From Chthoniobacterales bacterium (lineage in GTDB: Bacteria > Verrucomicrobiota > Verrucomicrobiia > Chthoniobacterales > JACTMZ01), in contig JACSRX010000071.1 in assembly GCA_014879535.1 (NCBI GenBank), positions 1-59,289 on the forward strand: a DNA stretch of 59,289 nt, written 5' to 3'. The position numbers were made by a program, and so were the translations under genes. Every line of letters starts with the position of its first letter. Within the stretch, counting starts at the first letter, position 1. The notes beneath the pieces are model-generated. The model saw only the letters and a list, made by a program, of their open reading frames with translations, was not told the origin of the DNA and searched no databases. Below, piece by piece: positions 1 through 59,289 of the stretch.

Positions 1-1
1 C

Positions 2-1891
2 CTCGGAGGAGGCGGTGGAGGCACTTTCATCGGCTACGTCGGGGGGGGCGGTGGAGGAGGCGCGGCGGGCGGCGCAATCTTTGTCCGTTCCGACAATGGC
101 GCCACATTGACCGTTGCCGACAGCGGCATCAACGGGAACGCAACCGCGGGCGGCTCCCCCGGTTTCACCCAGACAGGCTCTCACACAGTGCAAGCCGGGG
201 CAGGAATCGCAACCGGAGCGGGGTTGTTTCTCAACGGAGGAAACGCCACGTTTGAGGTGGACGGAGGAACAGTCACGATCAGTGACACGATTTCCGATGC
301 CGCTTTCGCAGGAGGGCCAGCGGCCGGCATCATCAAGACGGGGAGCGGAACGCTGGTCCTGTCCGGTGACAACAACCTCGGCGGTGCGTTGTCGCCAAAC
401 GCGGGCACGCTCGAGATCACAGGCACGGTGACCAACGGCACCGTCAGCGGCATCGCGGCCACCGGAGGCACCGCCGTGCTGAAGATCGCCGGCAGCGGGG
501 CAAACTGGACCTCCCTGTCCGACATACTCCTCGGCCACAACGGAGGCACCGGCACGCTGGAGATCAGCGGTGGAGCCACGGCAAATGACACATTCGCCCT
601 TGTCGGGCGCACGACCGGGGGGACAGGCCACGTCACGGTCACGGGCACAAGCTCGACTTGGACGCACAGCGCCGGACTGGTCATCGGCACGGGAGGTGCC
701 GGAACAATGCTCGTGAGCGACGGCGCCCAGGTCTCAAACACGGACGGCTGGATCGGCGGAAACGCGGGTTCGGATGGCACGGTCACCGTCACCGGCGAAG
801 CCTCGCGCTGGTCCTCGACCGCCTATTTGGTCGTGGGCGGCGCGGGTGACGGCGCGCTCAACGTTGTGGACGGCGGCACGGTGAAGGTCGGTCCGACTGG
901 CGGTGGCACGCTCACCCTTGCCAATTCCGGATCTTCTGCGGGCACACTCAACATCGGCGCCCCCGCCGGGGAAGCCGCACTGCCGGCGGGCACGATCCAG
1001 GCCGGAACCATCACCGGCGGCAGCGGTGGCGGCGCGAAGTTGGTGAATTTCAACCACACGGAAACGGACTATGTCTTCTCCGCCAACATGACCGCCGGCT
1101 TGAGCGTCCGGCAAATCAGCGGCGTGACCACCCTCGGCGGCACGAACACCTACACCGGGAACACCGTCATCTCGAACGGCACCCTCGCCATCGCCGAAGG
1201 CGGCTGCCTGACGTTCCATATCGGAGGCAGCAACACCAACAACGCCGTCCTCGGAACCGGTTCCCTCCAGGCCGGCGGCGCCTTCACGTTCAACCTCGCC
1301 AATGCCTCCACCAACACCGGGGATGTCTGGACCATCGTGGCCCCCGGCATCACCGCGAACTACGGGACGAATTTCCTCGTCACCGGCTTCGACGGGTCCG
1401 GCGGCAACTGGACGAATTCGACCAACGGCGTGGACTATGTCTTCCAGCAGGCAACCGGCAAGCTTACCGTGGGCGCGCCGATCACCAACAACTACCAGGT
1501 TTGGGTCGGCTACTGGCAGGGCCAAGTTCCGGGATTCACCAATGTCGCCGGCACCGACGATCCGGATGGTGACGCGTTCGACAACGACCAGGAATTCGCC
1601 TTCGACGGCAATCCGACCGTTGGCACCGCCGCGCTCCTCACCACGGTGAAGGCGGGCACGAACGCCGTTTTCACATGGGTGCAGCGCAAGAACCCTCCCG
1701 GTGGCGTGACCTACGCGGTCGAGGAAACCGCCAGCCTTTCCGAAGGTCCGTGGACGAACTCCCCCGTGACCATTTCCAACTCGGCAGACCAGTCCGGACT
1801 CGAAATTCCGGACGACTACGAGCGGAAGGAGTTCATGGCACCCGCCGCCGGGGACAAGTTCTTCCGCGTTCAGGCCGTCATCGAACCGTAA
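2..1891 (+). CDS. Autotransporter-associated beta-strand-repeat surface protein (5' end outside window)
   Basis: The reading frame is open from base 2, so the gene begins upstream of the window; the TTG at 107 is only an internal codon. The first visible residues are glycine-rich (GGGGGGTFIGYV, then GGAIFV). Next come repeated beta-helix units such as GIIKTGSGTLVLSG and TYTGNTVISNGTLAIAEGG, typical of autotransporter-associated beta-strand repeats in secreted adhesin-like proteins. The C-terminal 130 residues change character: YQVWVGYWQGQVPGFTNVAG followed by a calcium-binding-like DPDGDAFDNDQEF, a common ending of verrucomicrobial secreted proteins. No outer-membrane barrel and no PEP-CTERM motif is seen. 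Likely extracellular or surface-located; substrate unknown. Confidence 0.8.
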   Translation, partial: LGGGGGGTFIGYVGGGGGGGAAGGAIFVRSDNGATLTVADSGINGNATAGGSPGFTQTGSHTVQAGAGIATGAGLFLNGGNATFEVDGGTVTISDTISDAAFAGGPAAGIIKTGSGTLVLSGDNNLGGALSPNAGTLEITGTVTNGTVSGIAATGGTAVLKIAGSGANWTSLSDILLGHNGGTGTLEISGGATANDTFALVGRTTGGTGHVTVTGTSSTWTHSAGLVIGTGGAGTMLVSDGAQVSNTDGWIGGNAGSDGTVTVTGEASRWSSTAYLVVGGAGDGALNVVDGGTVKVGPTGGGTLTLANSGSSAGTLNIGAPAGEAALPAGTIQAGTITGGSGGGAKLVNFNHTETDYVFSANMTAGLSVRQISGVTTLGGTNTYTGNTVISNGTLAIAEGGCLTFHIGGSNTNNAVLGTGSLQAGGAFTFNLANASTNTGDVWTIVAPGITANYGTNFLVTGFDGSGGNWTNSTNGVDYVFQQATGKLTVGAPITNNYQVWVGYWQGQVPGFTNVAGTDDPDGDAFDNDQEFAFDGNPTVGTAALLTTVKAGTNAVFTWVQRKNPPGGVTYAVEETASLSEGPWTNSPVTISNSADQSGLEIPDDYERKEFMAPAAGDKFFRVQAVIEP

Positions 1892-1913
1892 GCCCCCCCT
1901 GCAAACAGGGGCT
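1891..1913 (+). terminator. GC-rich hairpin just after the stop codon
   Basis: The arms AGCCCC...CTG and CAGGGGCT pair around a CAAA loop with a three-base bulge of C, starting at the last base of the TAA. There is no T-run, so a role as an intrinsic terminator is weakly supported. Confidence 0.3.
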
Positions 1914-2008
1914 CCCGGCAAGTGTGGCTTTGCAATCCCGCCATCCCGGGTAAATTGGGGTTATGATCCCGGTTGCGCTCATGGCGCGGCGCGCGATCCG
2001 CTCCCATC

Positions 2009-2278
2009 ATGAAAACCGTCACCATCACCGAGGCGAAAAAGCACCTCGGCGCCTACCTGAAAGAGGCCGTTGCCGGCACGAACCTCGGCATCATCTGCGG
2101 CAACCGCATCGTGGCCCTCCGTCCGGTCGAGGTCACATCCATCGACTTCGAGGACGCCGGCGACCCGGATCTCGCCGCCAAGCTCACCGCCGAGCAGCGC
2201 GACCGCCTCTACTCGCAGCTCAAGAAGGAGCGCAAGGAGGCCAAGCGGCGGCGCAAGGAATTGCTGGGCGGCGTGTAG
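2009..2278 (+). CDS. Phd/YefM-family antitoxin-like protein, no toxin adjacent
   Basis: The 89-residue protein begins MKTVTITEAKKHLGAYLKEA, the N-terminal strand-helix of Phd/YefM antitoxins (dimerisation and DNA-binding fold). An internal GTNLGIICGNRIVALRPVE matches the family's hairpin. The C-terminal third is highly charged and helical (LKKERKEAKRRRKELL), where such antitoxins normally bind the toxin. The start was chosen because it puts the conserved MKTVTITEAK at the N-terminus; 12 upstream in-frame residues are unlike the family. No RelE, Doc or PIN toxin follows: the next gene 44 bases on is a LexA-like repressor. It may be an orphan antitoxin or may regulate another locus. Confidence 0.75.
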   Translation: MKTVTITEAKKHLGAYLKEAVAGTNLGIICGNRIVALRPVEVTSIDFEDAGDPDLAAKLTAEQRDRLYSQLKKERKEAKRRRKELLGGV

Positions 2279-2313
2279 GCACCGCCCTTGACGCCGCGCC
2301 GCCCCGGAGGAAG

Positions 2314-2331
2314 ACTGGACGCATGTCCAGT
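2314..2331 (+). promoter_or_regulatory. Perfect palindrome over the lexA start codon (candidate autoregulatory operator)
   Basis: ACTGGAC-GCAT-GTCCAGT is a perfect 7-bp inverted repeat with a 4-bp spacer. It lies between a GGAGG at 2306-2310 and the lexA ATG at 2323, and covers the start codon. Its TGNNC-N4-GNNCA geometry resembles described LexA boxes. As DNA it could be the repressor's own operator; as RNA it could hide the start codon. Both roles are inference. Confidence 0.55.
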
Positions 2332-2958
2332 CATCCCACCGCACGCCAGCGCGAGGTGCTCGACTACATCAGCCGACACAGATCGCGGCACGGCGTGCCG
2401 CCGACGGTGCGCGAAATCCAGCAGCACTTCGGCTTCGCGAGCCCGAATGCCGCCGCGTCGCACCTGAAGGCGCTCGGCCGCAAGGGTCTCCTTCACCGCA
2501 CGCCCGGCGCGGCACGCACACTCACCGTTCCCGGCGACCGGCGACGGGACGTGTCGGGCATCCCGGTCTTCGGCGACATCCCCGCCGGTTTTCCCGACGA
2601 ACGCGAACAGCGCGCGGAGGGCTGCGTCTATGCCGACCTCGAGTCGTTCGGCATCCGCCGCACGGCACGCACGTTCGCCCTGCGCGCCCGGGGCGACTCG
2701 ATGACGGGCGCCCATATCCTCGACGGCGACATCGTCGTGATGGAACTGCGTGAACCGAACCACGGCAACATCGTCGCCGCGCTCCTTGACGGCGAGACCA
2801 CGCTCAAGCGCTACCTCGTGCGCAACAACCGTCCGTTCCTCCGCGCCGAGAACCCCGCCTACCCCGACCTCATCCCGGCCCGCGAGCTCGTGATCCAAGG
2901 CGTGATGATCGCCCTGTTCCGCAAACCGAAGGACAGCGGCAGGCAGATTGAACCGTGA
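2323..2958 (+). CDS. lexA: LexA-like SOS repressor (S24 peptidase)
   Basis: The 211-residue protein has the two LexA domains. Residues 1-65 form a winged helix (TARQREVLDYI, then PTVREIQQHFGF) that binds DNA. Residues 78-200 form the S24 self-cleavage domain, with the Ala88-Gly89 scissile bond in GDIPAG, nucleophile Ser126 in GDSM, and Lys162 in TTLKRY. LexA represses DNA-damage genes and cleaves itself when RecA filaments form. The ATG at 2323 gives a family-length protein and sits inside a palindrome. The stop lies 7 bases before the next gene, a PD-(D/E)XK nuclease-like protein, so the three genes to 4466 look like one operon. It may be the main LexA or a local paralogue; no other SOS gene is in the window. 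Confidence 0.88.
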   Translation: MSSHPTARQREVLDYISRHRSRHGVPPTVREIQQHFGFASPNAAASHLKALGRKGLLHRTPGAARTLTVPGDRRRDVSGIPVFGDIPAGFPDEREQRAEGCVYADLESFGIRRTARTFALRARGDSMTGAHILDGDIVVMELREPNHGNIVAALLDGETTLKRYLVRNNRPFLRAENPAYPDLIPARELVIQGVMIALFRKPKDSGRQIEP

Positions 2959-2965
2959 TGGGACT

Positions 2966-3928
2966 ATGACACACTTGCCGATGGTGACTACTCATGCAGA
3001 TGGTATATTGCCACTAATGCAAGAACACGGCGGCAAGGTGGAAATGAGAACCAAACTGAGAGCAGCCATCGAACAGATCAAGCGGCACTTGTCGGAGAGC
3101 AAAGCGAAGTCCATCGACCTTCAAGACCAGTTGCAGTCCGCCATTGGCAAACTGCGTCACGATGTGCTGGAGGAATTCAGAACAGTGACATGGCCGCATT
3201 TGCGAAAGCTCGATGAAGTGCTCCAGACGGGGCAAGGCTTGCCCGTGCCTGCGCTGTCGGCGTGTGGGTTCGGCACGGCAGAAGTGAGATATACGAAACT
3301 GCTAGCCTACTACCTCGACGCGCGAAACCATCACGGGTTGGGCGGTCGACTGACTCAAGCGATCTTCGCACATCGAATCGAGGCAGGCAGGGACTTGCCT
3401 TGGGCGGAATGCAGTGTGGAGGCTGAGTTTCCTCTCGGAAAGTCCATGCTCTCGGACAAGACAGAGCGGCGGAACTCGCTTGACCTCCTGATCAAAGTTG
3501 GGAAACGCCGGATTCTCGTGGAGCAAAAAATCAACAGCACCGAGGGCGAGGAGCAATTGAGAAGGTATTCTGATGCTGCCCGCGCGCTCTTCAGCAATCC
3601 CCTTGATCTGTTCTTTCTGACACCTGAGGGGCGCGGGGGGAGTGATGTTGAGTGGACAGAAATATCCCACGATGAACTGCTCTGTGATATGGCTTCAGTC
3701 TTGGACTCTCCCGATGTGTCGCCCACAGCACGACACAACCTGCGGACGCTTCTTTGGGACCTTGCAATGGGGCCGCTGGCGCAAGACGCTGGATGGATCA
3801 ATGACCTTGGAGTGAAGGTGCGTTTCGTAGCCGAAGACTACAACCGCTGCGCCGAGATCAAGAGTTGGTTCCAGCGCCAAGGGATGAGCTACGACACCCT
3901 CAAGATCGTAGCCAAACTCGCGGAGTAA
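2966..3928 (+). CDS. PD-(D/E)XK nuclease superfamily protein
   Basis: The protein is about 320 residues. After a helical N-terminus (about 28-70), the fold begins at AEVRYTKLLAYYLD (Glu106), a signature of PD-(D/E)XK nuclease-like proteins. The active site is visible as Asp173 in NSLDLLI and Glu186-x-Lys188 in ILVEQKI, followed by EEQLRRY, the usual Q-x3-Y helix. This predicts a metal-dependent DNA or RNA nuclease. The start is uncertain: ATG 2966 is 7 bases after lexA, and ATG 3044 has an AAGGTGG upstream. Base composition is visibly lower in GC than the flanks, suggesting transfer. It is sandwiched between lexA and an unknown protein, so SOS-controlled expression is plausible. Its target is unknown. 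Confidence 0.7.
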   Translation: MTHLPMVTTHADGILPLMQEHGGKVEMRTKLRAAIEQIKRHLSESKAKSIDLQDQLQSAIGKLRHDVLEEFRTVTWPHLRKLDEVLQTGQGLPVPALSACGFGTAEVRYTKLLAYYLDARNHHGLGGRLTQAIFAHRIEAGRDLPWAECSVEAEFPLGKSMLSDKTERRNSLDLLIKVGKRRILVEQKINSTEGEEQLRRYSDAARALFSNPLDLFFLTPEGRGGSDVEWTEISHDELLCDMASVLDSPDVSPTARHNLRTLLWDLAMGPLAQDAGWINDLGVKVRFVAEDYNRCAEIKSWFQRQGMSYDTLKIVAKLAE

Positions 3929-3935
3929 CCCATTT

Positions 3936-4466
3936 ATGAAAAAATTGACCGATATCGCAAGAGACTACTTAGACGCCGTGGAAGTGCTAACCGAAGCACG
4001 TGAGCGCTTTGAAGAGGAAATGGCAGAATGGTGGGCCTATGTAATTGACGATACAGTAAAGCCAGCACTGCAACAGATTTCACCAGGGTCATTCCATATT
4101 TGGGAAAATAAGAGCAAGCCAGGCAAATGCCACTGGAGGATCAGGCACAAGGCTCCAATCCGTGTCGAAATACAGGATCCCCGAGTCAGTGGACAAAAAT
4201 TCTACAAAGTGGCGCTGCAAATAACATCTCAGCCCGAGCTCGAAGATCACAGAAAGAACCAAACTCTTGTGGCGCATCTTGAAAGGGCGGCCAAGGAGCA
4301 TGGTATCGAGGATGGCCTGAACTGGAAAACGCGGGAGTTGGCCAGCGTGGACATCGACATCCAGCCTGATGATGCAGAGGAGACCGCTGGACGGGTTTGC
4401 GATGCCGCGGCCCGCTTCTTCCATGTTGTTCTGGAGCACGACCGTGCATATCCGAAAGCGGGTTGA
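3936..4466 (+). CDS. Hypothetical protein, partner of the PD-(D/E)XK gene
   Basis: The protein has 176 residues and no family that I recognise. The N-terminus is a charged helix (DYLDAVEVLTEARERFEEEM). The middle holds beta-like segments with WRIRHKAPIRVEIQDPR. The end has an acidic helix followed by CDAAARFFHVVLEHDRAYP. There is no signal peptide or membrane segment, so it is cytoplasmic. It starts 7 bases after the nuclease stop, so the two are almost surely co-transcribed. By context it could be a regulator, immunity protein or specificity partner of the nuclease; that is inference only. Confidence 0.6.
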   Translation: MKKLTDIARDYLDAVEVLTEARERFEEEMAEWWAYVIDDTVKPALQQISPGSFHIWENKSKPGKCHWRIRHKAPIRVEIQDPRVSGQKFYKVALQITSQPELEDHRKNQTLVAHLERAAKEHGIEDGLNWKTRELASVDIDIQPDDAEETAGRVCDAAARFFHVVLEHDRAYPKAG

Positions 4467-4581
4467 GCTTATCCAAGGCACCGGATTCACACGCTGATAA
4501 ACTGCGTCTACGGGAACGCTTCCTGAACACCGCGCCGCCTTGGCGCTTGCCAACAGGGGGCATCCCCCTTTGGATGCGGCC

Positions 4582-5322
4582 ATGGAACGTTCTTACGGTC
4601 GGGGGGCGGATGGTTTGCGTCCGGTGACATTTGAAGAGGGAATCGCGCCGCATGCGGCGGGATCGGTGCTGGTGTCGTTCGGCAACACGAAGGTTGTCTG
4701 CGCGGCCACGATCGATGAGGGCGTGCCGCGCTGGATGCAGGTGCAGAAGGTCTCCGGGGGATGGCTCACGGCGGAATATTCGATGCTCCCCTACGCAACC
4801 CTCGACCGGAAAGCCCGCGACATTTCACGGGGCAAGCTCGACGGGAGGACCACGGAAATCCAGCGCCTCATCGGACGCGCCCTCCGCGCCGTCGTGGACC
4901 TCGAACTCCTCGGCCCGCGCACCCTCTGGGTGGATTGCGATGTGCTGCAGGCGGACGGCGGCACGCGCACGGCGGCAATCACCGGAGCCTGCGTGGCGGT
5001 GGAGCTTGCCTGCCGCAAATTGATCGCCGAGGGCAAAATCAAGCAGACGGCCCTCCGGGAGCGGGTCGCGGCCGTCAGCGTCGGCGTGGTGAACGGGGAC
5101 GTTCTGCTCGATCTGGACTATTCGGAGGACAAGGACGCCACGGTGGACATGAACCTCGTGATGACCCAGAGCGGCGAATTTGTGGAAGTCCAGGGCTCGG
5201 GCGAGGAAGCCACGTTCGGGGAGGAGGCCCTCTTTGAAATGCTCCGGGTCGGACGCGCCGGAATCGAAAGTTTGCTTGCCCTGCAAGAGAACGCCCTTAC
5301 TCTCCACGTCCCCTCTGTTTGA
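4582..5322 (+). CDS. rph: Ribonuclease PH
   Basis: RNase PH is a phosphate-dependent 3'-to-5' exoribonuclease that trims tRNA precursors. The 246-residue product begins with the family's opening ([20 protein letters not shown]). It contains [14 protein letters not shown], the RNA-binding [17 protein letters not shown], and the phosphate-site region [17 protein letters not shown]. The ATG at 4582 was preferred to the in-frame TTG at 4540 because it matches the family length (about 240). The product usually works as a hexamer. The next gene, gmd, starts 10 bases after its stop, so they may share a transcript although functionally unrelated. Confidence 0.95.
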
Positions 5323-5332
5323 GGGAGATGCG

Positions 5333-6340
5333 ATGAAGAAAGCGCTTATCACAGGAATCACAGGCCAGGACGGGTCTTATCTGGCCGACCTTCTGGTGGC
5401 CAAAGGCTACGAGGTCCACGGGATCATCCGCCGCGCCAGCACGTTCAACACCGCGCGGATCGACCACCTTTACCAGGATCCCCATGTGAACGGCGTGAAG
5501 CTGTTCCTGCACTACGGCGACCTGGCCGACTCGGTGAACCTCACCAAGCTCCTCTACGAGCTGCAGCCGGACGAAGTTTACAACCTCGGAGCCCAGAGCC
5601 ATGTGCGTGTCAGTTTCGACATCCCGGAATACACGTCGGATGTCACGGGTGTCGGCACGATCCGCATCCTCGAGGCCATCCGTGAGTCCGGCATCAAGCC
5701 GCGCTACTATCAGGCCTCCAGCAGCGAGATGTTCGGCAAGGTGCAGGAAGTCCCCCAGACCGAGACGACGCCGTTCTGGCCCCGCAGCCCCTACGGATGC
5801 GCCAAGGTTTTCGGCCACTGGGCCACGGTGAATTACCGCGAAAGCTACGGGCTCTTCGCCTGCAGCGGTATCCTTTTCAACCACGAAAGCCCCCGTCGCG
5901 GCGAAACTTTCGTCACCCGGAAAATTTCCCGCGCCGCCGCCGCGATCAAACTCGGCCTCCAAAACGAACTCTACCTCGGCAACCTCGACGCCAAGCGCGA
6001 CTGGGGTTATGCGCCGGAATACGTGGAAGGAATGTGGCGGATGCTGCAGGCGGATGAGCCCGACGATTACATCCTCGCCACGAACGAAACCCATACGGTC
6101 AAGGAGTTTGTGCAGGAAGCCTTCCAGCACGTGGGGCTCGATTGGGAGAAGCACGTCAAATACGACGCCCGCTACGAACGGCCCGCCGAAGTCGATCTCC
6201 TCATCGGCAATCCGGGCAAAGCCAAACGGCAGCTCGGCTGGGAACCCAAAGTCAAATTCAACGAACTGGTCAAGATCATGGTGGATGCGGACAGAGAAAT
6301 GCTTGAAGGCAAGCACCTCGTCCACCAACATCAGGCCTGA
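5333..6340 (+). CDS. gmd: GDP-mannose 4,6-dehydratase
   Basis: This extended short-chain dehydrogenase converts GDP-mannose to GDP-4-keto-6-deoxymannose, the first step to GDP-fucose and related sugars of surface polysaccharides. The 335-residue protein starts with the Rossmann motif [14 protein letters not shown]. It carries the family's [15 protein letters not shown] region, the catalytic Ser plus Tyr-x3-Lys as SSSEMFGKV and SPYGCAKVF, and [17 protein letters not shown], which is diagnostic of Gmd. GAGGGAGATG just upstream of ATG 5333 is a reasonable ribosome-binding site. No fucose synthase gene follows, so the product's fate is encoded elsewhere. Confidence 0.95.
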
Positions 6341-6362
6341 TTTTCAGAAAGAACCAAAAGAT

Positions 6363-6626
6363 ATGTCCAGAGTCTGCAGTGTAACCAAAGCCAAGCCCAA
6401 GCGTGGATCCGTGATCCATCGCCGGGGTATGGCCAAAAAGAAGGGCGGCGTCGGCCGTCACGTGACGGCGAACACGCCGCGGTATTTCACACCGAACCTT
6501 CAGGAGAAGCGCATCTGGGTTCCCGAACTCAAGCGTTTCGTCAAAGTGAAGCTCACCGCGCGCGCCCTCAAAACGATCAACAAGAACGGAGCTTACGCCA
6601 CTCTCAAGAAGGCCGGTGTTATTTGA
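6363..6626 (+). CDS. rpmB: 50S ribosomal protein L28
   Basis: The 87-residue basic protein begins MSRVCSVTKAKPKRGS and contains HVTANTPRYFTPNLQEKRIW and VKLTARALKTINKNG, the conserved parts of bacterial L28. It lacks the zinc-binding cysteine pairs found in some L28 forms; only Cys5 is present. It follows gmd by 22 bases. An intrinsic terminator overlaps its own stop codon, so most transcripts should end here. Confidence 0.95.
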   Translation: MSRVCSVTKAKPKRGSVIHRRGMAKKKGGVGRHVTANTPRYFTPNLQEKRIWVPELKRFVKVKLTARALKTINKNGAYATLKKAGVI

Positions 6627-6637
6627 CCGGCCTTTTT
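6609..6637 (+). terminator. Intrinsic terminator overlapping the rpmB stop codon
   Basis: AAGGCCGGT pairs perfectly with ACCGGCCTT around an 8-base loop, followed by a run of five T. The rpmB TGA (6624-6626) lies at the loop/3'-arm junction, so the last codons of L28 form the 5' arm. Read-through would be needed to express the next gene from the same promoter. Confidence 0.85.
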
Positions 6638-6670
6638 GATTCCCACCACAACAGAAAGGAAACACACCCA

Positions 6671-6874
6671 ATGGCATTCAGCACAGTCAGCAAAAAAAGC
6701 GGCAAGACCTACTACCTCCATTCCCGGCTCCAGAAGCTGCGTGGCGGCCAAGAAGTGACCCTTTACTTCTTCGCCGGCGAACCCAAGGAGGGCGCCATCG
6801 ACGCCCTGCCCGCCGGCTACGAAGTCTCGGAAAACGAACGCACCGGCCTGCCGCTGCTCAAGAAGATCCGATAA
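6671..6874 (+). CDS. Small conserved hypothetical protein
   Basis: The 67-residue product starts MAFSTVSKKSGKTYYLHSR and ends with GYEVSENERTGLPLLKKIR. The pattern of a positively charged start, YFFAGEP, and the ALPAGYEVSENERTGLPLLKK ending recurs in small uncharacterised bacterial proteins, but no function is known to me. GAAAGGAA lies upstream of ATG 6671. It sits between two intrinsic terminators: one in the end of rpmB and one just after its own stop. Confidence 0.75.
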   Translation: MAFSTVSKKSGKTYYLHSRLQKLRGGQEVTLYFFAGEPKEGAIDALPAGYEVSENERTGLPLLKKIR

Positions 6875-6899
6875 GGCGCCCAACCAACGTCTTTACAGG

Positions 6900-6936
6900 G
6901 ACGGTCCGGCAAGCCATTGCCGGGCCGTCTTTTTTT
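6900..6936 (+). terminator. Intrinsic terminator
   Basis: GACGGTCCGGCA and TGCCGGGCCGTC pair with one mismatch around AGCCAT, followed by seven T. It ends the transcript of the small gene at 6671-6874. Confidence 0.9.
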
Positions 6937-6953
6937 GTGGAGAATTCTCCCCC

Positions 6954-8264
6954 ATGACCGCGCGCAAATTTTTCAGGGGCCTCGGTCTTGTTGCCGCCGC
7001 GATGGGACTCCTCCTCGTCGTTGCCTGGGGAGCATGGCTGCTGATCGAGCGCTCCCGGCTTGAAGCCATGGAAGCCAAAATCCGCGCGGAAGGCTTGGCC
7101 ATGACCTTGGAGGAAGTCCTCCCCCCGCCCGTGGCTCTGGAGGACAACGCGGCGCCGCTCTTGGAGAAGGCTGCAGTGCATCTTGCAGCTCTGAAGGATG
7201 CCATCGCAGAGGCAAGATTCCTCGGATCAGGCGACAGGGATAGAGACCCATCCCTGTTCGATGCGGAAAAGCTCTCTGAACTGAAAGCGAGGATGACTTC
7301 GCCCGAAGTGCAATCCGTTCTCGACCTCCTGCGTAAAGCATCGGCCAAGCCCGCATGCCAGTTCGACCGGGATTACAGCAGAGGATTTGCTGTCAAAGCA
7401 ACAGGCATGACGGAAATTCTCAGTGGCGCCCAACTGCTGAGATTATCGTCATGGCTCCGCGCGCGCGATGGAGACATTACCGGTGCTTTCGACGATCTCA
7501 TGGCCATCATACGATTGGCAGGCTTTGGCTTGGAGGACCCATTGCTCATCGGCTGGTTGGTCGGAGTGGCCGCCGAAACCATCGGTATACAGACGGCTTC
7601 GGAAATTTTTGGCAAAACCTCCCCCGGGCAGCTCCCGGCAGATCAGTTCCGTGAGCTGCAACATCTCTGGGTAACCTGTCTCGCCGAGGCGAGAGAAAAA
7701 TTTGTGCGGAAGCTGGATGCAGAGCGCGTGATCTCCATGGATTGGGCGTTTCGGACCGTTTATCCCCGCGAACGGTTGAAATGGTTTCTTAAATATCCCC
7801 TTTATCCGTTCGTCCTCATGGACCAGCGTGCTTACCCCGAATCCATGCTCACCCTGCGCGACAGAATCCTCACCAAGAAGCCCGGAGAACTTCCTGTGGA
7901 CGACAAGGATCTCGAACAGGTCCCCCGCTTCGCCCTCCTGACACGCCTCGGGCTCGGTGCTGTTGGCAGCTATCGGCAACATCTGGACGAATACCAGACA
8001 TCGCTGCAGGTAGCCCAAGTGGGTCTCGTGCTTGAGGAATGGCGAAGGAGCCACACCGATTATCCATCCACGCTCGGGGAACTCGGGGTGCCGCCGGAGA
8101 TGCTTCGCGATCCCTTTTCGGACCAGCCCCTCATCTACCGTCGCACCCCGGAAGGCGTGACGGTTTACAGCGTCGGAAAGGACCGCGCTGACAATGGCGG
8201 CATTCGCCGCAAGAAGGACCAACCGGGCGACGTTGTGTGGTCTGTCCAACGCCCTGCTCCATGA
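6954..8264 (+). CDS. Membrane-anchored hypothetical protein with pseudopilin-like tail
   Basis: The 436-residue protein has one N-terminal membrane helix (LVAAAMGLLLVVAWGAWLLI), then a long soluble, mainly helical region. The last 80 residues (EEWRRSHTDYPSTLGEL, then DPFSDQPLIYRRTPEGVTVY and SVGKDRADNGG) resemble the C-terminal module of type II pseudopilin-like proteins and of uncharacterised Planctomycetes/Verrucomicrobia proteins. It is probably periplasmic and tethered to the inner membrane. Its stop overlaps the ATG of the next gene (ATGA), so the two are translationally coupled. Function unknown. Confidence 0.7.
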   Translation: MTARKFFRGLGLVAAAMGLLLVVAWGAWLLIERSRLEAMEAKIRAEGLAMTLEEVLPPPVALEDNAAPLLEKAAVHLAALKDAIAEARFLGSGDRDRDPSLFDAEKLSELKARMTSPEVQSVLDLLRKASAKPACQFDRDYSRGFAVKATGMTEILSGAQLLRLSSWLRARDGDITGAFDDLMAIIRLAGFGLEDPLLIGWLVGVAAETIGIQTASEIFGKTSPGQLPADQFRELQHLWVTCLAEAREKFVRKLDAERVISMDWAFRTVYPRERLKWFLKYPLYPFVLMDQRAYPESMLTLRDRILTKKPGELPVDDKDLEQVPRFALLTRLGLGAVGSYRQHLDEYQTSLQVAQVGLVLEEWRRSHTDYPSTLGELGVPPEMLRDPFSDQPLIYRRTPEGVTVYSVGKDRADNGGIRRKKDQPGDVVWSVQRPAP

Positions 8265-9451
8265 AACATCCTCTTGTGGTCGGTGGAGGCTTGGTCGGGC
8301 TGGGCACCGCATGGCAGTTGCTCCGCTCGGGACGCGTCAGCGGCCTGACTCTGCTCGAAAAGGAAGACCGCGTCGGCGCCCATCAGAGCACGCACAACAG
8401 CGGCGTCCTGCACGCGGGGCTCTACTACAAGCCCGGCTCGCTCAAGGCCCGGCTCGCCGTCGAGGGCATCCGCGAGATGACCGCCTATTGCCGGGAAAGG
8501 AACATCCCGCATGAGATCTGCGGGAAGGTCGTGGTGGCCGTGACCGAGGACGAAGTGCCGCGCCTGCGCGAACTCGAATCGCGCGGGCACGCGAACGGCC
8601 TGCAGGGTCTGCGCTGGCTCGGTCCGGAGGAATTGCGCGAAATCGAACCCCATGCCGCAGGCCTCGCCGCCCTCCACGTGCCCGAGGAAGGCATCGTGGA
8701 TTACGCCGCGGTCTGCAACGCCTTAAAATCCGACATCGAGCAATCCGGCGGACGCATCATGACCGGGGCGGAGGTTCGGCACTTGCAGGAAACCCCGCAG
8801 GGTTGGACCGCCGACACGAAAGCCGGGGATTTTTCCGGAGACTTTCTCGTCAACTGCGCCGGGCTGCAGTGCGACCGTGTTTGCCGCATGGCCGGAGGCG
8901 AAACGTCGGACCGCATCGTTCCGTTCCGCGGCGAGTATTACAAGCTGCGCGCCGAAAGCTCCCGCCTTGTGCGGAACCTCATCTACCCGGTGCCCGATCC
9001 GAAATTCCCCTTTCTCGGCGTCCACTTCACCCGGCTCATCGGCGGCGGGATCGAGGCGGGTCCGAATGCCGTGCTCGCGCTCGCCCGCGAAGCCTACCGC
9101 AAGACCCAGTGGAATCTCCGCGACATCGGGGACATCGCGGGCTTCGGCGGATTCTGGAAATTCCTCGCCCGCCACCCGCGCATGGCATGGGACGAAGGAC
9201 TGCGCTCGATGAGCCGCAAACTTTTCTGCCGCTCCCTCCAGCGGCTCGTTCCGGAATTGCGCGAGGAAGATCTCGTCCCCGGCGGTGCCGGAGTGAGGGC
9301 GCAGGCGATCTCGCCGGACGGAGAGTTGGTGCAGGATTTCCGCCTCTTGCCCGGACCGCGCGCCCTTCATGTCCTGAACGCGCCGAGCCCCGCCGCCACG
9401 GCGAGCCTCGCCATCGGGCGCGCCATCACATGGCGCATCCTTGCGGGCTGA
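8261..9451 (+). CDS. lhgO: L-2-hydroxyglutarate oxidase family FAD enzyme
   Basis: This FAD-dependent oxidase oxidises L-2-hydroxyglutarate to 2-oxoglutarate. The 396-residue protein opens with the dinucleotide-binding GGGLVGLGTAWQLL and has the family motif HQSTHNSGVLHAGLYYKPGS. It continues with VNCAGLQCDRVCRMAG and GVHFTRLIGGGIEAGPNAV, and ends with LHVLNAPSPAATASLAIG near the FAD site. The length is close to E. coli LhgO (about 420). The ATG at 8261 overlaps the stop of the upstream gene and fits the N-terminal Rossmann strand. Confidence 0.9.
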   Translation: MKHPLVVGGGLVGLGTAWQLLRSGRVSGLTLLEKEDRVGAHQSTHNSGVLHAGLYYKPGSLKARLAVEGIREMTAYCRERNIPHEICGKVVVAVTEDEVPRLRELESRGHANGLQGLRWLGPEELREIEPHAAGLAALHVPEEGIVDYAAVCNALKSDIEQSGGRIMTGAEVRHLQETPQGWTADTKAGDFSGDFLVNCAGLQCDRVCRMAGGETSDRIVPFRGEYYKLRAESSRLVRNLIYPVPDPKFPFLGVHFTRLIGGGIEAGPNAVLALAREAYRKTQWNLRDIGDIAGFGGFWKFLARHPRMAWDEGLRSMSRKLFCRSLQRLVPELREEDLVPGGAGVRAQAISPDGELVQDFRLLPGPRALHVLNAPSPAATASLAIGRAITWRILAG

Positions 9452-9502
9452 CCGAGTGGAAATCGCCTTTCGCCCGCAAACGACACGCGCTATGTTCCGC
9501 CC

Positions 9503-10597
9503 GTGCGAAACGCCCTCCCCACCATGTTGTTTCTGATCCTTGCCGCGGGCCTTCGCGCGGACTGGATCGAACTCAAAGACGGAACCCGTATCGAAGGAAG
9601 CATCTCGGTGGTCACCCCCGAATCCATCATCATCGAAATGCAGAGCACACCGACGATCCGGGAGGAAAAGTCGTATCCGCGCGCGAACGTGGCCAATTTC
9701 CAACGCGCCACCGAGGATGATCTGGCCTTTGCCGAGATCGCCAATACCACGATACCATCCACGGCGGACTCCACCGCTGTGTTTGATGCACAGGCCGGAA
9801 AGGCGATCCGGAAGTTCATCGCGAACTATCCCTACAGCAAGCATGTGGCGGAAGCCCGGAAACTTGCCGCAAAAATCGATGCCGAGCAGGCTCGGATCGA
9901 GGCGGGCGAGGTCAAGATCGACGGCGAATGGATCTCCGCCGCCGATTGGCAGGCTGACACTGGCGAACTTGCGGGGCGCATCCAACTCTCCAAGATGAAG
10001 GAAGCACCCGATCCGGTAGCAGCCCTCAAAATCTTCGAGGTGATCGAGAAGACGCACAACACCACATCTTCGTATCCCGAAGCCGTCCGCCTTGCGATCG
10101 TCCAAGCTGACACGCTCCGCACCCAGATCCCGAAGATGCGCACCGACCTGGATCTGAGGCAGCAACAGCAGGAACAGGGGCTGCTTCTCGCCTCCGAGGA
10201 CCGCCGCATCCTCCTGCAGCAGGGCATTGATCAGGAGCGTGCGACCAACCAGGCAATCCTCGACGCGGCGCGCACCAGCGGCTCGAAGTGGCCGCCCTTG
10301 GTCGCGGACAAGAAGGCGCTGGAGGACTTGGAACGCACGGCAGATGCGGAACGCACCCGCCTGTCAACCATGGACACGGCCTCCATGGAAGGCGGCATCG
10401 CTGCAGCCCGCGAAGCCGATGCCCAGATTGCCGCGGGAGAACTGGAACAGGCCCGCGAAAGTCTTGCAAAATCCGAAAAGCTTTGGACGCAATACATCGG
10501 ATTGACCGCAACCAAGGAGGCGCTCAAAAAAGCGGAAGCCGCCGCACCTGCCGCAACGCCCGGGCAGCCCGGACAAGAGGCCAAAACAACACCATGA
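9503..10597 (+). CDS. Secreted coiled-coil hypothetical protein
   Basis: The 364-residue protein has a short signal peptide (NALPTMLFLILAAGLRA). It is followed by a small beta domain typical of secreted planctomycete/verrucomicrobial proteins (DWIELKDGTRIEGSISVV). The rest is long charged and Q-rich helices (LRQQQQEQGLLLASEDRR) with a low-complexity A/P/G tail. The start is a GTG at 9503; ATG 9524 is an alternative. Its stop overlaps the hisB start (ATGA). The function is unknown and the link to histidine synthesis may be only transcriptional. Confidence 0.65.
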   Translation: MRNALPTMLFLILAAGLRADWIELKDGTRIEGSISVVTPESIIIEMQSTPTIREEKSYPRANVANFQRATEDDLAFAEIANTTIPSTADSTAVFDAQAGKAIRKFIANYPYSKHVAEARKLAAKIDAEQARIEAGEVKIDGEWISAADWQADTGELAGRIQLSKMKEAPDPVAALKIFEVIEKTHNTTSSYPEAVRLAIVQADTLRTQIPKMRTDLDLRQQQQEQGLLLASEDRRILLQQGIDQERATNQAILDAARTSGSKWPPLVADKKALEDLERTADAERTRLSTMDTASMEGGIAAAREADAQIAAGELEQARESLAKSEKLWTQYIGLTATKEALKKAEAAAPAATPGQPGQEAKTTP

Positions 10598-11181
10598 CAC
10601 GTCAAGCCACCGTTGTTCGGAAAACCAAGGAGACCGACATCCGGCTCACGCTGAGCCTCGACGGCACGGGCCGCTCCGAGGTGCAGACCGGGATCGGGTT
10701 CTTCGACCACATGCTGGTTCTTTTCGCCAAGCACGGACTCTTCGACCTCGACCTGCAGGCCAAGGGCGATCTCGAGGTCGATGCGCACCACACCGTGGAG
10801 GATGTGGGCCTCGCCCTCGGGCAGGCCCTGCGCGAGGCGCTCGGCGACAAGGCGGGCGTCTGCCGTTACGGATGGTGCCTGCTGCCGATGGATGAAGCCT
10901 TGGCGCGCATCGCCGTGGATTGCAGCGGGCGCCCGTATTTGTCCTACGAAACGCCCGAAGGCGCCGAACCCATCGGGAACTTCCCGTTCCAGCTGCTGGA
11001 GGAATTCCTGCGCGCCTTCAGCGTGCAGGGCGGTCTCAACCTGCATGTGGCCATCCTCGACGGCCGCGACTCGCACCACATGGCCGAGGCGGTGTTCAAG
11101 GGCCTGGCGCGGGCCTTGGACCAAGCCACACGTCTTGATCCCCGGGTGACGGGTGTGCCCAGCACCAAAGGCACCCTTTAA
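10594..11181 (+). CDS. hisB: Imidazoleglycerol-phosphate dehydratase
   Basis: This enzyme dehydrates imidazoleglycerol phosphate to imidazoleacetol phosphate in histidine synthesis. The 195-residue single-domain form has the manganese-binding histidine motifs FFDHML, DAHHTVEDVG and DSHHMAEAVFKGLARAL. There is no fused phosphatase domain as in E. coli HisB. It heads the hisB-hisH-hisA run with a 4-bp overlap upstream and a 4-base gap to hisH. Confidence 0.97.
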   Translation: MTRQATVVRKTKETDIRLTLSLDGTGRSEVQTGIGFFDHMLVLFAKHGLFDLDLQAKGDLEVDAHHTVEDVGLALGQALREALGDKAGVCRYGWCLLPMDEALARIAVDCSGRPYLSYETPEGAEPIGNFPFQLLEEFLRAFSVQGGLNLHVAILDGRDSHHMAEAVFKGLARALDQATRLDPRVTGVPSTKGTL

Positions 11182-11185
11182 GCCC

Positions 11186-11839
11186 ATGTCTGGCTCCGAA
11201 CGCCGCGGCGCGCAACCCCGCGTCGCCATGATCGACTACGGCAGCGGCAACCTCCGCAGCGTGGAGAAGGCGCTGCAGCATGTCGGGGCCGACGTCGTCC
11301 GCTGCCCCGATCCGGCGAACCTCGGCGAATGCTCCGCCATCGTGCTCCCGGGCGTCGGCTCGTTCGGCGATTGCTCGCGGAGCCTGCAGGAGCGCGGATT
11401 GACAGCACCTCTAAAGCAATGGCTTTCCGCAGGGCGCCCCTACCTCGGAATCTGTCTCGGCTACCAGATCCTCTTCGAGCGCAGCGAGGAATCCCCCGAG
11501 GCGGAGGGACTGGGCCATTGGTCCGGGCGTGTGGTGCGTTTCCCCGGCCGTCCCGGGCTCAAGGTGCCCCACATGGGATGGAATGATTTGAAATGGGAGG
11601 CCCCCGAGCCGCTGTTCGACGGGTTGCCCGATCCGGCCCATGTCTTTTTCGTCCATTCGTATTATCCCGTGCCGGATGATGCGGGGCTGGTCACCGCCAC
11701 AAGCACCCACGGAACCGGATTTGCCGCAGCCGCCGGGCGCGGTTCCGTGCATGGCGTCCAATTCCACCCGGAAAAAAGCCAGGCCATCGGGTTGCGAATG
11801 ATGGAAAACTTCGTGCGCGGATTGCCATCGGAAGATTGA
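11186..11839 (+). CDS. hisH: Imidazole glycerol phosphate synthase, glutamine amidotransferase subunit
   Basis: HisH releases ammonia from glutamine for HisF, which makes imidazoleglycerol phosphate. The 217-residue protein has IDYGSGNLRSV, the oxyanion-hole LPGVGSFGD, the nucleophilic cysteine in YLGICLGYQILFE, and the catalytic His/Glu in VHGVQFHPEKS. ATG 11186 was chosen; about ten extra basic residues precede the conserved VAMIDYGSGN. hisF is not in the window, so the partner lies elsewhere. Confidence 0.97.
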   Translation: MSGSERRGAQPRVAMIDYGSGNLRSVEKALQHVGADVVRCPDPANLGECSAIVLPGVGSFGDCSRSLQERGLTAPLKQWLSAGRPYLGICLGYQILFERSEESPEAEGLGHWSGRVVRFPGRPGLKVPHMGWNDLKWEAPEPLFDGLPDPAHVFFVHSYYPVPDDAGLVTATSTHGTGFAAAAGRGSVHGVQFHPEKSQAIGLRMMENFVRGLPSED

Positions 11840-11844
11840 AAACC

Positions 11845-12585
11845 ATGCTGCTCTATCCCGCCATCGACCTCATGTCCGGCCAAGCCGTGCGCCTGCGCCA
11901 AGGCCGTGCCGATGCCAAGACCGTCTATTCGGACGACCCTCCCGCCGTGGCGCGGGAGTGGGAGGCCCGCGGCGGCGATTGGCTGCACGTGGTGGACCTG
12001 GACGCCGCATTCACGGGCGTGCAGCGCAACCTCGACGTGGTGCGGGCCATGGCGGAACAAATCGGCATCCCCCTGCAACTCGGAGGAGGACTCCGTGACA
12101 CCGCCGCCATCCAGCGCGCGTTGGATGCGGGTGTCGCGAGGGTCGTCATCGGCACCCGCGCCGCCGAGTCCCCGGACTTCGTGGCCGAGTCCGTCGCCCG
12201 TTTCGGGGGCGACAAGATCGCCGTCGGGATCGATGCCCGCGATGGAATGGTCGCCGTGAAGGGCTGGACCGAAACCACGGGTGTCTTGGCGCTGGAACTC
12301 GCCGCCAAGGTCGCGGCGGCGGGAGTGTCGGCGGTCATTTACACCGACATTGCAACCGACGGCATGCTGCAGGGGCCCAATCTCGGCGCCATGCGCGAAG
12401 CAGTGGAACATCTGTCCTGCGGAGTCATTGCCAGTGGCGGCGTGTCCTCGGCCGGCGATCTTGTGCAGTTGGACGCCATTCCCGGTCTCGCCGGAGCCAT
12501 CATCGGGCGCGCCTTGTTCGACGGGTGCATCAACGGCCACCTGCGTGAAGCCATGCAGGCAACCTCCAGAACCTCGGGAGACTGA
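11845..12585 (+). CDS. hisA: ProFAR isomerase (HisA)
   Basis: HisA isomerises ProFAR to PRFAR. The 246-residue TIM barrel begins [19 protein letters not shown] with the catalytic Asp in AIDL. It has the phosphate-binding loops LQLGGGLRD and [13 protein letters not shown], and the second catalytic Asp in [14 protein letters not shown] 11845 lies 5 bases after the hisH stop and was chosen over the TTG at 11836, which would overlap hisH. Confidence 0.97.
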
Positions 12586-12629
12586 GTTTGGCCTTGCACT
12601 CCGAACCTGTCTCTGAGCACCCTTCCGGC

Positions 12630-13046
12630 ATGAACCGCAGTTCCTATGTGCTCGCCGCAACCGCTCTTCTGGCGGGCTTCCTCGCTGCCTGCACCGAGCA
12701 ATCAACTTCCACGACTCCCCGCAACCGCTACGGTTTCAGCGGCACCCAGACGGCTCAGGGTTCCCAGACCAACACCACGCTTCCGCCACTCACCGGCACC
12801 GACGCTGCAGCCGGAACCACGGACACCGCACTCGTCAACCCCGTGCCAACCCCCACCCCGGCCGCCACGCCGCCTCCGGCTGCGCTGCCGACAGCCGAGC
12901 TTTCCTACGGCATCCCCGTCCCCGGCAAGCCCGGCTTCGTGACCAGTCCGCATGCCCCGAATGCGGGCTTTGTGGACGTTCGGGGGTTCCCCCCCGGCAC
13001 CGAAGTCAAGGACCCCTACACGGGCCGTATTTTCCTCGTGCCCTGA
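12630..13046 (+). CDS. Small lipoprotein with Pro/Thr-rich linker
   Basis: The 138-residue protein has a lipoprotein signal (LLAGFLAAC). A T/P/A-rich disordered linker follows ([20 protein letters not shown]). The compact C-terminal motif [20 protein letters not shown] then leads to RIFLVP, a segment seen at the end of many verrucomicrobial lipoproteins. The last residues have no known function. It starts 44 bases after hisA. ATG 12630 was chosen because it places the lipobox correctly. Function unknown. Confidence 0.7.
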
Positions 13047-13098
13047 GCGTGGATTCCGGCGTGAGATTCGCCGACCGGGCTGCGATAGTTCCGCAGTC

Positions 13099-13962
13099 AT
13101 GAGTGTCCACGCCAGAACTGTCGCAATCTTCGGTCCGGGCCTGATGGGCGGTTCGCTCCTCATGGCCCTGCGTCAAAGACATCCCGGCGTCAGGCTGGCT
13201 GCGTGGGCGCGCAGGGACGGGGCCTTGGAGGAACTTCGTCAACGCGGGTTGGCTGACACCTGCTCCACAGACGCCGCGGAAGTGGCGCGGGATGCAGATG
13301 CCATCGTGCTGTGCGTGCCTGTGGACCGCACGGCGGAATTGGCTTCCCGCATCTCGGCCGTCGTGGCTCCGGATGCCTTGGTGACGGATGTCGGCAGCGT
13401 CAAGCAACCTGTGGTCGAAGGGTTGGAGGGCATTTTCTCGGAACACCGGAATTTTGTCGGGAGCCATCCGATGTGCGGATCGGAAGAGGCCGGTCTGGCG
13501 GCCGCGCGCGCCGATCTTTACGAGGGGGCATTGTGCGTGGTCACACCGACCGCCAACTCGCAACCGGCCATGGTGGAGCGCGCCGCGAAACTTTGGGAAT
13601 CTGCAGGAGGCCGGGCAGTCGAGATGGATCCCGCCATGCACGACCGGGCGGCGGCCATAGTCAGCCACGTGCCGCATGTGGCCGCCGCGGCGCTGGTGGA
13701 ACTCGCCGGCCGCAGCGATCCTTCCTTCCGCACCCTGTGTGCGGGCGGCTTCCGCGATACGACCCGCGTGGCTTCCGGCTCTCCGGAATTGTGGACCGCG
13801 ATTCTCTCCCAGAATCGCGCGGAAGCATCGCGGGCCATCGCGGCGCTGGTCGGGATTCTGGCGGAATTTCAAACTTCACTGGAGAACAATGACACAGACC
13901 GCATCTTGGAACTGCTGTCTGCTGCCGCAGCCCGCCGTGCGGAGGTCTTTCCGCCCATCTGA
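13099..13962 (+). CDS. tyrA: Prephenate dehydrogenase
   Basis: This enzyme oxidatively decarboxylates prephenate (or arogenate) on the way to tyrosine. The 287-residue protein has the NAD-binding GPGLMGGSLLMALR, the conserved VTDVGSVKQPV and FVGSHPMCGSEEAGL, and MHDRAAAIVSHVPHVAAAAL with the substrate-contacting histidine. No chorismate mutase or ACT domain is attached. It is followed 2 bases later by aroA, so the aromatic-acid genes form one operon with cmk. Confidence 0.93.
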   Translation: MSVHARTVAIFGPGLMGGSLLMALRQRHPGVRLAAWARRDGALEELRQRGLADTCSTDAAEVARDADAIVLCVPVDRTAELASRISAVVAPDALVTDVGSVKQPVVEGLEGIFSEHRNFVGSHPMCGSEEAGLAAARADLYEGALCVVTPTANSQPAMVERAAKLWESAGGRAVEMDPAMHDRAAAIVSHVPHVAAAALVELAGRSDPSFRTLCAGGFRDTTRVASGSPELWTAILSQNRAEASRAIAALVGILAEFQTSLENNDTDRILELLSAAAARRAEVFPPI

Positions 13963-13964
13963 CC

Positions 13965-15260
13965 ATGGAGTTGAGAATCCGCAAAACACCCCCCCTCCGG
14001 GGCGAGGTCACGGTGCCCGGGGACAAGAGCATGTCCCACCGGGCCGCAATGCTTGCGGCTTTGTCCGACGGGCGTTGCCGCCTGGACAACTATCTTCCGG
14101 GGGAAGACTGCCTTGGCACCCTCCGCGTCCTGCGGCAACTCGGAGTCGAAATCGGGGAGACCGGACCGAACGAATTCGTGGTGCACGGGTGCTCGGGACG
14201 CTTCACAGCACCCACGGACGATTTGGACTGTGGGAATTCCGGAACGACCATGCGCCTGATGTCGGGGCTTCTGGCGGCGCAGCCATTCCGCTCCCGCCTG
14301 ACAGGGGATGCCTCCCTCTCGCGACGACCCATGCGGCGCGTGATCGAGCCGCTTCAACAGATGGGCGCCGTGCTCACGGCGGAAGGTCCCGGCGGCTGCC
14401 CTCCTCTGGTCATAGACGGCAATCCTTCCCTGCAGGCGGTTGAATACCGGCTTCCTGTGCCCAGCGCGCAGGTGAAAAGCGCCGTGCTGCTCGCCGGGCT
14501 GCTCGCCCGGGGCACCACCACGGTCATACAACCTGTCGAAACCCGCGACCACACCGAGCGCATGCTCGAATACTTCGGCGTGCCCGTCGCCCGGGAAGGC
14601 GGGCGCATTTCAGTGGGCGGCGGGCGGCTTCCGAAGGCGCGGGATTTCACGGTGCCGGGCGACATTTCCAGCGCCGCGTTCTGGCTCGTGGCAGCCGCCT
14701 GCCAACCCGGCGCAAACCTCGCCCTCCCGGCTGTCGGGCTCAATCCTTCCAGAACCGGCATCCTTGCCGTCCTGCGGCGCATGGGCGCCACCATCGAGGC
14801 GGATTTCCCGTCCACGGAGCGCGGAGAACCATCCGGTGACATCCTGGTGACCGGAAGCGCACTCACGGGCACGGTGATCGCGGGGGCGGAAATTCCCAAC
14901 GTCATCGACGAGCTCCCCATCCTGGCCGTGGCGGGCGCATTATCCGCCGGGACAACCGTGATCAGGGACGCATCGGAACTCCGGGTGAAGGAATCCGACC
15001 GCTTGGCCGTCGTGGCACACCACCTGCTGGCCATGGGGGCTGACGTGACCGAACACCCTGACGGCATGGAAATACGCGGAGGGCAGCCGCTGCACGGCGC
15101 CAAGCTCGCCAGCCACGGCGACCACCGCATCGCCATGGCGTTCGCCATCGCCGGTCTTTTCGCGGACGGAGAAACAATGATTGAGGACACCGCCTGTGTG
15201 GAGACATCGTATCCGGGGTTCGCGGCCCAACTGCGCCGACTCGCTCATGGCCAATCCTGA
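13965..15260 (+). CDS. aroA: 3-phosphoshikimate 1-carboxyvinyltransferase (EPSP synthase)
   Basis: This enzyme joins phosphoenolpyruvate and shikimate 3-phosphate in the shikimate pathway. The 431-residue protein has GDKSMSHRAAMLAAL at the N-terminus, LDCGNSGTTMRLMSGLLAAQ (PEP site), RPMRRVIEPL, and the C-terminal LRVKESDRLAVVAHHL. HGDHRIAMAFAIAGL closes the active site. Length is normal. Its 3' end overlaps cmk by 14 bases, so the two are translationally linked. Confidence 0.96.
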   Translation: MELRIRKTPPLRGEVTVPGDKSMSHRAAMLAALSDGRCRLDNYLPGEDCLGTLRVLRQLGVEIGETGPNEFVVHGCSGRFTAPTDDLDCGNSGTTMRLMSGLLAAQPFRSRLTGDASLSRRPMRRVIEPLQQMGAVLTAEGPGGCPPLVIDGNPSLQAVEYRLPVPSAQVKSAVLLAGLLARGTTTVIQPVETRDHTERMLEYFGVPVAREGGRISVGGGRLPKARDFTVPGDISSAAFWLVAAACQPGANLALPAVGLNPSRTGILAVLRRMGATIEADFPSTERGEPSGDILVTGSALTGTVIAGAEIPNVIDELPILAVAGALSAGTTVIRDASELRVKESDRLAVVAHHLLAMGADVTEHPDGMEIRGGQPLHGAKLASHGDHRIAMAFAIAGLFADGETMIEDTACVETSYPGFAAQLRRLAHGQS

Positions 15261-15915
15261 TCCATCCGGAACATCGCCCACGATCGTCATCGCCATCGAC
15301 GGTCCCGCTGCATCTGGCAAGAGCACGGTTGCCCGCGCCCTGGCATCCCATCTCGGCTACCGTTTCCTCAATTCCGGCGACCTCTACCGCGCCATGACAT
15401 GGGCTTGCCTGAAGCTGGGCGTCGATTGCCGCGACACGGGGGCGGTTGCCACCGCGGCCGGGCAGGCCCGCATCGAGGTGGGCTGTGAAGGCATAGACTA
15501 CTACCCCCTGATCGATGGAAACGACCCGCGGCGCCACCTGCGCGACGACCAGGTGAACATCAATGTGTCCCCGGTCTCGGCGGTTCCCGCCGTCCGCTAC
15601 ATTCTTTCCGCAGCCATCCGCACGCACGCACAGGGGCGGCAGACGGTCATCGAGGGTCGCGACATCGGCTCGGCGGTCTTTCCCGAGACTCCCTACAAAT
15701 TCTACATAGACGCCCCCCCGCAGGTGCGGCAGAGGCGGCGGCGCAACCAGGGACAGATGGAGGAGATCTCACGCCGGGATCTCATTGATTCCACCCGCGC
15801 CACCGATCCGCTCACCATCGCCCCGGGGGCCACGGTGATCGACACTTCAACCCTCGACGTCCAAGGTGTTGTGGCTGCGATTCTGGAGAGACTGAAAGAG
15901 CAGGGATTGGCATGA
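15247..15915 (+). CDS. cmk: Cytidylate kinase
   Basis: CMP kinase phosphorylates CMP and dCMP. The 222-residue protein has the P-loop IDGPAASGKSTVARALA, FLNSGDLYRAMTW with the CMP-binding residues, EGRDIGSAVFPETPYKFYID, and RRDLIDSTRATDPL. Its ATG at 15247 lies inside the end of aroA. The aroA-cmk order is common in bacteria. A hairpin repeat of the GGTAGGGC-like family follows before plsC. Confidence 0.95.
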   Translation: MANPDPSGTSPTIVIAIDGPAASGKSTVARALASHLGYRFLNSGDLYRAMTWACLKLGVDCRDTGAVATAAGQARIEVGCEGIDYYPLIDGNDPRRHLRDDQVNINVSPVSAVPAVRYILSAAIRTHAQGRQTVIEGRDIGSAVFPETPYKFYIDAPPQVRQRRRRNQGQMEEISRRDLIDSTRATDPLTIAPGATVIDTSTLDVQGVVAAILERLKEQGLA

Positions 15916-15947
15916 CAGTTCACGCATCAGCCCTCCCCTCCGCCCAA

Positions 15948-15984
15948 GGTGAGACGGGGCTTCCCCGACACGCTGGGAACGTTT
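15948..15984 (+). repeat. Dispersed hairpin repeat, type A (degenerate copy)
   Basis: The copy reads GGTGAGACGGGGCTTCCCCG then ACACGCTGGGAACGTTT. It matches the type A consensus best over TCCCCGAC and GGGAAC. The stem is imperfect, so this is the most decayed type A copy. It lies between cmk and plsC. Confidence 0.55.
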
Positions 15985-16051
15985 TCACTCAAGCAACACG
16001 GCCGGTCCGGAGACCAGGCCATACCCGGGATTGGCAGGGTCCCGACTCGGC

Positions 16052-16672
16052 ATGCAGCAACGGATGACTTTCTGGTATCTGCTCGGCTATTCGCTGAGCA
16101 AAGCCATCGCCCGCACGTTCTTCCGATACCGCGTGTTCGGGGCGGAGAACATCGTCGAGGAAGGTCCGGTGATCTTCGCCCCGAACCATGCCAGTTTCCT
16201 GGACCCGCCGCTTGCCGGGATCGCCAGCAAACGCGGCATCCATTACCTCGCACGGAAGACCCTGCTCGATTGGCCGGTTCTCGGGCCGATCCTTCCCGAA
16301 CTGAACGTGATCCCCGTGGATCAGGAGAACGCCGACCGCAGCGCCCTCATGGCCTCCATCCGCGTCCTTCGTCATGGCGGTGCCCTCCTCGTCTTCCCCG
16401 AGGGGGCGCGCACTCCGGACGGCAAACTCCAACCGGCACAGCCCGGCATCGGGTTGATGGTCGCCAAGACCGGCGCCCCGGTCATCCCCATCCGGATTTT
16501 CGGCTCCTATGAGGCGTTCCCCTCCGGCCGCACCCTCCCCCGCCTGGTGCCCGTCACCGTGGTCGTGGGCAAACCGCTCCGATTCTCCGCCGAAGAAACC
16601 GCAGGCCGCGATTCCTACCAAAAAATCAGCGACCGCATCATGGATGCGGTCGCCAAATTGGAACTTAGATAG
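16052..16672 (+). CDS. plsC: 1-acyl-sn-glycerol-3-phosphate acyltransferase
   Basis: PlsC-type enzymes acylate lysophosphatidic acid to phosphatidic acid at the membrane. The 206-residue protein has the acyltransferase motifs in order: NHASFLD (H-x4-D), YLARKTLLDWP, VFPEGARTPDG, and GAPVIPIRIFG. A moderately hydrophobic N-terminus (FWYLLGYSLSKAIARTFF) may attach it to the membrane. ATG 16052 was chosen over TTG 16031; ATG 16064 is also possible. It is convergent with the pseudopilin gene, 32 bases away. Confidence 0.9.
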   Translation: MQQRMTFWYLLGYSLSKAIARTFFRYRVFGAENIVEEGPVIFAPNHASFLDPPLAGIASKRGIHYLARKTLLDWPVLGPILPELNVIPVDQENADRSALMASIRVLRHGGALLVFPEGARTPDGKLQPAQPGIGLMVAKTGAPVIPIRIFGSYEAFPSGRTLPRLVPVTVVVGKPLRFSAEETAGRDSYQKISDRIMDAVAKLELR

Positions 16673-16704
16673 TCGAAGCACCCCACGACGGGGCGCCAGG
16701 CAAG

Positions 16705-17325
16705 TTACGGGGCCAGAATCTGGGGATTTGAGGGAAGCGGACCAACCAAGTTGGTCTCAGCTCCCTGAGGTCCTTTGAACACCTGGCCGTCGCCGCCTTT
16801 GCGCATCACGACAAAACCCTCCGCCTTGAAGGGTATGTTCGTGTTTCCATCCCCCAAAGCGGAGCCGTAGGTGTAATTTTTGGTGAAACCAAAAACAGAT
16901 GTCCCGGGATCCGATTCCGTGACGCTGGTGAAGTTGAAGGCGATGCCGGTTGAAGGAACTGACGTCGTATTGGTGGCAACCGGGGCAGGCCTGATCTGCC
17001 CGGCCGCAAAGACCTTGGCGGCATCCCCCGGCTGGAGGAATTTGTTCGAGATCAACATGGCGGAGAGCGTGGAACCGCTGCTTACGGACGAAACATCCCC
17101 GGGCCAACCGAAGTTGGTCGAACCCGTGGTGAAAGCGTCAAGGGCCGCAGACGTCGTGGCCATGTGGATTTGGCGCAGGTTCGAGAGGGCGGTGTTCATT
17201 TGCGCTTTCGTGAGCGCCCCGGACATGGCCGGAAGCGCCAGCGATGCCAGAATCGCAATGATGGAAATGACGACAAGCAACTCGATCAGAGTAAAGCCGC
17301 GGAGGGAATGGTGCAGTTTTTTCAT
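16705..17325 (-). CDS. Type II secretion pseudopilin-like protein (prepilin N-methylation domain)
   Basis: The 206-residue protein begins MKKLHHSLRGFTLIELLVVI. This is a prepilin leader with cleavage after the Gly in RGFTLIEL, the conserved Glu at mature position 5, and a hydrophobic helix (VVISIIAILASLALPAM). The remainder is Ser/Thr/Gly-rich and ends with VVMRKGGDGQVFKGPQG, resembling the tails of verrucomicrobial pseudopilins. It would be processed by a prepilin peptidase not encoded here. ATG 17325 gives a normal short leader; ATG 17343 is an alternative. It lies 60 bp downstream of glgB. Confidence 0.85.
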   Translation of the reverse strand: MKKLHHSLRGFTLIELLVVISIIAILASLALPAMSGALTKAQMNTALSNLRQIHMATTSAALDAFTTGSTNFGWPGDVSSVSSGSTLSAMLISNKFLQPGDAAKVFAAGQIRPAPVATNTTSVPSTGIAFNFTSVTESDPGTSVFGFTKNYTYGSALGDGNTNIPFKAEGFVVMRKGGDGQVFKGPQGAETNLVGPLPSNPQILAP

Positions 17326-17385
17326 AGGTCGGTGACGATTCATAAGTATCACGGTTTGCAGGGAACGCAACCGGCAAAAGGGGGG

Positions 17386-19590
17386 CTATTGGGGGACTTC
17401 CTCCAGAAGAAACCCGACGACAGCCAAGGGAGGAAGTTCGATCTGGATCGAATGATCCCGGCCCTGCCAAGGGATCGCCTCGGAGCCGATGCCCCCGTAA
17501 TTGCCCACGTTGCCCCCCCCGTAAACCTCGGCGTCGGTGTTGAGAATCTCGCGGTAAAAGCCCGCTTTGGGCACCCCGACGCGGTAGCCTCCCCGGACCA
17601 CCGGCGTGGCATTCATCGCGAATACGATGCTCTGGCCCTGCGACGATTTGCGCAAAAACGCAACCACACTGTTGTCGGAATCGTGGAAATCGATCCACTC
17701 GAACCCGTCGCTCGTGTCATCCAACTCGTAAAAGGCGGGATAGGCCTTGTAGATGTGGTTGAGGTGCTGGACGAGGCGGCTCAGCCCAGCATGCAGGGGA
17801 AACTGCGTCAGGTGCCAATCCAAGCTCTGATTGTAGCGCCACTCTTCCCACTGGCCGAATTCTCCCCCCTGAAAGAGGAGCTTCTTGCCGGGGTGCGCCC
17901 ACATGAGCCCGTAGAACATCCGCAGGTTGGCGAACTTCTGCCACATGTCCCCCGGCATCTTGCCCAGCAGGGCCCCCTTGCCATGCACAACCTCGTCATG
18001 GCTCAGGACGAGCACGAAATGCTCATGGAAGGCGTAGAGCAGCGAGAAGGTGATGCTGCCTTGGTGGTAGCGCCGGTAAACCGGATCGAGGCTCATGTAG
18101 TTGAGGAAGTCATGCATCCACCCCATGTTCCACTTGAACCCGAATCCCAGTCCGCCGAGGTAGGTCGGTCGCGACACCCCCGGCCATGCCGTGGACTCCT
18201 CGGCGATGGTGATGATGCCGGGGAAACGCTCGTAGCTGACCTCGTTGAAGCGCTTGAGGAAATGAATGGCATCGAGGTTCTCGCGTCCGCCGAAACAGTT
18301 TGGCACCCACTCGCCGCCCTCGCGCGAGTAGTCGAGGTAGAGCATGGACGCCACCGCATCCACCCGCAGGCCGTCGATGTGGTATTGGTCGAACCAGAAA
18401 AGTGCGTTGGCGATGAGGAAGTTCCTCACCTCGTTGCGCCCGTAGTTGAAGATATACGTCCCCCAGTCCCGGTGCTCGCCCTGCCGCGGATCGGCATGCT
18501 CGTAGAGGTGCGTCCCGTCGAATTTCGCCAGCCCGTGGGCATCCTTCGGGAAATGCGCGGGCACCCAGTCCAGGATCACACCAAGCCCCGCCTTGTGGCA
18601 GTTGTCCACGAAATGCCGGAACTCGTCCGGGTTCCCGAAACGGCTGGTCGGCGCGAAGTAGCCGGCCACCTGATAGCCCCAGGACCCGTCATACGGATGC
18701 TCGGCCACCGGCATCAGCTCGATGTGGGTGAAACCCATTTCGAGGCAATAGGGGATGAGGCGCTGCGAGAACTCGATGTAACTGAGCGGACGGTTCTCCT
18801 CCTCGATCATCCGCTGCCAGGAAGCGAGGTGGACCTCGTAGATGCTGATCGGTTTCTTGTGCCACGGCTGCTCGGCGCGGTATTTCATCCACCCCTCGTC
18901 GGACCACCGGAACCGCTTGAGGTCATACACGATGGATGCCGTCTGCAGTCCGTGCTGACCGTAAAAGGCGAAGGGATCACTCTTGAGGAAGACGTCGCCG
19001 TGGTAACCCCGGATCTCGAATTTGTAGTGCGTCCCCTCCTTGATCCCCGGGATGAAAATCTCCCACACGCCGCTGCCGAGCAGCCTGCGCATGACATGCA
19101 CGCGACCGTCCCACTGGTTGAAATCCCCGACCACGCTCACGCGCTGGGCATTCGGTGCCCAGACACAGAAGACCGTGCCCTGCACGCCGTCGATCTCCGT
19201 AAGGTGCGCCCCGAATTTGTCGTAGAGATCCCAATGGTTGCCCTCGGCATGGAGATACACATCCGTGTCGCCGAGAATCCGCCCGAACGAATACGGGTCG
19301 CGCTCCTCCCGCGTCTTGCCCCCGCGATCCTTCACCCGCAGCACGTAGGGGAACTCGTGCAGACCCTTCGGCAGCACCGCCTCGAAAAATCCGTCGGGAT
19401 GAATCTGCACGGCCTCGAAGACACGCGTCGGGTCGGATGGATCGACAACCTTCACCGAGACCAGATCGGGGCGGAAGGCGCGCACCACCAGGAATTCCCC
19501 GGCGCGGCGCATGCCGAGGGTGTTGAAGGGATCGGCATGCCGCGCTTCAAGGAACGCGGCCAGCTCTTCGGGGGATACGGTGGGCGTCAT
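17386..19590 (-). CDS. glgB: 1,4-alpha-glucan branching enzyme
   Basis: GlgB makes the alpha-1,6 branches of glycogen. The 734-residue protein has the N-terminal CBM48-type modules (FCVWAPNAQRVSVVGDFNQW) and the GH13 barrel (YEVHLASWQR, MPVAEHPYDGSWGYQVAGYF). Catalytic residues are seen as the nucleophile Asp in GLRVDAVASM, the acid Glu in IAEEST, and the stabilising Asp in LSHDEVVHGKG. The C-terminal beta domain ends in FLLEEVPQ. ATG 19590 was chosen; a 22-residue upstream extension lacks similarity. No other glycogen gene is adjacent. Confidence 0.96.
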   Translation of the reverse strand: MTPTVSPEELAAFLEARHADPFNTLGMRRAGEFLVVRAFRPDLVSVKVVDPSDPTRVFEAVQIHPDGFFEAVLPKGLHEFPYVLRVKDRGGKTREERDPYSFGRILGDTDVYLHAEGNHWDLYDKFGAHLTEIDGVQGTVFCVWAPNAQRVSVVGDFNQWDGRVHVMRRLLGSGVWEIFIPGIKEGTHYKFEIRGYHGDVFLKSDPFAFYGQHGLQTASIVYDLKRFRWSDEGWMKYRAEQPWHKKPISIYEVHLASWQRMIEEENRPLSYIEFSQRLIPYCLEMGFTHIELMPVAEHPYDGSWGYQVAGYFAPTSRFGNPDEFRHFVDNCHKAGLGVILDWVPAHFPKDAHGLAKFDGTHLYEHADPRQGEHRDWGTYIFNYGRNEVRNFLIANALFWFDQYHIDGLRVDAVASMLYLDYSREGGEWVPNCFGGRENLDAIHFLKRFNEVSYERFPGIITIAEESTAWPGVSRPTYLGGLGFGFKWNMGWMHDFLNYMSLDPVYRRYHQGSITFSLLYAFHEHFVLVLSHDEVVHGKGALLGKMPGDMWQKFANLRMFYGLMWAHPGKKLLFQGGEFGQWEEWRYNQSLDWHLTQFPLHAGLSRLVQHLNHIYKAYPAFYELDDTSDGFEWIDFHDSDNSVVAFLRKSSQGQSIVFAMNATPVVRGGYRVGVPKAGFYREILNTDAEVYGGGNVGNYGGIGSEAIPWQGRDHSIQIELPPLAVVGFLLEEVPQ

Positions 19591-19674
19591 GGATGGAAAT
19601 CGGGGGACCGGAAGATCGTGCCGTCCACAATTATCCGCCGCCCCCGCGCGCGGCAAGGAGGGAAGCGCCAGGCC

Positions 19675-20772
19675 TCAGCTCACGGCGCCCGCCGAGTTGG
19701 CCAGCTCGGCCTCGGTGTCCGGCAGGAACGCCTTGAAACGGTTCTTGTCGATCGCCTTCATGAACGCCTCGTGCGGCGAGACAAACCCCTGCTGGAGCTG
19801 CGCCCAGATCGCATCGTCCATGAACTGCATGCCCTGCGCCTTGCCGCCGACGATGGCGTCCTGCAGCTTCTGCGTCGCGCCTTCGCGGATGATCGCCGCC
19901 ACGGCGCTGTTCACGACGAGAATCTCGTTCACCGCGATGCGTCCGCCCCCGTCCTGCCGCTTGAGCAGGAGCTGGGCGACGACCCCGCGCAGCGACGCCG
20001 CCAGCATGGTCCGGACCTGCGACTGCTGGTCCGCCGGGAAGACGTCGATCATGCGGTCCACCGTCTTGCGGGCGTTGTTGGTGTGCAGCGTGCCGAACAC
20101 GAGCAACCCGGTCTCGGCCGCCGTGAGGGCCAGCGAGATCGTCTCCAAGTCGCGCATCTCGCCCACCAGCACGATGTCAGAATCCTCGCGCAGGGCGGCC
20201 TTCAGGCCAGCCGGGAAATTGATGGAATGCTCCGGAACCTCGCGCTGGGTGATGATGCTCTTCTTGTTCGAGTGCACGAACTCGATCGGCTCCTCGATCG
20301 TCACGATGTGCCGGGAGAAATTCGTGTTGATGTAGTCCATCAGTGCCGCGAGCGTCGTGCTCTTGCCCGAGCCGGTCGGGCCGGTCACCAGCACCAAGCC
20401 TCCCCGCAGGTGGCCGAATTCCTTGATCACCGGGGGGAGCCCCAGCTCGTCGAGGGTGGCGATGCGCGTCGGGATGAGCCGGAAGACGGCGCCCAACCCG
20501 TGGACCTGCTTGAAATAATTGCAGCGGAAACGGTTGTCCGCGTTCATCTCGTAGGCGAAGTCGAGGTCGCCCCTCTGCTGGAAACGCTCCCAGTTCCGCG
20601 GGGTGCAGATTTCGCTGAGCATGTAGTTCATTTCCTCCGCCGCGAGGATCTCGTCGCGGATCGGAATGACATCGCCGTGTCGGCGGATCTTCGGCGGCTG
20701 GCCCTCGGCAAGGTGCAGGTCGGACGCCCCGGCGTTGATCAGAACCTCGAAAAATTGGTCGATGTAGGCCAT
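19675..20772 (-). CDS. pilT: PilT-family type IV pilus retraction ATPase
   Basis: PilT is the hexameric ATPase that powers pilus retraction. The 365-residue protein has the N-terminal PAS-like region (AGASDLHLAEGQPPKIRRHG), Walker A GPTGSGKSTTLAAL, the Asp box IVTIEEPIEFVH, Walker B DSDIVLVGEMRDLETI, and the His box VFGTLHTNNA. It starts 4 bases after the stop of a second PilT-like gene, so both are co-expressed. Pilus structural genes other than a lone pseudopilin are absent from the window. Confidence 0.92.
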   Translation of the reverse strand: MAYIDQFFEVLINAGASDLHLAEGQPPKIRRHGDVIPIRDEILAAEEMNYMLSEICTPRNWERFQQRGDLDFAYEMNADNRFRCNYFKQVHGLGAVFRLIPTRIATLDELGLPPVIKEFGHLRGGLVLVTGPTGSGKSTTLAALMDYINTNFSRHIVTIEEPIEFVHSNKKSIITQREVPEHSINFPAGLKAALREDSDIVLVGEMRDLETISLALTAAETGLLVFGTLHTNNARKTVDRMIDVFPADQQSQVRTMLAASLRGVVAQLLLKRQDGGGRIAVNEILVVNSAVAAIIREGATQKLQDAIVGGKAQGMQFMDDAIWAQLQQGFVSPHEAFMKAIDKNRFKAFLPDTEAELANSAGAVS

Positions 20773-20776
20773 ACGC

Positions 20777-21907
20777 TCAGAGCATCCCGCAGAGTTGCTT
20801 CATCTGCTGCTTTTGTTCGGACCGCGCCACCGCCTCGTCCGCGGAGATCAACCCCGCCCGGAAGAGTTCGGCCAACGAATCGTCCATAAGTTTCATGCCG
20901 AGTTTCTTGCCCGTCTGGATGATGCCCGGCAGCATGAATGTCTTGGCCTCGCGGATGACATTGGCCACGGCGGGCGTGTTCATCAGGATCTCGATCGCCA
21001 AGGCGCGCCCCGAGCCGTCCATCCGCGGCACGAGTTGCTGCGACACGATGCCGCGCAGCGACTCGCTCACCATGATGCGGATCTGCTCGCGCTGATCGAC
21101 CGGAAAGACATCGAGCACGCGGTCGAGCGTGCGCGCCGCATTTCCGGTGTGGAGCGTCCCGAGCACGAGGTGCCCGGTTTCCGAGGCCGTGATGGCCAGC
21201 GAGATCGTCTCCAAGTCGCGCATTTCCCCGACCATGATGACATCCGGGTCTTCACGCAGCGCCCCGCGCAGGGCGGTCCCGAAGGATTCCGTGTGCGTGT
21301 GCACCTCGCGCTGGTTGACCTGGCATCCTTTCGGCGCAAAAAGGTATTCGATCGGATCCTCAAGCGTGATGACGTGGTCGTGCCGGGTGCTGTTGACCTC
21401 CTCGACGAGCGCCGCCAAGGTCGTGCTTTTGCCGCTGCCGACCGAACCGGTCACGAGCACCAGGCCGTTCTGGTATTGCGTGAGCAGCTTGAGCTGCTGG
21501 GGAAGCCCGAGTTCGTCCATCGTGCGGACGTTTGTCTGGATGATGCGGAAGACCAGGTCGTAGCCGAGACGGTGGCGCACCACGCTGGCGCGGGAACGAC
21601 CATCCGCGTTGGAGTAGGCGAAATCGACGTCCCCGCGCTCCGCGAGGAGCTGTTTCTGAGCGTCGTTGAGGAATCCCATGGTGAGACGCTCGGTGTCGGC
21701 TGCGTTGAGCACGTCCGCCTGCAGCCAGATCGGCTCAAGTGTGCCGAAACGCCGCCATGTCGGGCGCACCCCCACGCTCAGGTGGATATCCGAGGCCCCG
21801 GATTCCTTGCCAACGGCCAGATATTGATCCACGTGCCCGAGCACATGGACGGCGGAGGGCTGCTCGGAGACAACCTCGACATTGGAGCTTTCTGGAGGGG
21901 ATGACAC
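20777..21907 (-). CDS. Second PilT/PilU-family ATPase
   Basis: The 376-residue protein is a paralogue of the downstream PilT, with the same motif order: SGASDIHLSVGVRPTWRRFG, Walker A GSVGSGKSTTLAAL, ITLEDPIEYLF, Walker B DPDVIMVGEMRDLETI, and LGTLHTGNAARTLD. It has a GTG start and about 25 extra acidic residues before the conserved N-terminus. The tandem arrangement resembles pilT-pilU, where PilU assists retraction; which of the two is the main motor cannot be told from sequence. Confidence 0.85.
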   Translation of the reverse strand: MSSPPESSNVEVVSEQPSAVHVLGHVDQYLAVGKESGASDIHLSVGVRPTWRRFGTLEPIWLQADVLNAADTERLTMGFLNDAQKQLLAERGDVDFAYSNADGRSRASVVRHRLGYDLVFRIIQTNVRTMDELGLPQQLKLLTQYQNGLVLVTGSVGSGKSTTLAALVEEVNSTRHDHVITLEDPIEYLFAPKGCQVNQREVHTHTESFGTALRGALREDPDVIMVGEMRDLETISLAITASETGHLVLGTLHTGNAARTLDRVLDVFPVDQREQIRIMVSESLRGIVSQQLVPRMDGSGRALAIEILMNTPAVANVIREAKTFMLPGIIQTGKKLGMKLMDDSLAELFRAGLISADEAVARSEQKQQMKQLCGML

Positions 21908-21925
21908 GGCGGAGGTGCGGAAAAT

Positions 21926-22264
21926 TCACCGGTTTCGGTCTGATCGCAAGCTCAGAAAAAGAGGAACCAACTGCGCGAGCGCCCCCGGCAGGAGCCTCAG
22001 CAGGACGGGAACCCAGAACACCGCACCACCGGCCGGGGATTCCCCTCGTGTGGCGTGCCGGGGATTCTGTCGCGAGGGACGGCGCAGCAATCTGGCAGCC
22101 GCGAAGCCTGCAAACGACGCCCCCGGCAACCACCACTTCCAATCACGGGCAACACCGTGCCGCAATTGGGTGATGGGATTCGCCGCGACCGCCAGATCCT
22201 TGGCACTGGACCGCATCTCGCGGCCCGCAGCGTCCAACTCGCGCAGATAATCCTCGCGCTTCAT
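21926..22264 (-). CDS. Small membrane-associated protein, YqjK-like position
   Basis: The 112-residue protein begins MKREDYLRELDAAGREMRSS, has a short helix GASFAGFAAARLL, a G/P-rich middle, and a hydrophobic end (VFWVPVLLRLLPGALAQLVP). Its ATG overlaps the stop of the upstream holin-like gene. By position it corresponds to the third gene of E. coli yqjD-yqjE-yqjK, though sequence similarity to YqjK is not obvious. Confidence 0.55.
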   Translation of the reverse strand: MKREDYLRELDAAGREMRSSAKDLAVAANPITQLRHGVARDWKWWLPGASFAGFAAARLLRRPSRQNPRHATRGESPAGGAVFWVPVLLRLLPGALAQLVPLFLSLRSDRNR

Positions 22265-22671
22265 CGTGCGGAAATCCTTTCCGCTTCCCGCCGCACCGCC
22301 TCACGTGTTCCCGGAAAAAGCGGCCGCCGGGCCGCCTCCCTCAGCACCAGGAGCAACGCGGCCCCCAACAGCAGATGAAGGACGAACAGTCCCATCAGCG
22401 CGGAAACCCATCCACCCCCCAGCCAGCCGACCAGCAGCAACGTCACACCGAGAAGCAGGAACAGATAGGCGAACACGCATGCCACGACGAGCGCGACGGA
22501 AAGCAACGCAAGAACCAGCGCATGGGCGCCTGTCTCCCGGAGTTCCAAGCCGAACAAACCGGTCAATGCCCTCAGAAAACGCGTCGCCGCCGAGAAAAAA
22601 TCGGCGGCCGCGTCTTGGAGACCACGTTCTTCCGGTGGCGCCGGGTGGTCTGCGCCGGGCGCGGGACTCAT
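22261..22671 (-). CDS. Phage-holin-superfamily (YqjE-like) membrane protein
   Basis: The 136-residue protein has a soluble N-terminus, then two long hydrophobic segments (ALVLALLSVALVVACVFAYL and WVSALMGLFVLHLLLGAALL), the arrangement of the YqjE/holin-X family. It lies 10 bases after the DUF883 (ElaB/YqjD-like) gene, the same partner as in E. coli yqjDE. The role is unclear; in enterobacteria the partner proteins associate with membranes and ribosomes in stationary phase. Confidence 0.7.
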   Translation of the reverse strand: MSPAPGADHPAPPEERGLQDAAADFFSAATRFLRALTGLFGLELRETGAHALVLALLSVALVVACVFAYLFLLLGVTLLLVGWLGGGWVSALMGLFVLHLLLGAALLLVLREAARRPLFPGTREAVRREAERISAR

Positions 22672-22681
22672 GCGCCGGGAA

Positions 22682-22984
22682 TCAGCGGCGCAGGATCACG
22701 CCAAGGATGAATCCCGCGGCCAGGGCGATGCCCACGGCCTGCAACGGATTCTCGCGGATGTATTCCTCCCCGTCCTCGGTCAACGTGCGCGCACGGCCCG
22801 TCGTGTCGGCCCAGACTTGCGTGGCACGCTCGCGGTATTCCCCTGCCCGCTCGTTGAGCGTGTCGCGGAGATGGTTGAGCTTGGCGGTGGCGGCTTCCTT
22901 GAGATCCGCGGCGGCTTCCGCGGCGTGGGTTTTGCCGCTCTTGAACTTCTCGTTGGCGGCATCGGTGGCTTCTTTGTTGCTCAT
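22682..22984 (-). CDS. DUF883 (ElaB/YqjD-type) membrane-anchored protein
   Basis: The 100-residue protein is mostly an amphipathic, Ala/Lys/Glu-rich helix (KTHAAEAAADLKEAATAKLN) ending in a glycine-containing membrane anchor (PLQAVGIALAAGFILGVILR). This matches the ElaB/YqjD/YgaM family, which in E. coli ties ribosomes to the inner membrane in stationary phase. AAAGGACA precedes ATG 22984 on the minus strand. It is the first gene of a likely five-gene minus-strand unit reaching pilT. Confidence 0.8.
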   Translation of the reverse strand: MSNKEATDAANEKFKSGKTHAAEAAADLKEAATAKLNHLRDTLNERAGEYRERATQVWADTTGRARTLTEDGEEYIRENPLQAVGIALAAGFILGVILRR

Positions 22985-23109
22985 GGTTGTCCTTTCGTTT
23001 GTTGAGCCAACTTTCGCAGACGCCCGGACGGCATGCAAGCGCCGCCGACCACCCCGGGGCATCGTTTTTCTTGAAGCAAAGGGGGCCTTCGCGGACAAAT
23101 GGATCTTTC

Positions 23110-24984
23110 ATGACCGACTCCGCGCCCCGCCAAGCTGACAGCCTGCCGCCCGAACTTGTGGCGCGAATTGACGAGACCATCACCCGCTACCCCGTTTCCC
23201 GGCGCAGCGCCTCCGTTCCCCTCCTCCATCTCTGGCAGAACCACTTCGGCTACATTGACGACAGCGGGGTGAACTGGATCGCCGCCAAACTCGGCCTCGA
23301 GCCGATCAACATCCTCGAACTCGTCACATTCTATCCCTGGTTCCGGCAGACCGCACCCGGCCGAAAGACCATCCGCGTCTGCCGCACACTCTCCTGCGCC
23401 ATGGCGGGTTCCTACGATCTGCGCGAGGCACTCTGCCGGTCCGCCGGCATCGACCCGCACGCGGGCGATCACGGCCACGGCGCCACCAGCCCCGACGGAA
23501 GCTGCACCATTGAGTTCGTCGAGTGCCTCGCCAGCTGCGGCTCGGCGCCCGTCTGCCTCGTCGGCGACGACCTGCACGAGAAAGTCGCCGCGACCGACGC
23601 CCCCTCGATTGTGGACGGCTCGAAGAAGGCCGCAGACAAAACCCTCCGCGCCCCGCACCCGCAGGAGCGCCGCCTCATCCTGCGCAACATCGGCCTCGCG
23701 GACTACGATCCCTCGCTCGAATGCTACCTCCGGCACGGCGGCTACGAGTCGTTGAGGAAAGCCCTGAAAATGGAGCCCGCTGCGATCACCGCCGAGGTCA
23801 AGGCCTCGAACCTGCGCGGGCGCGGTGGCGCCGGTTTCCCCACAGGCGTCAAGTGGGGCTTCATCAAGCGCGACGACGGCAAGCCCCACTACATCGTCGT
23901 CAACGGCGACGAGTCCGAACCCGGCACGTTCAAGGACCGCTACATCCTCCACGAGGATCCGCACCAGCTGCTCGAGGGGATCATGATCGCCGCATGGGCG
24001 CTCAACGTCCACCTCAGCTACATCTACATCCGCTGCGAGTTCCCGGAGGCGGCGCGCATCGTGGAGAAAGCCATCGCCGAGGCGCGAGCCGCCGGGTTCG
24101 TCGGAAAGGACGTCCTCGGCAGCGGCTTCGACTGCGAGATCCATGTCCATCAGGGGGCCGGCGCCTACATCTGCGGCGAGGAGACCAGCCTCCTTGAATC
24201 CCTCGAGGGGCGCCGCCCTTATCCCCGCATCAAGCCCCCTTTCTTCCCCGCCGTCTTCGGCCTCTACAACTCCCCGACCATCGTCAACAACGTCGAGACC
24301 CTCTGCCACGTGAAGCACATCATTGCCATGGGCTCGGGGGAATTCGCCAAGATGGGCTCCCCCGGTGATGGCGGCACCCGCACCCTCTGCGTGAGCGGCG
24401 ACGTGGTCAACCCCGGCTACTACGAGCTCGGGTGCGGACAAGTCACCGTCGGCCAGCTCATCAACGGCATCTGCGGCGGACTCAAGCCCGGCCGCAAGCT
24501 CAAGGCCATCATCCCCGGCGGCAGCTCGGCCAAGGTCCTCAAGGCCGGCGAGACATACAAAATGAAGCGCAAGGGGCCCGACGGCACCGAGACCACCGTC
24601 GAGGTCGATCTCATGGACCTCGTCATGGACGCCAACAACCTCGCCGCCGCCGGCTCCATGATCGGCAGCGCCGGCGTCATGATCCTCGACGACTCGCGCG
24701 ACATGCTCTGGGTGCTCAACAACCTCAACGACTTCTACGCCCACGAAAGCTGCGGACAGTGCACGCCATGCCGCGAGGGCAGCCTGTGGATGTCCAAGGT
24801 CACCACGCGCATGCTGCACGGCGACGTGCTGCCGACCGACGCCGACCAGCTCGTCAAGATTGCCGACAACATCGCAGGCCGCACCGTCTGCGCATTCGGC
24901 GAGGCCTGTGCGTGGCCGACCCAGAGCTTCGTCGGCAAGTTCCGCGGGGAATTCAGCCCCCGCGCCGGCTCAAACGGGCACTGA
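23110..24984 (+). CDS. nuoEF: NADH-quinone oxidoreductase NuoE-NuoF fusion
   Basis: This single 624-residue protein joins both NADH-input subunits of complex I. Residues 15-165 are NuoE (thioredoxin-like [2Fe-2S]), with ligands Cys91, Cys96, Cys139 and Cys143 in VCRTLSC and ECLASCG. From about residue 185 it is NuoF: NADH/FMN motifs NLRGRGGAGFPTGVKWGF, NGDESEPGTFKDR and GAGAYICGEETSLLESLEG, and the [4Fe-4S] motif CGQCTPCREG with a later Cys. The open frame runs through the join with no stop. No other nuo gene is adjacent, so it may belong to a split complex I or to another NAD-linked dehydrogenase. ATG 23110 was chosen; 41 upstream residues do not look like NuoE. Confidence 0.92.
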   Translation: MTDSAPRQADSLPPELVARIDETITRYPVSRRSASVPLLHLWQNHFGYIDDSGVNWIAAKLGLEPINILELVTFYPWFRQTAPGRKTIRVCRTLSCAMAGSYDLREALCRSAGIDPHAGDHGHGATSPDGSCTIEFVECLASCGSAPVCLVGDDLHEKVAATDAPSIVDGSKKAADKTLRAPHPQERRLILRNIGLADYDPSLECYLRHGGYESLRKALKMEPAAITAEVKASNLRGRGGAGFPTGVKWGFIKRDDGKPHYIVVNGDESEPGTFKDRYILHEDPHQLLEGIMIAAWALNVHLSYIYIRCEFPEAARIVEKAIAEARAAGFVGKDVLGSGFDCEIHVHQGAGAYICGEETSLLESLEGRRPYPRIKPPFFPAVFGLYNSPTIVNNVETLCHVKHIIAMGSGEFAKMGSPGDGGTRTLCVSGDVVNPGYYELGCGQVTVGQLINGICGGLKPGRKLKAIIPGGSSAKVLKAGETYKMKRKGPDGTETTVEVDLMDLVMDANNLAAAGSMIGSAGVMILDDSRDMLWVLNNLNDFYAHESCGQCTPCREGSLWMSKVTTRMLHGDVLPTDADQLVKIADNIAGRTVCAFGEACAWPTQSFVGKFRGEFSPRAGSNGH

Positions 24985-25017
24985 GCAGCACGCCGGGCGC
25001 CGCAAGCATCTGCCGCC

Positions 25018-25734
25018 TCACTCGGGCAGCGCGTAAACGATGCGCCCGCACTGCTCGCAGGACACCACCGATGTCCCCACCTTCGCGTCGCGCATGGTGG
25101 CCGGTGTGACTTTCATGTGGCACCCCGAGCAGTGGTCGCCGTCGAGCGGGACGACGGCGCGGCCGGCCTTGGAGAGGAACAGCTTCTCGTAGAGCTCGAA
25201 CAAATCCTCGTCCGCCGCGCGGATCTCGGCCGCGATGGCCTCCCTCTCCACGCGCACCTCCGCGGCGCGCCCCCCGAGCACGCCGACCTTCTCGTCACTG
25301 GATTTGAAACGCGCCGCCACCCGCTCCTTCTCCGCGGCGAATTTCTTCTCCGCCTCGGCGATGGACGGCTTGAGGTCCTCCGCCTCCTGCATGAGCTCCA
25401 GTTCGCGGTCCTCAATGGCCGTGATGTCCGCCTCCGCGCGGTCGATCTCATGCTTGAGCGCCGCATACTCCTCGTTCTTCCGCGTCTCGAGCTGCTGGGT
25501 GCGGTATTTGTCCGCCTGGGCGCGCTTCGTCCCGGCCTCCACTTCCAGGCGCGCCCGCTCGACCTCGATCTCCTTGGCACGCGTCTTGGCCCGGTCCAAC
25601 TGCGCCTGAGCCTCCTCCAACTCCCTCTGCAAGGCGGCTTTCTCGCCGGGCACATTGTTGATCTCGTGCATCAGCGCCTGCAGCCGCTGGTCCCGTTCCT
25701 GCAGGAGAAGGATTTTCTCCAAAAGCTCTACCAT
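25018..25734 (-). CDS. Coiled-coil protein with C4 zinc ribbon
   Basis: The 238-residue protein starts MVELLEKILLLQERDQRLQ. It is a long alpha-helical hairpin through about residue 190 (RNEEYAALKHEIDRAEADIT), ending in a zinc ribbon with ligands in CSGCHMKV and CEQCGR. This is the widespread C4-type zinc-ribbon (CT398/CdsZ-like) family, whose role is not settled. ATG 25734 removes an upstream non-conserved stretch of 37 residues. It is convergent with nuoEF; the 33 bases between show no clear terminator. Confidence 0.85.
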   Translation of the reverse strand: MVELLEKILLLQERDQRLQALMHEINNVPGEKAALQRELEEAQAQLDRAKTRAKEIEVERARLEVEAGTKRAQADKYRTQQLETRKNEEYAALKHEIDRAEADITAIEDRELELMQEAEDLKPSIAEAEKKFAAEKERVAARFKSSDEKVGVLGGRAAEVRVEREAIAAEIRAADEDLFELYEKLFLSKAGRAVVPLDGDHCSGCHMKVTPATMRDAKVGTSVVSCEQCGRIVYALPE

Positions 25735-26138
25735 TCGCTGTCTTCTAAAGCCTTCTCTCCAAGGCGGCGAGAAAGAAGTGTCCGCGACGCCTGCCGGAAG
25801 GAATCCAAGGACGACTTCCAACCCACACACCCCCGCCGACGGCACTCATGGCACCAGGATCTGGCAGGAGCAACAAGGCCGCTCCACCATGAATGTGAAC
25901 GCGCACCGCCCATCGGGTGTCTCATACTTCATCATACCACTGCCCTATTCGTGGCCACCGGCAGCGCATTCGGGTCTAACGCAAAAACGACTTGACAAAC
26001 TATTAATACCGTTAATTTTCAGCATACTCCGTGAACTAAGTTATCTTTTTTGTTTCACAGAGTTCCAGGCCGTCGTTCGCCTCGATAGCGGCCTCCCACC
26101 TATCTCTTTCAGGCAGCTAAGCAGACCTTGGAAAAATC
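25735..26138. other. Intergenic region, about 400 bp, unusually AT-rich in its second half
   Basis: This is a divergent promoter region between the zinc-ribbon gene and the beta-strand-repeat gene. No convincing gene is seen. The part from about 25990 to 26060 is much more AT-rich than its surroundings and carries a promoter-like TTGACA. Confidence 0.5.
25992..26018 (+). promoter_or_regulatory. Candidate sigma-70-type promoter for the beta-strand-repeat gene
   Basis: A consensus TTGACA (25992-25997) is followed after 15 bases by TAATTT (26013-26018). It is 120 bp upstream of ATG 26139. The spacing is short, so the -10 call is tentative. Confidence 0.4.
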
Positions 26139-28589
26139 ATGTCATTGAGATTCTTTTGTCGAATCGCCATTGCTCTGATCGCGACTCTGCAGGTCAACCA
26201 TGCGCAGACGACGTGGAACACATCTGCCAATAACCAGACATGGGGCACCGCGGGCAACTGGAGCCCGACCAACGTTCCGAATGCAGTGGGCGCCAATGTG
26301 ACGCTGGGCACCATCATCCCGGGCGCCCGCACGATCAACGTCAACGGCACATTCACCCTCGGGACGCTGAACATCAACTCCAGCAACAGCTACACGCTCA
26401 CCAATGGCACGCTGGCATTCAATGTCTCCACCGGCTCGGCGGCGATCAACGTCACGAACTCTGGATCACCCCTCATCCACTCGGCCCTCAACCTCGCCAC
26501 CAATCTCGTCCTTGCGCACTCAGGGACGGGCACCGTCACGCTCGCGGGAGTGATCTCCGGATCGGGTGGCTTCACCAAGTCGGGTGACGGTGTTGCGGTT
26601 TTTTCCAACTCCGGCGCAAATACCTACTCCGGCGGCACCGTGGTCAACGGCGGCGAACTCAGGCTCACCAAGACCTCCGGCAACGCCATCCCGGGCAACC
26701 TCACCATCGGTGACGGCGCGGGCACGGACATCGTCCGCCTCATGACGAACAACCAGATCGCCGATTCCGCCACCGTCACCGTGAATTCCTCGGGCCAGCT
26801 TCTCGTCAACGGCACGGCGTCGGACACGATCGGCAGCCTCAACCTCACCGGGGGTCTTGTGAACACCGGCACGGGCACGCTCACGCTGTCGTCGGACCCG
26901 GCCATCGTCAGCAACGCCGCGACGAACTCCTCGACCGTTGCCGGCATCCTTGTCATGCCGGGAACCAAGACCATCCAGGTGGCGGATGGCGCCGCGGCCA
27001 TCGACCTCGATGTCTCCGCCAGGATTCTGGACTCCGGCTACACCAGCATCACGAAGACCGGCAGCGGCACGATGCGCCTGTCGGGAAGCAATTCCTTCCA
27101 GGGTCCCCTCATCGTTTCCAACGGCATCGTCATCCTCGCCAACAGCTACGCCCTTGGCGGCTCGACCTGGGGCAATTCCGTCGCCAGCGGCGCCGCCATC
27201 CACCTCAGCGGCGGCATCACCGTCTCGGAAGGCAACATCGAGATCCGGGGCACCGGACCGGACGGTGCCGGCGCCCTTGTGAGCATTTCCGGATCGAACA
27301 GCTACAACAACACTGGCACCATCACGGCCGCACAGGCCGCCACCATCGGGGCGGCGTCCGGCGCAAGCCTTGCGCTGACCGGCTCCATCGATCTCGCCAA
27401 CAGCGTGACCTTCGCCGGCGCCGGCAATTTCAATGTCTCCGCGGCAAGTTATGGTGCCGGCAACCTTGTCAAGGCCGGCTCGGGAACCCTCCAATTCTCC
27501 GGCACGGGCAATGACATCAACGGCAACCGGCTCGACGTCCTCGAGGGCACGGTCGAGCTCAACCGCCCCGGAAAAACCCTCAACACCGTCCAACACACCA
27601 TCGTCGGCACCACTTCCGGCCCGGCCGCCACGCTGCGGCTTCTGACCTCGAACCAGATCCGCGACGACCATTTCGTCAATGTTTACGAATCCGGAACCTT
27701 CGACCTCAACAACAACAACGAGGGCATCGCCGGACTGCGCCTCTACGGGGGCACCGTGACGAGCGGCACCGGGACCCTGACCATCGCCAACGCCGGCGGC
27801 GACGAGATCCATTCCTACGCCTCGAGCCAGACTTCGACCATTTCCGGCAATCTCCGGTCGGACCTCGCCCAAGGCATCAGCATCACCACCGAGCAGGGAC
27901 CGGCCGCCGTTGATCTCGACATCAGCGCGGCCTTCAGCGGCAGCGTTGTCTCGGTCACCAAGAAAGGCGACGGGCTCCTCCAGTTCTCCGGCACGCAGGC
28001 GAACACCTACACCGGCCAGACCATCATCAACGCCGGCACGGTCCTGCTGAACAAGACGGCCGGCGTGGATGCCATCGCCGGCAGCTCCATCACGGTCAAT
28101 TCCGGCGGCACCCTCCGGCTGGCCAACAACAACCAGATCAAGAACACGACCCCCCTCGTCCTCAACGGCGGCACCTTCTCGACGGGGGCGACCACGGGTT
28201 ACTCCGACACGCTCGGCACCCTCACGCTTTCCTCCACCTCCACCCTCGACCTCGGCACGGGCGTCCACCAGTTGGTCTTCGCCAACAGCAGCGCCATCGT
28301 CTGGTCCGGCACCCTGCTCATCAACGGCTGGACCGGCGCCGGCGCCAGCCCGGGCACGCAAGGGCAGATCTTCTTCGGCGTCGGCGGACTCACCAGCACG
28401 CAGCTGGCCCAGATCTCCTTCGACGGATTCCAGCCCGGCGCCATGCTTCTCGCAAGCGGCGAGCTCGTGCCCCTGACCCCCATCCCCGAGGCGAAAGTCG
28501 TCGGCGGCGCCATCGCCCTCGCCGCCTTCGTCACCTGGCGCGAACGCCGCCGCCTCGGCGCGTTGCTCGCCTCCCTGCGCCGGCGCTGA
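26139..28589 (+). CDS. Autotransporter-associated beta-strand-repeat protein with PEP-CTERM-like tail
   Basis: The 816-residue protein has a signal peptide (FFCRIAIALIATLQVNHAQ) and TTWNTSANNQTWGTAGNW, the usual mature start of these proteins. About 700 residues of Gly/Ser/Thr-rich beta-helix repeats follow, such as SGSGGFTKSGDGVAVFSNSG and NTYSGGTVVNGGELRLTKTS. The tail PIPEAKVVGGAIALAAFVTW plus RERRRLGALL has the PEP-CTERM layout (short motif, hydrophobic helix, basic end) with PEA in place of PEP. It is probably exported and sorted by an exosortase system; substrate or ligand unknown. Confidence 0.85.
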   Translation: MSLRFFCRIAIALIATLQVNHAQTTWNTSANNQTWGTAGNWSPTNVPNAVGANVTLGTIIPGARTINVNGTFTLGTLNINSSNSYTLTNGTLAFNVSTGSAAINVTNSGSPLIHSALNLATNLVLAHSGTGTVTLAGVISGSGGFTKSGDGVAVFSNSGANTYSGGTVVNGGELRLTKTSGNAIPGNLTIGDGAGTDIVRLMTNNQIADSATVTVNSSGQLLVNGTASDTIGSLNLTGGLVNTGTGTLTLSSDPAIVSNAATNSSTVAGILVMPGTKTIQVADGAAAIDLDVSARILDSGYTSITKTGSGTMRLSGSNSFQGPLIVSNGIVILANSYALGGSTWGNSVASGAAIHLSGGITVSEGNIEIRGTGPDGAGALVSISGSNSYNNTGTITAAQAATIGAASGASLALTGSIDLANSVTFAGAGNFNVSAASYGAGNLVKAGSGTLQFSGTGNDINGNRLDVLEGTVELNRPGKTLNTVQHTIVGTTSGPAATLRLLTSNQIRDDHFVNVYESGTFDLNNNNEGIAGLRLYGGTVTSGTGTLTIANAGGDEIHSYASSQTSTISGNLRSDLAQGISITTEQGPAAVDLDISAAFSGSVVSVTKKGDGLLQFSGTQANTYTGQTIINAGTVLLNKTAGVDAIAGSSITVNSGGTLRLANNNQIKNTTPLVLNGGTFSTGATTGYSDTLGTLTLSSTSTLDLGTGVHQLVFANSSAIVWSGTLLINGWTGAGASPGTQGQIFFGVGGLTSTQLAQISFDGFQPGAMLLASGELVPLTPIPEAKVVGGAIALAAFVTWRERRRLGALLASLRRR

Positions 28590-28607
28590 TCCCGCCCCGC
28601 TCTCCAA

Positions 28608-28644
28608 GGTAGGGCGAGGCGTCCCCGACTCGCCGGGAACCTTT
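28608..28644 (+). repeat. Dispersed hairpin repeat, type A
   Basis: GGTAGGGCGAGGCGTCCCCG then ACTCGCCGGGAACCTTT. The stem arms are GGCGAG and CTCGCC. It lies just after the beta-strand-repeat gene. Confidence 0.8.
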
Positions 28645-28700
28645 GTTCCGTCCCGATTGTTCTCGGCTTCCGCTTTTCCTGTCTGGGACACTGGCGCCTC

Positions 28701-29060
28701 ATGGCCATTCCGGACACATCCCCACAGGCACTCCGCCCGATCGCCTCCCTCATCAGCAAGTCGGAGAAAGCGCAGCGGAAACTCGCGCCGGGGACATGGC
28801 AGCATGCGATGCTGCAGGACAACCTCGAGGCTCTGCACATGGCATCCGCCCTCCTGCGCGGGGAGATTGACGACGCGAAAAGCATCCCGCAAGCCGACCT
28901 GCAAAAAGCCCTCAAGGCCTTCGCCTCGATGATCGACAGAACCGCAAAATCGCAGGAAAAATTTTCGCCCGGAACCTCCCAGCACACCCTGCAGCGGAAC
29001 CGGCTCGCAGCCCTGCGCACGGCCGAAGCGCGGATCCAGGCCGGGTTGGGCGGGCATTGA
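28701..29060 (+). CDS. Small hypothetical protein made of two homologous helical halves
   Basis: The 119-residue protein is soluble and helical with no family that I recognise. It is an internal duplication: residues 17-58 (KSEKAQRKLAPGTWQHAMLQ, then a second helix) align with residues 73-115 (RTAKSQEKFSPGTSQHTLQR, then a second helix). Each half is helix, PGT turn, QH-x-LQ helix. The ATG at 28701 has no strong ribosome-binding site. Function unknown. Confidence 0.55.
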   Translation: MAIPDTSPQALRPIASLISKSEKAQRKLAPGTWQHAMLQDNLEALHMASALLRGEIDDAKSIPQADLQKALKAFASMIDRTAKSQEKFSPGTSQHTLQRNRLAALRTAEARIQAGLGGH

Positions 29061-29164
29061 CTTCCGGAGAAATACGTCCGAATAGGAGGGAGTGGACGGG
29101 CACCTGCTGCGGCAGCCCTCCGAGACAGCCCGTCGAAGAAAAGTCCCCCGCACCCAACGAACCC

Positions 29165-29449
29165 ATGAAAACCACGAAACCGCACGGCGAGGGGCGCGTG
29201 GTCGGCGTCGTCCTTGTCGGACAATTGAACGGTGTGAGGCGCATCCGCTGGGAGGCAGCCCTTCTGGTTGCGTGTGCACTGGGGATTTTCTCCGGCGCGA
29301 TTGCCACCGGCGCTTGCTTCGCGATCTCGGGCTCCCTTTCCGCGGCTGCAGCCATGATCGGCATCCTCGGTCCTTCCATCACCGTGGGCACGGGGATGCG
29401 CAGCGCGTTGAAACTGCCGGTCCAGGAATTGCGTCCCATAGGCGGCTGA
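29165..29449 (+). CDS. Small two-helix membrane protein
   Basis: The 94-residue protein has a charged start, then two hydrophobic segments (ALLVACALGIFSGAIATGAC and LSAAAAMIGILGPSITVG). No family is recognised. It lies 10 bases upstream of the BamE-like gene and may share its transcript. Confidence 0.5.
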   Translation: MKTTKPHGEGRVVGVVLVGQLNGVRRIRWEAALLVACALGIFSGAIATGACFAISGSLSAAAAMIGILGPSITVGTGMRSALKLPVQELRPIGG

Positions 29450-29459
29450 TGCGACGGCC

Positions 29460-29732
29460 ATGCGTCCGCTGCTTTTCATCAGCGTGCCGGTGGTCTTGGC
29501 CATGATCGGTTTCGCGGCCTGCCTTCATTCTGCGTTCATGTGGAGCGATCGGTTTCTTGAGCCTGTCCATACCGGCATGACGAAGAGCCAGGTTCGGGAT
29601 CTGGTTGGTGCTCCGCCGAGCATCCGCGAGAAACACGGGGCAGAGACTTGGGACTTCACGCGAGCATGGTCCCGCGACGCCCGGGTGTATTTCGACACCA
29701 AGGGTGTCGTCTCGGCCGTGGAGACAGATTGA
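29460..29732 (+). CDS. SmpA/OmlA (BamE-like) domain protein
   Basis: The 90-residue protein has an N-terminal hydrophobic anchor (LLFISVPVVLAMIGFAACLH) and the compact SmpA/OmlA fold signature HTGMTKSQVRDLVGAPPSI, followed by TWDFTRAWSRDARVYFDTKG. True BamE is an outer-membrane lipoprotein. The cysteine in GFAAC could be a lipobox, but the match is loose and it may stay membrane-anchored. It is not in a bam operon, so it is a BamE-like paralogue. Confidence 0.65.
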   Translation: MRPLLFISVPVVLAMIGFAACLHSAFMWSDRFLEPVHTGMTKSQVRDLVGAPPSIREKHGAETWDFTRAWSRDARVYFDTKGVVSAVETD

Positions 29733-29764
29733 TTCAAGCGCCGGCCTTCGGCAGCTTTCATCCC

Positions 29765-30418
29765 ATGAACGCGCGCCCCCGGGTCAAAATCTGCTGCATC
29801 GCCTCGCTCGGGGAGGCGCAGGAAGCCATCGCCTGCGGCGCGTCCGCCGTGGGTCTCGTTTCCGCGATGCCCAGCGGACCCGGTGTCATTTCCGAGAAAA
29901 CCATCGCCGGGATCGCGCGGCGCGTTCCTCCCCCGATCGGCACCTTCCTGCTCACCAGTGCCATCTCGGCCGACGAAATCATCGCCCAGCAACGCCGCTG
30001 CGGCACCAACACCCTCCAGCTCTGCGACTATGTGGAAACTTCCGTTTACCGCGAGCTCCGCGCCGAGCTGCCCGGCATCGCCTTGGTGCAGGTGATCCAT
30101 GTCACCGGCCCCGAGGATGTGGACCGCGCCCGCGCCGCCGCGGAGCACGTGCAGGCGCTCCTCCTCGATTCCGGCAACACAACGCTGCCCGTGAAACTCC
30201 TCGGCGGCACCGGACGCACCCACGACTGGACCATCAGCCGCCGCATCCGCGACACGGCCGGCGTCCCCATCTTCCTGGCCGGCGGCCTCACCGCGGACAA
30301 CGTCGCCCGCGCGGTGGCGGCCGTCGAGCCGTTCGGTCTGGACCTTTGCAGCAGCGTCCGGACCGACAACCGTCTCGACCCCGCCAAACTCCGGAGCTTT
30401 TTCTCGGCGCTCGCCTGA
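29765..30418 (+). CDS. trpF: Phosphoribosylanthranilate isomerase-like protein (TrpF family, divergent)
   Basis: TrpF converts phosphoribosylanthranilate to CdRP in tryptophan synthesis. The 217-residue TIM barrel starts RVKICCIASLGEAQEAIACG and keeps the catalytic Cys of the KIC motif and the Asp in ALLLDSG. It also has the barrel strands VKLLGGTGRTHDW and IFLAGGLTADNV. It departs from the family at KICC (usually KICG) and at the last phosphate loop, GLDLCSSVRT instead of a GVDVSSGVE-like form. No trp genes are near. It may be a diverged paralogue with another substrate. Confidence 0.65.
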   Translation: MNARPRVKICCIASLGEAQEAIACGASAVGLVSAMPSGPGVISEKTIAGIARRVPPPIGTFLLTSAISADEIIAQQRRCGTNTLQLCDYVETSVYRELRAELPGIALVQVIHVTGPEDVDRARAAAEHVQALLLDSGNTTLPVKLLGGTGRTHDWTISRRIRDTAGVPIFLAGGLTADNVARAVAAVEPFGLDLCSSVRTDNRLDPAKLRSFFSALA

Positions 30419-30439
30419 GAGCAGCCACCGCACCCTTTC

Positions 30440-30841
30440 ATGAGCTCAAACATCGGCACGGTGACATTTTTGGTCCGGGAGTATGATGAAGCCCTTGCCT
30501 ATTTCACCGGGGTGCTCGGATTCCGATGTCTGGAAGATCGGAGGATTTCGGAGGAGAAACGCTGGGTTGTCGTCGCACCCCACGGAAACCGGGGCTGCGC
30601 ACTCCTGCTCGCACGGGCCAAAAACGAATCCGAAACCAGCGCCATCGGCCGCCAGGCAGCCGGACGCGTGTTCCTTTTCCTTCACACCGATGACTTTTGG
30701 CGAGACTACAACCTTTACTCGGCCAGGGGTGTCGTGTTCTGCGAACAACCCCGGCATGAACCCTACGGAATCGTTGCAGTGTTCGTGGACCTCTATGGAA
30801 ACCGCTGGGATTTGTTGGAAGAAAAATCCGACCGGAAGTGA
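30440..30841 (+). CDS. VOC (glyoxalase/dioxygenase-fold) family protein
   Basis: The 133-residue protein begins IGTVTFLVREYDEALAYFTG, where most VOC metalloproteins have a metal-ligand His; here the first ligand position is Thr/Leu. It continues with GFRCLEDRRI and ends VFVDLYGNRWDLLEEK, with the Glu of the last strand. Enzymatic activity cannot be predicted. It follows the TrpF-like gene by 21 bases. Confidence 0.8.
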   Translation: MSSNIGTVTFLVREYDEALAYFTGVLGFRCLEDRRISEEKRWVVVAPHGNRGCALLLARAKNESETSAIGRQAAGRVFLFLHTDDFWRDYNLYSARGVVFCEQPRHEPYGIVAVFVDLYGNRWDLLEEKSDRK

Positions 30842-30874
30842 GAAGGGCCATCTGACCAAAGTTTGGTAACACCC

Positions 30875-32296
30875 ATGCCATTCACACTTTCCCATCCGGC
30901 CGCCATCACACCGCTTTCCAGATGGACGAGTCATCCGTTCTGCATTGTCGCGCTCGTGATTGGGAGCATGGTGCCCGATCTCGGCTACTACCTCCGGATG
31001 TTTTCATTCGCCACGTTTGCCCACTCATTTTCCGGCAGTTTCATTGTTTGCGTGCCTGCCGGAATGCTGCTGCTTGCCTGTCTTCTCATCGCCCGGGAAC
31101 CTCTTTTGTGGCTGATGCCTTCCCGGATTCAGGGCATCCTGAGGCCCGCGTTCGCCCTGCCCTCCAAGGGCGCGTGGAAGCTTTTCTTCGAGGTGTGTTT
31201 GTGGATATGGGTCGGATCGCTCACCCACATCTTGTGGGACTCGTTCACCCACAAGACCGGATGGTTCGTGCAGCGATCAAGCGCCCTCCAATCGTCCCTG
31301 ATTTTGGGCGACGGTCACTCATTCCCCGCCTATTACATCCTGCAGCAGGCCAGCACGGTGATCGGTCTGTGCATTGTGGCCTGCATCGCGTGGAGGGTGT
31401 GCCGCAGAAGCGCTCCCGGAAACGGATGTCGCCGGGGTGATTTGCTTCGCTATGGATTTTGGTTGGGTCTCGTGGCAATTTCGATCGGATCAGCCGCGCC
31501 TTTCGCCATGTCCCAAGCATCCCATCATGAAGGACTCCTTCGATTCCGAACCTTTATCTTTCAGTTGGGCACGTTGTCAGGCTCCATCTTCGGCGCATTG
31601 GCCATGGCATCGGTTGCCATTGCCGCCTGCAGGACCGCTGTCATTCGGTTGGCAGCGACCATCGTGCTCCTCATCGCCACCCCAGGCTTGGCGCAGGCGG
31701 CAGACTACCCGAAGGCCAAAGTCAGCTTCGAGGACTTCAAGGCCTTGGTCGCGGAAGTCGAACCGCACCGGGCGGAACGCCTGATCGACCTCGACACCTT
31801 CCTGAAGATGAGCCGCGAGCCGGGGGTGATCATTTTGGATTCCCGATCCGCATTCCGCTACGACCGCATCCATGTGAAGGGCGCCAAGCACCTCGCCTTC
31901 ACCGACTTCACCCAAGCCAACCTCGCAAAGGTCATCCCGTCGTTCGACACGACGATCCTGATCTACTGCAACAACAACTTCGAGGGCAACCCGGTCGATT
32001 TCGCAACCAAGATGGTGGCTCCGAATTTGCCTGCAGCCCCCTTGGAACCGCGCGGGGCGACAGGCAACCGCTCAACCGCACGCCAATTCGCCGTCCAAGC
32101 CAAACCGCTCATGATGGCCCTGAACGTCCCCACCTACATCAATCTGTATGGATACGGCTATCGGAACGTTTACGAGTTGAACGAACTTGTGGATGTCACC
32201 GATCCCAGAATCGCCTTCGAGGGAACGATCGTGCCGCCAGGCGCACCGGCCCCCGTGGAAAAGCCCCCGACAGCAGGCGAAGGCCGAGCGGAATGA
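30875..32296 (+). CDS. DUF4184 membrane protein fused to a periplasmic rhodanese-like domain
   Basis: The 473-residue protein starts MPFTLSHPAAITPL, the hallmark start of DUF4184 integral membrane proteins. Several membrane helices run to about residue 250 and include SFTHKTGWFV. The final helix (VIRLAATIVLLIATPGLAQA, to about 275) reads like a signal peptide. It leads directly into a rhodanese-like domain (about 300-440; VIILDSRSAFRYDRIHVKGA and ILIYCNNNFEG, with Cys365 in the active-site loop). The frame is uninterrupted. ATG 30875 was chosen because it gives the DUF4184 consensus. It overlaps the next gene's ATG. Confidence 0.8.
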   Translation: MPFTLSHPAAITPLSRWTSHPFCIVALVIGSMVPDLGYYLRMFSFATFAHSFSGSFIVCVPAGMLLLACLLIAREPLLWLMPSRIQGILRPAFALPSKGAWKLFFEVCLWIWVGSLTHILWDSFTHKTGWFVQRSSALQSSLILGDGHSFPAYYILQQASTVIGLCIVACIAWRVCRRSAPGNGCRRGDLLRYGFWLGLVAISIGSAAPFAMSQASHHEGLLRFRTFIFQLGTLSGSIFGALAMASVAIAACRTAVIRLAATIVLLIATPGLAQAADYPKAKVSFEDFKALVAEVEPHRAERLIDLDTFLKMSREPGVIILDSRSAFRYDRIHVKGAKHLAFTDFTQANLAKVIPSFDTTILIYCNNNFEGNPVDFATKMVAPNLPAAPLEPRGATGNRSTARQFAVQAKPLMMALNVPTYINLYGYGYRNVYELNELVDVTDPRIAFEGTIVPPGAPAPVEKPPTAGEGRAE

Positions 32297-32532
32297 TGGA
32301 ATGCCCCCGATGCCGCTCGAGTTCGGGGATTGTCAGGGTTCCGTCGCACAATGAGCCGGTGAGTTCCGTGTTTTTGCTCATTTTTGGAACGGGATTGTTG
32401 CTCATCATGCCGGCGCTCCCGAGCAGGTTCCGCTGCACGGAATGCGTCCGGGTGTTCAGGAAATACACACCCGCCGCATGGCTCTACCTGGCGATGCTCG
32501 GTTTTCTCATTGTCATGATGCTGGCAATCTGA
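32293..32532 (+). CDS. Small zinc-ribbon membrane protein
   Basis: The 79-residue protein has two cysteine pairs (MMECPRCRSS and RCTECVRVF) separated by a hydrophobic helix (SVFLLIFGTGLLLIMPALP), and a second helix at the end (WLYLAMLGFLIVMMLAI). It overlaps the upstream fusion gene by 4 bases (ATGA), so it is co-translated. Function unknown. Confidence 0.6.
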   Translation: MMECPRCRSSSGIVRVPSHNEPVSSVFLLIFGTGLLLIMPALPSRFRCTECVRVFRKYTPAAWLYLAMLGFLIVMMLAI

Positions 32533-32639
32533 CCCCCCCCCCCCCCGATCGCTGCGAACAGCCATGGATCTGCTCTTAACGATCTTGGGAATTTTGCGTG
32601 CGACACGGCGGCCATGGGGTTGCCACCCCGCCTTTCCCG

Positions 32640-32676
32640 GGTAGGGCGTGGCATCCTCGACCCGCCGGGAACCTTT
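32640..32676 (+). repeat. Dispersed hairpin repeat, type A
   Basis: GGTAGGGCGTGGCATCCTCG then ACCCGCCGGGAACCTTT. The stem arms are GGCGTG and CCCGCC with one non-pairing position. It lies in the gap before the small membrane gene at 32813. Confidence 0.75.
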
Positions 32677-32812
32677 GGCTTCGCCGATGGCCACCGCAGC
32701 TCTCAAGTGGCTGGAATTCCGGGGGCGGCTCCCCTTCCGAATGCGCCGCGCGGGGCTTCTTTGCCTTGCGCAGAGAGAAACATGGATTACCGGTGGGGAT
32801 GGGAGAACTTCC

Positions 32813-33070
32813 ATGAACACCACATTCGTCATCATCGTCGCGGCTGCGGCGATTGCCGCCGGGTTCCTGCTCTCGGGACACCGATTTCCCCGCCTTTTGG
32901 GCGCATTCGTGCTGGCCGGCCTCGCCATGTTCTGTGCCGTCGGATTTCAGGCTTCTTACGAAGTCGCCGATCCGTCTGACCGGCGATCGTGGCAGCTCGC
33001 GTATGGAATCCTCGGCGCGGTCAGCGGAGGCGGGGCACTCCTGCTGCTCATGCGCGTGTTTCGCAAGTGA
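32813..33070 (+). CDS. Small membrane protein, three helices
   Basis: The 85-residue protein is mostly hydrophobic (FVIIVAAAAIAAGFLL, LLGAFVLAGLAMFCAVGF, LGAVSGGGALLLLMRVF). No family recognised. GGGAGAA precedes ATG 32813. It is convergent with the amylase gene, 6 bases apart. Confidence 0.55.
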   Translation: MNTTFVIIVAAAAIAAGFLLSGHRFPRLLGAFVLAGLAMFCAVGFQASYEVADPSDRRSWQLAYGILGAVSGGGALLLLMRVFRK

Positions 33071-33076
33071 CACCGC

Positions 33077-36000
33077 CTACGGCGCGAGATCCACACCGAG
33101 GCGGTAAAAGCGGATCGGAACATCCGCCGGGTCCGAGACGAACTTGATCGTGCCGTCACCCGGGATCGGTCCGCCCAAGAGCTGCCAATCGGAACCCGCG
33201 AGCTCATCGGAGAAATAGATCCAATACCGGCGCCCGGGGAGGGTTTCGATCTTCAGGCGGACGTCCGGCTCCGACTCGATCCCGAGGCGCAGGCGCGACA
33301 AGGTGTCCAGCGGAGAGGTGCCCGCGATGTATTCGTGCAGGTTCGGAACACCGTCCCCGTCGGAATCGTCCTCCGCGCGCGACCTGTCGTTCTCGTTGCC
33401 GATCGCATGGTCGAAATACCCATACATCCACCAGTCGGGAATCCCGTCTCCGGAGGAATCAAGGTCGCCGACCTTGCGCACATGGATGCCCGCGACGCGG
33501 GTGTTCTCGACCTTCGGCACGAATTCGATGTCGAGCTGTCCGCTGTCCACCGTGACCGTGTAAACCGTCTGCAGGGGGCGGGCCGATCCCCCCGCGAGCG
33601 TGAAGATGTCGAAATTCGCCTCGACCGTCTCGTTCTGGATGCGGACATCGAACAGGCGCAGGTTCGGACCGCTCACCCAGTTCTCCGCCTGCAGGATGGT
33701 GACTTCATAGACACCGGGCGGGCAGTCGAAACGGTAGCTGAAGCTTGTGACGTTCGCCCCGTAGCGCTCGCGCTGGTAAAGCGGCTGGGCCTGCGCGCAG
33801 ATGCCGGTGATGGTGTTCGCAATGTTGCCCGCCGAGCCTCCGATGTAACCGAAGGATCCCGTCGTGTAGGCCTGGTCGGCAACCCACACCTTGCCTTCGC
33901 AATCCGTGACGCTCGAGGGATTGCCCGCGCTGATCCGCCGCTCATACGACGCGGGCACGTTGAAGAACCAAAGCGGCACATTCACCTGTTGCGAGGCGTT
34001 GCCCGAGGCATCGAACGCACGCACGCCCAGCGTGTGCGAGCCGTTCCGCGCCAGGCGCGTGTCGAGCGAATAACTCCACGACGCCGTCCCGCTCGCCGCC
34101 GTCCAGTTGCCGAAGTCCAAGCGCACCTCGACACGGTCGAGACCCATGTTGTCCGCCGCGGTGCCCGTGACGGGGATGATGCCCGACACATTCGCACCGG
34201 ATGACGGCTGCGTGACGAGCACCGTGGGGGGAATGACATCGACAATGCTGTTCTGACCCGTCGTGAAGAATGTCTCGAACGGTCCATGCATCGTCTTCCC
34301 GTCCTGCGAATCGGCGGCCGTGGTCCCGATGCGGACTGCGTAGCGCTGCATGCCGGCAAATCCGCCGGGCGGAGGCGAAAACGTCATGGTGCGGTGGTCC
34401 GGTGACCATGAGAAGCTGCCCGCCGAGGCCGGAGTGATGCTGAAGGCACCCTCCACACTCGCGGGGTTCATCGGCTTGCTGAATTCGATCACGACCGGGA
34501 GCGAGGGCACCACGGCGGACGACGCGTGCACGGGCGTCTGCTGGGAAACCACGGGGTCGAGCGGCTTCAGGAGCGAGGACGCGATGAACATCTTGGTCGA
34601 AGTGCCCGGGACGGTGATCGACGGGATGCCGTTCGTGCCGGAGACCACCGTGACGGTTTCGTTGGTGTTGAAAAGATTCACCAGCACGGTTCCTGCGGGA
34701 TACGACGTGGGCCGGGCGGTCAACGACTGCGCGCTGCCCGAGGTGTTGAAAACGACGAAGACTTCCTCGCCGTTGAGCACGCGCGCGTAGGCGAAGAGGC
34801 CCGGCCCGCCGGAGTTGTTCCAGCGGTTGACATGCGTGCCGCGGCGCAGAGAGGGATACAGGCGGCGGAAATTGTTCAGCATCGAGACATGCTTGAAGGT
34901 CGGTTCGGTCATGTTGAACTTGTCGCCGACCGAGGGACCGGAAGTCGGAAACTGCCCGGCGAACATGTCCTCGCGGTTGTTGGGGTCGGTGCCGCCGTTG
35001 AAGTTCTGCTCGGTGCCGTAATACAGGCACGGGATGCCGCGCGAGGAATAAAGGAACGACGTGGCAACGTGGAGGCGGTTGGTGTTGTTGTTCGCGTTGG
35101 CCGAATTCATGAACCGCGTCACGTCATGGTTGTCGAGGAAGGTGACCAGCCGCATCTGGGCGTCGGCGTGGTAGTTGGCTGCGATGGCGTTGTAACGATC
35201 CTCGATCTGCCGGGTGTTGCCTGTTGCGCGGGCAAAGACGTCGTTCACCTTGTAATACAGGGCGAAATCAAGCACGGAATCGTTGGCATAGGCGCCACCG
35301 GCCTTCGTGCCGGTGTAGGAGCCGAGCTTGGTGTCGCTGCCGTCATACACCTCGCCGAATTGGAAGAAGTTCGTCTTGCCGATCGAGGCCGCATGCTGGC
35401 GGATGGCCGGGTTGAAAGACTGCCAGAACCCCGTGTCGATGTGCTTCACGGTGTCGAGCCGGAAGCCGTCCAGATTCGCCTGCTCGATCCAGTAGGAGTA
35501 GATCTCGGCCATCCGCACTCGGACGTATTCCGACTCGGTCTTCAGGTCGTCGAGGCCGCCGGGGAACTCACCGAGGACCTGATGCGGATCGAACCAGTTG
35601 CCGGCAATCGCTCCATGGTTGTGGAAATGGTCGAGTTTGTCGAAAGGTGGCGGATACTGCTGGTTCGTGTTGTTCCACTGGATGGGATAACCGGCCTGGC
35701 TGAAGGTGCTCCCCCACGCGGGATTCGTGCTTCCGATGCGGTTGCCGGTGTGGCCGGCGACGATGTCGAGGATGACGTAGATGCCGCGCTCATGGGCGCT
35801 GGCCACCATGCTCTGCAGGTCGGCGAGCGTGCCCCAGTGCGGCGAAATCTGGTAGAAGTCGTGGGCCGCATACCCGTGGTAGGCGCCGTGACCGACGTTC
35901 AGGACAATGGGGGATATCCAGATCGCATTGGCGCCGAGCGCCTTGATGTAGTCGAGTTTCTGCTCGATGCCCCTGAAGTCTCCGCCATGCACGCGCTGCC

Positions 36001-36658
36001 CGTGGTTCGGGGTGAAGCTGGAGGGCGAGAGATTGTTGTTCGAGGGGTCGCCGTCGTTGAAGCGGTCCGTGAAAATCTGGTAGATGTTGACGTCCCTCCA
36101 GTCCGAGGGCGACGGGAACGCGGGGGGCGGTGTCGGCTGGACCTTGATCGAAAAGAGGTTGGCCCGCGCCGTGCTCTCATTGAGCGTGACAGCCGACCAT
36201 GAGGCCCCGCTGGCATGGACGAACGTGGTGTCCTGATCGCTGTAGGCGATGCGGAAGTAATATTCGATGCTCTGGCCCGGTTGGGCGGTGCCGGGCGGGA
36301 TTGCCACCGTGTAGTATCTGTTGTTGCCCGATTGGCTGTGATACTGCAGCGGCAACTCCGTCCACCCCGTCGTCCCCGCGATGCGGTAAAGCACCGCGCT
36401 CGCCTCAGGCAACTGGTTTCCCACCGTGCCCCCGCCACCTTGGAATTGGTTGCCGGTGTAAAGCACCAAGGGTGAGCTCGCGTAATACGCGAACGTCGGT
36501 TGGCGCATCGACGAGATGCCTCCGGGTTGGATTTCCCAAGGATAATGCCAGGCATTCCCCGCCGCGCCCCAAACGCCCGCCGTCGTGGCCAGCAACGCGA
36601 TCAGAACCACGCAGGGGAGCATGGCCTGCGCCAGACGTCGTGGGATGTCGATGAACAT
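33077..36658 (-). CDS. Secreted multidomain GH13 alpha-amylase with malectin domain
   Basis: The 1193-residue exported enzyme has a signal peptide at residues 1-32 and an N-terminal beta domain (33-180). The GH13 barrel starts at DVNIYQIFTDRFNDGD (about 189), with catalytic Asp402 (GFRLDTVKH), Glu436 (FFQFGEVYD) and Asp512 (FLDNHDVTRF). Then come an all-beta amylase C domain, a Big_5/SbsA-type Ig-like module (VVIEFSKPMNPASVEGAFSI) and an Ig-like module (PPTVLVTQPSSGANVSGIIP). A malectin-like carbohydrate-binding domain follows (VADQAYTTGSFGYIGGSAGN onward), then a calcium-type dockerin/TSP3-like stretch (DSDGDGVPNLHEYIAGTSP). It likely degrades starch or glycogen outside the cytoplasm. The start was chosen for the signal peptide; no Shine-Dalgarno is seen. 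Confidence 0.9.
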   Translation of the reverse strand: MFIDIPRRLAQAMLPCVVLIALLATTAGVWGAAGNAWHYPWEIQPGGISSMRQPTFAYYASSPLVLYTGNQFQGGGGTVGNQLPEASAVLYRIAGTTGWTELPLQYHSQSGNNRYYTVAIPPGTAQPGQSIEYYFRIAYSDQDTTFVHASGASWSAVTLNESTARANLFSIKVQPTPPPAFPSPSDWRDVNIYQIFTDRFNDGDPSNNNLSPSSFTPNHGQRVHGGDFRGIEQKLDYIKALGANAIWISPIVLNVGHGAYHGYAAHDFYQISPHWGTLADLQSMVASAHERGIYVILDIVAGHTGNRIGSTNPAWGSTFSQAGYPIQWNNTNQQYPPPFDKLDHFHNHGAIAGNWFDPHQVLGEFPGGLDDLKTESEYVRVRMAEIYSYWIEQANLDGFRLDTVKHIDTGFWQSFNPAIRQHAASIGKTNFFQFGEVYDGSDTKLGSYTGTKAGGAYANDSVLDFALYYKVNDVFARATGNTRQIEDRYNAIAANYHADAQMRLVTFLDNHDVTRFMNSANANNNTNRLHVATSFLYSSRGIPCLYYGTEQNFNGGTDPNNREDMFAGQFPTSGPSVGDKFNMTEPTFKHVSMLNNFRRLYPSLRRGTHVNRWNNSGGPGLFAYARVLNGEEVFVVFNTSGSAQSLTARPTSYPAGTVLVNLFNTNETVTVVSGTNGIPSITVPGTSTKMFIASSLLKPLDPVVSQQTPVHASSAVVPSLPVVIEFSKPMNPASVEGAFSITPASAGSFSWSPDHRTMTFSPPPGGFAGMQRYAVRIGTTAADSQDGKTMHGPFETFFTTGQNSIVDVIPPTVLVTQPSSGANVSGIIPVTGTAADNMGLDRVEVRLDFGNWTAASGTASWSYSLDTRLARNGSHTLGVRAFDASGNASQQVNVPLWFFNVPASYERRISAGNPSSVTDCEGKVWVADQAYTTGSFGYIGGSAGNIANTITGICAQAQPLYQRERYGANVTSFSYRFDCPPGVYEVTILQAENWVSGPNLRLFDVRIQNETVEANFDIFTLAGGSARPLQTVYTVTVDSGQLDIEFVPKVENTRVAGIHVRKVGDLDSSGDGIPDWWMYGYFDHAIGNENDRSRAEDDSDGDGVPNLHEYIAGTSPLDTLSRLRLGIESEPDVRLKIETLPGRRYWIYFSDELAGSDWQLLGGPIPGDGTIKFVSDPADVPIRFYRLGVDLAP

Positions 36659-36836
36659 GCGGGGGGGGTCTGCTGTGGAACCTGCTGCCCGATATGCGCA
36701 TTTCGCAAAGCAGGAGGGGGATACAAAGGGGTCAACGTAGCACTGTCGGCGGGGCAGGGCAACTTTCATGCAACAATAATATCCATGTTCGCTTTCAGCG
36801 CGGACACGGGCATCATGCGTGCCGATGAGGCACCCC

Positions 36837-37268
36837 ATGCACAGGATTTTCCCCGCCGCCGCCCTGATGCTGCTTCTAGCCGCAGGGTGCGCAAACCGCA
36901 TGGCTCCGCAGGACATCATCAATCAGGAATTGCTCAAGACGACGCGGAGCTGGGACGGACAACTCCTGCCGCCTTACCCGAAAGGCCAGCCGGAAGTGTC
37001 GATCCGGAAGATCATCATTCCTCCGAAGACACGCCTCGACATGCACAAGCATCCCGTGATCAACACCGGCGTGCTGCTGAAAGGCCGGCTCACGGTGGTC
37101 AAGGAGAACGGCCAGACCAGGCACCTGAAGGCGGGCGATCCCCTCGCCGAGGTCGTGGACACCTGGCACTACGGCATCAACCCCGGCAACACACCCGCGG
37201 AAATCCTCGTGGTTTACGCCGGAGTCGAAGGAGTGCCGACAAGCATCGCCAAACCGAAGGGACGATGA
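36837..37268 (+). CDS. Cupin-domain lipoprotein
   Basis: The 143-residue protein has a lipoprotein signal (MHRIFPAAALMLLLAAGC, Cys18). Its single cupin barrel has the metal-ligand motif IPPKTRLDMHKHPVINTGVL (motif 1 with His residues) and AEVVDTWHYGINPGNTPAEI (motif 2). Similar periplasmic cupins are uncharacterised. The stop overlaps the ATG of the DJ-1/PfpI gene (ATGA), so the two are coupled. Confidence 0.8.
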   Translation: MHRIFPAAALMLLLAAGCANRMAPQDIINQELLKTTRSWDGQLLPPYPKGQPEVSIRKIIIPPKTRLDMHKHPVINTGVLLKGRLTVVKENGQTRHLKAGDPLAEVVDTWHYGINPGNTPAEILVVYAGVEGVPTSIAKPKGR

Positions 37269-37894
37269 CCGGGCCGGACAACGACACTCGGCAAGCGCCC
37301 CTGCGCGTGGGTGCCCTGGTGTTTCCCGGCTTCGAGGTCCTCGACCTGTTCGGACCTGTGGAGCTGCTCCACCAGACCGACGGACGGTTTTCCATCCGCA
37401 TCGTCGCCGCACAACCCGGCGAGGTGGCGAGCGCGCAGAACGTGCGGATCGTGGCCGACGAAGGTTTCGGGGATGCCGGGGAATTCGACATCCTTCTCGT
37501 GCCCGGCGGCATCGGCACGCGCACGGAGGTGGCGAACCCCGTCCTCCTCGATTGGCTGAGGCGCATGGAGCCGCAGGCGCGCCATGTGGCCAGCGTCTGC
37601 ACCGGAAGTGCGCTGCTGGCAAAGGCCGGGCTGCTCGACGGACATCGCGCGACCTCGAACAAGATCGCCTTCGATTGGGTCGTCGGGCAGGGACCATCCG
37701 TGCAGTGGGTCCGCCGGGCGCGCTGGGTCGAGGACGGGAAATTTTTCACCTCCTCCGGCATCTCGGCCGGGATGGACATGACTCTCGCGTTGGTCGAACG
37801 GCTCTTCGGGCGTCCTGTCAGCGAAGAGGCCGCACGGCGCGCCGAGTATCAGTGGAACTCCAAGAGCGGCAACGATCCGTTCGCTGCCGCGTAA
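37265..37894 (+). CDS. DJ-1/PfpI family protein (isonitrile-hydratase-like)
   Basis: The 209-residue protein has the class I amidotransferase-like fold: RVGALVFPGFEVLDLFGPVE, LLVPGGIGTRTE, and the nucleophilic cysteine in ASVCTGSALLAKAGLL. It closes with FTSSGISAGMDMTLALVERL. The arrangement is closest to the isonitrile hydratase/ThiJ-type branch or the N-terminal half of GlxA-like regulators, but no DNA-binding domain is attached. It is coupled to the upstream cupin lipoprotein. Substrate unknown. Confidence 0.85.
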   Translation: MTGPDNDTRQAPLRVGALVFPGFEVLDLFGPVELLHQTDGRFSIRIVAAQPGEVASAQNVRIVADEGFGDAGEFDILLVPGGIGTRTEVANPVLLDWLRRMEPQARHVASVCTGSALLAKAGLLDGHRATSNKIAFDWVVGQGPSVQWVRRARWVEDGKFFTSSGISAGMDMTLALVERLFGRPVSEEAARRAEYQWNSKSGNDPFAAA

Positions 37895-37909
37895 AACACC
37901 GGGGTTTTG

Positions 37910-38983
37910 TCACCCCGGATGACCGACCTCCGCATCGAGGAACATTTTCAATCCGTCGAGGCCGTCCTTTTTCTGCGCCGAGATGGCCATGAGCGGGATG
38001 CCGGGGAATTCCTGCGCCAAGCGAGGCAGGTTCTCCTCCGCCCCGGGCAAATCCGTCTTGTTCGCCACGATTGCCCACGGGCGCTTCGGAAGCAGCGGAT
38101 CGTAAAGACGCAGTTCCTCGCGGATCTGCCGCGCATCCTCGACCGGATCGCGGCCCTCGCTGCCGGCCGCATCCACCACCAGCAGCAGCGTGCGGCAGCG
38201 CACGATGTGGCGGAGGAAATCGTGCCCGAGCCCGACATCGCGGTGCGCCCCCTCGATCAACCCCGGAATGTCGGCCACCGTGGCACGGCGGAATCCGGGG
38301 AACTCCATCACCCCGACCATTGGATGCAGGGTGGTGAACGGGTAGGCGGCGACCTTGGGATGCGCGGCCGAGAGCGCACCGAGCAGGGTGGACTTTCCGG
38401 CGTTCGGATACCCGACGAGCCCCGCATCGGCGATCATGCGCAGTTCGAGGAAGAACCATCCCTCCTCGCCGGGCGTCCCCTCGGTGAATTGGCGCGGCGC
38501 GCGGTTGCGCGAGCTTTTGAAATGGATGTTTCCCTTCCCTCCCCGGCCACCCGAGCACAGCAAAAATTGGACGCCTGCCTCGTTGAGATCGGCCAGCAAC
38601 TCAAGGTCGCCCGGTTCGATCTTGCGCCTCCGCTTGGGCGGTTCGTCCTCCGACGGAACATCCATGGGATCGTGCGGGGCCACGTCCGGCATCCGGTAAA
38701 CCAGCGTTCCGACCGGCACGGGCACGATCTTGTCCGGCGCCGAGCGCCCGTATTTCTGCTTCCCGAGACCGTTCCCCCCGCTCTTCGCACGGACCACCGG
38801 CTCGTAATACAGGCTCACCAGCGTGTCCACCTGCGGGTCGGCGACAAGGATCACGCTGCCACCGTCGCCGCCATCACCGCCGTCCGGACCGCCCTTGGGC
38901 ACGAACTTTTCCCGGCGGAAACTTGAACAACCGTTGCCCCCGTCGCCGGCCTTGGCGGAAATGCGTATCTGATCGACGAACAT
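37910..38983 (-). CDS. obg: Obg-family GTPase
   Basis: ObgE/CgtA is an essential GTPase involved in 50S assembly and stress control. The 357-residue protein has the glycine-rich Obg fold (DGGNGCSSFRREKFVPKGGP, then DGGDGGDGG). The G domain has G1 GYPNAGKST, G2/G3 PFTTLHPMVG and VADIPGLIEGA, G4 NKTD and G5 ISAQ. A charged insert (EDEPPKRRRKIEP) lies inside the Obg fold. No C-terminal extension is present. It lies downstream of the bifunctional-nuclease gene, 29 bases apart. Confidence 0.95.
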   Translation of the reverse strand: MFVDQIRISAKAGDGGNGCSSFRREKFVPKGGPDGGDGGDGGSVILVADPQVDTLVSLYYEPVVRAKSGGNGLGKQKYGRSAPDKIVPVPVGTLVYRMPDVAPHDPMDVPSEDEPPKRRRKIEPGDLELLADLNEAGVQFLLCSGGRGGKGNIHFKSSRNRAPRQFTEGTPGEEGWFFLELRMIADAGLVGYPNAGKSTLLGALSAAHPKVAAYPFTTLHPMVGVMEFPGFRRATVADIPGLIEGAHRDVGLGHDFLRHIVRCRTLLLVVDAAGSEGRDPVEDARQIREELRLYDPLLPKRPWAIVANKTDLPGAEENLPRLAQEFPGIPLMAISAQKKDGLDGLKMFLDAEVGHPG

Positions 38984-39012
38984 CGGGGATTCAAGGGTCG
39001 GTCGTCGCCCCC

Positions 39013-39498
39013 CTAGGTGGAGGATTCGTCCTCTTCCCCCGCAGCCTCCCCCTCCTTCGTGGTCTCGATCTGCTTGAGGGCATCGGAGGCGTCGTCCACC
39101 TCGTCGAGAACCACACGGCTCACGAAAATCGGCGCCTTCTGCTGGATCGCCATGGCGATGCAGTCGCTGGGCCGCGCGTCCAGCTCGATGATCTTGCGCT
39201 GGTGCAGCTCGTTCTCGGCGGAAAGGATCAGCCGCGCGTAGAACGTGCTGTTCTTCACGTCGTTGATCACCGCGCGCTCGACCTTCGCCCCGAACGCGGC
39301 CAGCACATGCGCCATCAGGTCGTGGGTCAGGGGCCGCTCCTTCTCGGTCCCCGCGAGGAACATGTTGATCGCGTGCCCCACGTTGGCATCGACATAGATG
39401 ACGAATGTCTTCTCCTCGGTGCCGAGGAAAAGGGCGGCGCCGTTGGCGGTCGGGACCACCGCCTTGAGTTGCACCGGAATGACCTGCTGTTGGGGCAT
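39013..39498 (-). CDS. Bifunctional nuclease (BFN) family protein
   Basis: The 161-residue protein has the DUF151/BFN core: FLGTEEKTFVIYVDANVGHA, RPLTHDLMAHVLAAFGAKVE, VINDVKNSTFYARLIL and LDARPSDCIAMAIQQKAPIF. The SDCIAMAI motif is the family signature. Members are reported to have DNase/RNase activity or regulatory roles. It has an acidic tail. Together with obg downstream it forms a minus-strand pair, divergent from cdaA. Confidence 0.9.
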   Translation of the reverse strand: MPQQQVIPVQLKAVVPTANGAALFLGTEEKTFVIYVDANVGHAINMFLAGTEKERPLTHDLMAHVLAAFGAKVERAVINDVKNSTFYARLILSAENELHQRKIIELDARPSDCIAMAIQQKAPIFVSRVVLDEVDDASDALKQIETTKEGEAAGEEDESST

Positions 39499-39579
39499 GC
39501 CCGCAAACTAAGCGCGGGGACGCCCCCAAATCCAGTGGCAAAAGGAGCCCACCCGCGACTCCGCGCTCGCCCTCCGTCC

Positions 39580-40398
39580 ATGGACATCGCACGATGGACC
39601 GACATGGAGGCTGTCATCGAATTTGTCGGCACGCACTGGACCAGCGCGATCGAAGTGCTGCTCCTCGCCGCGTTGATCTACTACAGCTACCTCTATTTCC
39701 GCGGAACACCGGGAGCCAAGATCCTCGTCGGATTGGCCCTTGTTTTCATCAGCCTCACCCTCGCCTCGCAGCTCCTCAACCTCCATGTCATCGGTTGGCT
39801 GCTCCGGAGCTTCTACGTCTTTCTCGCCATCGCGCTCGTGGTCATCTTCCAACCCGAGCTGCGCCGCGCGCTGACCGAGCTGGGCAGCCATCACTTCTTC
39901 CGCTCGACCCAGCAGGAGAAGGAATCCATCGAGCTCCTGGTTGACACGGTGTTCGACCTCGCCCGCCGGCAGTTCGGGGCGCTCATCGCCCTCGAGCGCG
40001 ACATCAGCATCCGCCAGTTCGCCTCGACCGGGGTGGATCTCGACGCGATCGTCTCGAAGGAACTCCTGCTCACCGTCTTCCACCCGAAAACGGTCCTGCA
40101 CGACGGCGGCGTCATCGTGCAGGGCGAACGCGTGGCCGCCGCCGCATGCATCTTCCCGCTCACACCGCGCGAGGATCTGGACCGCAGCCTCGGCCTGCGC
40201 CACCGCGCGGGCATCGGCATCACCGAGGAATCCGACGCCATCGCCATCCTTGTTTCGGAGGAAACCGGGCACGTCTCCCTCTGCCACCGTGGCATCCTCG
40301 AACGGAACCTCAACATCGAGCGCTTCCGCAAGCGCCTCAACCAACTCTTCCTCCTCGAGAAGTATGAAACAGCTTCTTCTTCACAACTGGAAAATTAA
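39580..40398 (+). CDS. cdaA: Diadenylate cyclase (c-di-AMP synthase)
   Basis: CdaA makes cyclic di-AMP, a second messenger for potassium and cell-wall homeostasis. The 272-residue protein has three N-terminal membrane helices (SAIEVLLLAALIYYSYLYF, ILVGLALVFISLTLASQLL, SFYVFLAIALVVIFQPELRR) and a DAC domain. The catalytic motifs are LHDGGVIVQG (DGA motif, here DGG) and LRHRAGIGITE (RHR). Start is ATG 39580, with ATG 39604 as an alternative. It heads the cdaA-(micro-CdaR)-glmM operon. Confidence 0.95.
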   Translation: MDIARWTDMEAVIEFVGTHWTSAIEVLLLAALIYYSYLYFRGTPGAKILVGLALVFISLTLASQLLNLHVIGWLLRSFYVFLAIALVVIFQPELRRALTELGSHHFFRSTQQEKESIELLVDTVFDLARRQFGALIALERDISIRQFASTGVDLDAIVSKELLLTVFHPKTVLHDGGVIVQGERVAAAACIFPLTPREDLDRSLGLRHRAGIGITEESDAIAILVSEETGHVSLCHRGILERNLNIERFRKRLNQLFLLEKYETASSSQLEN

Positions 40399-40510
40399 GC
40401 TCGCAAGCCTGCTGCTGGCATTCCTCATCTGGTATGCCATCCGGCACAACGTGAACCCCGAAGCCGAGGGACGCGGGCGCCAATCCGCATCCGAGCGCGC
40501 CAAGAAATGA
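40364..40510 (+). CDS. Micro-CdaR: YbbR-type membrane helix without YbbR domains
   Basis: The 48-residue protein (MKQLLLHNWKIKLASLLLAF, then LIWYAIRHN) has the N-terminal signature of CdaR/YbbR, a short basic start and one membrane helix in the LKLxSLLLAFxLWY style. The extracytoplasmic YbbR repeats are missing and it ends in a short charged tail. It sits exactly where cdaR lies in cdaA-cdaR-glmM operons. It overlaps the end of cdaA by 35 bases and the glmM start by 4. It may still contact CdaA in the membrane; that is inference. Confidence 0.7.
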   Translation: MKQLLLHNWKIKLASLLLAFLIWYAIRHNVNPEAEGRGRQSASERAKK

Positions 40511-41844
40511 CGCGCCGCTATTTCGGGACGGACGGCATCCGCGGACGCGCCGGCGAACATCCCATCACCGCGGAGTTCGCGGAAAAACTCGGACGTGCCG
40601 CCGCGCGCGTGCTCGCCGGCGGCACAGATCGCCCGGTCATCGCCATCGGACGCGACACCCGCGCCTCCGGCCCCATGCTTGAAGACGCCCTCGCCGCCGG
40701 GATCACCGCGGCGGGTGGCGACGTGAGGCTGCTCGGTGTCCTTCCCACCCCCGGCGTGGCGGCATTGGTCGTGGAGGACGGATTCTCCGCCGGCGCCGTC
40801 ATCTCCGCATCGCACAACCCCGCCGGCGACAACGGCATCAAGTTCTTCGCCGGCGATGGCTTCAAGCTTCCGGACGAGACCGAGGCGCGGATCGAGGCGG
40901 AACTGGAGACCCATGGGGACGCCAAAACCACGGGGACCATTTCCAAAGCACCCGATGCCACGGACCGCTACATCGCGCACACCCTGCATTCCCTGCCGTC
41001 CGGTTTCTCCCTGCAAGGCATGAAGATCGCGGTGGATTGCGCCAATGGTGCGGCATCCGCGACGACACCCGCCGCCCTGCACCGACTCGGCGCCGACGCG
41101 CATGTGTTCCACGCCGCCCCGGACGGACTCAACATCAACCTCGGCTGCGGAAGCACCGAGGCGCAGGAAATCGGGCGCCTCGTGAAGGAAACCGGCGCGC
41201 AGGTGGGACTCGCCCACGATGGCGATGCCGACCGCCTGCTCCTGTGCGACGAATCCGGCGATCCGCTCGATGGCGACGAACTGCTCGCCATGGCCGGCTT
41301 GGACCTCCTGCACCGCAACGAACTCCCCCACGCAACCATCGTCGCCACGGTGATGAGCAACCTCGGCCTCGACGAAGCCATCGAGGAAGCCGGCGGCCGC
41401 GTCGTCCGCACCGCAGTCGGCGACCGCTACGTGCTCGAGGCCATGCGGGCGGGCGGCTTCATCCTCGGCGGGGAGCAAAGCGGACACATAATCTTCTCCC
41501 GGCACGGCACCACGGGCGACGGGCTGGTCTCCGCCCTGCAGATTTTCCGCCTCATGGCGCAAAGCGGTCAGCCCCTGAGCAAACTCCGGAAGGTCCTCCG
41601 CAAATACCCGCAGGCCCAGCGTGCGCTGGCCGTTCGATCCAAACCGCCGCTCGAGGAACTGCCCGGCGTGCAGTCCGCCATCCTCGCCGCCGAGGCCGCC
41701 ATCGCCCCGCGCGGACGCGTGCTCGTCCGCTACAGCGGGACCGAGCCGAAACTCCGCGTCCTGCTCGAAGGCCGCGATGCAGCCACGCTGGAACACCATG
41801 CCGATCTCATCGCCGGTGCCGTGAAGCAGGCGATCGGGGCCTGA
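40507..41844 (+). CDS. glmM: Phosphoglucosamine mutase
   Basis: GlmM interconverts glucosamine 6-phosphate and glucosamine 1-phosphate for peptidoglycan precursors. The 445-residue protein has the start RRYFGTDGIRGRAGEHPIT and the phosphoserine loop VISASHNPAGDNGIKFF (Ser of SASHNP). It also has the magnesium loop AHDGDADRLLLCDE, the sugar loop GGEQSGHIIF and the phosphate loop RYSGTEPKLRVLLEG. It completes the c-di-AMP/cell-wall operon; its ATG overlaps the micro-CdaR stop. Confidence 0.97.
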   Translation: MTRRYFGTDGIRGRAGEHPITAEFAEKLGRAAARVLAGGTDRPVIAIGRDTRASGPMLEDALAAGITAAGGDVRLLGVLPTPGVAALVVEDGFSAGAVISASHNPAGDNGIKFFAGDGFKLPDETEARIEAELETHGDAKTTGTISKAPDATDRYIAHTLHSLPSGFSLQGMKIAVDCANGAASATTPAALHRLGADAHVFHAAPDGLNINLGCGSTEAQEIGRLVKETGAQVGLAHDGDADRLLLCDESGDPLDGDELLAMAGLDLLHRNELPHATIVATVMSNLGLDEAIEEAGGRVVRTAVGDRYVLEAMRAGGFILGGEQSGHIIFSRHGTTGDGLVSALQIFRLMAQSGQPLSKLRKVLRKYPQAQRALAVRSKPPLEELPGVQSAILAAEAAIAPRGRVLVRYSGTEPKLRVLLEGRDAATLEHHADLIAGAVKQAIGA

Positions 41845-41851
41845 CCCGGAC

Positions 41852-42598
41852 TCACCACGCCACCCAATCCCGGTAGCGGATCACGCGGCGGCCTTCCGCG
41901 AAGGACCCTGCCAAGCGCAGTGCCTGCCCGCGGATGGGCGCATGCTCCCAATCCGGAGGGTGCAGTCCCAGGCGCACCAGCGGGTTCCCCCGCAACCGCG
42001 CCGCGAGCGAGGCATTCCACCCGAGACTGACGCGCCGCCGCCATCCACTCCGCACGCTGTAAACAAGCGATTGCGAAGCCGTCCAATCCCTGGACCTCAA
42101 ATCCAGCACCCCGCCCAGCCGCGTCGTGTAAACGAACCCCTCGTCCCGCGCCGCCCTCTCGGCATCGGCCCCGAGCAGCCACGCGGGCGCGATGAACCCG
42201 CCGACCGTGAACCCTGCGCCCTCCAGCATCTGCCGCCCCGCGTTCATCCGCCGCCGCGCCTCGTCGTAGTCCAGATCGTAAAACTCCCCCTCGCCCGCCG
42301 TGTAATGCTCGGTGACCAGTTTGTGCCACCAGCCGTTTCCATTCCGCGGCTCCCTCCGGTGCCAGAACCCGTGCAGCACGACCTCGTGCCCGCCCGATTC
42401 CAGATCGCGCAGCCAGCGGAGGAACCCGGCATCCTGATCGACCGACCCGCGGTGATGATGGTCCGGCACCACCAGCAGCGACGTCGCCCCGACCCCCGCC
42501 CCCGCCAGATCCTGCAGCATGCGGTTCACCGGTTCACGCGTCCACGGACTGACGTCATGGACAGAGACCGCCAGTGACGGCCGGACAGCCTCTATCAT
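41852..42598 (-). CDS. DUF2334-type polysaccharide deacetylase-like protein
   Basis: The 248-residue protein has the deacetylase-like N-terminal motif [18 protein letters not shown] with the metal-binding Asp, and a His-rich [21 protein letters not shown] and the C-terminal HPPDWEH supply further ligands. It lacks a signal peptide. The start codon is only 18 bases from the divergent ftsH start, so the two promoters must overlap the opposite coding sequence. The substrate is not predictable. Confidence 0.8.
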
Positions 42599-42616
42599 TT
42601 GAACTTCCCCCGTCCC

Positions 42617-44698
42617 ATGCTAAAGGTTCATTCTCATCGACCCGTGCCACCCAACGATCCCAACAAACAGAACGAAAACCGCCCGCGCGGCACCGATCCC
42701 GACCCGCAGTTCAACTGGAGGGGTCTGCTTCTGCTGGCCGTGGCTTTCGCCCTCATCGGAGGCGCCTTCATTTTCCGTGGGGGCAATCTGGCCCAAGCCG
42801 AAGAACTGGGCTATCCCAAATTCTCCACGCTCCTGACCGAGGGCAAGATCGTCTCGACCTCCGAGCGCCCGCTCGAGCTGGTCGTCGAGGAGGGCCGCAA
42901 CACCCAGACCATCTCGGGCTACTACCGGAAAATGGTCACCGTTCCGCCGGCCACCGAGCCCGAGGAGCATCTGGTCGCGTTCAAGACGCCCGTCTTCATG
43001 CCGCTCAACGGCGAATCGCTGCAGAAGGAACTCGCCGCCGCCGGCATCACCCCCGCGGTCCGCTCGGAATCCAACCTCCTCGCCACCACCCTCATCGGCT
43101 TCCTTCCGATCCTCCTGTTCCTCGTCCTCCTCTATTTCATCTTCCGCTCGCAGATCAAGATGGCCGGACGCGGCGCGTTCAACTTCGGCAAAAGCAAGGC
43201 CCGCATGATGGCCCGGGACAAGAACCGCATCACCTTCAAGGACGTCGCCGGTGTCGAGGAGGCCAAGGAGGAGGTCTCCGAACTCGTCGATTTCCTCAAG
43301 GACCCGAAGAAATTCCAGAAACTCGGCGGACGCATCCCCAAGGGCGTCCTCATGGTCGGCCCCCCGGGCACCGGCAAGACCCTCCTCGCCCGCGCCATCG
43401 CCGGCGAGGCCGACGTCCCGTTCTTCAGCATCAGCGGCTCGGACTTCGTGGAAATGTTCGTCGGCGTCGGCGCCTCGCGCGTCCGCGACATGTTCGAGCA
43501 GGGCAAGAAAAGCGCCCCCTGCCTCATCTTCATCGATGAAATCGACGCCGTCGGGCGCCACCGCGGCCACGGCATGGGCGGCGGACACGACGAGCGCGAA
43601 CAGACGCTCAACGCCCTGCTCGTCGAGATGGACGGCTTCGACACGCAGGACGGCGTGATCATCATCGCCGCCACCAACCGACCCGACGTCCTCGACCCCG
43701 CCCTCCTCCGCCCCGGCCGCTTCGACCGCCAGGTCACCGTCAACCTCCCCGACGTGCGCGGTCGCGAGGAGATCCTCAAGGTCCACTCCAAGAAGGTCAA
43801 AGTCGCCGACTCTGTCGACCTCGGCGTCATCGCCCGCGGCACCCCCGGCTATTCCGGCGCCGAGCTTGCCAACGTGATCAACGAGGCCGCCCTGCTCGCC
43901 GCACGCAAGGGACTCAAGGCCATCACCAACCGCGAACTCGAGGAGGCCCGCGACAAGGTCCGCTGGGGCAAGGAGCGCCGCAGCATGGCCATCAGCGAGA
44001 AGGAAAAGGAGGTCACCGCCTACCACGAGGCCGGCCACGCCCTGCTGCTCGAACTCCTCGAGCACACCGCCCCGCTGCACAAGGTCACCATCATCCCGCG
44101 CGGACCGTCCCTCGGCTCGACCATGTGGCTGCCGGAGGAGGACAAATACAACACCCGCCGCAAGGAGCTCCTCGACCACCTCGTCGTCATCATGGGCGGA
44201 CGCGTCGCCGAGGACATCGTGTTCGGCGACGTCACCAGCGGCGCGCGCGGCGACATCAAGCAGGCCACCGGCATCGCCCGCAAGATGGTCTGCCAGTGGG
44301 GCATGAGCGACAAACTCGGGATGATCGAATACGGCGAGGGCGACGAGCACCTCTTCCTTGCCCGCGACTTCTCGCGCATGCGCGACTACAGCGAGTCCAC
44401 GGCCCAGGCCATCGACGCCGAGGTGAAGTCCCTCATCGACGAGGCGTATGCCCGCGCCACCGAGCTGCTTTCCAAGAGCCGCGCCACCCTCGACCTCATC
44501 GCCAAGGCACTTCTCGAATGGGAAACCCTCGAGGGCTCGCAGATCCGCGACCTCATCGAGCATGGCGAGATGAAGAACCCGCCGCACCGCGACCCGCCTC
44601 CGCCGCCGATCCCCGACGCGGACACCCCCGCGTCGGCGGAAGGGAAAAGGCCGGACGACGGACATCTCCCGGGCGATCTCTCCCCCGTGCCGGCCTGA
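42617..44698 (+). CDS. ftsH: ATP-dependent zinc metalloprotease FtsH
   Basis: FtsH is a membrane AAA+ protease that degrades regulatory and damaged membrane proteins. The 693-residue protein has two membrane helices (about 36-55 [17 protein letters not shown] and about 160-180 [15 protein letters not shown]) flanking a periplasmic domain. It has Walker A GPPGTGKT, Walker [11 protein letters not shown], the second region of homology [20 protein letters not shown], and the zinc site HEAGH. The tail is Pro/Asp-rich. ATG 42617 was chosen over TTG 42599. A GC-rich hairpin follows the stop (CCTGCC...GGCAGG) without a T-run. Confidence 0.96.
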
Positions 44699-44778
44699 GA
44701 CCTGCCCCCCCGGGGGCGGCCGGCAGGCCCTGAATTCCCTCCTTCCGGCAGCAGTTCGTCCTCTGCTACAATCAAGCC

Positions 44779-45471
44779 ATGTCGGACTCCGATCATTTCG
44801 CCAAATACCGCGCCTACTTTCTCAGCCAGAAGGACCGTCCGAAAATCGACCGCGCCGCGCACACCCCTTTCGTCACCATTTCCCGCCAGACCGGGGCCGG
44901 GGCCGAGACCGTCGCCCACCTGCTCGCAAAGAAACTGAATGCGCAGGGCGGCGGGGATGCGTCCCCGTGGACGGTCTTCGACAAAAACCTCATCGGCAAG
45001 GTGCTCGAAGACCAGCACCTCCCTCAGGAAATCGCCCGGCACGTCCACGAGGACAAGGACACCACCGTCCAGGCCCTCGTCGGGGAACTGCTCGGACTCC
45101 ACCCGTCCATGTGGACGATCTTCCACCACACCAGCGACGCCATCCTCAAGCTGGCCCGCGTCGGACGCTGCATCATCGTCGGACGCGGCGGGAACATCAT
45201 CACCGCCAAGCTCAAGGGCGGCGTCCATGTGCGCCTCGTCGCGGCGGAAAACATCCGCATCGCCCACCTGTGCAAACATTTCGACCTCGAGGAAAAGGCG
45301 GCCGTCAAATACCTGCACGAGCACGATGACGGGCGCCGCCGCTACGTGAAGACCAACTTCGACAGGAACATCGACGATCCGCTCCTCTACGACGCCGTGC
45401 TCAACACCGGCCTGCTCGGCTTCGAGCGCGCCGCAGACACCATCGCGGCCATGGTCGCACCGCGGGGCTGA
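44779..45471 (+). CDS. Cytidylate kinase-like family protein
   Basis: The 230-residue protein belongs to the Cytidylate_kin2 group, distinct from true Cmk. The P-loop-like region reads TISRQTGAGAETVAHLLAKK, in which the classical GxxGxGK is changed to RQTGAGAE. It continues with VFDKNLIGKVLEDQHLP, GRCIIVGRGGNIIT and HVRLVAAENIRIAH. The lost Lys of the P-loop suggests altered or absent kinase activity. A true cmk lies at 15247. Function unknown. Confidence 0.75.
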   Translation: MSDSDHFAKYRAYFLSQKDRPKIDRAAHTPFVTISRQTGAGAETVAHLLAKKLNAQGGGDASPWTVFDKNLIGKVLEDQHLPQEIARHVHEDKDTTVQALVGELLGLHPSMWTIFHHTSDAILKLARVGRCIIVGRGGNIITAKLKGGVHVRLVAAENIRIAHLCKHFDLEEKAAVKYLHEHDDGRRRYVKTNFDRNIDDPLLYDAVLNTGLLGFERAADTIAAMVAPRG

Positions 45472-45498
45472 ACGGTCCTCCCTCACTTGGTATCACTT

Positions 45499-45569
45499 GG
45501 TAGGGCCCGCTGGCCTCAGCGGGCCTCTGCTTTTCAGGAATCCGGACGGCTGGGCCAGCCATCCCTACC
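45499..45569. repeat. Composite hairpin repeat, type B, bounded by GGTAGGG...CCCTACC
   Basis: It opens GGTAGGG, has hairpin 1 with arms CCCGCTG and CAGCGGG around a GCCT-containing core, then a link of about 20 bases. Hairpin 2 is GGACGGCTGGGCCAGCCATC (near-perfect), and the element closes CCCTACC. It is nearly identical to the copy at 48593-48664. Confidence 0.85.
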
Positions 45570-45598
45570 GATCAAGCCACGGCCCGATTCTGCAGCAA

Positions 45599-45623
45599 GG
45601 GTCGGCTGGCCTCAGCCGACCTC
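45599..45623 (+). repeat. Dispersed hairpin repeat, type B short form
   Basis: The arms GGTCGGCTG and CAGCCGACC surround the same GGCCTC core as the 45499 copy. The arms differ from it but still pair, an example of compensating change. Confidence 0.75.
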
Positions 45624-45656
45624 GGGCCTCCCTCCCGGTTCCCATCCCCCGGAACC

Positions 45657-46148
45657 CTAATCTCCCAAGGAATAAGCCGGAAGATTCTCATTCCCCGCCT
45701 CCACGAGCACCCACTGCCACGGCCACGGACCGTCCCTGCGCCACCGGAACACAAAAACACCTCCCGCACTCCGGACCCCTTCCATCACCGCCACGGCAAT
45801 CCCCGTCCCCGACCCGAAGACGCCGACCGGCCCTTCCGCCGTCGCCCCCTCGCGCCCGGTTTCGACGCGCAACGGCTCCAATGCCACGATGTGCAGCGCG
45901 AAGAACTGGCTGAAAACCTTCCGCGCATCATCGATCGCGCGCGTGCGGTCATGGCCCCAGGCATCCGAGTAATCGGCGCCCATCATCGCCTCCACGGCGG
46001 CCCAATCGCGCGACGAGGCGCGCTTCAGCAGGTTGAGCGTGTGCAGTTCCACCTGCCGGTCCGGCTGCCACAACGTGAAAAGCCAGATCCCCACGGCCAC
46101 CGGAAGCGCCACCGCACCCCATTTGATCCATGACACCGGAACATTCAC
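45657..46148 (-). CDS. Membrane-anchored hypothetical protein (NTF2-like?)
   Basis: The 163-residue protein has an N-terminal membrane helix (WGAVALPVAVGIWLFTLW) followed by LLKRASSRDWAAVEAMMGAD and a beta-rich half ending WQWVLVEAGNENL. The helix-then-sheet pattern with DW-x2-VEAMM resembles SnoaL/NTF2-like folds, but the match is weak. It uses a GTG start. It is divergent from rnr with 73 bases between the starts. Confidence 0.55.
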   Translation of the reverse strand: MNVPVSWIKWGAVALPVAVGIWLFTLWQPDRQVELHTLNLLKRASSRDWAAVEAMMGADYSDAWGHDRTRAIDDARKVFSQFFALHIVALEPLRVETGREGATAEGPVGVFGSGTGIAVAVMEGVRSAGGVFVFRWRRDGPWPWQWVLVEAGNENLPAYSLGD

Positions 46149-46221
46149 CGCGCCCGGTATAAACGGCAGGCACGGTAATCGTCTTGCACCAAATGACCGT
46201 GCGGGTGAATGTCACACCCGC

Positions 46222-48468
46222 ATGTCACGCTCCTCGCGACGGCCAGCCGGCAGGAACCGCCGGGGACCCGGCGGCAAACCGGCCGCAAAACCCTCCCGCA
46301 GAAAGCCGCAGAAAACCGCGGCCCCGAAACGCAACGACCGCCCCGTGCCGGGCCCGGCCCTCGCGCCGCCCGGCGCGGCAAACCCGGAGCACGCCGCGCA
46401 GATCCTCGCGCTCGTCCGCAAACGCCGCCAATCCCCGCCCTCCATGCAGGAACTCGCCCGCGTCCTGCGCCTGCCCCCTCCGGCCCTGGCCCGTGCCCTG
46501 CACGACATGGAACTCGCCGGCGCCATCGTGCGCGTGCGTCAGGACCAGTTTGCGCTTCCCGAGGATGCCGATCTGGTCGTCGGAACCATCCAGCTCCACC
46601 GTGACGGCTCGGCCCACCTCCTGCGCGACCTGCCGGGGGAACAGGAATTCTACCTCAGCCCCGAAAACACCGCGACCGCCCTCCCGGGGGACCGCGTGGT
46701 CGCCCGGCACCTGCGCGATACCCCGCCGTTCCGCGGATACCAGCCTTGCGGGCGCGTCATCCGCATCCTCAAACGCGGCACCACCACGGCCGTCGGAACC
46801 CTGGAGAAATCCGCCCGCTTCTGGCACGTCGTCCCCGACGACAAGCATTTCGTCCACAACATCTACGTGCCCGCCCCGGCCCCTCCCCTGCACCCGAACC
46901 AGGGCGACAAGGTCGTCGTCAAACTCGGCGAGTGGAAATCCCGCCACGTCAGCCCCGAGGGCGAGATCGTCGAGGTGCTCGGACCCGCCGACAAACCCGG
47001 CATCGACATCGAGTCGATCATCCGCAAATACGACCTGCCCGTCCGCTTCCCGGACAATGTGCTCGCGGAGGCCCGGTCGTTCCCGGACACCGTCCCGCCC
47101 TCCGCCGCGCGCGGACGCCAGGACTGCCGCAACACGCTTGTGGTGACGATCGACCCGGACGACGCCAGGGATTTCGACGATGCGATCCATGTCGAGAAGA
47201 CACGCGACGGATGGAAGCTCACCGTCCACATCGCCGATGTCTCGCACTACGTCGTGCCCGGGACCCCGCTGGACATCGAGGCGCTCAAGCGCGGCAACAG
47301 CGTCTATCTCCCCGACCGCGTGATCCCCATGCTGCCCGAGGCCCTGAGCAACGGCCTGTGCAGCCTCCGCCCCGACGAGGACCGCCTCGCCTTCGCCGCA
47401 TTCATGGAAATTTCGCGGGACGGGAAAATCCGCAAGTCACGCTTCGCCAAGACCATCATCCGCAGCGCCAAGCGCCTCACCTACAAGCAGGCCTTCGCGC
47501 GCCTGCAGGCGAAGCCGTCCAACGCCGTGGACCACATGCTCCACGAGGCCTGGGCCATGGCGTCCGCGTTGCGCAAGAAACGTTTCGACGAGGGCTCGCT
47601 CGACCTCGACTTCCCGGAGGTCAAGGTGTGGCTGGATGACCAGGGACGCCCGGCGCGCCTGGAGCGGATCGAGAACGACATCTCCCACCAGCTCATCGAG
47701 GAATGCATGCTGGCCGCCAACGAGGCCGTCGCGCGCTTCTTCCGCCTCACCCCGGCCGCCGCCATCCACCGCGTCCATGAGAAGCCGGACCAGGCCAAGC
47801 TCGACGAATACCGCGAACGCGTGCAGATGCACGGACACAAGGTCGGCAACCTCGCCGTGCGCAAGGAATTGACGCGATTCCTGCGCCTCCTGCGCGGCAA
47901 GCCGGAGGAATACGCGCTCAAGACTGCGCTGCTCAAGAGCCTCAAGCGCGCCAGCTACTCGCCCGAGCCGGCCGGACACTACGGACTGGCCAAGAGCGAC
48001 TACACCCATTTCACCAGCCCGATCCGGCGCTACGCCGACCTTGTCGTCCACCGCGTGCTCTCCGACGTCTGCGGCTACACCAAGCCCAAGGGCCGCGTCC
48101 CCTTCGGCGAGATCGCCCGCCACATCTCCACCACCGAGCGCAATGCCGCCGAAGCCGAGCGCGAGGCCGTGCGGCTCAAGAAATTCGAGTTCTTCCGCCA
48201 GCAGCTTGCCAAAAAGACCGGCGCCACCTTCCGGGCGATCATCCTGGAGGTCCGCAACTTCGGAATGTTCATCGAGCTGCCCGACGTCATGGCCGGCGGC
48301 CTCATCCATGTGTCCGCCCTCGGCGGCGATTTCTTCAACTTCGACCAGGCAAGGCAGCGGTTTGTCGGACGCAAAACCCGCAAGACCTACCAAGCCGGCG
48401 ATGAACTGGAAGTCGTCGTCGCCCGCGTCGATCCCTTCAAGCAGCAACTCGACTTCGCCCCCGCCTGA
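46222..48468 (+). CDS. rnr: Ribonuclease R
   Basis: RNase R is a 3'-to-5' exoribonuclease able to degrade structured RNA. The 748-residue protein starts with a long basic disordered segment (RRPAGRNRRGPGGKPAAKPS), then a winged-helix region, cold-shock domains, and the RNB catalytic core with IDPDDARDFDDAIHVEKTRD (four metal-binding aspartates). HFTSPIRRYADLVVHR and a C-terminal S1 domain (AIILEVRNFGMFIELPDVMA) follow. ATG 46222 was chosen as the first codon free of the divergent gene. Repeats of the GGTAGGG family follow the stop. Confidence 0.95.
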   Translation: MSRSSRRPAGRNRRGPGGKPAAKPSRRKPQKTAAPKRNDRPVPGPALAPPGAANPEHAAQILALVRKRRQSPPSMQELARVLRLPPPALARALHDMELAGAIVRVRQDQFALPEDADLVVGTIQLHRDGSAHLLRDLPGEQEFYLSPENTATALPGDRVVARHLRDTPPFRGYQPCGRVIRILKRGTTTAVGTLEKSARFWHVVPDDKHFVHNIYVPAPAPPLHPNQGDKVVVKLGEWKSRHVSPEGEIVEVLGPADKPGIDIESIIRKYDLPVRFPDNVLAEARSFPDTVPPSAARGRQDCRNTLVVTIDPDDARDFDDAIHVEKTRDGWKLTVHIADVSHYVVPGTPLDIEALKRGNSVYLPDRVIPMLPEALSNGLCSLRPDEDRLAFAAFMEISRDGKIRKSRFAKTIIRSAKRLTYKQAFARLQAKPSNAVDHMLHEAWAMASALRKKRFDEGSLDLDFPEVKVWLDDQGRPARLERIENDISHQLIEECMLAANEAVARFFRLTPAAAIHRVHEKPDQAKLDEYRERVQMHGHKVGNLAVRKELTRFLRLLRGKPEEYALKTALLKSLKRASYSPEPAGHYGLAKSDYTHFTSPIRRYADLVVHRVLSDVCGYTKPKGRVPFGEIARHISTTERNAAEAEREAVRLKKFEFFRQQLAKKTGATFRAIILEVRNFGMFIELPDVMAGGLIHVSALGGDFFNFDQARQRFVGRKTRKTYQAGDELEVVVARVDPFKQQLDFAPA

Positions 48469-48546
48469 GCCGAGCCCAAGTCCACCCATGGACGTTCTGC
48501 AGAAAGTTAGATAGTTCGGATGCAACAGTGTAATTATGTCCCCCAA

Positions 48547-48583
48547 GGTAGGGCGGGATGTCCCCAGCCCGCCGGGAACATTG
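48547..48583 (+). repeat. Dispersed hairpin repeat, type A
   Basis: GGTAGGGCGGGATGTCCCCA then GCCCGCCGGGAACATTG. The stem arms are GGCGGG and CCCGCC, fully paired, with the same loop position as the 28608 copy. Confidence 0.8.
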
Positions 48584-48592
48584 CCTACCCCC

Positions 48593-48664
48593 GGTAGGGC
48601 CCGCTGGCCTCAGCGGGCCTCTGCCTTTCCACCGATCTGGACGGCTGAGCCAGCCGTCCCTACC
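48593..48664. repeat. Composite hairpin repeat, type B, bounded by GGTAGGG...CCCTACC
   Basis: It opens GGTAGGGCCCGCTGGCCTCA, then the GCGGG arm, then a link, then GGACGGCTGAGCCAGCCGTC, and ends CCCTACC. The terminal 7-bp inverted repeats and both internal hairpins are intact. It is the best-preserved copy in the window. Confidence 0.88.
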
Positions 48665-48680
48665 GGTTCATTCCCCAAAA

Positions 48681-48717
48681 GGTAGGGCGCGGCGTTCCCG
48701 ACGCGCCGTGAACCTAT
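48681..48717 (+). repeat. Dispersed hairpin repeat, type A
   Basis: GGTAGGGCGCGGCGTTCCCG then ACGCGCCGTGAACCTAT. The arms GGCGCG and CGCGCC pair fully. Three copies of the family lie in tandem between rnr and the next gene. Confidence 0.8.
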
Positions 48718-48726
48718 CCACCCCTC

Positions 48727-49662
48727 CTACCTGCGCCCCGGAAACGTCAGTTCCGCAATCCCGCTTTTGTCGAGATCGCCCAGACCTTCGGAGACCATCC
48801 GGTCATATTGCGCCTTGGTCGCCGCCGCGAGGGGAAGGTCGAGGCCCTGTTCCCGGGCCAGTGACAAGGCAATCCCGCTGTCCTTCGCCGCATGGGCGGC
48901 GGAGAAAAAGCAGGCATGGTCCCGCTTCACCATGTCCTCCCCGTCCGTGGCGAGCACACGCGAGTTGGCGCCGGTCTGCGAGAACACCTCCATCACCATC
49001 TCCAGGTCCAACCCGAGCGCGGAGGCCAACCCCAGCCCCTCGGCGAGTCCGGCCGTGTTGATGTTCATCACCATGTTGACGAGCGCCTTCAAGGCGGCGG
49101 CCTGTCCTGCCGGACCGATGTAGCGCAGCAATTTCCCCTCATCCGACAACGGCGCCAAGATGTCCCGCACCCGCTCGAACACCTCCCGGCGTCCACCGAT
49201 CATGAGATACAGCGTCCCCTGCAACGCCTGCGGGATACTCGATGCCATGCAAGCCTCCAGCGAATACGCGCCGACGCGTCCGCAGCGGGCCTCGATTTCC
49301 CGGTGAACGGACGGCGAAACTGTGGCGCAATTGATGAAAACCTTCCCCGCCGCTCCAGCCAACAGGGAATCCCCATCCTCCGCAAACACCGCAAGCTGGG
49401 CCGCATCATCGGTCACCACGGTAAAAATCACATCTGCAGACGCGGACACCTCCGCCAAAGTTTCCGGCGCCGCGCACCCGATCTCCGCCGCCAGCGCCTC
49501 AGCCCCGGCCCGATGGACATCAAAGACCGCCGCAATCCGGAATCCCTGCGCATGCAGCCGCCGCACCATGTTCGCCCCCATCCGCCCCACCCCGACAAAG
49601 GCAATGGACAGCTTCTCGGGCAACGGAGGAACCGGATCGGAAGAATGGGACGTCGGCATCAT
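48727..49662 (-). CDS. NAD(P)-dependent 3-hydroxyisobutyrate-dehydrogenase-family oxidoreductase
   Basis: The 311-residue protein has the NAD-binding AFVGVGRMGANMVRRLHAQG, the substrate motif INCATVSPSVHREIEARCGR, and the catalytic lysine region AAALKALVNMVMNINTAGLA (Lys in the conserved helix). It ends in the family's C-terminal helical domain. It probably reduces or oxidises a beta-hydroxyacid; the exact substrate is not evident. The start is one of two adjacent ATG codons at 49662 or 49659. Confidence 0.85.
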   Translation of the reverse strand: MMPTSHSSDPVPPLPEKLSIAFVGVGRMGANMVRRLHAQGFRIAAVFDVHRAGAEALAAEIGCAAPETLAEVSASADVIFTVVTDDAAQLAVFAEDGDSLLAGAAGKVFINCATVSPSVHREIEARCGRVGAYSLEACMASSIPQALQGTLYLMIGGRREVFERVRDILAPLSDEGKLLRYIGPAGQAAALKALVNMVMNINTAGLAEGLGLASALGLDLEMVMEVFSQTGANSRVLATDGEDMVKRDHACFFSAAHAAKDSGIALSLAREQGLDLPLAAATKAQYDRMVSEGLGDLDKSGIAELTFPGRR

Positions 49663-49729
49663 GCCCGACACCTTACAACGCTGCACCAGCTTTCACTACC
49701 CTATGCACCACGGCCCTATCCCCCGCCCG

Positions 49730-49807
49730 GGTAGGGCCGCACCTCCTTGGATCGCCGGAGTCCCGGCCCATGCGGGACGTAGGCGGCCGGGCCGGCCGGG
49801 AACATTT
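49730..49807. repeat. Hybrid dispersed repeat
   Basis: It starts GGTAGGGCCGC, contains a perfect hairpin GTCCCG...CGGGAC, and ends with the type A tail GGCCGGGAACATTT. It appears to mix type A and type B parts. It lies next to the toxin-antitoxin pair. Confidence 0.55.
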
Positions 49808-49809
49808 CC

Positions 49810-50172
49810 TCAGATCGGCAATACCCGCGCTTTTGTCTTGCCGGGAAGAATCGTGACGATCGCTCCCGCAAGCAACTCCTGCCGAAATTGAGTCAAGGCG
49901 GAGAGCAGAGTAGGACCGAGAACTTCCGGCGCAACATCCTCGACACGCGCCTGAATCACACTTGGTTTATGCGAGGCAGCATTGGCCAAGAGAGCACCGA
50001 AATCGAGATCATGCGTGAAGACGACAAACCCATGCGCCTTGGCATGCTCGAAAATGAGCCTGTCCTCCGCATCAGCCGCCCCGATGGAAAACCAATGAAC
50101 CGCGCTGACGCTATGACGGTTGAGGTAGCCAACCCATTCGGGGGTCAGGCATACGTCAACAAGCAACTTCAT
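49810..50172 (-). CDS. DUF5615 PIN-like toxin
   Basis: The 120-residue protein starts MKLLVDVCLTPEWVGYLNRH, with the first acidic residue of a PIN-like active site, and has VFTHDLDFGALLA with two further Asp. This is the DUF5615 family, thought to be RNases, usually paired with DUF433. Its ATG overlaps the DUF433 stop by 4 bases. The usual Asn/Asp in LVDxNLP is replaced by Cys (VDVCLTP), so its activity may be reduced. Confidence 0.75.
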   Translation of the reverse strand: MKLLVDVCLTPEWVGYLNRHSVSAVHWFSIGAADAEDRLIFEHAKAHGFVVFTHDLDFGALLANAASHKPSVIQARVEDVAPEVLGPTLLSALTQFRQELLAGAIVTILPGKTKARVLPI

Positions 50173-50393
50173 GCCGGCTGCAGATCAGCGTCGAAAGCTT
50201 CCGTGAGCCATGCAGCGTAAGAAAGCGCCGCAGAAATGTCCTCTTTCTCCAAATAGGGATACATTCGGAGAATTTCGGCCTCCGCATGACCCGCCGCAAC
50301 AAGACCCGTGATGGTTCCCACGGTGACACGGAGGCCGCGAATGCAGGGCTTGCCTCCCATGACCAATGGATTTCGGGTGATTCGCGGATGCAT
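50169..50393 (-). CDS. DUF433 antitoxin
   Basis: The 74-residue protein has the DUF433 signature ITRNPLVMGGKPCIRGLRVT followed by a helix-turn-helix-like AEAEILRMYPYLEKEDISAA. DUF433 proteins are antitoxins or DNA-binding regulators for DUF5615 toxins. It precedes the toxin gene and overlaps it, the normal order. The pair lies beside the attC-bounded cassettes but in the opposite direction. Confidence 0.8.
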   Translation of the reverse strand: MHPRITRNPLVMGGKPCIRGLRVTVGTITGLVAAGHAEAEILRMYPYLEKEDISAALSYAAWLTEAFDADLQPA

Positions 50394-50500
50394 GGATGCA
50401 CGTTATACCAGCAGAAATATGGGAGCAAGCGGTTGGGAAGGACCACTCCGTTCTGCCCCTCCCGCGACAGCATTCGACACCCCTCTCACTTCTTCGCCAC

Positions 50501-50532
50501 GGTAGGGCCGTGTGGCCTCACACGGCCGCACC
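50501..50532 (+). repeat. Dispersed hairpin repeat, type B short form
   Basis: GGTAGGGCCGTGTGGCCTCA then CACGGCCGCACC. The arms GGCCGTGTG and CACACGGCC pair around the conserved GCCT core, with different arm bases from the other type B copies. Confidence 0.75.
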
Positions 50533-50725
50533 CTCCCAAAACACTCGACGCACGCAATTCCGCATGGATAAATACCAGCCCGGTGCCATGAACCTCCAGA
50601 AATTCAGCGGCCACCCCATCCTCACACCCCTTCGCCACAGGTGCCGACTCATGGCACATCCTGAAACAAGGTGCTCTTATTGCATTGGACAACTCGTTGT
50701 TCAATTCCAATATTTTATACGGCTG

Positions 50726-50731
50726 TATAAT
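50726..50731 (+). promoter_or_regulatory. TATAAT -10 element upstream of the first cassette gene
   Basis: A consensus TATAAT lies 18 bases before ATG 50749 in a very AT-rich stretch. No good -35 box is seen at 16-18 bases. It could be the promoter that expresses the cassette array. Confidence 0.4.
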
Positions 50732-50735
50732 ATAC

Positions 50736-50742
50736 GTTCGGA
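50736..50742 (+). other. Left boundary of cassette array (attC/attI-like GTTCGGA)
   Basis: ACGTTCGGA lies just before the first cassette gene, as GACGTTCGCT and GACGTTCGCC lie just before the second and third. Only the G-TT core and flank are visible; no matching left half was found upstream. Confidence 0.45.
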
Positions 50743-50748
50743 AAAAAT

Positions 50749-51156
50749 ATGGTCCGATTAGCATACTCGCTGGCTCTCCTCACGCTTCTTTCAGGATGCG
50801 GCCTATTCGAAGTTTATGGGAAGCGTGAGCACGTCGTTGAGCGGTTCAAACTTGTGGACGAGAAGAGCGGGAAACCGATATCAGATGCTGATGTGACAAT
50901 CATGGCCACTCATGGACCACAAATTCTCCCCACAATTAACTTCGGAAGGCCGAGGAATGTTTCCGGAAGAACTGACCATCACGGAGAAGTGTTACTACGA
51001 ATCCCCCAAGGACCTAAGATCGAAAAATTAGCCTACGGCATCAAAGATAACGTTATTGTATTGCATCAATGGGAGATGCACTGGTCAAAGCCATCAGGAG
51101 ATACTACTATCTTGCTTGGCGACGCAGAGTCCACTTGGCAATATAGGAACAAATGA
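50749..51156 (+). CDS. Cassette 1: small lipoprotein
   Basis: The 135-residue protein has a lipoprotein signal (MVRLAYSLALLTLLSGC, Cys17) and a beta-rich body. Its FKLVDEKSGKPISDADVTIM followed by GRTDHHGEVLLRIP resembles carboxypeptidase-regulatory/Ig-like beta modules. It is much more AT-rich than the surrounding genome. Its stop is one base before the R box of an attC-like site (51158), the normal layout of an integron gene cassette. Function unknown. Confidence 0.65.
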   Translation: MVRLAYSLALLTLLSGCGLFEVYGKREHVVERFKLVDEKSGKPISDADVTIMATHGPQILPTINFGRPRNVSGRTDHHGEVLLRIPQGPKIEKLAYGIKDNVIVLHQWEMHWSKPSGDTTILLGDAESTWQYRNK

Positions 51157-51157
51157 A

Positions 51158-51271
51158 TCCGAACAGAGCGATGCACCGAACACCTACCCGCCGTCACGCC
51201 GAGTGCTTGGCGCTTCGCTCCCGGCACTCGTCGCGCCGTCGGTCCGGTGCCGGTGATCGCGGACGTTCGCT
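51158..51271 (+). other. attC-like recombination site 1
   Basis: The left half TCCGAAC-AGA-GCGATGCACC pairs with the right half GGTGATCGC-GGAC-GTTCGCT. CGAAC/GTTCG forms the R box, AGA against GTC the unpaired spacer, and GCGAT(G)CACC/GGTGATCGC the L box with one extrahelical G. A variable inner stem (CGAGTGC...GCACTCG) lies between. These are the defining features of an attC site, folded from one strand. Cleavage would be at G-TT in 51265-51271. Confidence 0.72.
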
Positions 51272-51277
51272 AAAGAT

Positions 51278-52093
51278 ATGACACTCCGAGTCCTCATCGC
51301 GCTTCTGATCATGACGGGCTATGTTTCCGCCAACTGCGGTCAGGCTTTCCATCTGTTGGATACGGAGATTAAAGCACTCGTAGCAAAAGCGTCCGATGGG
51401 GATGCCAATGCCGCGTATCGGATGTGGAATTTCCACTCGATGTCCAGCCAGAATGAACAAGAGGCCGACAAGTGGCTTAGAACGGCCGCACGCTTGGGTC
51501 ATCCCGAGGCTCAACGCTGGCTTGCATATGAGATCAAGGATTGCGACAAGCCACCTGGAACTTTTGGCAAGACACCAAGAGCAGCGGTAGAATCACTTTT
51601 GCGGTCTGCTTCCCGAACAAGTGGAACAGCTGCGGACGATCTTGGAGAAGCATACAGGGATGGCTACCTCAAGCCACGCGACCGCCTTGCGAAAGCAAGA
51701 CAAGCGTTTTTCCTCGCCGCCGAGCACCACAATGCCAGTTCATGGGAAAGCCTTGCTGAGATGCTTTTCAACGGAGAGGGCGGCTCCGCTGATCCGCTAC
51801 AAGCATACTACTTCATCGTTTTATCCACTCAATGTGTTCACCCAGACTCGATCACCGGAAAAGAACTGTGGGAACTAAGAATGAGAATTGAGAAGAAACT
51901 GAATATTGAGCAGATGGCAGCCGTCTGGGACAAGGCGGATGCTTATCTCAAAATCGAGCGCAAATATGACGCAGGCCGTATATACCCACCAGCATTGTTG
52001 GGAACTGGCATCCCAAAAAAAGAATGGGAAAAGCGATTGAAGGAGACTGACAAGAAAGAATCAGCGCATCGGCGCTCTCTGCAAACACAATAA
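51278..52093 (+). CDS. Cassette 2: secreted Sel1-like repeat protein
   Basis: The 271-residue protein has a signal peptide (LRVLIALLIMTGYVSANC). Sel1-like/TPR repeats follow, for example GDANAAYRMWNFHSMSSQNE, KWLRTAARLGHPEAQRWLAY and SSWESLAEMLFNGEGGSADP. Such repeats bind other proteins. It begins 6 bases after attC-like site 1 and its TAA abuts attC-like site 2. No obvious promoter of its own is present. Function unknown. Confidence 0.7.
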   Translation: MTLRVLIALLIMTGYVSANCGQAFHLLDTEIKALVAKASDGDANAAYRMWNFHSMSSQNEQEADKWLRTAARLGHPEAQRWLAYEIKDCDKPPGTFGKTPRAAVESLLRSASRTSGTAADDLGEAYRDGYLKPRDRLAKARQAFFLAAEHHNASSWESLAEMLFNGEGGSADPLQAYYFIVLSTQCVHPDSITGKELWELRMRIEKKLNIEQMAAVWDKADAYLKIERKYDAGRIYPPALLGTGIPKKEWEKRLKETDKKESAHRRSLQTQ

Positions 52094-52219
52094 AGCGAAC
52101 AGACCGATGGACCAAATCACCATCCCTTCGGGACTTCTGGCGTGCTTCCTGCTGATTCCGCTTCGCGGGCAGGAAGCACGTCAGAAGCAAGTGGTGATTG
52201 GTCATCGGGGACGTTCGCC
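52094..52219 (+). other. attC-like recombination site 2
   Basis: The left half AGCGAAC-AGA-CCGATGGACC pairs with the right half GGTCATCGG-GGAC-GTTCGCC. The R boxes GCGAAC/GTTCGC are perfect, the three-base spacer is mismatched, and the L box CGATG(G)ACC/GGTCATCG has one extrahelical G at the same place as in site 1. A long inner stem (GTGCTTCCTGC...GCAGGAAGCAC) is unlike site 1's inner stem, as expected for attC variable structures. Confidence 0.78.
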
Positions 52220-52225
52220 AAAAAG

Positions 52226-52777
52226 ATGAAAGCCGTCCTCATTGCAGCATTCTTGGCCTCGCCGGTCGTCGCTCAACAGTTTGGCGATGACAACCAGAGT
52301 GGAGACTGGCTTCCACTACCGGACGGTTATGTATGGCCAGTCCCTCTGAAGGACGCTCCAGATTTTGAGCCCACCACAAAGGCGTTCAAGGAACTTCCGA
52401 AGGAATTGAGGAAGGGGATCGAAGAGTATTGGCCAGATGATGCACTGCCTGATTCGGTTGAGCTTTTCGAGTGTGACTTGAACGGTGACGGCAAGAATGA
52501 GGTCTTCTTTGCAATTCGCGCTTATAGCGGCACCGGCGGCACATTCTATGAGATATTGACACCCGAAGGCGCATCCTATCGTGGCGTGGGCGGAATCCAA
52601 GGATGGGGATTCCTCTTCCACAAGCGAAAGAACGATTGGTATCAGATCGAGGGCATGAGCCGAGGCGGAGGTGGCAATTACACGCGCTATCTTCTCGCTT
52701 TCGACGGTAAGGAGTATCAGACCGTGAGGAACGAGGGACATGACTTCAACCGAGGCGAGGTCGAGATCAGAAAATGA
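52226..52777 (+). CDS. Cassette 3: secreted hypothetical protein
   Basis: The 183-residue protein has a signal peptide (MKAVLIAAFLASPVVAQQ) and a soluble body with FECDLNGDGKNEVFFAIRAY, a calcium-binding FG-GAP-like element. It ends with an aromatic-rich region (WYQIEGMSRGGGGNYTRYLL). It starts 6 bases after attC-like site 2 and ends one base before the R box of a truncated third site. Function unknown; similar small secreted proteins are common in cassette arrays. Confidence 0.65.
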   Translation: MKAVLIAAFLASPVVAQQFGDDNQSGDWLPLPDGYVWPVPLKDAPDFEPTTKAFKELPKELRKGIEEYWPDDALPDSVELFECDLNGDGKNEVFFAIRAYSGTGGTFYEILTPEGASYRGVGGIQGWGFLFHKRKNDWYQIEGMSRGGGGNYTRYLLAFDGKEYQTVRNEGHDFNRGEVEIRK

Positions 52778-52778
52778 A

Positions 52779-52832
52779 GGCGAACCAGGCAGTGGACTCA
52801 ACGACTACCCGCCGTCACCGACAGGCAACATA
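52779..52832 (+). other. Truncated attC-like site 3 (left half only)
   Basis: GGCGAAC is followed by CAG, GCAGTGGACT and GACTACCCGCCGTCACC, resembling the left half of site 1 (ACCTACCCGCCGTCAC is shared with small changes). No GTTCGCC right half follows; the next gene starts at 52833. The site seems to have lost its right half. Confidence 0.55.
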
Positions 52833-53069
52833 ATGATCACGGTGCGAACATTCAGCGACTCAGTTGAAGCTGGACTGGCCAAGTCCGTTCTCGACTCAGC
52901 TGGGATTGCATCATTCCTTCACGGTGAAAACACCTTTCAAACCGATGCCGGGATAGATCTCGTGCTGCAATTGCAAGTCCCCGAAGATCAAGCGGCGGAA
53001 GCGTTGCTTCTCCTAAACAGAGGCAACCCAAAAGGCGGGAGTGGTGGCATCGGCCACGCCAAAAGCTAA
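52833..53069 (+). CDS. Cassette 4: DUF2007-type small protein
   Basis: The 78-residue protein begins MITVRTFSDSVEAGLAKSVL, then DSAGIASFLHGENTFQ and DLVLQLQVPEDQAAEALLLL. This is the layout of DUF2007 (putative signal-transducing protein), which usually reads VYxAxxxxEAxLxxxLLExxGI. It follows a half-deleted attC site, so cassettes 3 and 4 may now be fused. No attC-like site is seen after its stop before the convergent SDR gene. Confidence 0.7.
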   Translation: MITVRTFSDSVEAGLAKSVLDSAGIASFLHGENTFQTDAGIDLVLQLQVPEDQAAEALLLLNRGNPKGGSGGIGHAKS

Positions 53070-53074
53070 CCCCT

Positions 53075-54070
53075 CTAAACCAACCCCTCCCGTCGGAACC
53101 AAGCCAGCGTTCGCGCCAGGGTGTCCTCGAAGTTCGCACTGCCGCGCCAGCCGGTGGCTTCTTCAAACGGCCGGGCGTCGAGCACCCAGCGGTTCGGCCA
53201 GATTTCGCGGGCGCGGTCGGGGGTGAGGGACGGCACGTTTTCGCCGATGGCAGGGATCACTTTCGAGGCGAGTGCCACCAAGCGCAGCGCCGCCTGCGGC
53301 ACCGGGAGGGCAAGGCCTTGGCGCTTGCTCACCCGCGCGGCGGTCTGCATGAGGTCCCGGTCGGTGATGGTGCCGGGGGATGTGACATTGGCGGTGAAGG
53401 GGGAAATTTCCGGACCGCGCTCGAACCATGCCTGGATGGCATCCACCAGGTCGTCCGAGGAAATCCAACTGAAGTGCTTCGACTTGAATCCCGGCTTGGG
53501 CCAGACGAACCCGCGGACCATGCGGAAGAGCGGGAGCGTGGCTTGGTCGCCCGGACCCAGCACCATGGGCGCGCGCAGGAGCAAAACCGGAAACTGCGGG
53601 GCCATTTCACGCACGGCTGATTCCATGCGGAGCTTGGATTCGCCATACCAAGAGATCGGACGGTCGCCGTCCCCGATCCGTCGGGCGGTCTGGCCCGCGG
53701 GCGTGGGTCCGCCGGCCGATTGGGAGGAAAGCAGGACGGTTTTCGGCGCGCCTTCCACGGTTTCGAGCAGGCGCAGGGTGCCGTCCACATTGACACGGAA
53801 GTATTCTTCGCGCGAGCGGCCGAACAGGACGCCGGCGCAATGCACGACGCGGTCCACCTTTCCCAAGGCGCGGAAATCCCAGTCCGGCGCAGTGGCCTCG
53901 AGGATGTTCAGCTTGGGTGGATTCACCACGCCCTCGCGGGCGAGCTGCGCGCGCAGCTTTTCCGCCGACCGCACCGGCGCGATGACCTCCCCGATGCGTC
54001 CGTCGCCAAGCGCACGGAGGACGAGGGTGCGTCCGATGAATCCCGTGGCTCCGGTGACAAGCAAGCGCAT
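53075..54070 (-). CDS. cerR: Extended SDR (NAD-dependent epimerase/dehydratase family), candidate ceramide reductase
   Basis: The 331-residue protein has the Rossmann motif LLVTGATGFIGRTLVLRALG, the VVHCAG motif, and the catalytic Ser and Tyr-x3-Lys in VLLSSQSAGG and SWYGESKLRMESA. Bacterial ceramide synthesis in Caulobacter uses an enzyme of this class (CerR) to reduce the 3-keto group. Here it lies downstream of serine-palmitoyltransferase-like and GNAT genes, which supports that role by context. Sequence alone would allow other epimerase functions. Confidence 0.7.
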   Translation of the reverse strand: MRLLVTGATGFIGRTLVLRALGDGRIGEVIAPVRSAEKLRAQLAREGVVNPPKLNILEATAPDWDFRALGKVDRVVHCAGVLFGRSREEYFRVNVDGTLRLLETVEGAPKTVLLSSQSAGGPTPAGQTARRIGDGDRPISWYGESKLRMESAVREMAPQFPVLLLRAPMVLGPGDQATLPLFRMVRGFVWPKPGFKSKHFSWISSDDLVDAIQAWFERGPEISPFTANVTSPGTITDRDLMQTAARVSKRQGLALPVPQAALRLVALASKVIPAIGENVPSLTPDRAREIWPNRWVLDARPFEEATGWRGSANFEDTLARTLAWFRREGLV

Positions 54071-54080
54071 GGCTCAGGAA

Positions 54081-54220
54081 GTTGAGAGTTGAGGGTTGAA
54101 GGTTGAGAGAGAAAGGATCGGCGGCGGGGACGCCGCTACAAGAACTGTAGCGACGTGATTCGTCGATGATCTGCACTCGGTTCTTTGGCCACTCTCAACT
54201 CTCATCTCTCAACCCTCAAC
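54081..54220. repeat. Inverted GTTGAG-rich repeat with internal hairpins
   Basis: The left arm (54081-54110, GTTGAGAGTTGAGGGTTGAA) and the right arm (54191-54220, reading CTCTCAACTCTCATCTCTCA) are roughly complementary copies of a GTTGAG motif. Inside lie GCGGCG-GGGA-CGCCGC (54121-54136) and GCTACA-AGAAC-TGTAGC. It splits the ceramide-type genes and may be a mobile or structural repeat. Confidence 0.6.
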
Positions 54221-54229
54221 CAAGGCCGC

Positions 54230-55384
54230 TCAAAGCGGCCTTTCCCAGATCGAGTAAACTTTCGACCGGGTGCCGCCGAGCATCTCGATGCCGCGGACGA
54301 TTTGTTCGTTGTTGGCCTCGACCCACGAGACCTCGGCGACCGGGTAGCCGAGGGCGACCCGGCGGAAGGTCTCGAAATAAAGGAGGGGGGCGATGCCGCT
54401 GCGCTGGCGATATTCCGGCTCGATCCCGAGGATGAGGTGGCGTGCGCGGCGCGGACGCCTCGTTTTCAGCATCCAGAGCATGGGCACCAGGCGCAGCCAC
54501 CCCCGGGGCCACGGCAACGTGCGGCGCAGGAACTCGTTGATGTCGGGCAGGGAGATCGAGTAGCCGACCTCGCGGCCCTCGTGCATCACGAAATAGAGCA
54601 TCCGATCGTCCGCGATGGTCTTGAGTCCCTGGGCGGAATGCTCGAGTTCCTCCCACTGCACGGGCACATAGCCCCAGTTGCGGTCGAGGGTCACATTGTA
54701 GAGCCGCTGCAGGATGCGCAGTTCCTTCTCAAGCTCGTTGGTCTTGAACGGCCGGGTGGTCAGTCCGCTTTTTTTCTGCGCCCGCTCGGCCAGCCGCACC
54801 ATCGCCGGGTTCGGAGGGACGGTCATGTCCATGTCGAACGCGTAAAGCTGCCGGATCTCCTCCAATCCGAGCCGCCGGAAGGTGTCCACATAACGCGGCG
54901 GATTCCACGGCATGAAAACGCAGGGCGGAGTCTCGAAGCCCTCCGTGAGCAGCCCGCAGGTGTCGTTGATGCTCGGCGAGTAGGGGCCGCGGGCCGAGGT
55001 CAGGCCGCGTTCCCGCAGCCAGTCGCAGGCGGCGGCAAAGAGCGCGTCCGCCACCTCGTCACCGGCAAAATCGAAGAATCCGAAGAATCCCGTGGCGTCC
55101 CGGTGGTGGTCGTTGTGCAAACGGTTGCGGATCGCCGCGATGCGGCCGACCGGTTGCCCGTCGCGCAGGGCGAGGAAGGGGGCCAATTCGCTCCCGGTGG
55201 CCAGGAAGGGCGAACCCGGCAGGAAGGTCTCGGTGATGCTCCCGGGAATGGGGGGGACGAATTGCGGGGCGTCACCGAGGACGTCCTCGGCGCAGTTCTC
55301 AAACCGCCGCAGTTCGGACCGGGTGCGGCAGGGGAGTATCGTGATGCCTTTGGGGGATTTCCCCGGCGGCGCGCTGGTAGGCAT
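54230..55384 (-). CDS. cerS: GNAT acyltransferase, YghO-like; candidate ceramide synthase
   Basis: The 384-residue protein begins near ITILPCRTRSELRRFENCAE and contains PFLALRDGQPVGRIAAIRNR and GFFGFFDFAGDEVADALFAA, an acyl-CoA N-acyltransferase (GNAT) core. A large central region has GPYSPSINDTCGLLTEGFET, and the C-terminal motif is LILGIEPEYRQRSGIAPLLY. The overall form matches the YghO-like group, to which I believe the reported bacterial ceramide synthase belongs. ATG 55384 overlaps the end of the upstream gene by 86 bases; a later start is possible. It would add the second acyl chain. Confidence 0.7.
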   Translation of the reverse strand: MPTSAPPGKSPKGITILPCRTRSELRRFENCAEDVLGDAPQFVPPIPGSITETFLPGSPFLATGSELAPFLALRDGQPVGRIAAIRNRLHNDHHRDATGFFGFFDFAGDEVADALFAAACDWLRERGLTSARGPYSPSINDTCGLLTEGFETPPCVFMPWNPPRYVDTFRRLGLEEIRQLYAFDMDMTVPPNPAMVRLAERAQKKSGLTTRPFKTNELEKELRILQRLYNVTLDRNWGYVPVQWEELEHSAQGLKTIADDRMLYFVMHEGREVGYSISLPDINEFLRRTLPWPRGWLRLVPMLWMLKTRRPRRARHLILGIEPEYRQRSGIAPLLYFETFRRVALGYPVAEVSWVEANNEQIVRGIEMLGGTRSKVYSIWERPL

Positions 55385-56642
55385 CGTCTTCAAAAATGCG
55401 GAGCTCGCTGGCAATTTTCTCGAAGGTCTCAAGCACGTAGTCAAGCTGCTGCGGCGTGTGGGTCGCCATGTAGCTGGTGCGGATGATCGCCTGCCCGCGC
55501 CGCACGGCCGGATAGATCGCCGGGGTGGCGAAGATGCCGTTGTCGAAGAGCCGCTGGGCGAAGAAGAACGCCTTCTGCTCGTCGCCGACGAGGATCGGGA
55601 CGATCGGCGTCTCGGTCGTGCCGATGTGGAACCCGAGCTGGCGGAACCCCGCGTGCATCCGCCGCGTGTTCTCCCAGAGCTTCTCCATGCGCCACTGCTC
55701 CTCGCGCATGATCTCAAGGGCCTTGAGCACGCCGCCCGCCACGGCGGGGGTCGGCGAGGCCGTGAAGATGAAGCAGCGCGCCTTGTGGCGGACGTATTTG
55801 ATGACGTCCTTGCCGCCCGCGAGGAACCCGCCCATGCAGCCGAAGGACTTCGAGAAGGTGCCCATCATGAGGTCGGCCTGGTCCGCGCAGCCCATCTGGT
55901 GGGCGCTTCCCTTGCCTTCGGGTCCCATCACGCCGAGCGCATGGGCCTCATCAACATAAAACTTGGCGCCGAATTCCTTCGCCACCTGCATCAGCTCCGG
56001 CAGACGGGCGATGTCGCCCGACATGCTGAACACGCCGTCGAGCACCACCATCTTCCCGGCCTCCTGGGGCAGGCGGGCAAGGCGGCGGCGGAGCGACTCG
56101 GGCGAATTGTGGGCGAAGGGGACGATCTTGGCCGGCGACATGCGGCAACCGTCGATGATGCTCGCGTGGTTCTCCTTGTCGCAGAGGATGTAATCGCCGT
56201 CCTCGAACAGGCACGTCAGGGCCCCCTGGTTGGCGAAATAGCCGGTGGAAAAGAGCAGGGCGGAATCCTTCCCGATGTAGTCGGCGAGCGCCTCCTCGAG
56301 GTGCTCGTGGATGATGAGGTTGCCGCTCAGGAACCGCGAACCCGTGCAGCCGAGGCCGTATTTCTTGGTCGCCGCGACCGCGGCCTCGACCACGCGCGGG
56401 TCGTTGGCCAGGCCGAGGTAGTTGTTCGACCCGACCATGACGACCCTCTTGCCCTCGCAGAGGACCTCGGCGCCGTCCATCTCCTCGATCGGACGGAAGA
56501 ACGGGTAGATGCCCAGCGCCTGCGCCCGCTCGGGCTCGTCGTAGGCGACGCACTTGGCAAACAGGTCGGTTTCCCCAATCCACTCCTGGCCGTTGAGAGG
56601 CGGAGCGACCTCCTCCCCGTTGATGCTGATGATTTTCATCAA
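55299..56642 (-). CDS. spt: Serine palmitoyltransferase-like PLP enzyme (AONS/KBL family)
   Basis: The 447-residue protein is a PLP-dependent alpha-oxoamine synthase. It has YPFFRPIEEMDGAEVLCEGK, VVMVGSNNYLGLANDPRVVE, CTGSRFLSGNLIIHEHLEEA, NHASIIDGCRMSPAK, the PLP-binding lysine in GTFSKSFGCMGGFLAG, and the C-terminal AIIRTSYMATHTPQQLDYVL. The sequence is closest to bacterial serine palmitoyltransferase, which joins serine and an acyl thioester to start sphingolipid synthesis. A plain 2-amino-3-ketobutyrate ligase role is the alternative. It is the first gene of the unit with the GNAT and SDR genes. Confidence 0.82.
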   Translation of the reverse strand: MMKIISINGEEVAPPLNGQEWIGETDLFAKCVAYDEPERAQALGIYPFFRPIEEMDGAEVLCEGKRVVMVGSNNYLGLANDPRVVEAAVAATKKYGLGCTGSRFLSGNLIIHEHLEEALADYIGKDSALLFSTGYFANQGALTCLFEDGDYILCDKENHASIIDGCRMSPAKIVPFAHNSPESLRRRLARLPQEAGKMVVLDGVFSMSGDIARLPELMQVAKEFGAKFYVDEAHALGVMGPEGKGSAHQMGCADQADLMMGTFSKSFGCMGGFLAGGKDVIKYVRHKARCFIFTASPTPAVAGGVLKALEIMREEQWRMEKLWENTRRMHAGFRQLGFHIGTTETPIVPILVGDEQKAFFFAQRLFDNGIFATPAIYPAVRRGQAIIRTSYMATHTPQQLDYVLETFEKIASELRIFEDDAYQRAAGEIPQRHHDTPLPHPVRTAAV

Positions 56643-56775
56643 GTTAGCGCCGAAGCTTGGAAAATAGTGGCTTGGTCAGGTCAAAGCAATGCCGCAATTG
56701 TCACCAGATGTTTGTCTTGGTTTGGAGTGACGCTGAGACCGGTCCGGACAGATCGCAGGATCCGTCAAACCGGCT

Positions 56776-57630
56776 TCAATTGCGACGGACCGCAGGGTCC
56801 TGCGGCCGGGTCCGGCCTTCGGCAAAGCGCACATCACCCCGGCGACGCTGTTGCACGAACGTGTTGTTGTCGCCGTATTGGGCCCAAGGCCCGCGTGGCA
56901 CCTCGCTGAATTCCACAAACCGCCAGTCGGCCACATCCTTGCCGCGCATCCCCAGGTAATCCCGCACCGCCGGCGACACATCCAACCCGGCCCCTTGGTT
57001 CAAGTTGGGAAGCGGCCGCTGGTTGCCGAAAACATACTGCCAGTGGTCCGTGCGGAACGGCCCGCAATCCTCCCACTGCGCGTAGGCCTCGCGGCCACGG
57101 TGACGGACCACCACCCAGCGGCCCTTGCAGACCGATTGGCCCTGCTTGACGAAGGTTTCGCGGAACCACGGGATGACGCGGGGGGCTTCCTGCTTGGTTT
57201 TCCCCCTAGTGACGTCGTTGTAGGGAAGCGCGATGTAAAACGGGTTCTGGCGGGGGATGAAGCGGGCCGGGATGTAGCCGCGGCGCCCACGCGGATCGGG
57301 GTCATCGAACCCCCCGTAGCTCCGCACCCATTGCTGGTCCCAAGAACTCTTGGTGTTCGGAACCGGGTTGTTCTGTGTCGGTGTCTCCCCGATCCAGAAA
57401 ACCGTGGTCATGATGTTGTTTTTCCACGGATAACGGCGGGAGTTGCCCGCCCGGGCGGCGGCACTTTTCGACGAGGTCGTCCGGGGAATGCGCGGCTCGA
57501 CCCGGAGAAGCACGCTCTCCCGAAGCCGGAGCGCCTGCTCCTCGAACGTCGCCGCCCCCACAGGCTCCGCCGCCCCGCCACAAAAGCAGAAAGCCAGAAT
57601 AAGGGTAAGGAGGAGCTTCGCCGGGCGCAT
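56776..57630 (-). CDS. Secreted DPBB-like (RlpA-like) hypothetical protein
   Basis: The 284-residue protein has a signal peptide (AKLLLTLILAFCFCGGAAEP). A conserved region follows with TTVFWIGETPTQNNPVPNT, FIPRQNPFYIALPYNDV, CKGRWVVVRHRGREAYAQWE and DCGPFRTDHWQY. The end GAGLDVSPAVRDYLGMRGKD recalls the double-psi beta-barrel of RlpA-type proteins, where GPF and the D/LS motif bind peptidoglycan. It is probably periplasmic or outer-membrane-associated. ATG 57630 was chosen for the signal peptide. The catalytic Asp of RlpA is not clearly identified. Confidence 0.6.
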   Translation of the reverse strand: MRPAKLLLTLILAFCFCGGAAEPVGAATFEEQALRLRESVLLRVEPRIPRTTSSKSAAARAGNSRRYPWKNNIMTTVFWIGETPTQNNPVPNTKSSWDQQWVRSYGGFDDPDPRGRRGYIPARFIPRQNPFYIALPYNDVTRGKTKQEAPRVIPWFRETFVKQGQSVCKGRWVVVRHRGREAYAQWEDCGPFRTDHWQYVFGNQRPLPNLNQGAGLDVSPAVRDYLGMRGKDVADWRFVEFSEVPRGPWAQYGDNNTFVQQRRRGDVRFAEGRTRPQDPAVRRN

Positions 57631-57704
57631 CGTCGGGTAAACCTCAAATATCCCGTCAAAGCCGGACGCGCGCAAGCAAAAGGCCAAAAAGAAGCCGCAT
57701 AATC

Positions 57705-57718
57705 GATTCAAGTGAATC
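57705..57718. promoter_or_regulatory. Perfect 14-bp palindrome upstream of the DPBB-like gene
   Basis: GATTCA-AG-TGAATC is a perfect inverted repeat, 75 bases upstream of ATG 57630 on the minus strand and 55 bases beyond the rodA stop. It could be an operator for the secreted-protein gene. Confidence 0.35.
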
Positions 57719-57772
57719 AATTTCTTGCGTAAAATCTTGACGCCTCAAAATTTTCCGGGCGTTTCCGAGAAC

Positions 57773-58888
57773 TCAGCGCCTGCCCCGTTCCGGCAGGGGG
57801 CGGCGATGCACCCAGATGCTCTGGAGCAGCCCGACACTGAAGAGGACGGCCAGAAGGAAGGAGCCGCCATAGCTCACCAAAGGCAGCGGCAGGCCCGTGA
57901 TCGGCGTCACCCCGATGGTCATCCCGATGTTCATGAAAACATGGGTGAAGATCAGTGTGGTCAGCCCGACCCCGAGCAAGCGCCCGAAATCATCCTCCGA
58001 CTTCAAGGAGATGAACAACCCGAGGCCGACCAGGGCCGCAAACGCCAGCAGGAGCAATCCCCCCCCGATGAACCCGTGCTGCTCGCCGATCACGGAGAAG
58101 ATGAAGTCGTTGTGCACGATCGTGCTCGGCAGGAAACCGAGCTCGTTCAAGGTGTTCTCGGCCTTGAACCCCTTGCCGTCCCACCCGCCCGAACCGATGG
58201 CCGTGAGCGACTGGTTGATCGTCCACCCCGCCCCGCGCGGATCCAGATCCGGGTCCAGGAAGGTGACAATGCGGGCGCGCTGGTAGGGCCGCAGTCCGAA
58301 ATTCACCATCAGCGGGATCGCCGCCGCCGCCAGCAGGAGCATGCTGATCAGGTAACGGGCCGGCAGCCGCGCCGCGTAGAGCATGGCCATGATCACCGGG
58401 ATCCAGACCAAGGTCGATCCGAGGTCGGGCTGGATGAGGATCATCACGAGGGGAACCGAAGCGATCGCCCCGCACAAGGCGATGCGCAGGAACGCCGGCA
58501 TCGTGTCGTATTCCGACAGGAACAGGGCCATGAGCATGATCGACGCCAGAATCGCCAGTTGGGACGACTGGAAATTGAAGAAGCCGAGATTCAGCCAGCT
58601 GCGCGCGCCGTAAACCGTCTCGCCAAGGAAGTGCGTGGCGACCAGCCCGGCAAGACCCGCGATGTAAAGCGGCACCGCTCCCCGGCGGATCCAGTGGTAA
58701 TCCGTCATGGAAAACACGATGCAAACCACCAGCCCGACGCCGAGCCAGATCAATTGCCGCCCCCAGAAATCCTGGTCGCGCATCCATGTCGCGCTGTAGA
58801 TGGCGAAGATCCCGAACGCCCCGAGCAGGACCACGAGGAGCATCAGGGGCCAATTCAACCCGGCGAACTTTCGGAGATAACGCGTCAT
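57773..58888 (-). CDS. rodA: Rod shape-determining protein RodA (SEDS glycosyltransferase)
   Basis: RodA is the peptidoglycan polymerase of the elongation machinery. The 371-residue protein has about ten membrane helices. The SEDS signatures include VYGARSWLNLGFFNFQSSQL (with the W-x-x-L-G pocket), QPDLGSTLVWIPVIMAML, and GFLPSTIVHNDFIFSVIGEQ with the catalytic Asp. PLPLVSYGGSFLLAVLFSVG lies at the end. Length is normal for RodA rather than FtsW. No mreB or pbp2 gene is next to it; it lies 13 bases downstream of an ABC ATPase gene. Confidence 0.95.
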   Translation of the reverse strand: MTRYLRKFAGLNWPLMLLVVLLGAFGIFAIYSATWMRDQDFWGRQLIWLGVGLVVCIVFSMTDYHWIRRGAVPLYIAGLAGLVATHFLGETVYGARSWLNLGFFNFQSSQLAILASIMLMALFLSEYDTMPAFLRIALCGAIASVPLVMILIQPDLGSTLVWIPVIMAMLYAARLPARYLISMLLLAAAAIPLMVNFGLRPYQRARIVTFLDPDLDPRGAGWTINQSLTAIGSGGWDGKGFKAENTLNELGFLPSTIVHNDFIFSVIGEQHGFIGGGLLLLAFAALVGLGLFISLKSEDDFGRLLGVGLTTLIFTHVFMNIGMTIGVTPITGLPLPLVSYGGSFLLAVLFSVGLLQSIWVHRRPLPERGRR

Positions 58889-58901
58889 TCCGGCCTCCTC
58901 C

Positions 58902-59289
58902 TCACGCCGCCAGCTTGGGCACGGCGGAGAGCAGCTTCTTCGTGTATTCGTGCTGCGGATTCTCGTAGATCTCCCCGGCCGGCGCGGATTCCACGATTTT
59001 CCCGTGGTGCATCACGATCACCTGGTCGCTGACGTGCTCGACCACCGCGAGATCGTGGGCGATGAACAAATAGGCGATGCCGAACTGCTCCTGCAGGTCC
59101 TGCAGGAGGTTGACGATCTGGGCCTGCACGCTCACATCCAGCGCGCTCACCGGCTCGTCGCAGACGATGAAGCGCGGCTTGACCGCCAGCGCCCGGGCGA
59201 TGCCGATCCGCTGGCGCTGCCCGCCGCTGAATTCATGCGGATAGCGCCGCATCGCGTCCTCCGGGAGCCCGACGAGCTTCAACAACTCC
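58902..59289 (-). CDS. Oligopeptide/dipeptide ABC transporter ATPase (partial, start outside window)
   Basis: The C-terminal part of an ABC ATPase has the signature [19 protein letters not shown], Walker [16 protein letters not shown], and the switch histidine in [13 protein letters not shown]. The end [20 protein letters not shown] is the hallmark tail of OppF/DppF-type ATPases. The frame is open to the window edge, so the Walker A and start lie beyond 59289. Whether it is the D or F subunit is not decidable. Confidence 0.85.

Follow-up and report, generated by a model that had tools for sequence, protein, structure and literature searches.

A chromosomal integron cassette array in a Chthoniobacterales bacterium that retains attI and has probably lost its integrase gene

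The locus described here raises the question of how integron gene cassettes came to stand on a contig that carries no integrase gene. The sequence analyzed, hereafter the window, is contig C46 (59289 bases) of a draft genome of 3.17 Mb in 97 contigs. Between an RNase R gene (ending at 48468) and an epimerase gene (53075-54070, minus strand) lies a block of low GC content that holds four short plus-strand ORFs (Table 1). A previous reading of the letters alone (the sequence-only reading) had described these as AT-rich genes placed head-to-tail in an integron cassette array, with attC structures in the spaces after genes 1 and 2. The ORF coordinates bear out this arrangement, and the GC contents of genes 1 to 4 are 0.475, 0.513, 0.533 and 0.536, compared with 0.649 for both flanks.

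Table 1. Features of the cassette locus, in window coordinates
Feature	Position	Strand	Remarks
attI site	50677-50738	+	crossover GTT at 50736-50738; 86, 79 and 76% identity to attI-like sites on C93, C83 and C38
Cassette 1 gene, 135 aa	50749-51156	+	lipoprotein-like N-terminus; weak DUF2606 match; start 7 bases past GTTCGG
attC 1	51158-51271	+ (cassette direction)	bottom strand is the recombining strand; fold z -4.3; 89.8 bits (model seed, partly circular); relatives on C1, C59 and C15
Cassette 2 gene, 271 aa	51278-52093	+	Sel1-like repeats; signal-peptide-like N-terminus
attC 2	52094-52219	+	fold z -10.7; 101.7 bits (model seed, partly circular); relatives on C5 and C19
Cassette 3 gene, 183 aa	52226-52777	+	signal-peptide-like N-terminus; family match: none
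Truncated attC 3, left half only	52779-52822	+	sequence shared with attC 1 and with C83 site a; 5.4 bits
Gene 4, 78 aa, DUF2007	52833-53069	+	PF09413 above cut-off; cassette status not demonstrated

The window also contains a DUF433/DUF5615 (PIN-like) gene pair on the minus strand (49810-50393), probably a toxin-antitoxin system, directly left of the attI site. The motif GGTAGGG occurs in 12 copies against 2.5 expected (for example, at 48547-48687 and 50501). Several copies sit in palindromic intergenic repeats, such as GGTAGGGCCGTGTGGCCTCACACGGCC, and similar letters come after both integrase (intI) genes of the genome.

Each of the two spaces after genes 1 and 2 is a long imperfect palindrome, and the z values for folding of their bottom strands (Table 1) were obtained against dinucleotide shuffles. 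In both sites the R arms bear GTT/AAC and are followed by an unpaired spacer, by L arms that carry a single extrahelical G, and by a variable inner stem, as the sequence-only reading had proposed. Alignment of 14 attC sites of the genome shows compensatory changes in 16 of 22 pairs, with a covariation score of 0.488 that falls to 0.095 or less when the partner is slid. Genes 1-3 constitute one short ORF per cassette in a common orientation. Each starts at a fixed distance from the preceding box, previously given as 6 bases; this value is correct when counted from the 7-mer, and becomes 7 when counted from GTTNNN.

A regex-type Python finder proved too insensitive and was replaced by a covariance model built in this analysis, which yields 25 attC matches in this genome at E values up to 0.1 and more in seven congeners, with zero sites in three congeners. 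The scores of attC 1 and attC 2 are partly circular, as both sites were seeds of the model; their blastn relatives elsewhere in the genome, on C5, C19, C1, C59 and C15, are independent of it. An Rfam scan of the window gave no match, and an exact-pattern search for GCGAACAG...GTTCGC returned counts at background because the boxes vary. Arrays that carry the same attC sites and are linked to an integrase exist in this genome, on C38. The window sites thus fold and align as attC, covary, belong to the 25-match family and separate short AT-rich genes, which confirms that the locus is an integron cassette array.

All genomes are drafts, and contig breaks are frequent at attC or attI. Contigs end at such regions at L017:1-31, L018:1955-2016, L030:6871, L032:9268-9340 and L020:9390-9462, and one attI or attC half runs into different cassettes on different contigs (C38/C5; C1/C19). 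These differences past shared halves may stem from exchange of cassettes within the sampled population, or from an assembly broken at repeats. Genes for IS110-like transposases are inserted in cassette arrays at L020:8393-8971 (G000:C19) and at L031, about 5700-4570 on the minus strand (G000:C83); both inserts open with the identical letters ATTAGATGAGAAGGCAG right after an attC-like AACAAG, which suggests that the element targets attC sites. In congener G010, a block of three attC sites with identical scores and spacing is present on two contigs (C1:188637-190122 and C8:3787-5272; L073 and L074), and represents either a duplicated cassette block or strain variation.

The 62 bp preceding gene 1 are a full-length attI by homology (Table 1), and their crossover GTT begins at 50736, the very position at which the sequence-only reading had set the start of the array. 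The related attI on C38 adjoins a full-length integron integrase gene, and the opposite side of this attI is occupied by cassettes and attC sites; the window stretch matches this attI, and the window therefore carries an attI. The profile used to search for attI took in the window copy itself. The same order is found in the named MAG with the closest integrase (68%), where intI is followed by an attI ending in AATATACGTT and by 11 attC model matches on that side. The window attI is of the C93-like type, and both resident intact integrases adjoin the other attI type. Two short dyads were seen by eye in each attI type (window, C38, C83, C93, L087 and L069), with half-sites that vary between types and are complementary within a type; judged by eye, this is the pattern that would be expected for integrase-binding sites co-evolving with their own integrase. 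An attI pattern gave 11 exact matches in IMG/VR, which were rejected as chance because none is accompanied by attC and most apparently lie in coding sequence.

A search with TIGR02249 found zero integrases on C46, in agreement with the sequence-only reading, and the intI next to attI that characterizes a complete integron is absent here. The term "integrase-less" fails for the genome as a whole, in which two integrases score above the curated cut-off, on C38 and C70. The C38 integrase is full-length (457 aa), and its best match among solved proteins is the V. cholerae integron integrase structure 2a3v. In this protein (L018:2019-3392), about 140 residues come before the segment (142-455) that aligns with the V. 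cholerae IntI structure, and this N-terminal extension can be aligned in part with many relatives from other phyla. The C70 gene is cut by the contig end; our guess is that its missing N-terminus may be found in the direction of C83, a contig that stops about 170 bp past an attI. Among named MAGs, those with the closest integrases comprise proteobacteria as well as Chthoniobacter and further Verrucomicrobia, and the earlier assignment of the DNA as Verrucomicrobiota-like is plausible rather than proven. Beside related attI sites, intI shows graded decay: 55 codons of its 5' end are kept on C93, 29 codons followed by a stop on C24, and none in the window, where no remnant was detectable left of attI (49500-50748).

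The N-termini of the products of genes 1-3, judged by eye, resemble signal peptides or lipoboxes, and family matches are weak. These data support the earlier view that the three cassettes carry predicted secreted or lipoprotein-like products of unknown function. Searches of the cargo for defense-system and phage families gave nothing informative, and IMG/VR contains zero relatives of genes 2 and 3. Relatives of gene 3 were found only in four other genomes of the order, with none in the other members of the genus examined. AlphaFold models computed from single-sequence input reached a pLDDT of 38 for gene 1 and 57 for gene 3.

The distal end of the array is incomplete. The truncated attC 3 has CTACCCGCCGTCAC in common with attC 1, shares its R''-L'' start with site a of C83, and does not fold. 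The cut third site argues for decay, and the C15 array likewise ends with a truncated attC. Gene 4, which had been counted as an array member, has neither a GTT box upstream nor an attC downstream and is, therefore, no longer counted as a cassette.

The same locus was compared in the congeners. In G005 about 100 bp separate the RNase R gene from the epimerase gene, and in G003 an unrelated gene lies between the two. By its own account, the sequence-only reading would have been contradicted by covariance scores at background level, by a lack of further sites, and by orthologues of its genes in the same order without the palindromes. None of these was observed: the attC scores lie far above background, many more attC sites occur in the genome, and the window's cassette genes are absent beside the epimerase in all 10 congeneric loci, so that these genes look like lineage-specific cassettes.

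Copies of attI are dispersed in the genus. In G002, G003 and G004, further copies of the attI that belongs to the intact integron stand elsewhere in the genome with no integrase beside them, and G006, G007 and G010 also carry such copies. Many of these copies are 93-99% alike and stand at several loci that lack intI, and no congener exceeds one integrase match at the threshold applied. Some copies are accompanied by an intI remnant of 575 or 529 bp; others, at different loci, are clean attI of about 78 bp, and several of the good copies are followed by at least one attC. The stretch of about 78 bp may be a discrete mobile unit whose left edge is fixed, but homology between some copies, those of the topA locus and those of G010:C23/G006:C36, reaches beyond it, to about -170 and -142. 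Stronger constraint on the orphan attI than on neighboring DNA was tested and found no support, with orthologous copies in congeners not clearly better conserved than the adjoining non-coding DNA.

One orphan attI is found at a shared position in G004, G006 and G010, where it follows topA and precedes an alkaline-phosphatase-like gene (both names were read off translations). G003 has in common with these genomes the sequence that immediately precedes attI as well as the downstream flank. The topA ORF ends 184-273 bp from the orphan attI, and no intI therefore fits there. The stretch from attI to the shared downstream flank showed no similarity from one species to another; it contains attC in G004 and G006, with nothing significant in G003 and G010. 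These sequences are most simply read as gain and loss of cassettes at this attI by an integrase that acts from another locus, although a longer ancestral array with different deletions could also account for them.

We consider it probable that the window locus is a chromosomal integron platform that lost intI and now consists of attI, two intact cassettes and a third with a halved attC. The loss of intI is well supported; as no remnant is detectable left of the window attI, we infer the deletion from the relatives. The starting point would be a complete integron, which probably belonged to the lineage of the C93 attI and its intI remnant and from which intI was presumably deleted up to the attI edge, and the window attI may also have reached its place by another rearrangement. 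Cassette capture usually proceeds as a reaction of a single-stranded attC with attI, and the present cassettes would have entered by IntI recombination between the attC of a circular cassette, folded as the bottom strand, and attI. The third attC was probably halved by a deletion at the distal end of the array. Because attC 1 and attC 2 look intact, gene 2 together with attC 2 could still be excised by an IntI in trans. We infer such use of the array by integrases made elsewhere: the C38 and C70 enzymes could recombine intact attC sites, and possibly attI, and the window attI could still accept cassettes if one of them recognizes it. The cassette promoter often sits near attI, where gene 1 lies, and the first cassette would be expressed from this side. 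A promoter consensus scan found promoter-like sites no more numerous than in shuffles.

The integrases elsewhere in the genome also allow for a different origin, in which IntI acting in trans placed cassettes at a secondary genomic site and produced a cluster of attC sites without a true attI. Such off-target insertion is a proposed source of integrase-less clusters (PMC8618304), but the insertion point in the window is preceded by 62 bp of attI homology rather than by unrelated sequence with a bare GTT, and we regard this origin as very improbable. That the genes are ordinary ones separated by REP-like repeats or terminators, with no relation to integrons, has next to no probability. The window does contain other palindromic repeats, those with GGTAGGG, but the covarying attC layout and the ORF starts 7 bases past GTTNNN each time speak against this explanation, and the integrase-linked C38 arrays with the same sites refute it.

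A functional rather than relic state of the locus deserves more weight. An attI may have been copied here without intI and be filled and emptied by integrases made elsewhere, as would fit the presence of several intI-less copies within single congener genomes, many followed by attC cassettes, the different DNA after the shared attI between topA and the alkaline phosphatase gene, and the two integrases available in trans in the window's genome. Against it stand the C93-like type of the window attI, which differs from the type beside the resident intact integrases, the cut last attC of the window, the significant attC in only two of four species at the topA locus, and the fact that a single long ancestral array, trimmed by different deletions, could likewise yield the differing content. 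We hold this account to be rather unlikely. Somewhat less doubtful, and put forward tentatively, is the broader proposal that the integron of this genus is multi-locus, consisting of scattered attI sites without intI that one or two integrases fill and empty in trans, with the window array as one satellite.

Clusters of attC sites that lack an integrase, termed CALIN in IntegronFinder (PMC9024848), are common (PMC8618304, PMC9024848). For their origin, off-target insertion, loss of intI and rearrangement have been put forward, and integrons have been recorded in Verrucomicrobiota (PMC8618304). The window resembles a CALIN in that it is chromosomal, has few cassettes of unknown function, holds at least two attC sites by our own covariance model and has no integrase nearby. 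The CALIN-type label given by the sequence-only reading holds to this extent, but it is incomplete: unlike a standard CALIN, the window array keeps a recognizable attI, which that reading had not seen, and it is therefore not simply an attC cluster. In the part of the Xanthomonas study considered here (PMC12444791), chromosomal integrons likewise show progressive intI loss, arrays at several conserved loci and possible mobilization in trans, but the surviving intI sits at one ancestral locus (ilvD), whereas here attI itself is multicopy away from intI. The Delta-attI-type cassettes of mobile class 1 and 2 integrons also place attI at unusual positions and are still recombined by IntI1; there, pieces of attI replace attC within an intI-bearing integron, whereas here a whole attI heads separate chromosomal arrays (PMC12901181). 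A limited search of the open-access literature, which is weak evidence, returned no description of genus-wide attI dispersed from intI with changing content at one locus.

Standard software detects attI only for class 1 integrons (PMC9024848), and arrays that still carry an attI of another kind are therefore counted as bare attC clusters. This suggests that CALIN counts mix two different things. A single genus shows graded intI decay beside preserved attI, together with several attI copies and at most one or two integrases per genome, and the origin of integrase-less arrays and their use in trans thereby become directly testable in this genus.

Follow-up and report, generated by a model that had tools for sequence, protein, structure and literature searches.

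Sequence and fold of a GTTCG-core attC site in a probable attI-headed, integrase-free cassette array of a Chthoniobacterales bacterium

Introduction

A strong hairpin a few bases past the stop codon of a short gene can be read in more than one way, and the question is raised acutely by a palindrome at 51158-51271 in a 59,289-nucleotide stretch of DNA from a Chthoniobacterales bacterium (the whole stretch is here termed the window). Its outer boxes recall those of an integron attC site, but its terminal core, GTTCGCT, departs from the GTTRRRY given as the core rule in published descriptions (PMC3053210, PMC8876359, PMC7370490). Is the palindrome an attC site, is its core a corrupted one, and could an integrase still act on it? 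For chromosomal integrons the described features of attC sites include the box order R''-L''-L'-R' and use of the bottom strand as the substrate (PMC2727003).

Anatomy and fold of the site

The palindrome, site 1, reads TCCGAAC-AGA-GCGAT(G)CACC ... GGTGATCGC-GGAC-GTTCGCT and is divided as follows.

51158 to 51271, forward strand: attC site 1
51158 to 51164, forward strand: R'' box, TCCGAAC
51168 to 51177, forward strand: L'' arm, GCGAT(G)CACC
51252 to 51260, forward strand: L' arm, GGTGATCGC
51265 to 51271, forward strand: R' box, GTTCGCT

All nine of the nine L''/L' pairs form, together with one bulge whose extra base is on the L'' side, and the spacers are unequal, AGA (3 nt) on the left versus GGAC (4 nt) on the right. 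The boxes and arms stand as the original prediction gave them, as does the GTTCGCT core, but the right spacer, which it had as GTC, is the four-nucleotide GGAC. The AAC and GTT boxes expected at the two ends are present (CCGAAC ... GTTCGC), and AAC and GTT are invariant across the 31 sites of the alignment considered below. When the geometry AAC-3-5-bulge-4 ... 9-4-GTT was searched for, with all nine arm pairs and the R pairing required, the sole matches in the 59-kb window were 51158-51271 and 52094-52219 (site 2); eight Markov-shuffled windows gave two matches in total. Site 1 folds at -38.2 kcal/mol (z -4.3) as the bottom strand versus -27 (z -0.7) as the top, while site 2 folds strongly on both strands with no bottom-strand bias. 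The inner stems of the two sites do differ, as had been proposed.

An alignment of 31 attC sites, drawn from this genus and from one relative (locus L038), was the basis of a covariance model. When calibrated it scores site 1 at 85.7 bits (E 1.7e-16), a score that is not independent since site 1 is itself a seed; site 2, likewise a seed, scores 65.2 bits, and nothing else in the window is matched. In the alignment 73 cells are changed on both sides versus 25 in shuffles, covariation is present in all nine L pairs, and 88.9% of cells are paired versus 24-38% when the structure is slid. With E allowed up to 0.1, the model yields 27 matches in the genome, spread over about 15 contigs and with the weakest doubtful, and it also recovers arrays adjoining intI in other phyla, none of which was used in its construction. 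Across its matches in the genome and at other loci the same arm architecture recurs behind unrelated genes. One site of this genome, L021:2644-2757, is a lone attC with R' GTTGATA directly beside a gene, and a second site near it was not found. As to the relative in the seed, L038 is a metagenome-assembled (MAG) contig labelled Blastochloris, whose integron attI, attC cores and IntI resemble those of the present genus, whose intI is broken, and whose label is probably wrong.

These properties bear on whether the hairpin is instead a transcription terminator, or another RNA hairpin conserved with the gene upstream, the explanation that the original prediction had named as able to overturn it. 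Its strength and its position just past a stop codon would suit such a role. It has no T tract, however, and was not reported by a terminator scan; an Rfam scan of the window gave no match; the gene upstream has no homologue among 197 genomes sampled from the order, whereas this type of hairpin stands behind unrelated genes; and it is the bottom strand that folds better, not the top strand carried by the mRNA of that gene. A terminator or conserved RNA hairpin is accordingly hardly credible here.

The cassette array and its attI

In the surroundings of site 1 the original prediction had missed an attI at the head of the array, a truncated third attC and the lack of an integrase gene.

48469 to 53074, no strand: variable chromosomal interval holding the array
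50676 to 50738, forward strand: attI-like site, related by homology to the attI next to the intact intI of contig C38; its crossover falls in GTTCGGA (50736-50742)
50737 to 51265, forward strand: cassette A (TTCGGA...G), beginning at the attI crossover; start core GTTCGGA, reverse-complementary to the R'' of the same cassette, TCCGAAC
50749 to 51156, forward strand: open reading frame of cassette A, 135 aa, with weak DUF2606 similarity
51266 to 52213, forward strand: cassette B (TTCGCT...G); GTTCGCT matches R'' AGCGAAC
51278 to 52093, forward strand: open reading frame of cassette B, 271 aa, with a weak Sel1 repeat (Pfam)
52094 to 52219, forward strand: attC site 2, R' GTTCGCC, found by geometry scan, folding and covariance model
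52214 to 52818, forward strand: cassette C, with a truncated attC at its end; GTTCGCC matches R'' GGCGAAC at 52779
52226 to 52777, forward strand: open reading frame of cassette C, 183 aa
52779 to 52818, forward strand: remnant of a third attC that keeps the left half (R''-L'' arm) and lacks the right, with CTACCCGCCGTCAC in common with the left arm of site 1

The three reading frames all start no more than 13 nt from a core, and each ends at an R'' box or only a few bases from one. Integron integrase, IntI, cuts G^TT within R'. Since the start of a cassette and its own R'' are then left from one circular attC, the two are expected to be complementary, and the R'' and R' of one site within an array need not match. 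In the window the expectation holds for all three cassettes (GTTCGGA/TCCGAAC, GTTCGCT/AGCGAAC and GTTCGCC/GGCGAAC), and over five loci for 17 of 18, where 20,000 permutations gave a mean of 1.7 and a maximum of 9. With AAC and GTT ends, paired arms with a bulge, bottom-strand bias and this complementarity, site 1, as read from sequence, fold and cassette structure, is a genuine integron attC site; what had been termed attC-like is thus borne out by geometry, covariance model, arm covariation and cassette boundaries. It would be the attC of cassette A in a short array, in which an attI-like site is followed by three cassettes, A and B each with an intact attC and C with a truncated one, and integrase would act on the folded bottom strand of site 1, cutting between G and TT of GTTCGCT. 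The truncation of the third site, to which the covariance model has no match at 52779-52818, means that the array is at least partly decayed.

The genome (3.17 Mb in 97 contigs, the assemblies compared being drafts) encodes two IntI above the TIGR02249 cut-off, on contigs C38 and C70. Contig C38 carries a complete integron with array cores GTTCGCC, GTTCGGT, GTTCGGT and GTTAGCG. Its IntI (L019:2025-3392) is of 455 aa, about 140 residues of which precede the region matched by the integron integrase model, and this N-terminal extension is largely common to relatives in Verrucomicrobiota and Planctomycetota. In a tree that also included a row for L038, unused because its intI is broken, both IntI group with those of a Chthoniobacter-labelled MAG, another Verrucomicrobia MAG and the sister species (97/96 support), a placement that makes a host in the Verrucomicrobiota the most likely.

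The 63 bp that precede cassette A match the attI of contig C38 (E 2.2e-6) and further copies on C93 (E 9.2e-18) and C83 (E 2.9e-11), all four ending in AATATACGTT; a fifth copy is incomplete, running off the start of contig C5. The C93 copy retains a 55-residue N-terminal remnant of intI, and the contig of the C83 copy ends 173 nt upstream. It is on this homology with the attI of an intact intI, and on a crossover at the start of the first cassette, that the sequence in the window is taken as an attI. Near it, neither intI nor a remnant was found in the roughly 4.7 kb searched upstream (46-51 kb of the window). The locus is therefore not a complete integron, in which intI adjoins attI, the intI genes being on other contigs. 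CALINs are clusters of attC sites lacking an integrase, and with at least two attC sites and no neighbouring intI the locus is one of them.

Insertion of cassettes off-target, at a secondary genomic site merely resembling attI, has been proposed as an origin of CALINs (PMC8618304). For the window it was rejected, and is rated very improbable, on account of the attI homology of the sequence ahead of cassette A: those 63 bp are homologous to attI both at the locus with intact intI and at that with an intI remnant, and the E-values are far lower than chance would give in a genome of 3.2 Mb. The CALIN would rather have arisen by loss, or separation, of intI.

The interval that holds the array is flanked by an RNase R-like gene and one for an epimerase, and in relatives the place is taken by other inserts or by about 96 nt, as in G002, where the flanking genes are only about that far apart. 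That relative lacks the whole 4.6 kb interval, and the search turned up neither a clean empty site at the precise position of the window attI nor an orthologue of the window array to set beside it. Plasmid and phage collections gave no full match, only a 33% partial match to an Opitutaceae plasmid. Beside the array, at 49810-50172 on the reverse strand, is a DUF5615/PIN-like gene, possibly half of a toxin-antitoxin pair.

The GTTCG core as a trait of the lineage

GTTCGCT, GTTCGCC and GTTCGGA are all off the GTTRRRY consensus, and site 1 does not conform to the full GTTRRRY/RYYYAAC, which was treated as a descriptive consensus and not as defining attC. Among model matches at named loci of Verrucomicrobiota, Lentisphaerota and Kiritimatiellota, R' cores are GTTCG in 19 of 36, GTTAG in 6 and GTTGG in 5, versus GTTCG in none of 33 and GTTAG in 27 of 33 in the other phyla sampled. 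The contrast in GTTCG has a Fisher p of 2e-7, or 6e-6 without the seed locus L038, values that are optimistic because matches within one array are not independent. A less model-dependent scan gives the same trend, 7 of 12 versus 3 of 34, the latter figure implying that GTTCG is rare elsewhere rather than strictly absent. An Opitutaceae locus (L099) uses GTTAG and GTTGG, so that GTTCG is typical of some Verrucomicrobiota and not of all.

In arrays adjoining intI, in the genus and at L038, most R' cores are GTTCG or mixed with it, for which reason GTTRRRY is too narrow for this lineage. As far as sequence comparison goes, GTTCG is the commonest core of the genus and not a broken GTTRRRY, and the guess of a lineage-specific core holds, GTTCG being the commonest also in the wider sample of the three phyla. 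No description of GTTCG as a lineage core was found in the literature searched.

Loading in trans

Whether an array so separated from an integrase is still served can be approached through the sister species, which have a second type of attI: six genomes hold 16 copies between them, with one to four in each. Of the 16, three stand next to an intI that shows no damage over the stretch its contig covers, three next to an N-terminal intI fragment and one next to C-terminal fragments; nine are without intI, some of these being decayed or cut short. In the draft assemblies of G003, G006 and G010 no intI was found above E 1e-30. At five integrase-less loci of this type (L024, L214, L215, L217 and L220) homology to the intI-linked attI stops near the same base, at CAACTGCC..., some 70 bp to the left of the crossover, a pattern that would suit an attI able to move as a discrete unit.

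At one sister locus, W, contigs C1 of G003 and C76 of G009 are colinear at 90% over 1958 bp, an alignment that takes in a neighbouring gene, the remnant of an intI truncated at the same point in both, and the attI, and that stops exactly at the attI crossover, at the core GTTCG; the cassettes beyond differ between the two. The colinear breakpoint implies that the intI truncation happened once, and if so the cassettes there changed after the local integrase had been lost. G009 has an intact intI elsewhere in its genome. At locus X, downstream of topA, G006 and G007 share flanks and an integrase-less attI, and the cassette between differs. The difference at X could instead have come about by erosion of an array that was longer in the ancestor; genomes without the attI have unrelated sequence after topA, so there is no clean empty site. 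The two loci with intact intI in G009 and G007, which served as a positive control, agree at 97.7% as far as the core, and beyond it a cassette common to both occurs in different positions. Loci W and X suggest that attI sites with no integrase of their own are loaded in trans, by an enzyme whose gene lies elsewhere, use in trans being well supported for the genus by the sequence comparison at locus W. From them we infer action of IntI on the window locus, whose array is probably still served by an IntI encoded elsewhere in the genome, where two are present.

The array could also be a dead relic, its attC sites true but no longer acted on after loss of the integrase. Both the lack of intI or a remnant in the 4.7 kb upstream and the truncated third attC are in keeping with that, whereas sites 1 and 2 retain perfect geometry and matching R boxes, the genome has two intact-looking IntI, and cassettes have turned over at sister attI loci that lack an integrase. 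A relic is a real possibility, though the less probable course. The sequence evidence together makes it very probable that site 1 is an attC in an attI-headed, integrase-free array, a CALIN by loss or separation of intI that is probably still served in trans.

Relation to known systems and implications

Site 1 is like the attC sites of chromosomal integrons (PMC2727003) in its box order, G^TT/AAC core and extrahelical base on the R''-L'' arm, in unequal spacers that give an unpaired central spacer, in a variable inner stem, and in standing just after a reading frame with a short leader. It is unlike them in that R' GTTCGCT and R'' TCCGAAC break GTTRRRY/RYYYAAC, and in that the extrahelical base in this genus varies among G, C and T (top strand). 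Differences in attC sequence and structure by taxon have been described for a set of 11 taxa, Verrucomicrobiota not among them (PMC8352920); the present sites also differ by taxon, but with a GTTCG-dominated core.

The window array resembles other CALINs in its pair of intact attC sites within 1 kb and in having no intI close by; unlike them, it retains an attI at its head, which allows origin by intI loss to be read directly. A case is already known in which a genome with a complete integron also holds an array that has an attI but no integrase. The present genus differs from it in that integrase-less attI sites recur across the genus, with up to four attI per sister genome, and are at conserved chromosomal loci with cassette turnover. 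On the sequences compared, the chances seem evenly balanced that the genus has a split system, in which one or two integrase genes load several dispersed integrase-less attI sites with GTTCG-type attC cassettes, the window array being one such site.

With the commonest core here off the consensus, searches with strict GTTRRRY could under-detect arrays. The intI truncation shared at locus W places the turnover of cassettes there later than the loss of the integrase and makes action in trans testable, and attI-headed, integrase-free arrays allow the origin of CALINs, and whether these are still active, to be addressed directly.

Follow-up and report, generated by a model that had tools for sequence, protein, structure and literature searches.

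A probable attC site in a small chromosomal cassette array with an attI-like head and no adjacent integron integrase in a Chthoniobacterales bacterium

Introduction

A long hairpin found at the end of an open reading frame in a Chthoniobacterales genome raises the question of whether it is the recombination site of a gene cassette and, since no integron integrase is encoded nearby, of what could act upon it. The hairpin occupies positions 52094..52219 on the forward strand of a 59,289-base contig (C46), which was analysed over its whole length and is called the window below; the assembly to which it belongs (G000) is a draft of 97 contigs that is 95.9% complete. The attC sites of integrons are imperfect inverted repeats in which R'' ends in AAC and R' starts with GTT, with L'' and L' arms and an extra-helical base in L''. 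Structure is kept in these sites rather than sequence, and they are located 3' of the cassette ORF. The integrase IntI is known to bind the arms of the folded site, with polarity given by the extra-helical base, and to cut at G|TT.

In the portion of the IntegronFinder 2.0 survey drawn on here, integrase-less cassette clusters (CALINs) occur roughly as often as complete integrons and are proposed to be degraded integrons, 22% of the intI-bearing genomes have more than one intI, and attI is poorly described and goes undetected outside class 1 (PMC9024848), so that CALINs headed by an attI would escape recognition as such. The sections used of three further sources state that the routes to CALINs include intI loss and that Verrucomicrobiota are among the integron-bearing phyla (PMC8618304), that an early survey counted roughly one intI gene in three as a pseudogene (PMC2426708), and that CALINs are mobilisable in trans and lie at conserved loci in Xanthomonas (PMC12444791).

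Structure of the hairpin

The outer arms of the hairpin, R'' (52094-52100, AGCGAAC) and R' (52213-52219, GTTCGCC), pair at six of seven positions, with AAC at the end of R'' and GTT at the start of R'. The L arms (CCGAT-G-GACC versus GGTCATCGG, with L' at 52200-52208) are complementary at 10 of 10 positions around one extra, unpaired G at 52109, and a second unpaired base, an A, is found at 52114. R and L boxes that pair with a single extra G are what the original prediction had described, and the long central stem that it quoted was also recovered: the inner stem (52134-52152/52169-52187) has 19 pairs, including a single G.T, and contains GTGCTTCCTGC/GCAGGAAGCAC. Folded as single-stranded DNA, the bottom strand reaches -45.4 kcal/mol versus -20.4 ± 3.1 kcal/mol in 200 shuffles (z -8.2), none of which folds equally well.

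The hairpin, hereafter site 2, begins directly after the ORF at 51278-52093. In tandem with it and in the same orientation, site 1 (51158..51271, + strand) begins one base after the ORF at 50749-51156; its fold has a z of -3.8 (0 of 200 shuffles as good) and it has relatives on contigs C1 and C59. The extra G lies nine nucleotides after the R arm in both sites, and their inner stems differ, in agreement with the earlier description.

This arrangement was cast as a fixed geometry in which R'' ending in AAC is followed nine nucleotides later by an extra base, with five positions compared on either side, and R' starting with GTT lies nine nucleotides from the gap on the right side, for a maximum score of 17. 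Site 2 ranked first in the window (16 of 17), site 1 second (15), and the next match scored 12; among 100 dinucleotide shuffles of the window a score of 16 was reached by none and 15 by two. Because the geometry had been set after both sites were known, it was tried elsewhere, on 80 loci (663,658 bp in total) that surround genes related to the integron integrase in many phyla, and yielded 16 matches scoring at least 15, in seven loci. All 16 lie on the strand antiparallel to intI, which is the strand expected of attC. Their extra base, at position nine after R'' as in site 2, is C in eight cases, G in four, T in three and A in one. The remaining 73 of the 80 loci contain no match at the threshold of 15, and the scan is therefore specific but insensitive. 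Two looser inverted-repeat scans had also recovered the sites, but they returned 3-10 and 8 chance matches per shuffle and were replaced by the fixed geometry for this reason.

Searched against the whole genome, the 126-bp site 2 gives four other strong matches (three on C5 and one on C19, E ≤ 1.1e-11) and a short match on C93, the sixth member of the family, so the complete site is not the high-copy repeat that had been named as the case against an attC. The hairpin has no match in Rfam at gathering thresholds, and a short gapped R-box pattern, which is unable to span the loop, gave a single chance match.

Covariation within the site 2 family

The window copy and its five same-genome relatives (three from C5, one from C19 and one from C93) were aligned. 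When the fold of the window copy is imposed on the alignment, 94.9% of the 235 cells are paired, compared with 33-46% when the partners are slid, and taking the structure from that copy favours the percentage paired, not the count of two-sided changes. Sixteen of the 44 pairs are altered on both sides among the six members, and two-sided changes occupy 25 cells, where shuffles give 9.2 ± 2.4 and the slid controls 1-4. Further pair types are not above the shuffles (279 of 500 shuffles as high). The outer R helix is the weakest in the family, with 78% paired, and one of the C5 copies (C5c) has GTC in place of GTT. An identification of site 2 as an attC is supported by all in silico features.

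The cassette array

The array spans 50677-52818 on the + strand and consists of an attI-like site, two complete attC sites and half of a third, without intI. The attI-like site at its head (50677..50742, crossover GTT from 50736) was recognised by its likeness to copies on two other contigs; its identity is 76% with the intI-adjacent attI of C38 (over 72 nt), whose GACC it lacks, and 86% with the C93 copy (over 76 nt). Cassette 1 (50737..51265), delimited by its crossovers and containing the ORF at 50749-51156 (135 aa), measures about 0.53 kb from crossover to crossover, and its product has a lipoprotein-like start by eye and a single Pfam match, to DUF2606, that is below the cut-off. Cassette 2 (51266..52213, about 0.95 kb) carries the ORF at 51278-52093 (271 aa), with a Sel1 repeat below the cut-off. 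The ORF of cassette 3 (52229..52777, 182 aa) has no Pfam match. One base after it starts the left half of a third attC (52779..52818), which aligns over 53 nt, at 79% identity, with the left half of an attC on C15; no matching right arm occurs in the next 700 nt, and the right half is lost. The DUF2007 ORF that follows (52833..53069, + strand; PF09413, E 6e-8) may be either cassette or flank.

No intI was detected by tblastn in the 59,289-base contig, the best match having an E of 0.03 at 33.5-33.8 kb. Searches for intI remnants upstream of the attI-like site, by tblastn with a word size of 2 and at the DNA level, returned chance matches and a dispersed REP-like repeat. As the array lies in the middle of the contig, the missing intI is not an effect of the assembly edge. 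The locus accordingly has one element of a complete integron, an attI at the head of the array, and lacks the other, an intI beside attI and array; with two attC sites and no neighbouring intI it classifies as a CALIN. It is situated between rnr and an epimerase gene, which are 4.6 kb apart. In the two genomes that could be compared, the genes are about 0.1 kb apart (G005) or separated by 1 kb that contains an unrelated ORF (G003); the stretches examined in the other eight relatives, several of them cut short, showed no full-length rnr beside the epimerase gene.

Integrases and attI-like copies in the same genome

Two IntI proteins encoded elsewhere in the genome score above the NCBIfam integron-integrase cut-off of 265 bits, one on C38 (417) and one on C70 (399). 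They are 52% identical, and the start of the C70 gene is cut by the contig end. The nearest named IntI sequences come from MAGs labelled Blastochloris sp. (68%), Chthoniobacter flavus (51%) and Verrucomicrobia bacterium (48%). Contig C38 carries a full integron that comprises an intI directed away from the array, an attI and three attC sites, of which those at 922-1048 and 485-544 were scored by the scan and the third, at about 62-161, was located by eye.

Copies resembling attI are present on C38, C93 and C83 in addition to the window, with a left half on C88 and a right half on C5. Both halves are at contig ends and may be a single copy, so the genome has at least five attI-like sites. A decayed attI-like copy together with a decayed attC is found on C85. 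Similarity to intI beside attI extends over about 72 codons on C93 and about 85 on C88, and the genome therefore displays a series of intI decay beside attI, from the full gene on C38 through N-terminal remnants on C93 and C88 to none in the window.

Related genomes

An IntI above the cut-off is encoded in 19 of the 57 genomes compared and in five of the 11 within the genus, the window genome being included in both counts. A query with the attI of G002 recovered 16 attI-like copies in six of the ten other genomes of the genus (four each in G003 and G010, three in G002, two each in G004 and G006, and one in G007) and none in the window genome. Conversely, the attI type of the window genome was not found in those ten genomes, and a 15-base core pattern was likewise confined to the window genome. 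By these searches the genus has two diverged types of putative attI.

Only three of the 16 copies (in G002, G003 and G004) are beside a long intI; in the other 13, referred to here as satellites, intI is absent or a remnant. The remnants comprise 173 residues with a stop (G002_C76), 152 residues (G003_C42), a broken stretch (G010_C1b) and C-terminal scraps (G007_C19). With the geometry scan at a threshold of 13 of 17, the 2 kb downstream of the satellites, or less at contig ends, contain nine attC-like matches on the expected strand, in eight loci, and none on the other strand; one of the nine (G003_C20) appears by eye to be a chance palindrome. The corresponding 2 kb upstream contain none on the expected strand and one on the other.

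Several loci can be aligned between species. The intI-bearing G004_C46 and G006_C36 have the left flank (94%) and attI (93%) in common, and about 2.1 kb including intI is absent from G006. G002_C76 and G010_C1b have the flank (89.6%), the intI remnant (90.1%) and attI (97.7%, 86 of 88) in common, and nothing past the crossover. In G002_C23 and G004_C46, both of which have intI, a cassette that adjoins attI in one is found, at 95% identity, 1.7 kb farther along in the other, which, read from the sequences, is the picture of an insertion at attI.

At one further locus (locus A) both flanks and attI are common to G006_C71, G010_C1a and G004_C52, and G003_C26 matches them in the right flank and over the stretch between -78 and +84. 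The attI copies are worn, with mutual identities of 69-87%. All four differ between attI and the right flank, which is reached again at about +643, +455, +1226 and +651; in global alignments of five pairs the first 350 bases past the crossover are about 50% identical and thus unrelated. The block from about -80 to attI has no intI match in any of the four, the only match in G010_C1a (E 0.003) being located elsewhere, and the intI-less state is for this reason probably older than the split. If so, the cassettes of locus A changed after intI was gone, either through an integrase in trans or through different losses from a longer array. The presence of different cassettes at shared intI-less loci suggests exchange by an integrase acting in trans. 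An intI is found elsewhere in the genomes of G003 and G004, and none was found in G006 and G010 at E ≤ 1e-60, which disfavours present-day service in trans in those two.

Interpretation of the window array

Site 2 very probably belongs to cassette 2 as its attC, within a small array on the chromosome that opens with an attI-like site and no longer has an intI of its own. The initial choice of an attC over a simple repeat thus stands, with the geometry, the covariation, the tandem copies behind ORFs, the attI-like head and two intI genes elsewhere in its favour, and what that first description overlooked is the attI-like head without intI and the halved third attC. The single-stranded bottom strand of site 2 would fold into the hairpin, IntI would bind its R and L arms with the extra-helical base setting the polarity, and a cut at the R arm (G|TT) would excise the cassette or allow its insertion at attI. 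We infer that the window sites may still be active and served by an IntI encoded elsewhere, and such service in trans is the preferred, as yet unproven, mechanism for this array. The third attC is broken and the window attI is without GACC, so the array may also be dead.

A wider proposal is that of a distributed integron, in which one or two integrases would serve scattered intI-less attI platforms that are kept across species and whose cassettes are swapped in trans, the window being one such platform; we advance it tentatively, at slightly less than an even chance. A dead relic, the remains of an ordinary integron that has merely been drifting since the loss of intI, with nothing acting in trans, is a serious possibility that we place only marginally lower. 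It would account for the half-deleted third attC, the divergence of the window attI from that of C38, the intI remnants with stops elsewhere and the decayed attI and attC on C85, but not readily for the near-perfect hairpin of site 2 and the compensatory changes in its family, nor for the two intI genes above the cut-off that remain in the genome or the cassettes that differ between species at the intI-less loci of relatives. Cassettes might also have been inserted off target at a genomic site where an integrase was never present, which is one published route to CALINs; the lack of an intI trace in the window and the shorter rnr-epimerase intervals in G005 and G003 speak for this, but an array headed by a 66-nt attI-like site rather than a bare GTT target makes it improbable. 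A reading of the hairpins as ordinary terminators or as palindromic repeats of a dispersed kind, which strong hairpins directly after ORFs might suggest, is very unlikely in view of the fixed geometry of their bulge, together with the flanking R arms and ACGTT, the enrichment of such matches only on the attC-expected strand beside intI and satellite attI, the missing Rfam match, the few genomic relatives, and the fact that none of the three terminator-like sites from a scan lies inside the hairpin.

Both attC sites and integrase-less arrays are already known, and the window array belongs to the known integrase-less kind. With CALINs, as the consulted parts of their descriptions define them (PMC9024848, PMC12444791), it has in common two or more tandem attC sites without intI, and it differs by the attI-like site at its head. 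Like a sedentary chromosomal integron, of which C38 carries a full example, it has attI, cassettes in one orientation and long attC sites, but it has no intI and only two complete attC sites. The CALINs and SALINs of Xanthomonas and Shewanella likewise lack intI and occupy several positions on the chromosome, in some cases conserved from one species to another, whereas the portions of those reports used here describe no attI at the clusters (PMC12444791, PMC9229058). Multi-copy attI platforms are not described in the integron literature searched, itself a part of the whole. Dispersed platforms with an attI at their head seem to be an under-described variant, set apart by this conserved head and by the way it recurs in genomes of the genus.

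Integrase-less cassette clusters are mostly treated as debris. If many of them keep an attI and are fed by a distant integrase, each integrase would have several sites for cassette landing and expression, and searches centred on intI would underestimate integron capacity. Conserved loci with and without intI that carry different cassettes would make the long-assumed activity in trans directly testable.

Additional features of the loci

The C38 intI (L052:1983-3392) and the intI genes of relatives encode about 150 extra N-terminal residues before the standard domain, and the intI remnants beside attI retain this extension. It matches a second SAM-like core-binding domain (PF13495), above the cut-off on C38 (E 1.6e-6) and just below it in the IntI of two relatives. 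In the genome of the nearest named integron (G057, L101) a second attI-like copy, 72% identical, is found at C111:7948-8022. The attI-headed array on C83 has a transposase-like ORF, presumably of the IS110 type, downstream of its first cassette (L081:3666-4628).

Between rnr and the array, the window contains a PIN-like gene (DUF5615) overlapped by a small upstream ORF (49810-50473), an arrangement that is toxin-antitoxin-like. A palindromic REP-like repeat of about 28 nt, GGTAGGGCC...GGCC, is located at 50501-50528 and has some 18 further genomic matches, including ones near intI on C38 and C70. An inverted repeat, GTTGAGGGTTGAAGG..., at 54088-54109 and 54199-54220 has similar pieces on C1 and C70 and is perhaps a miniature dispersed element.
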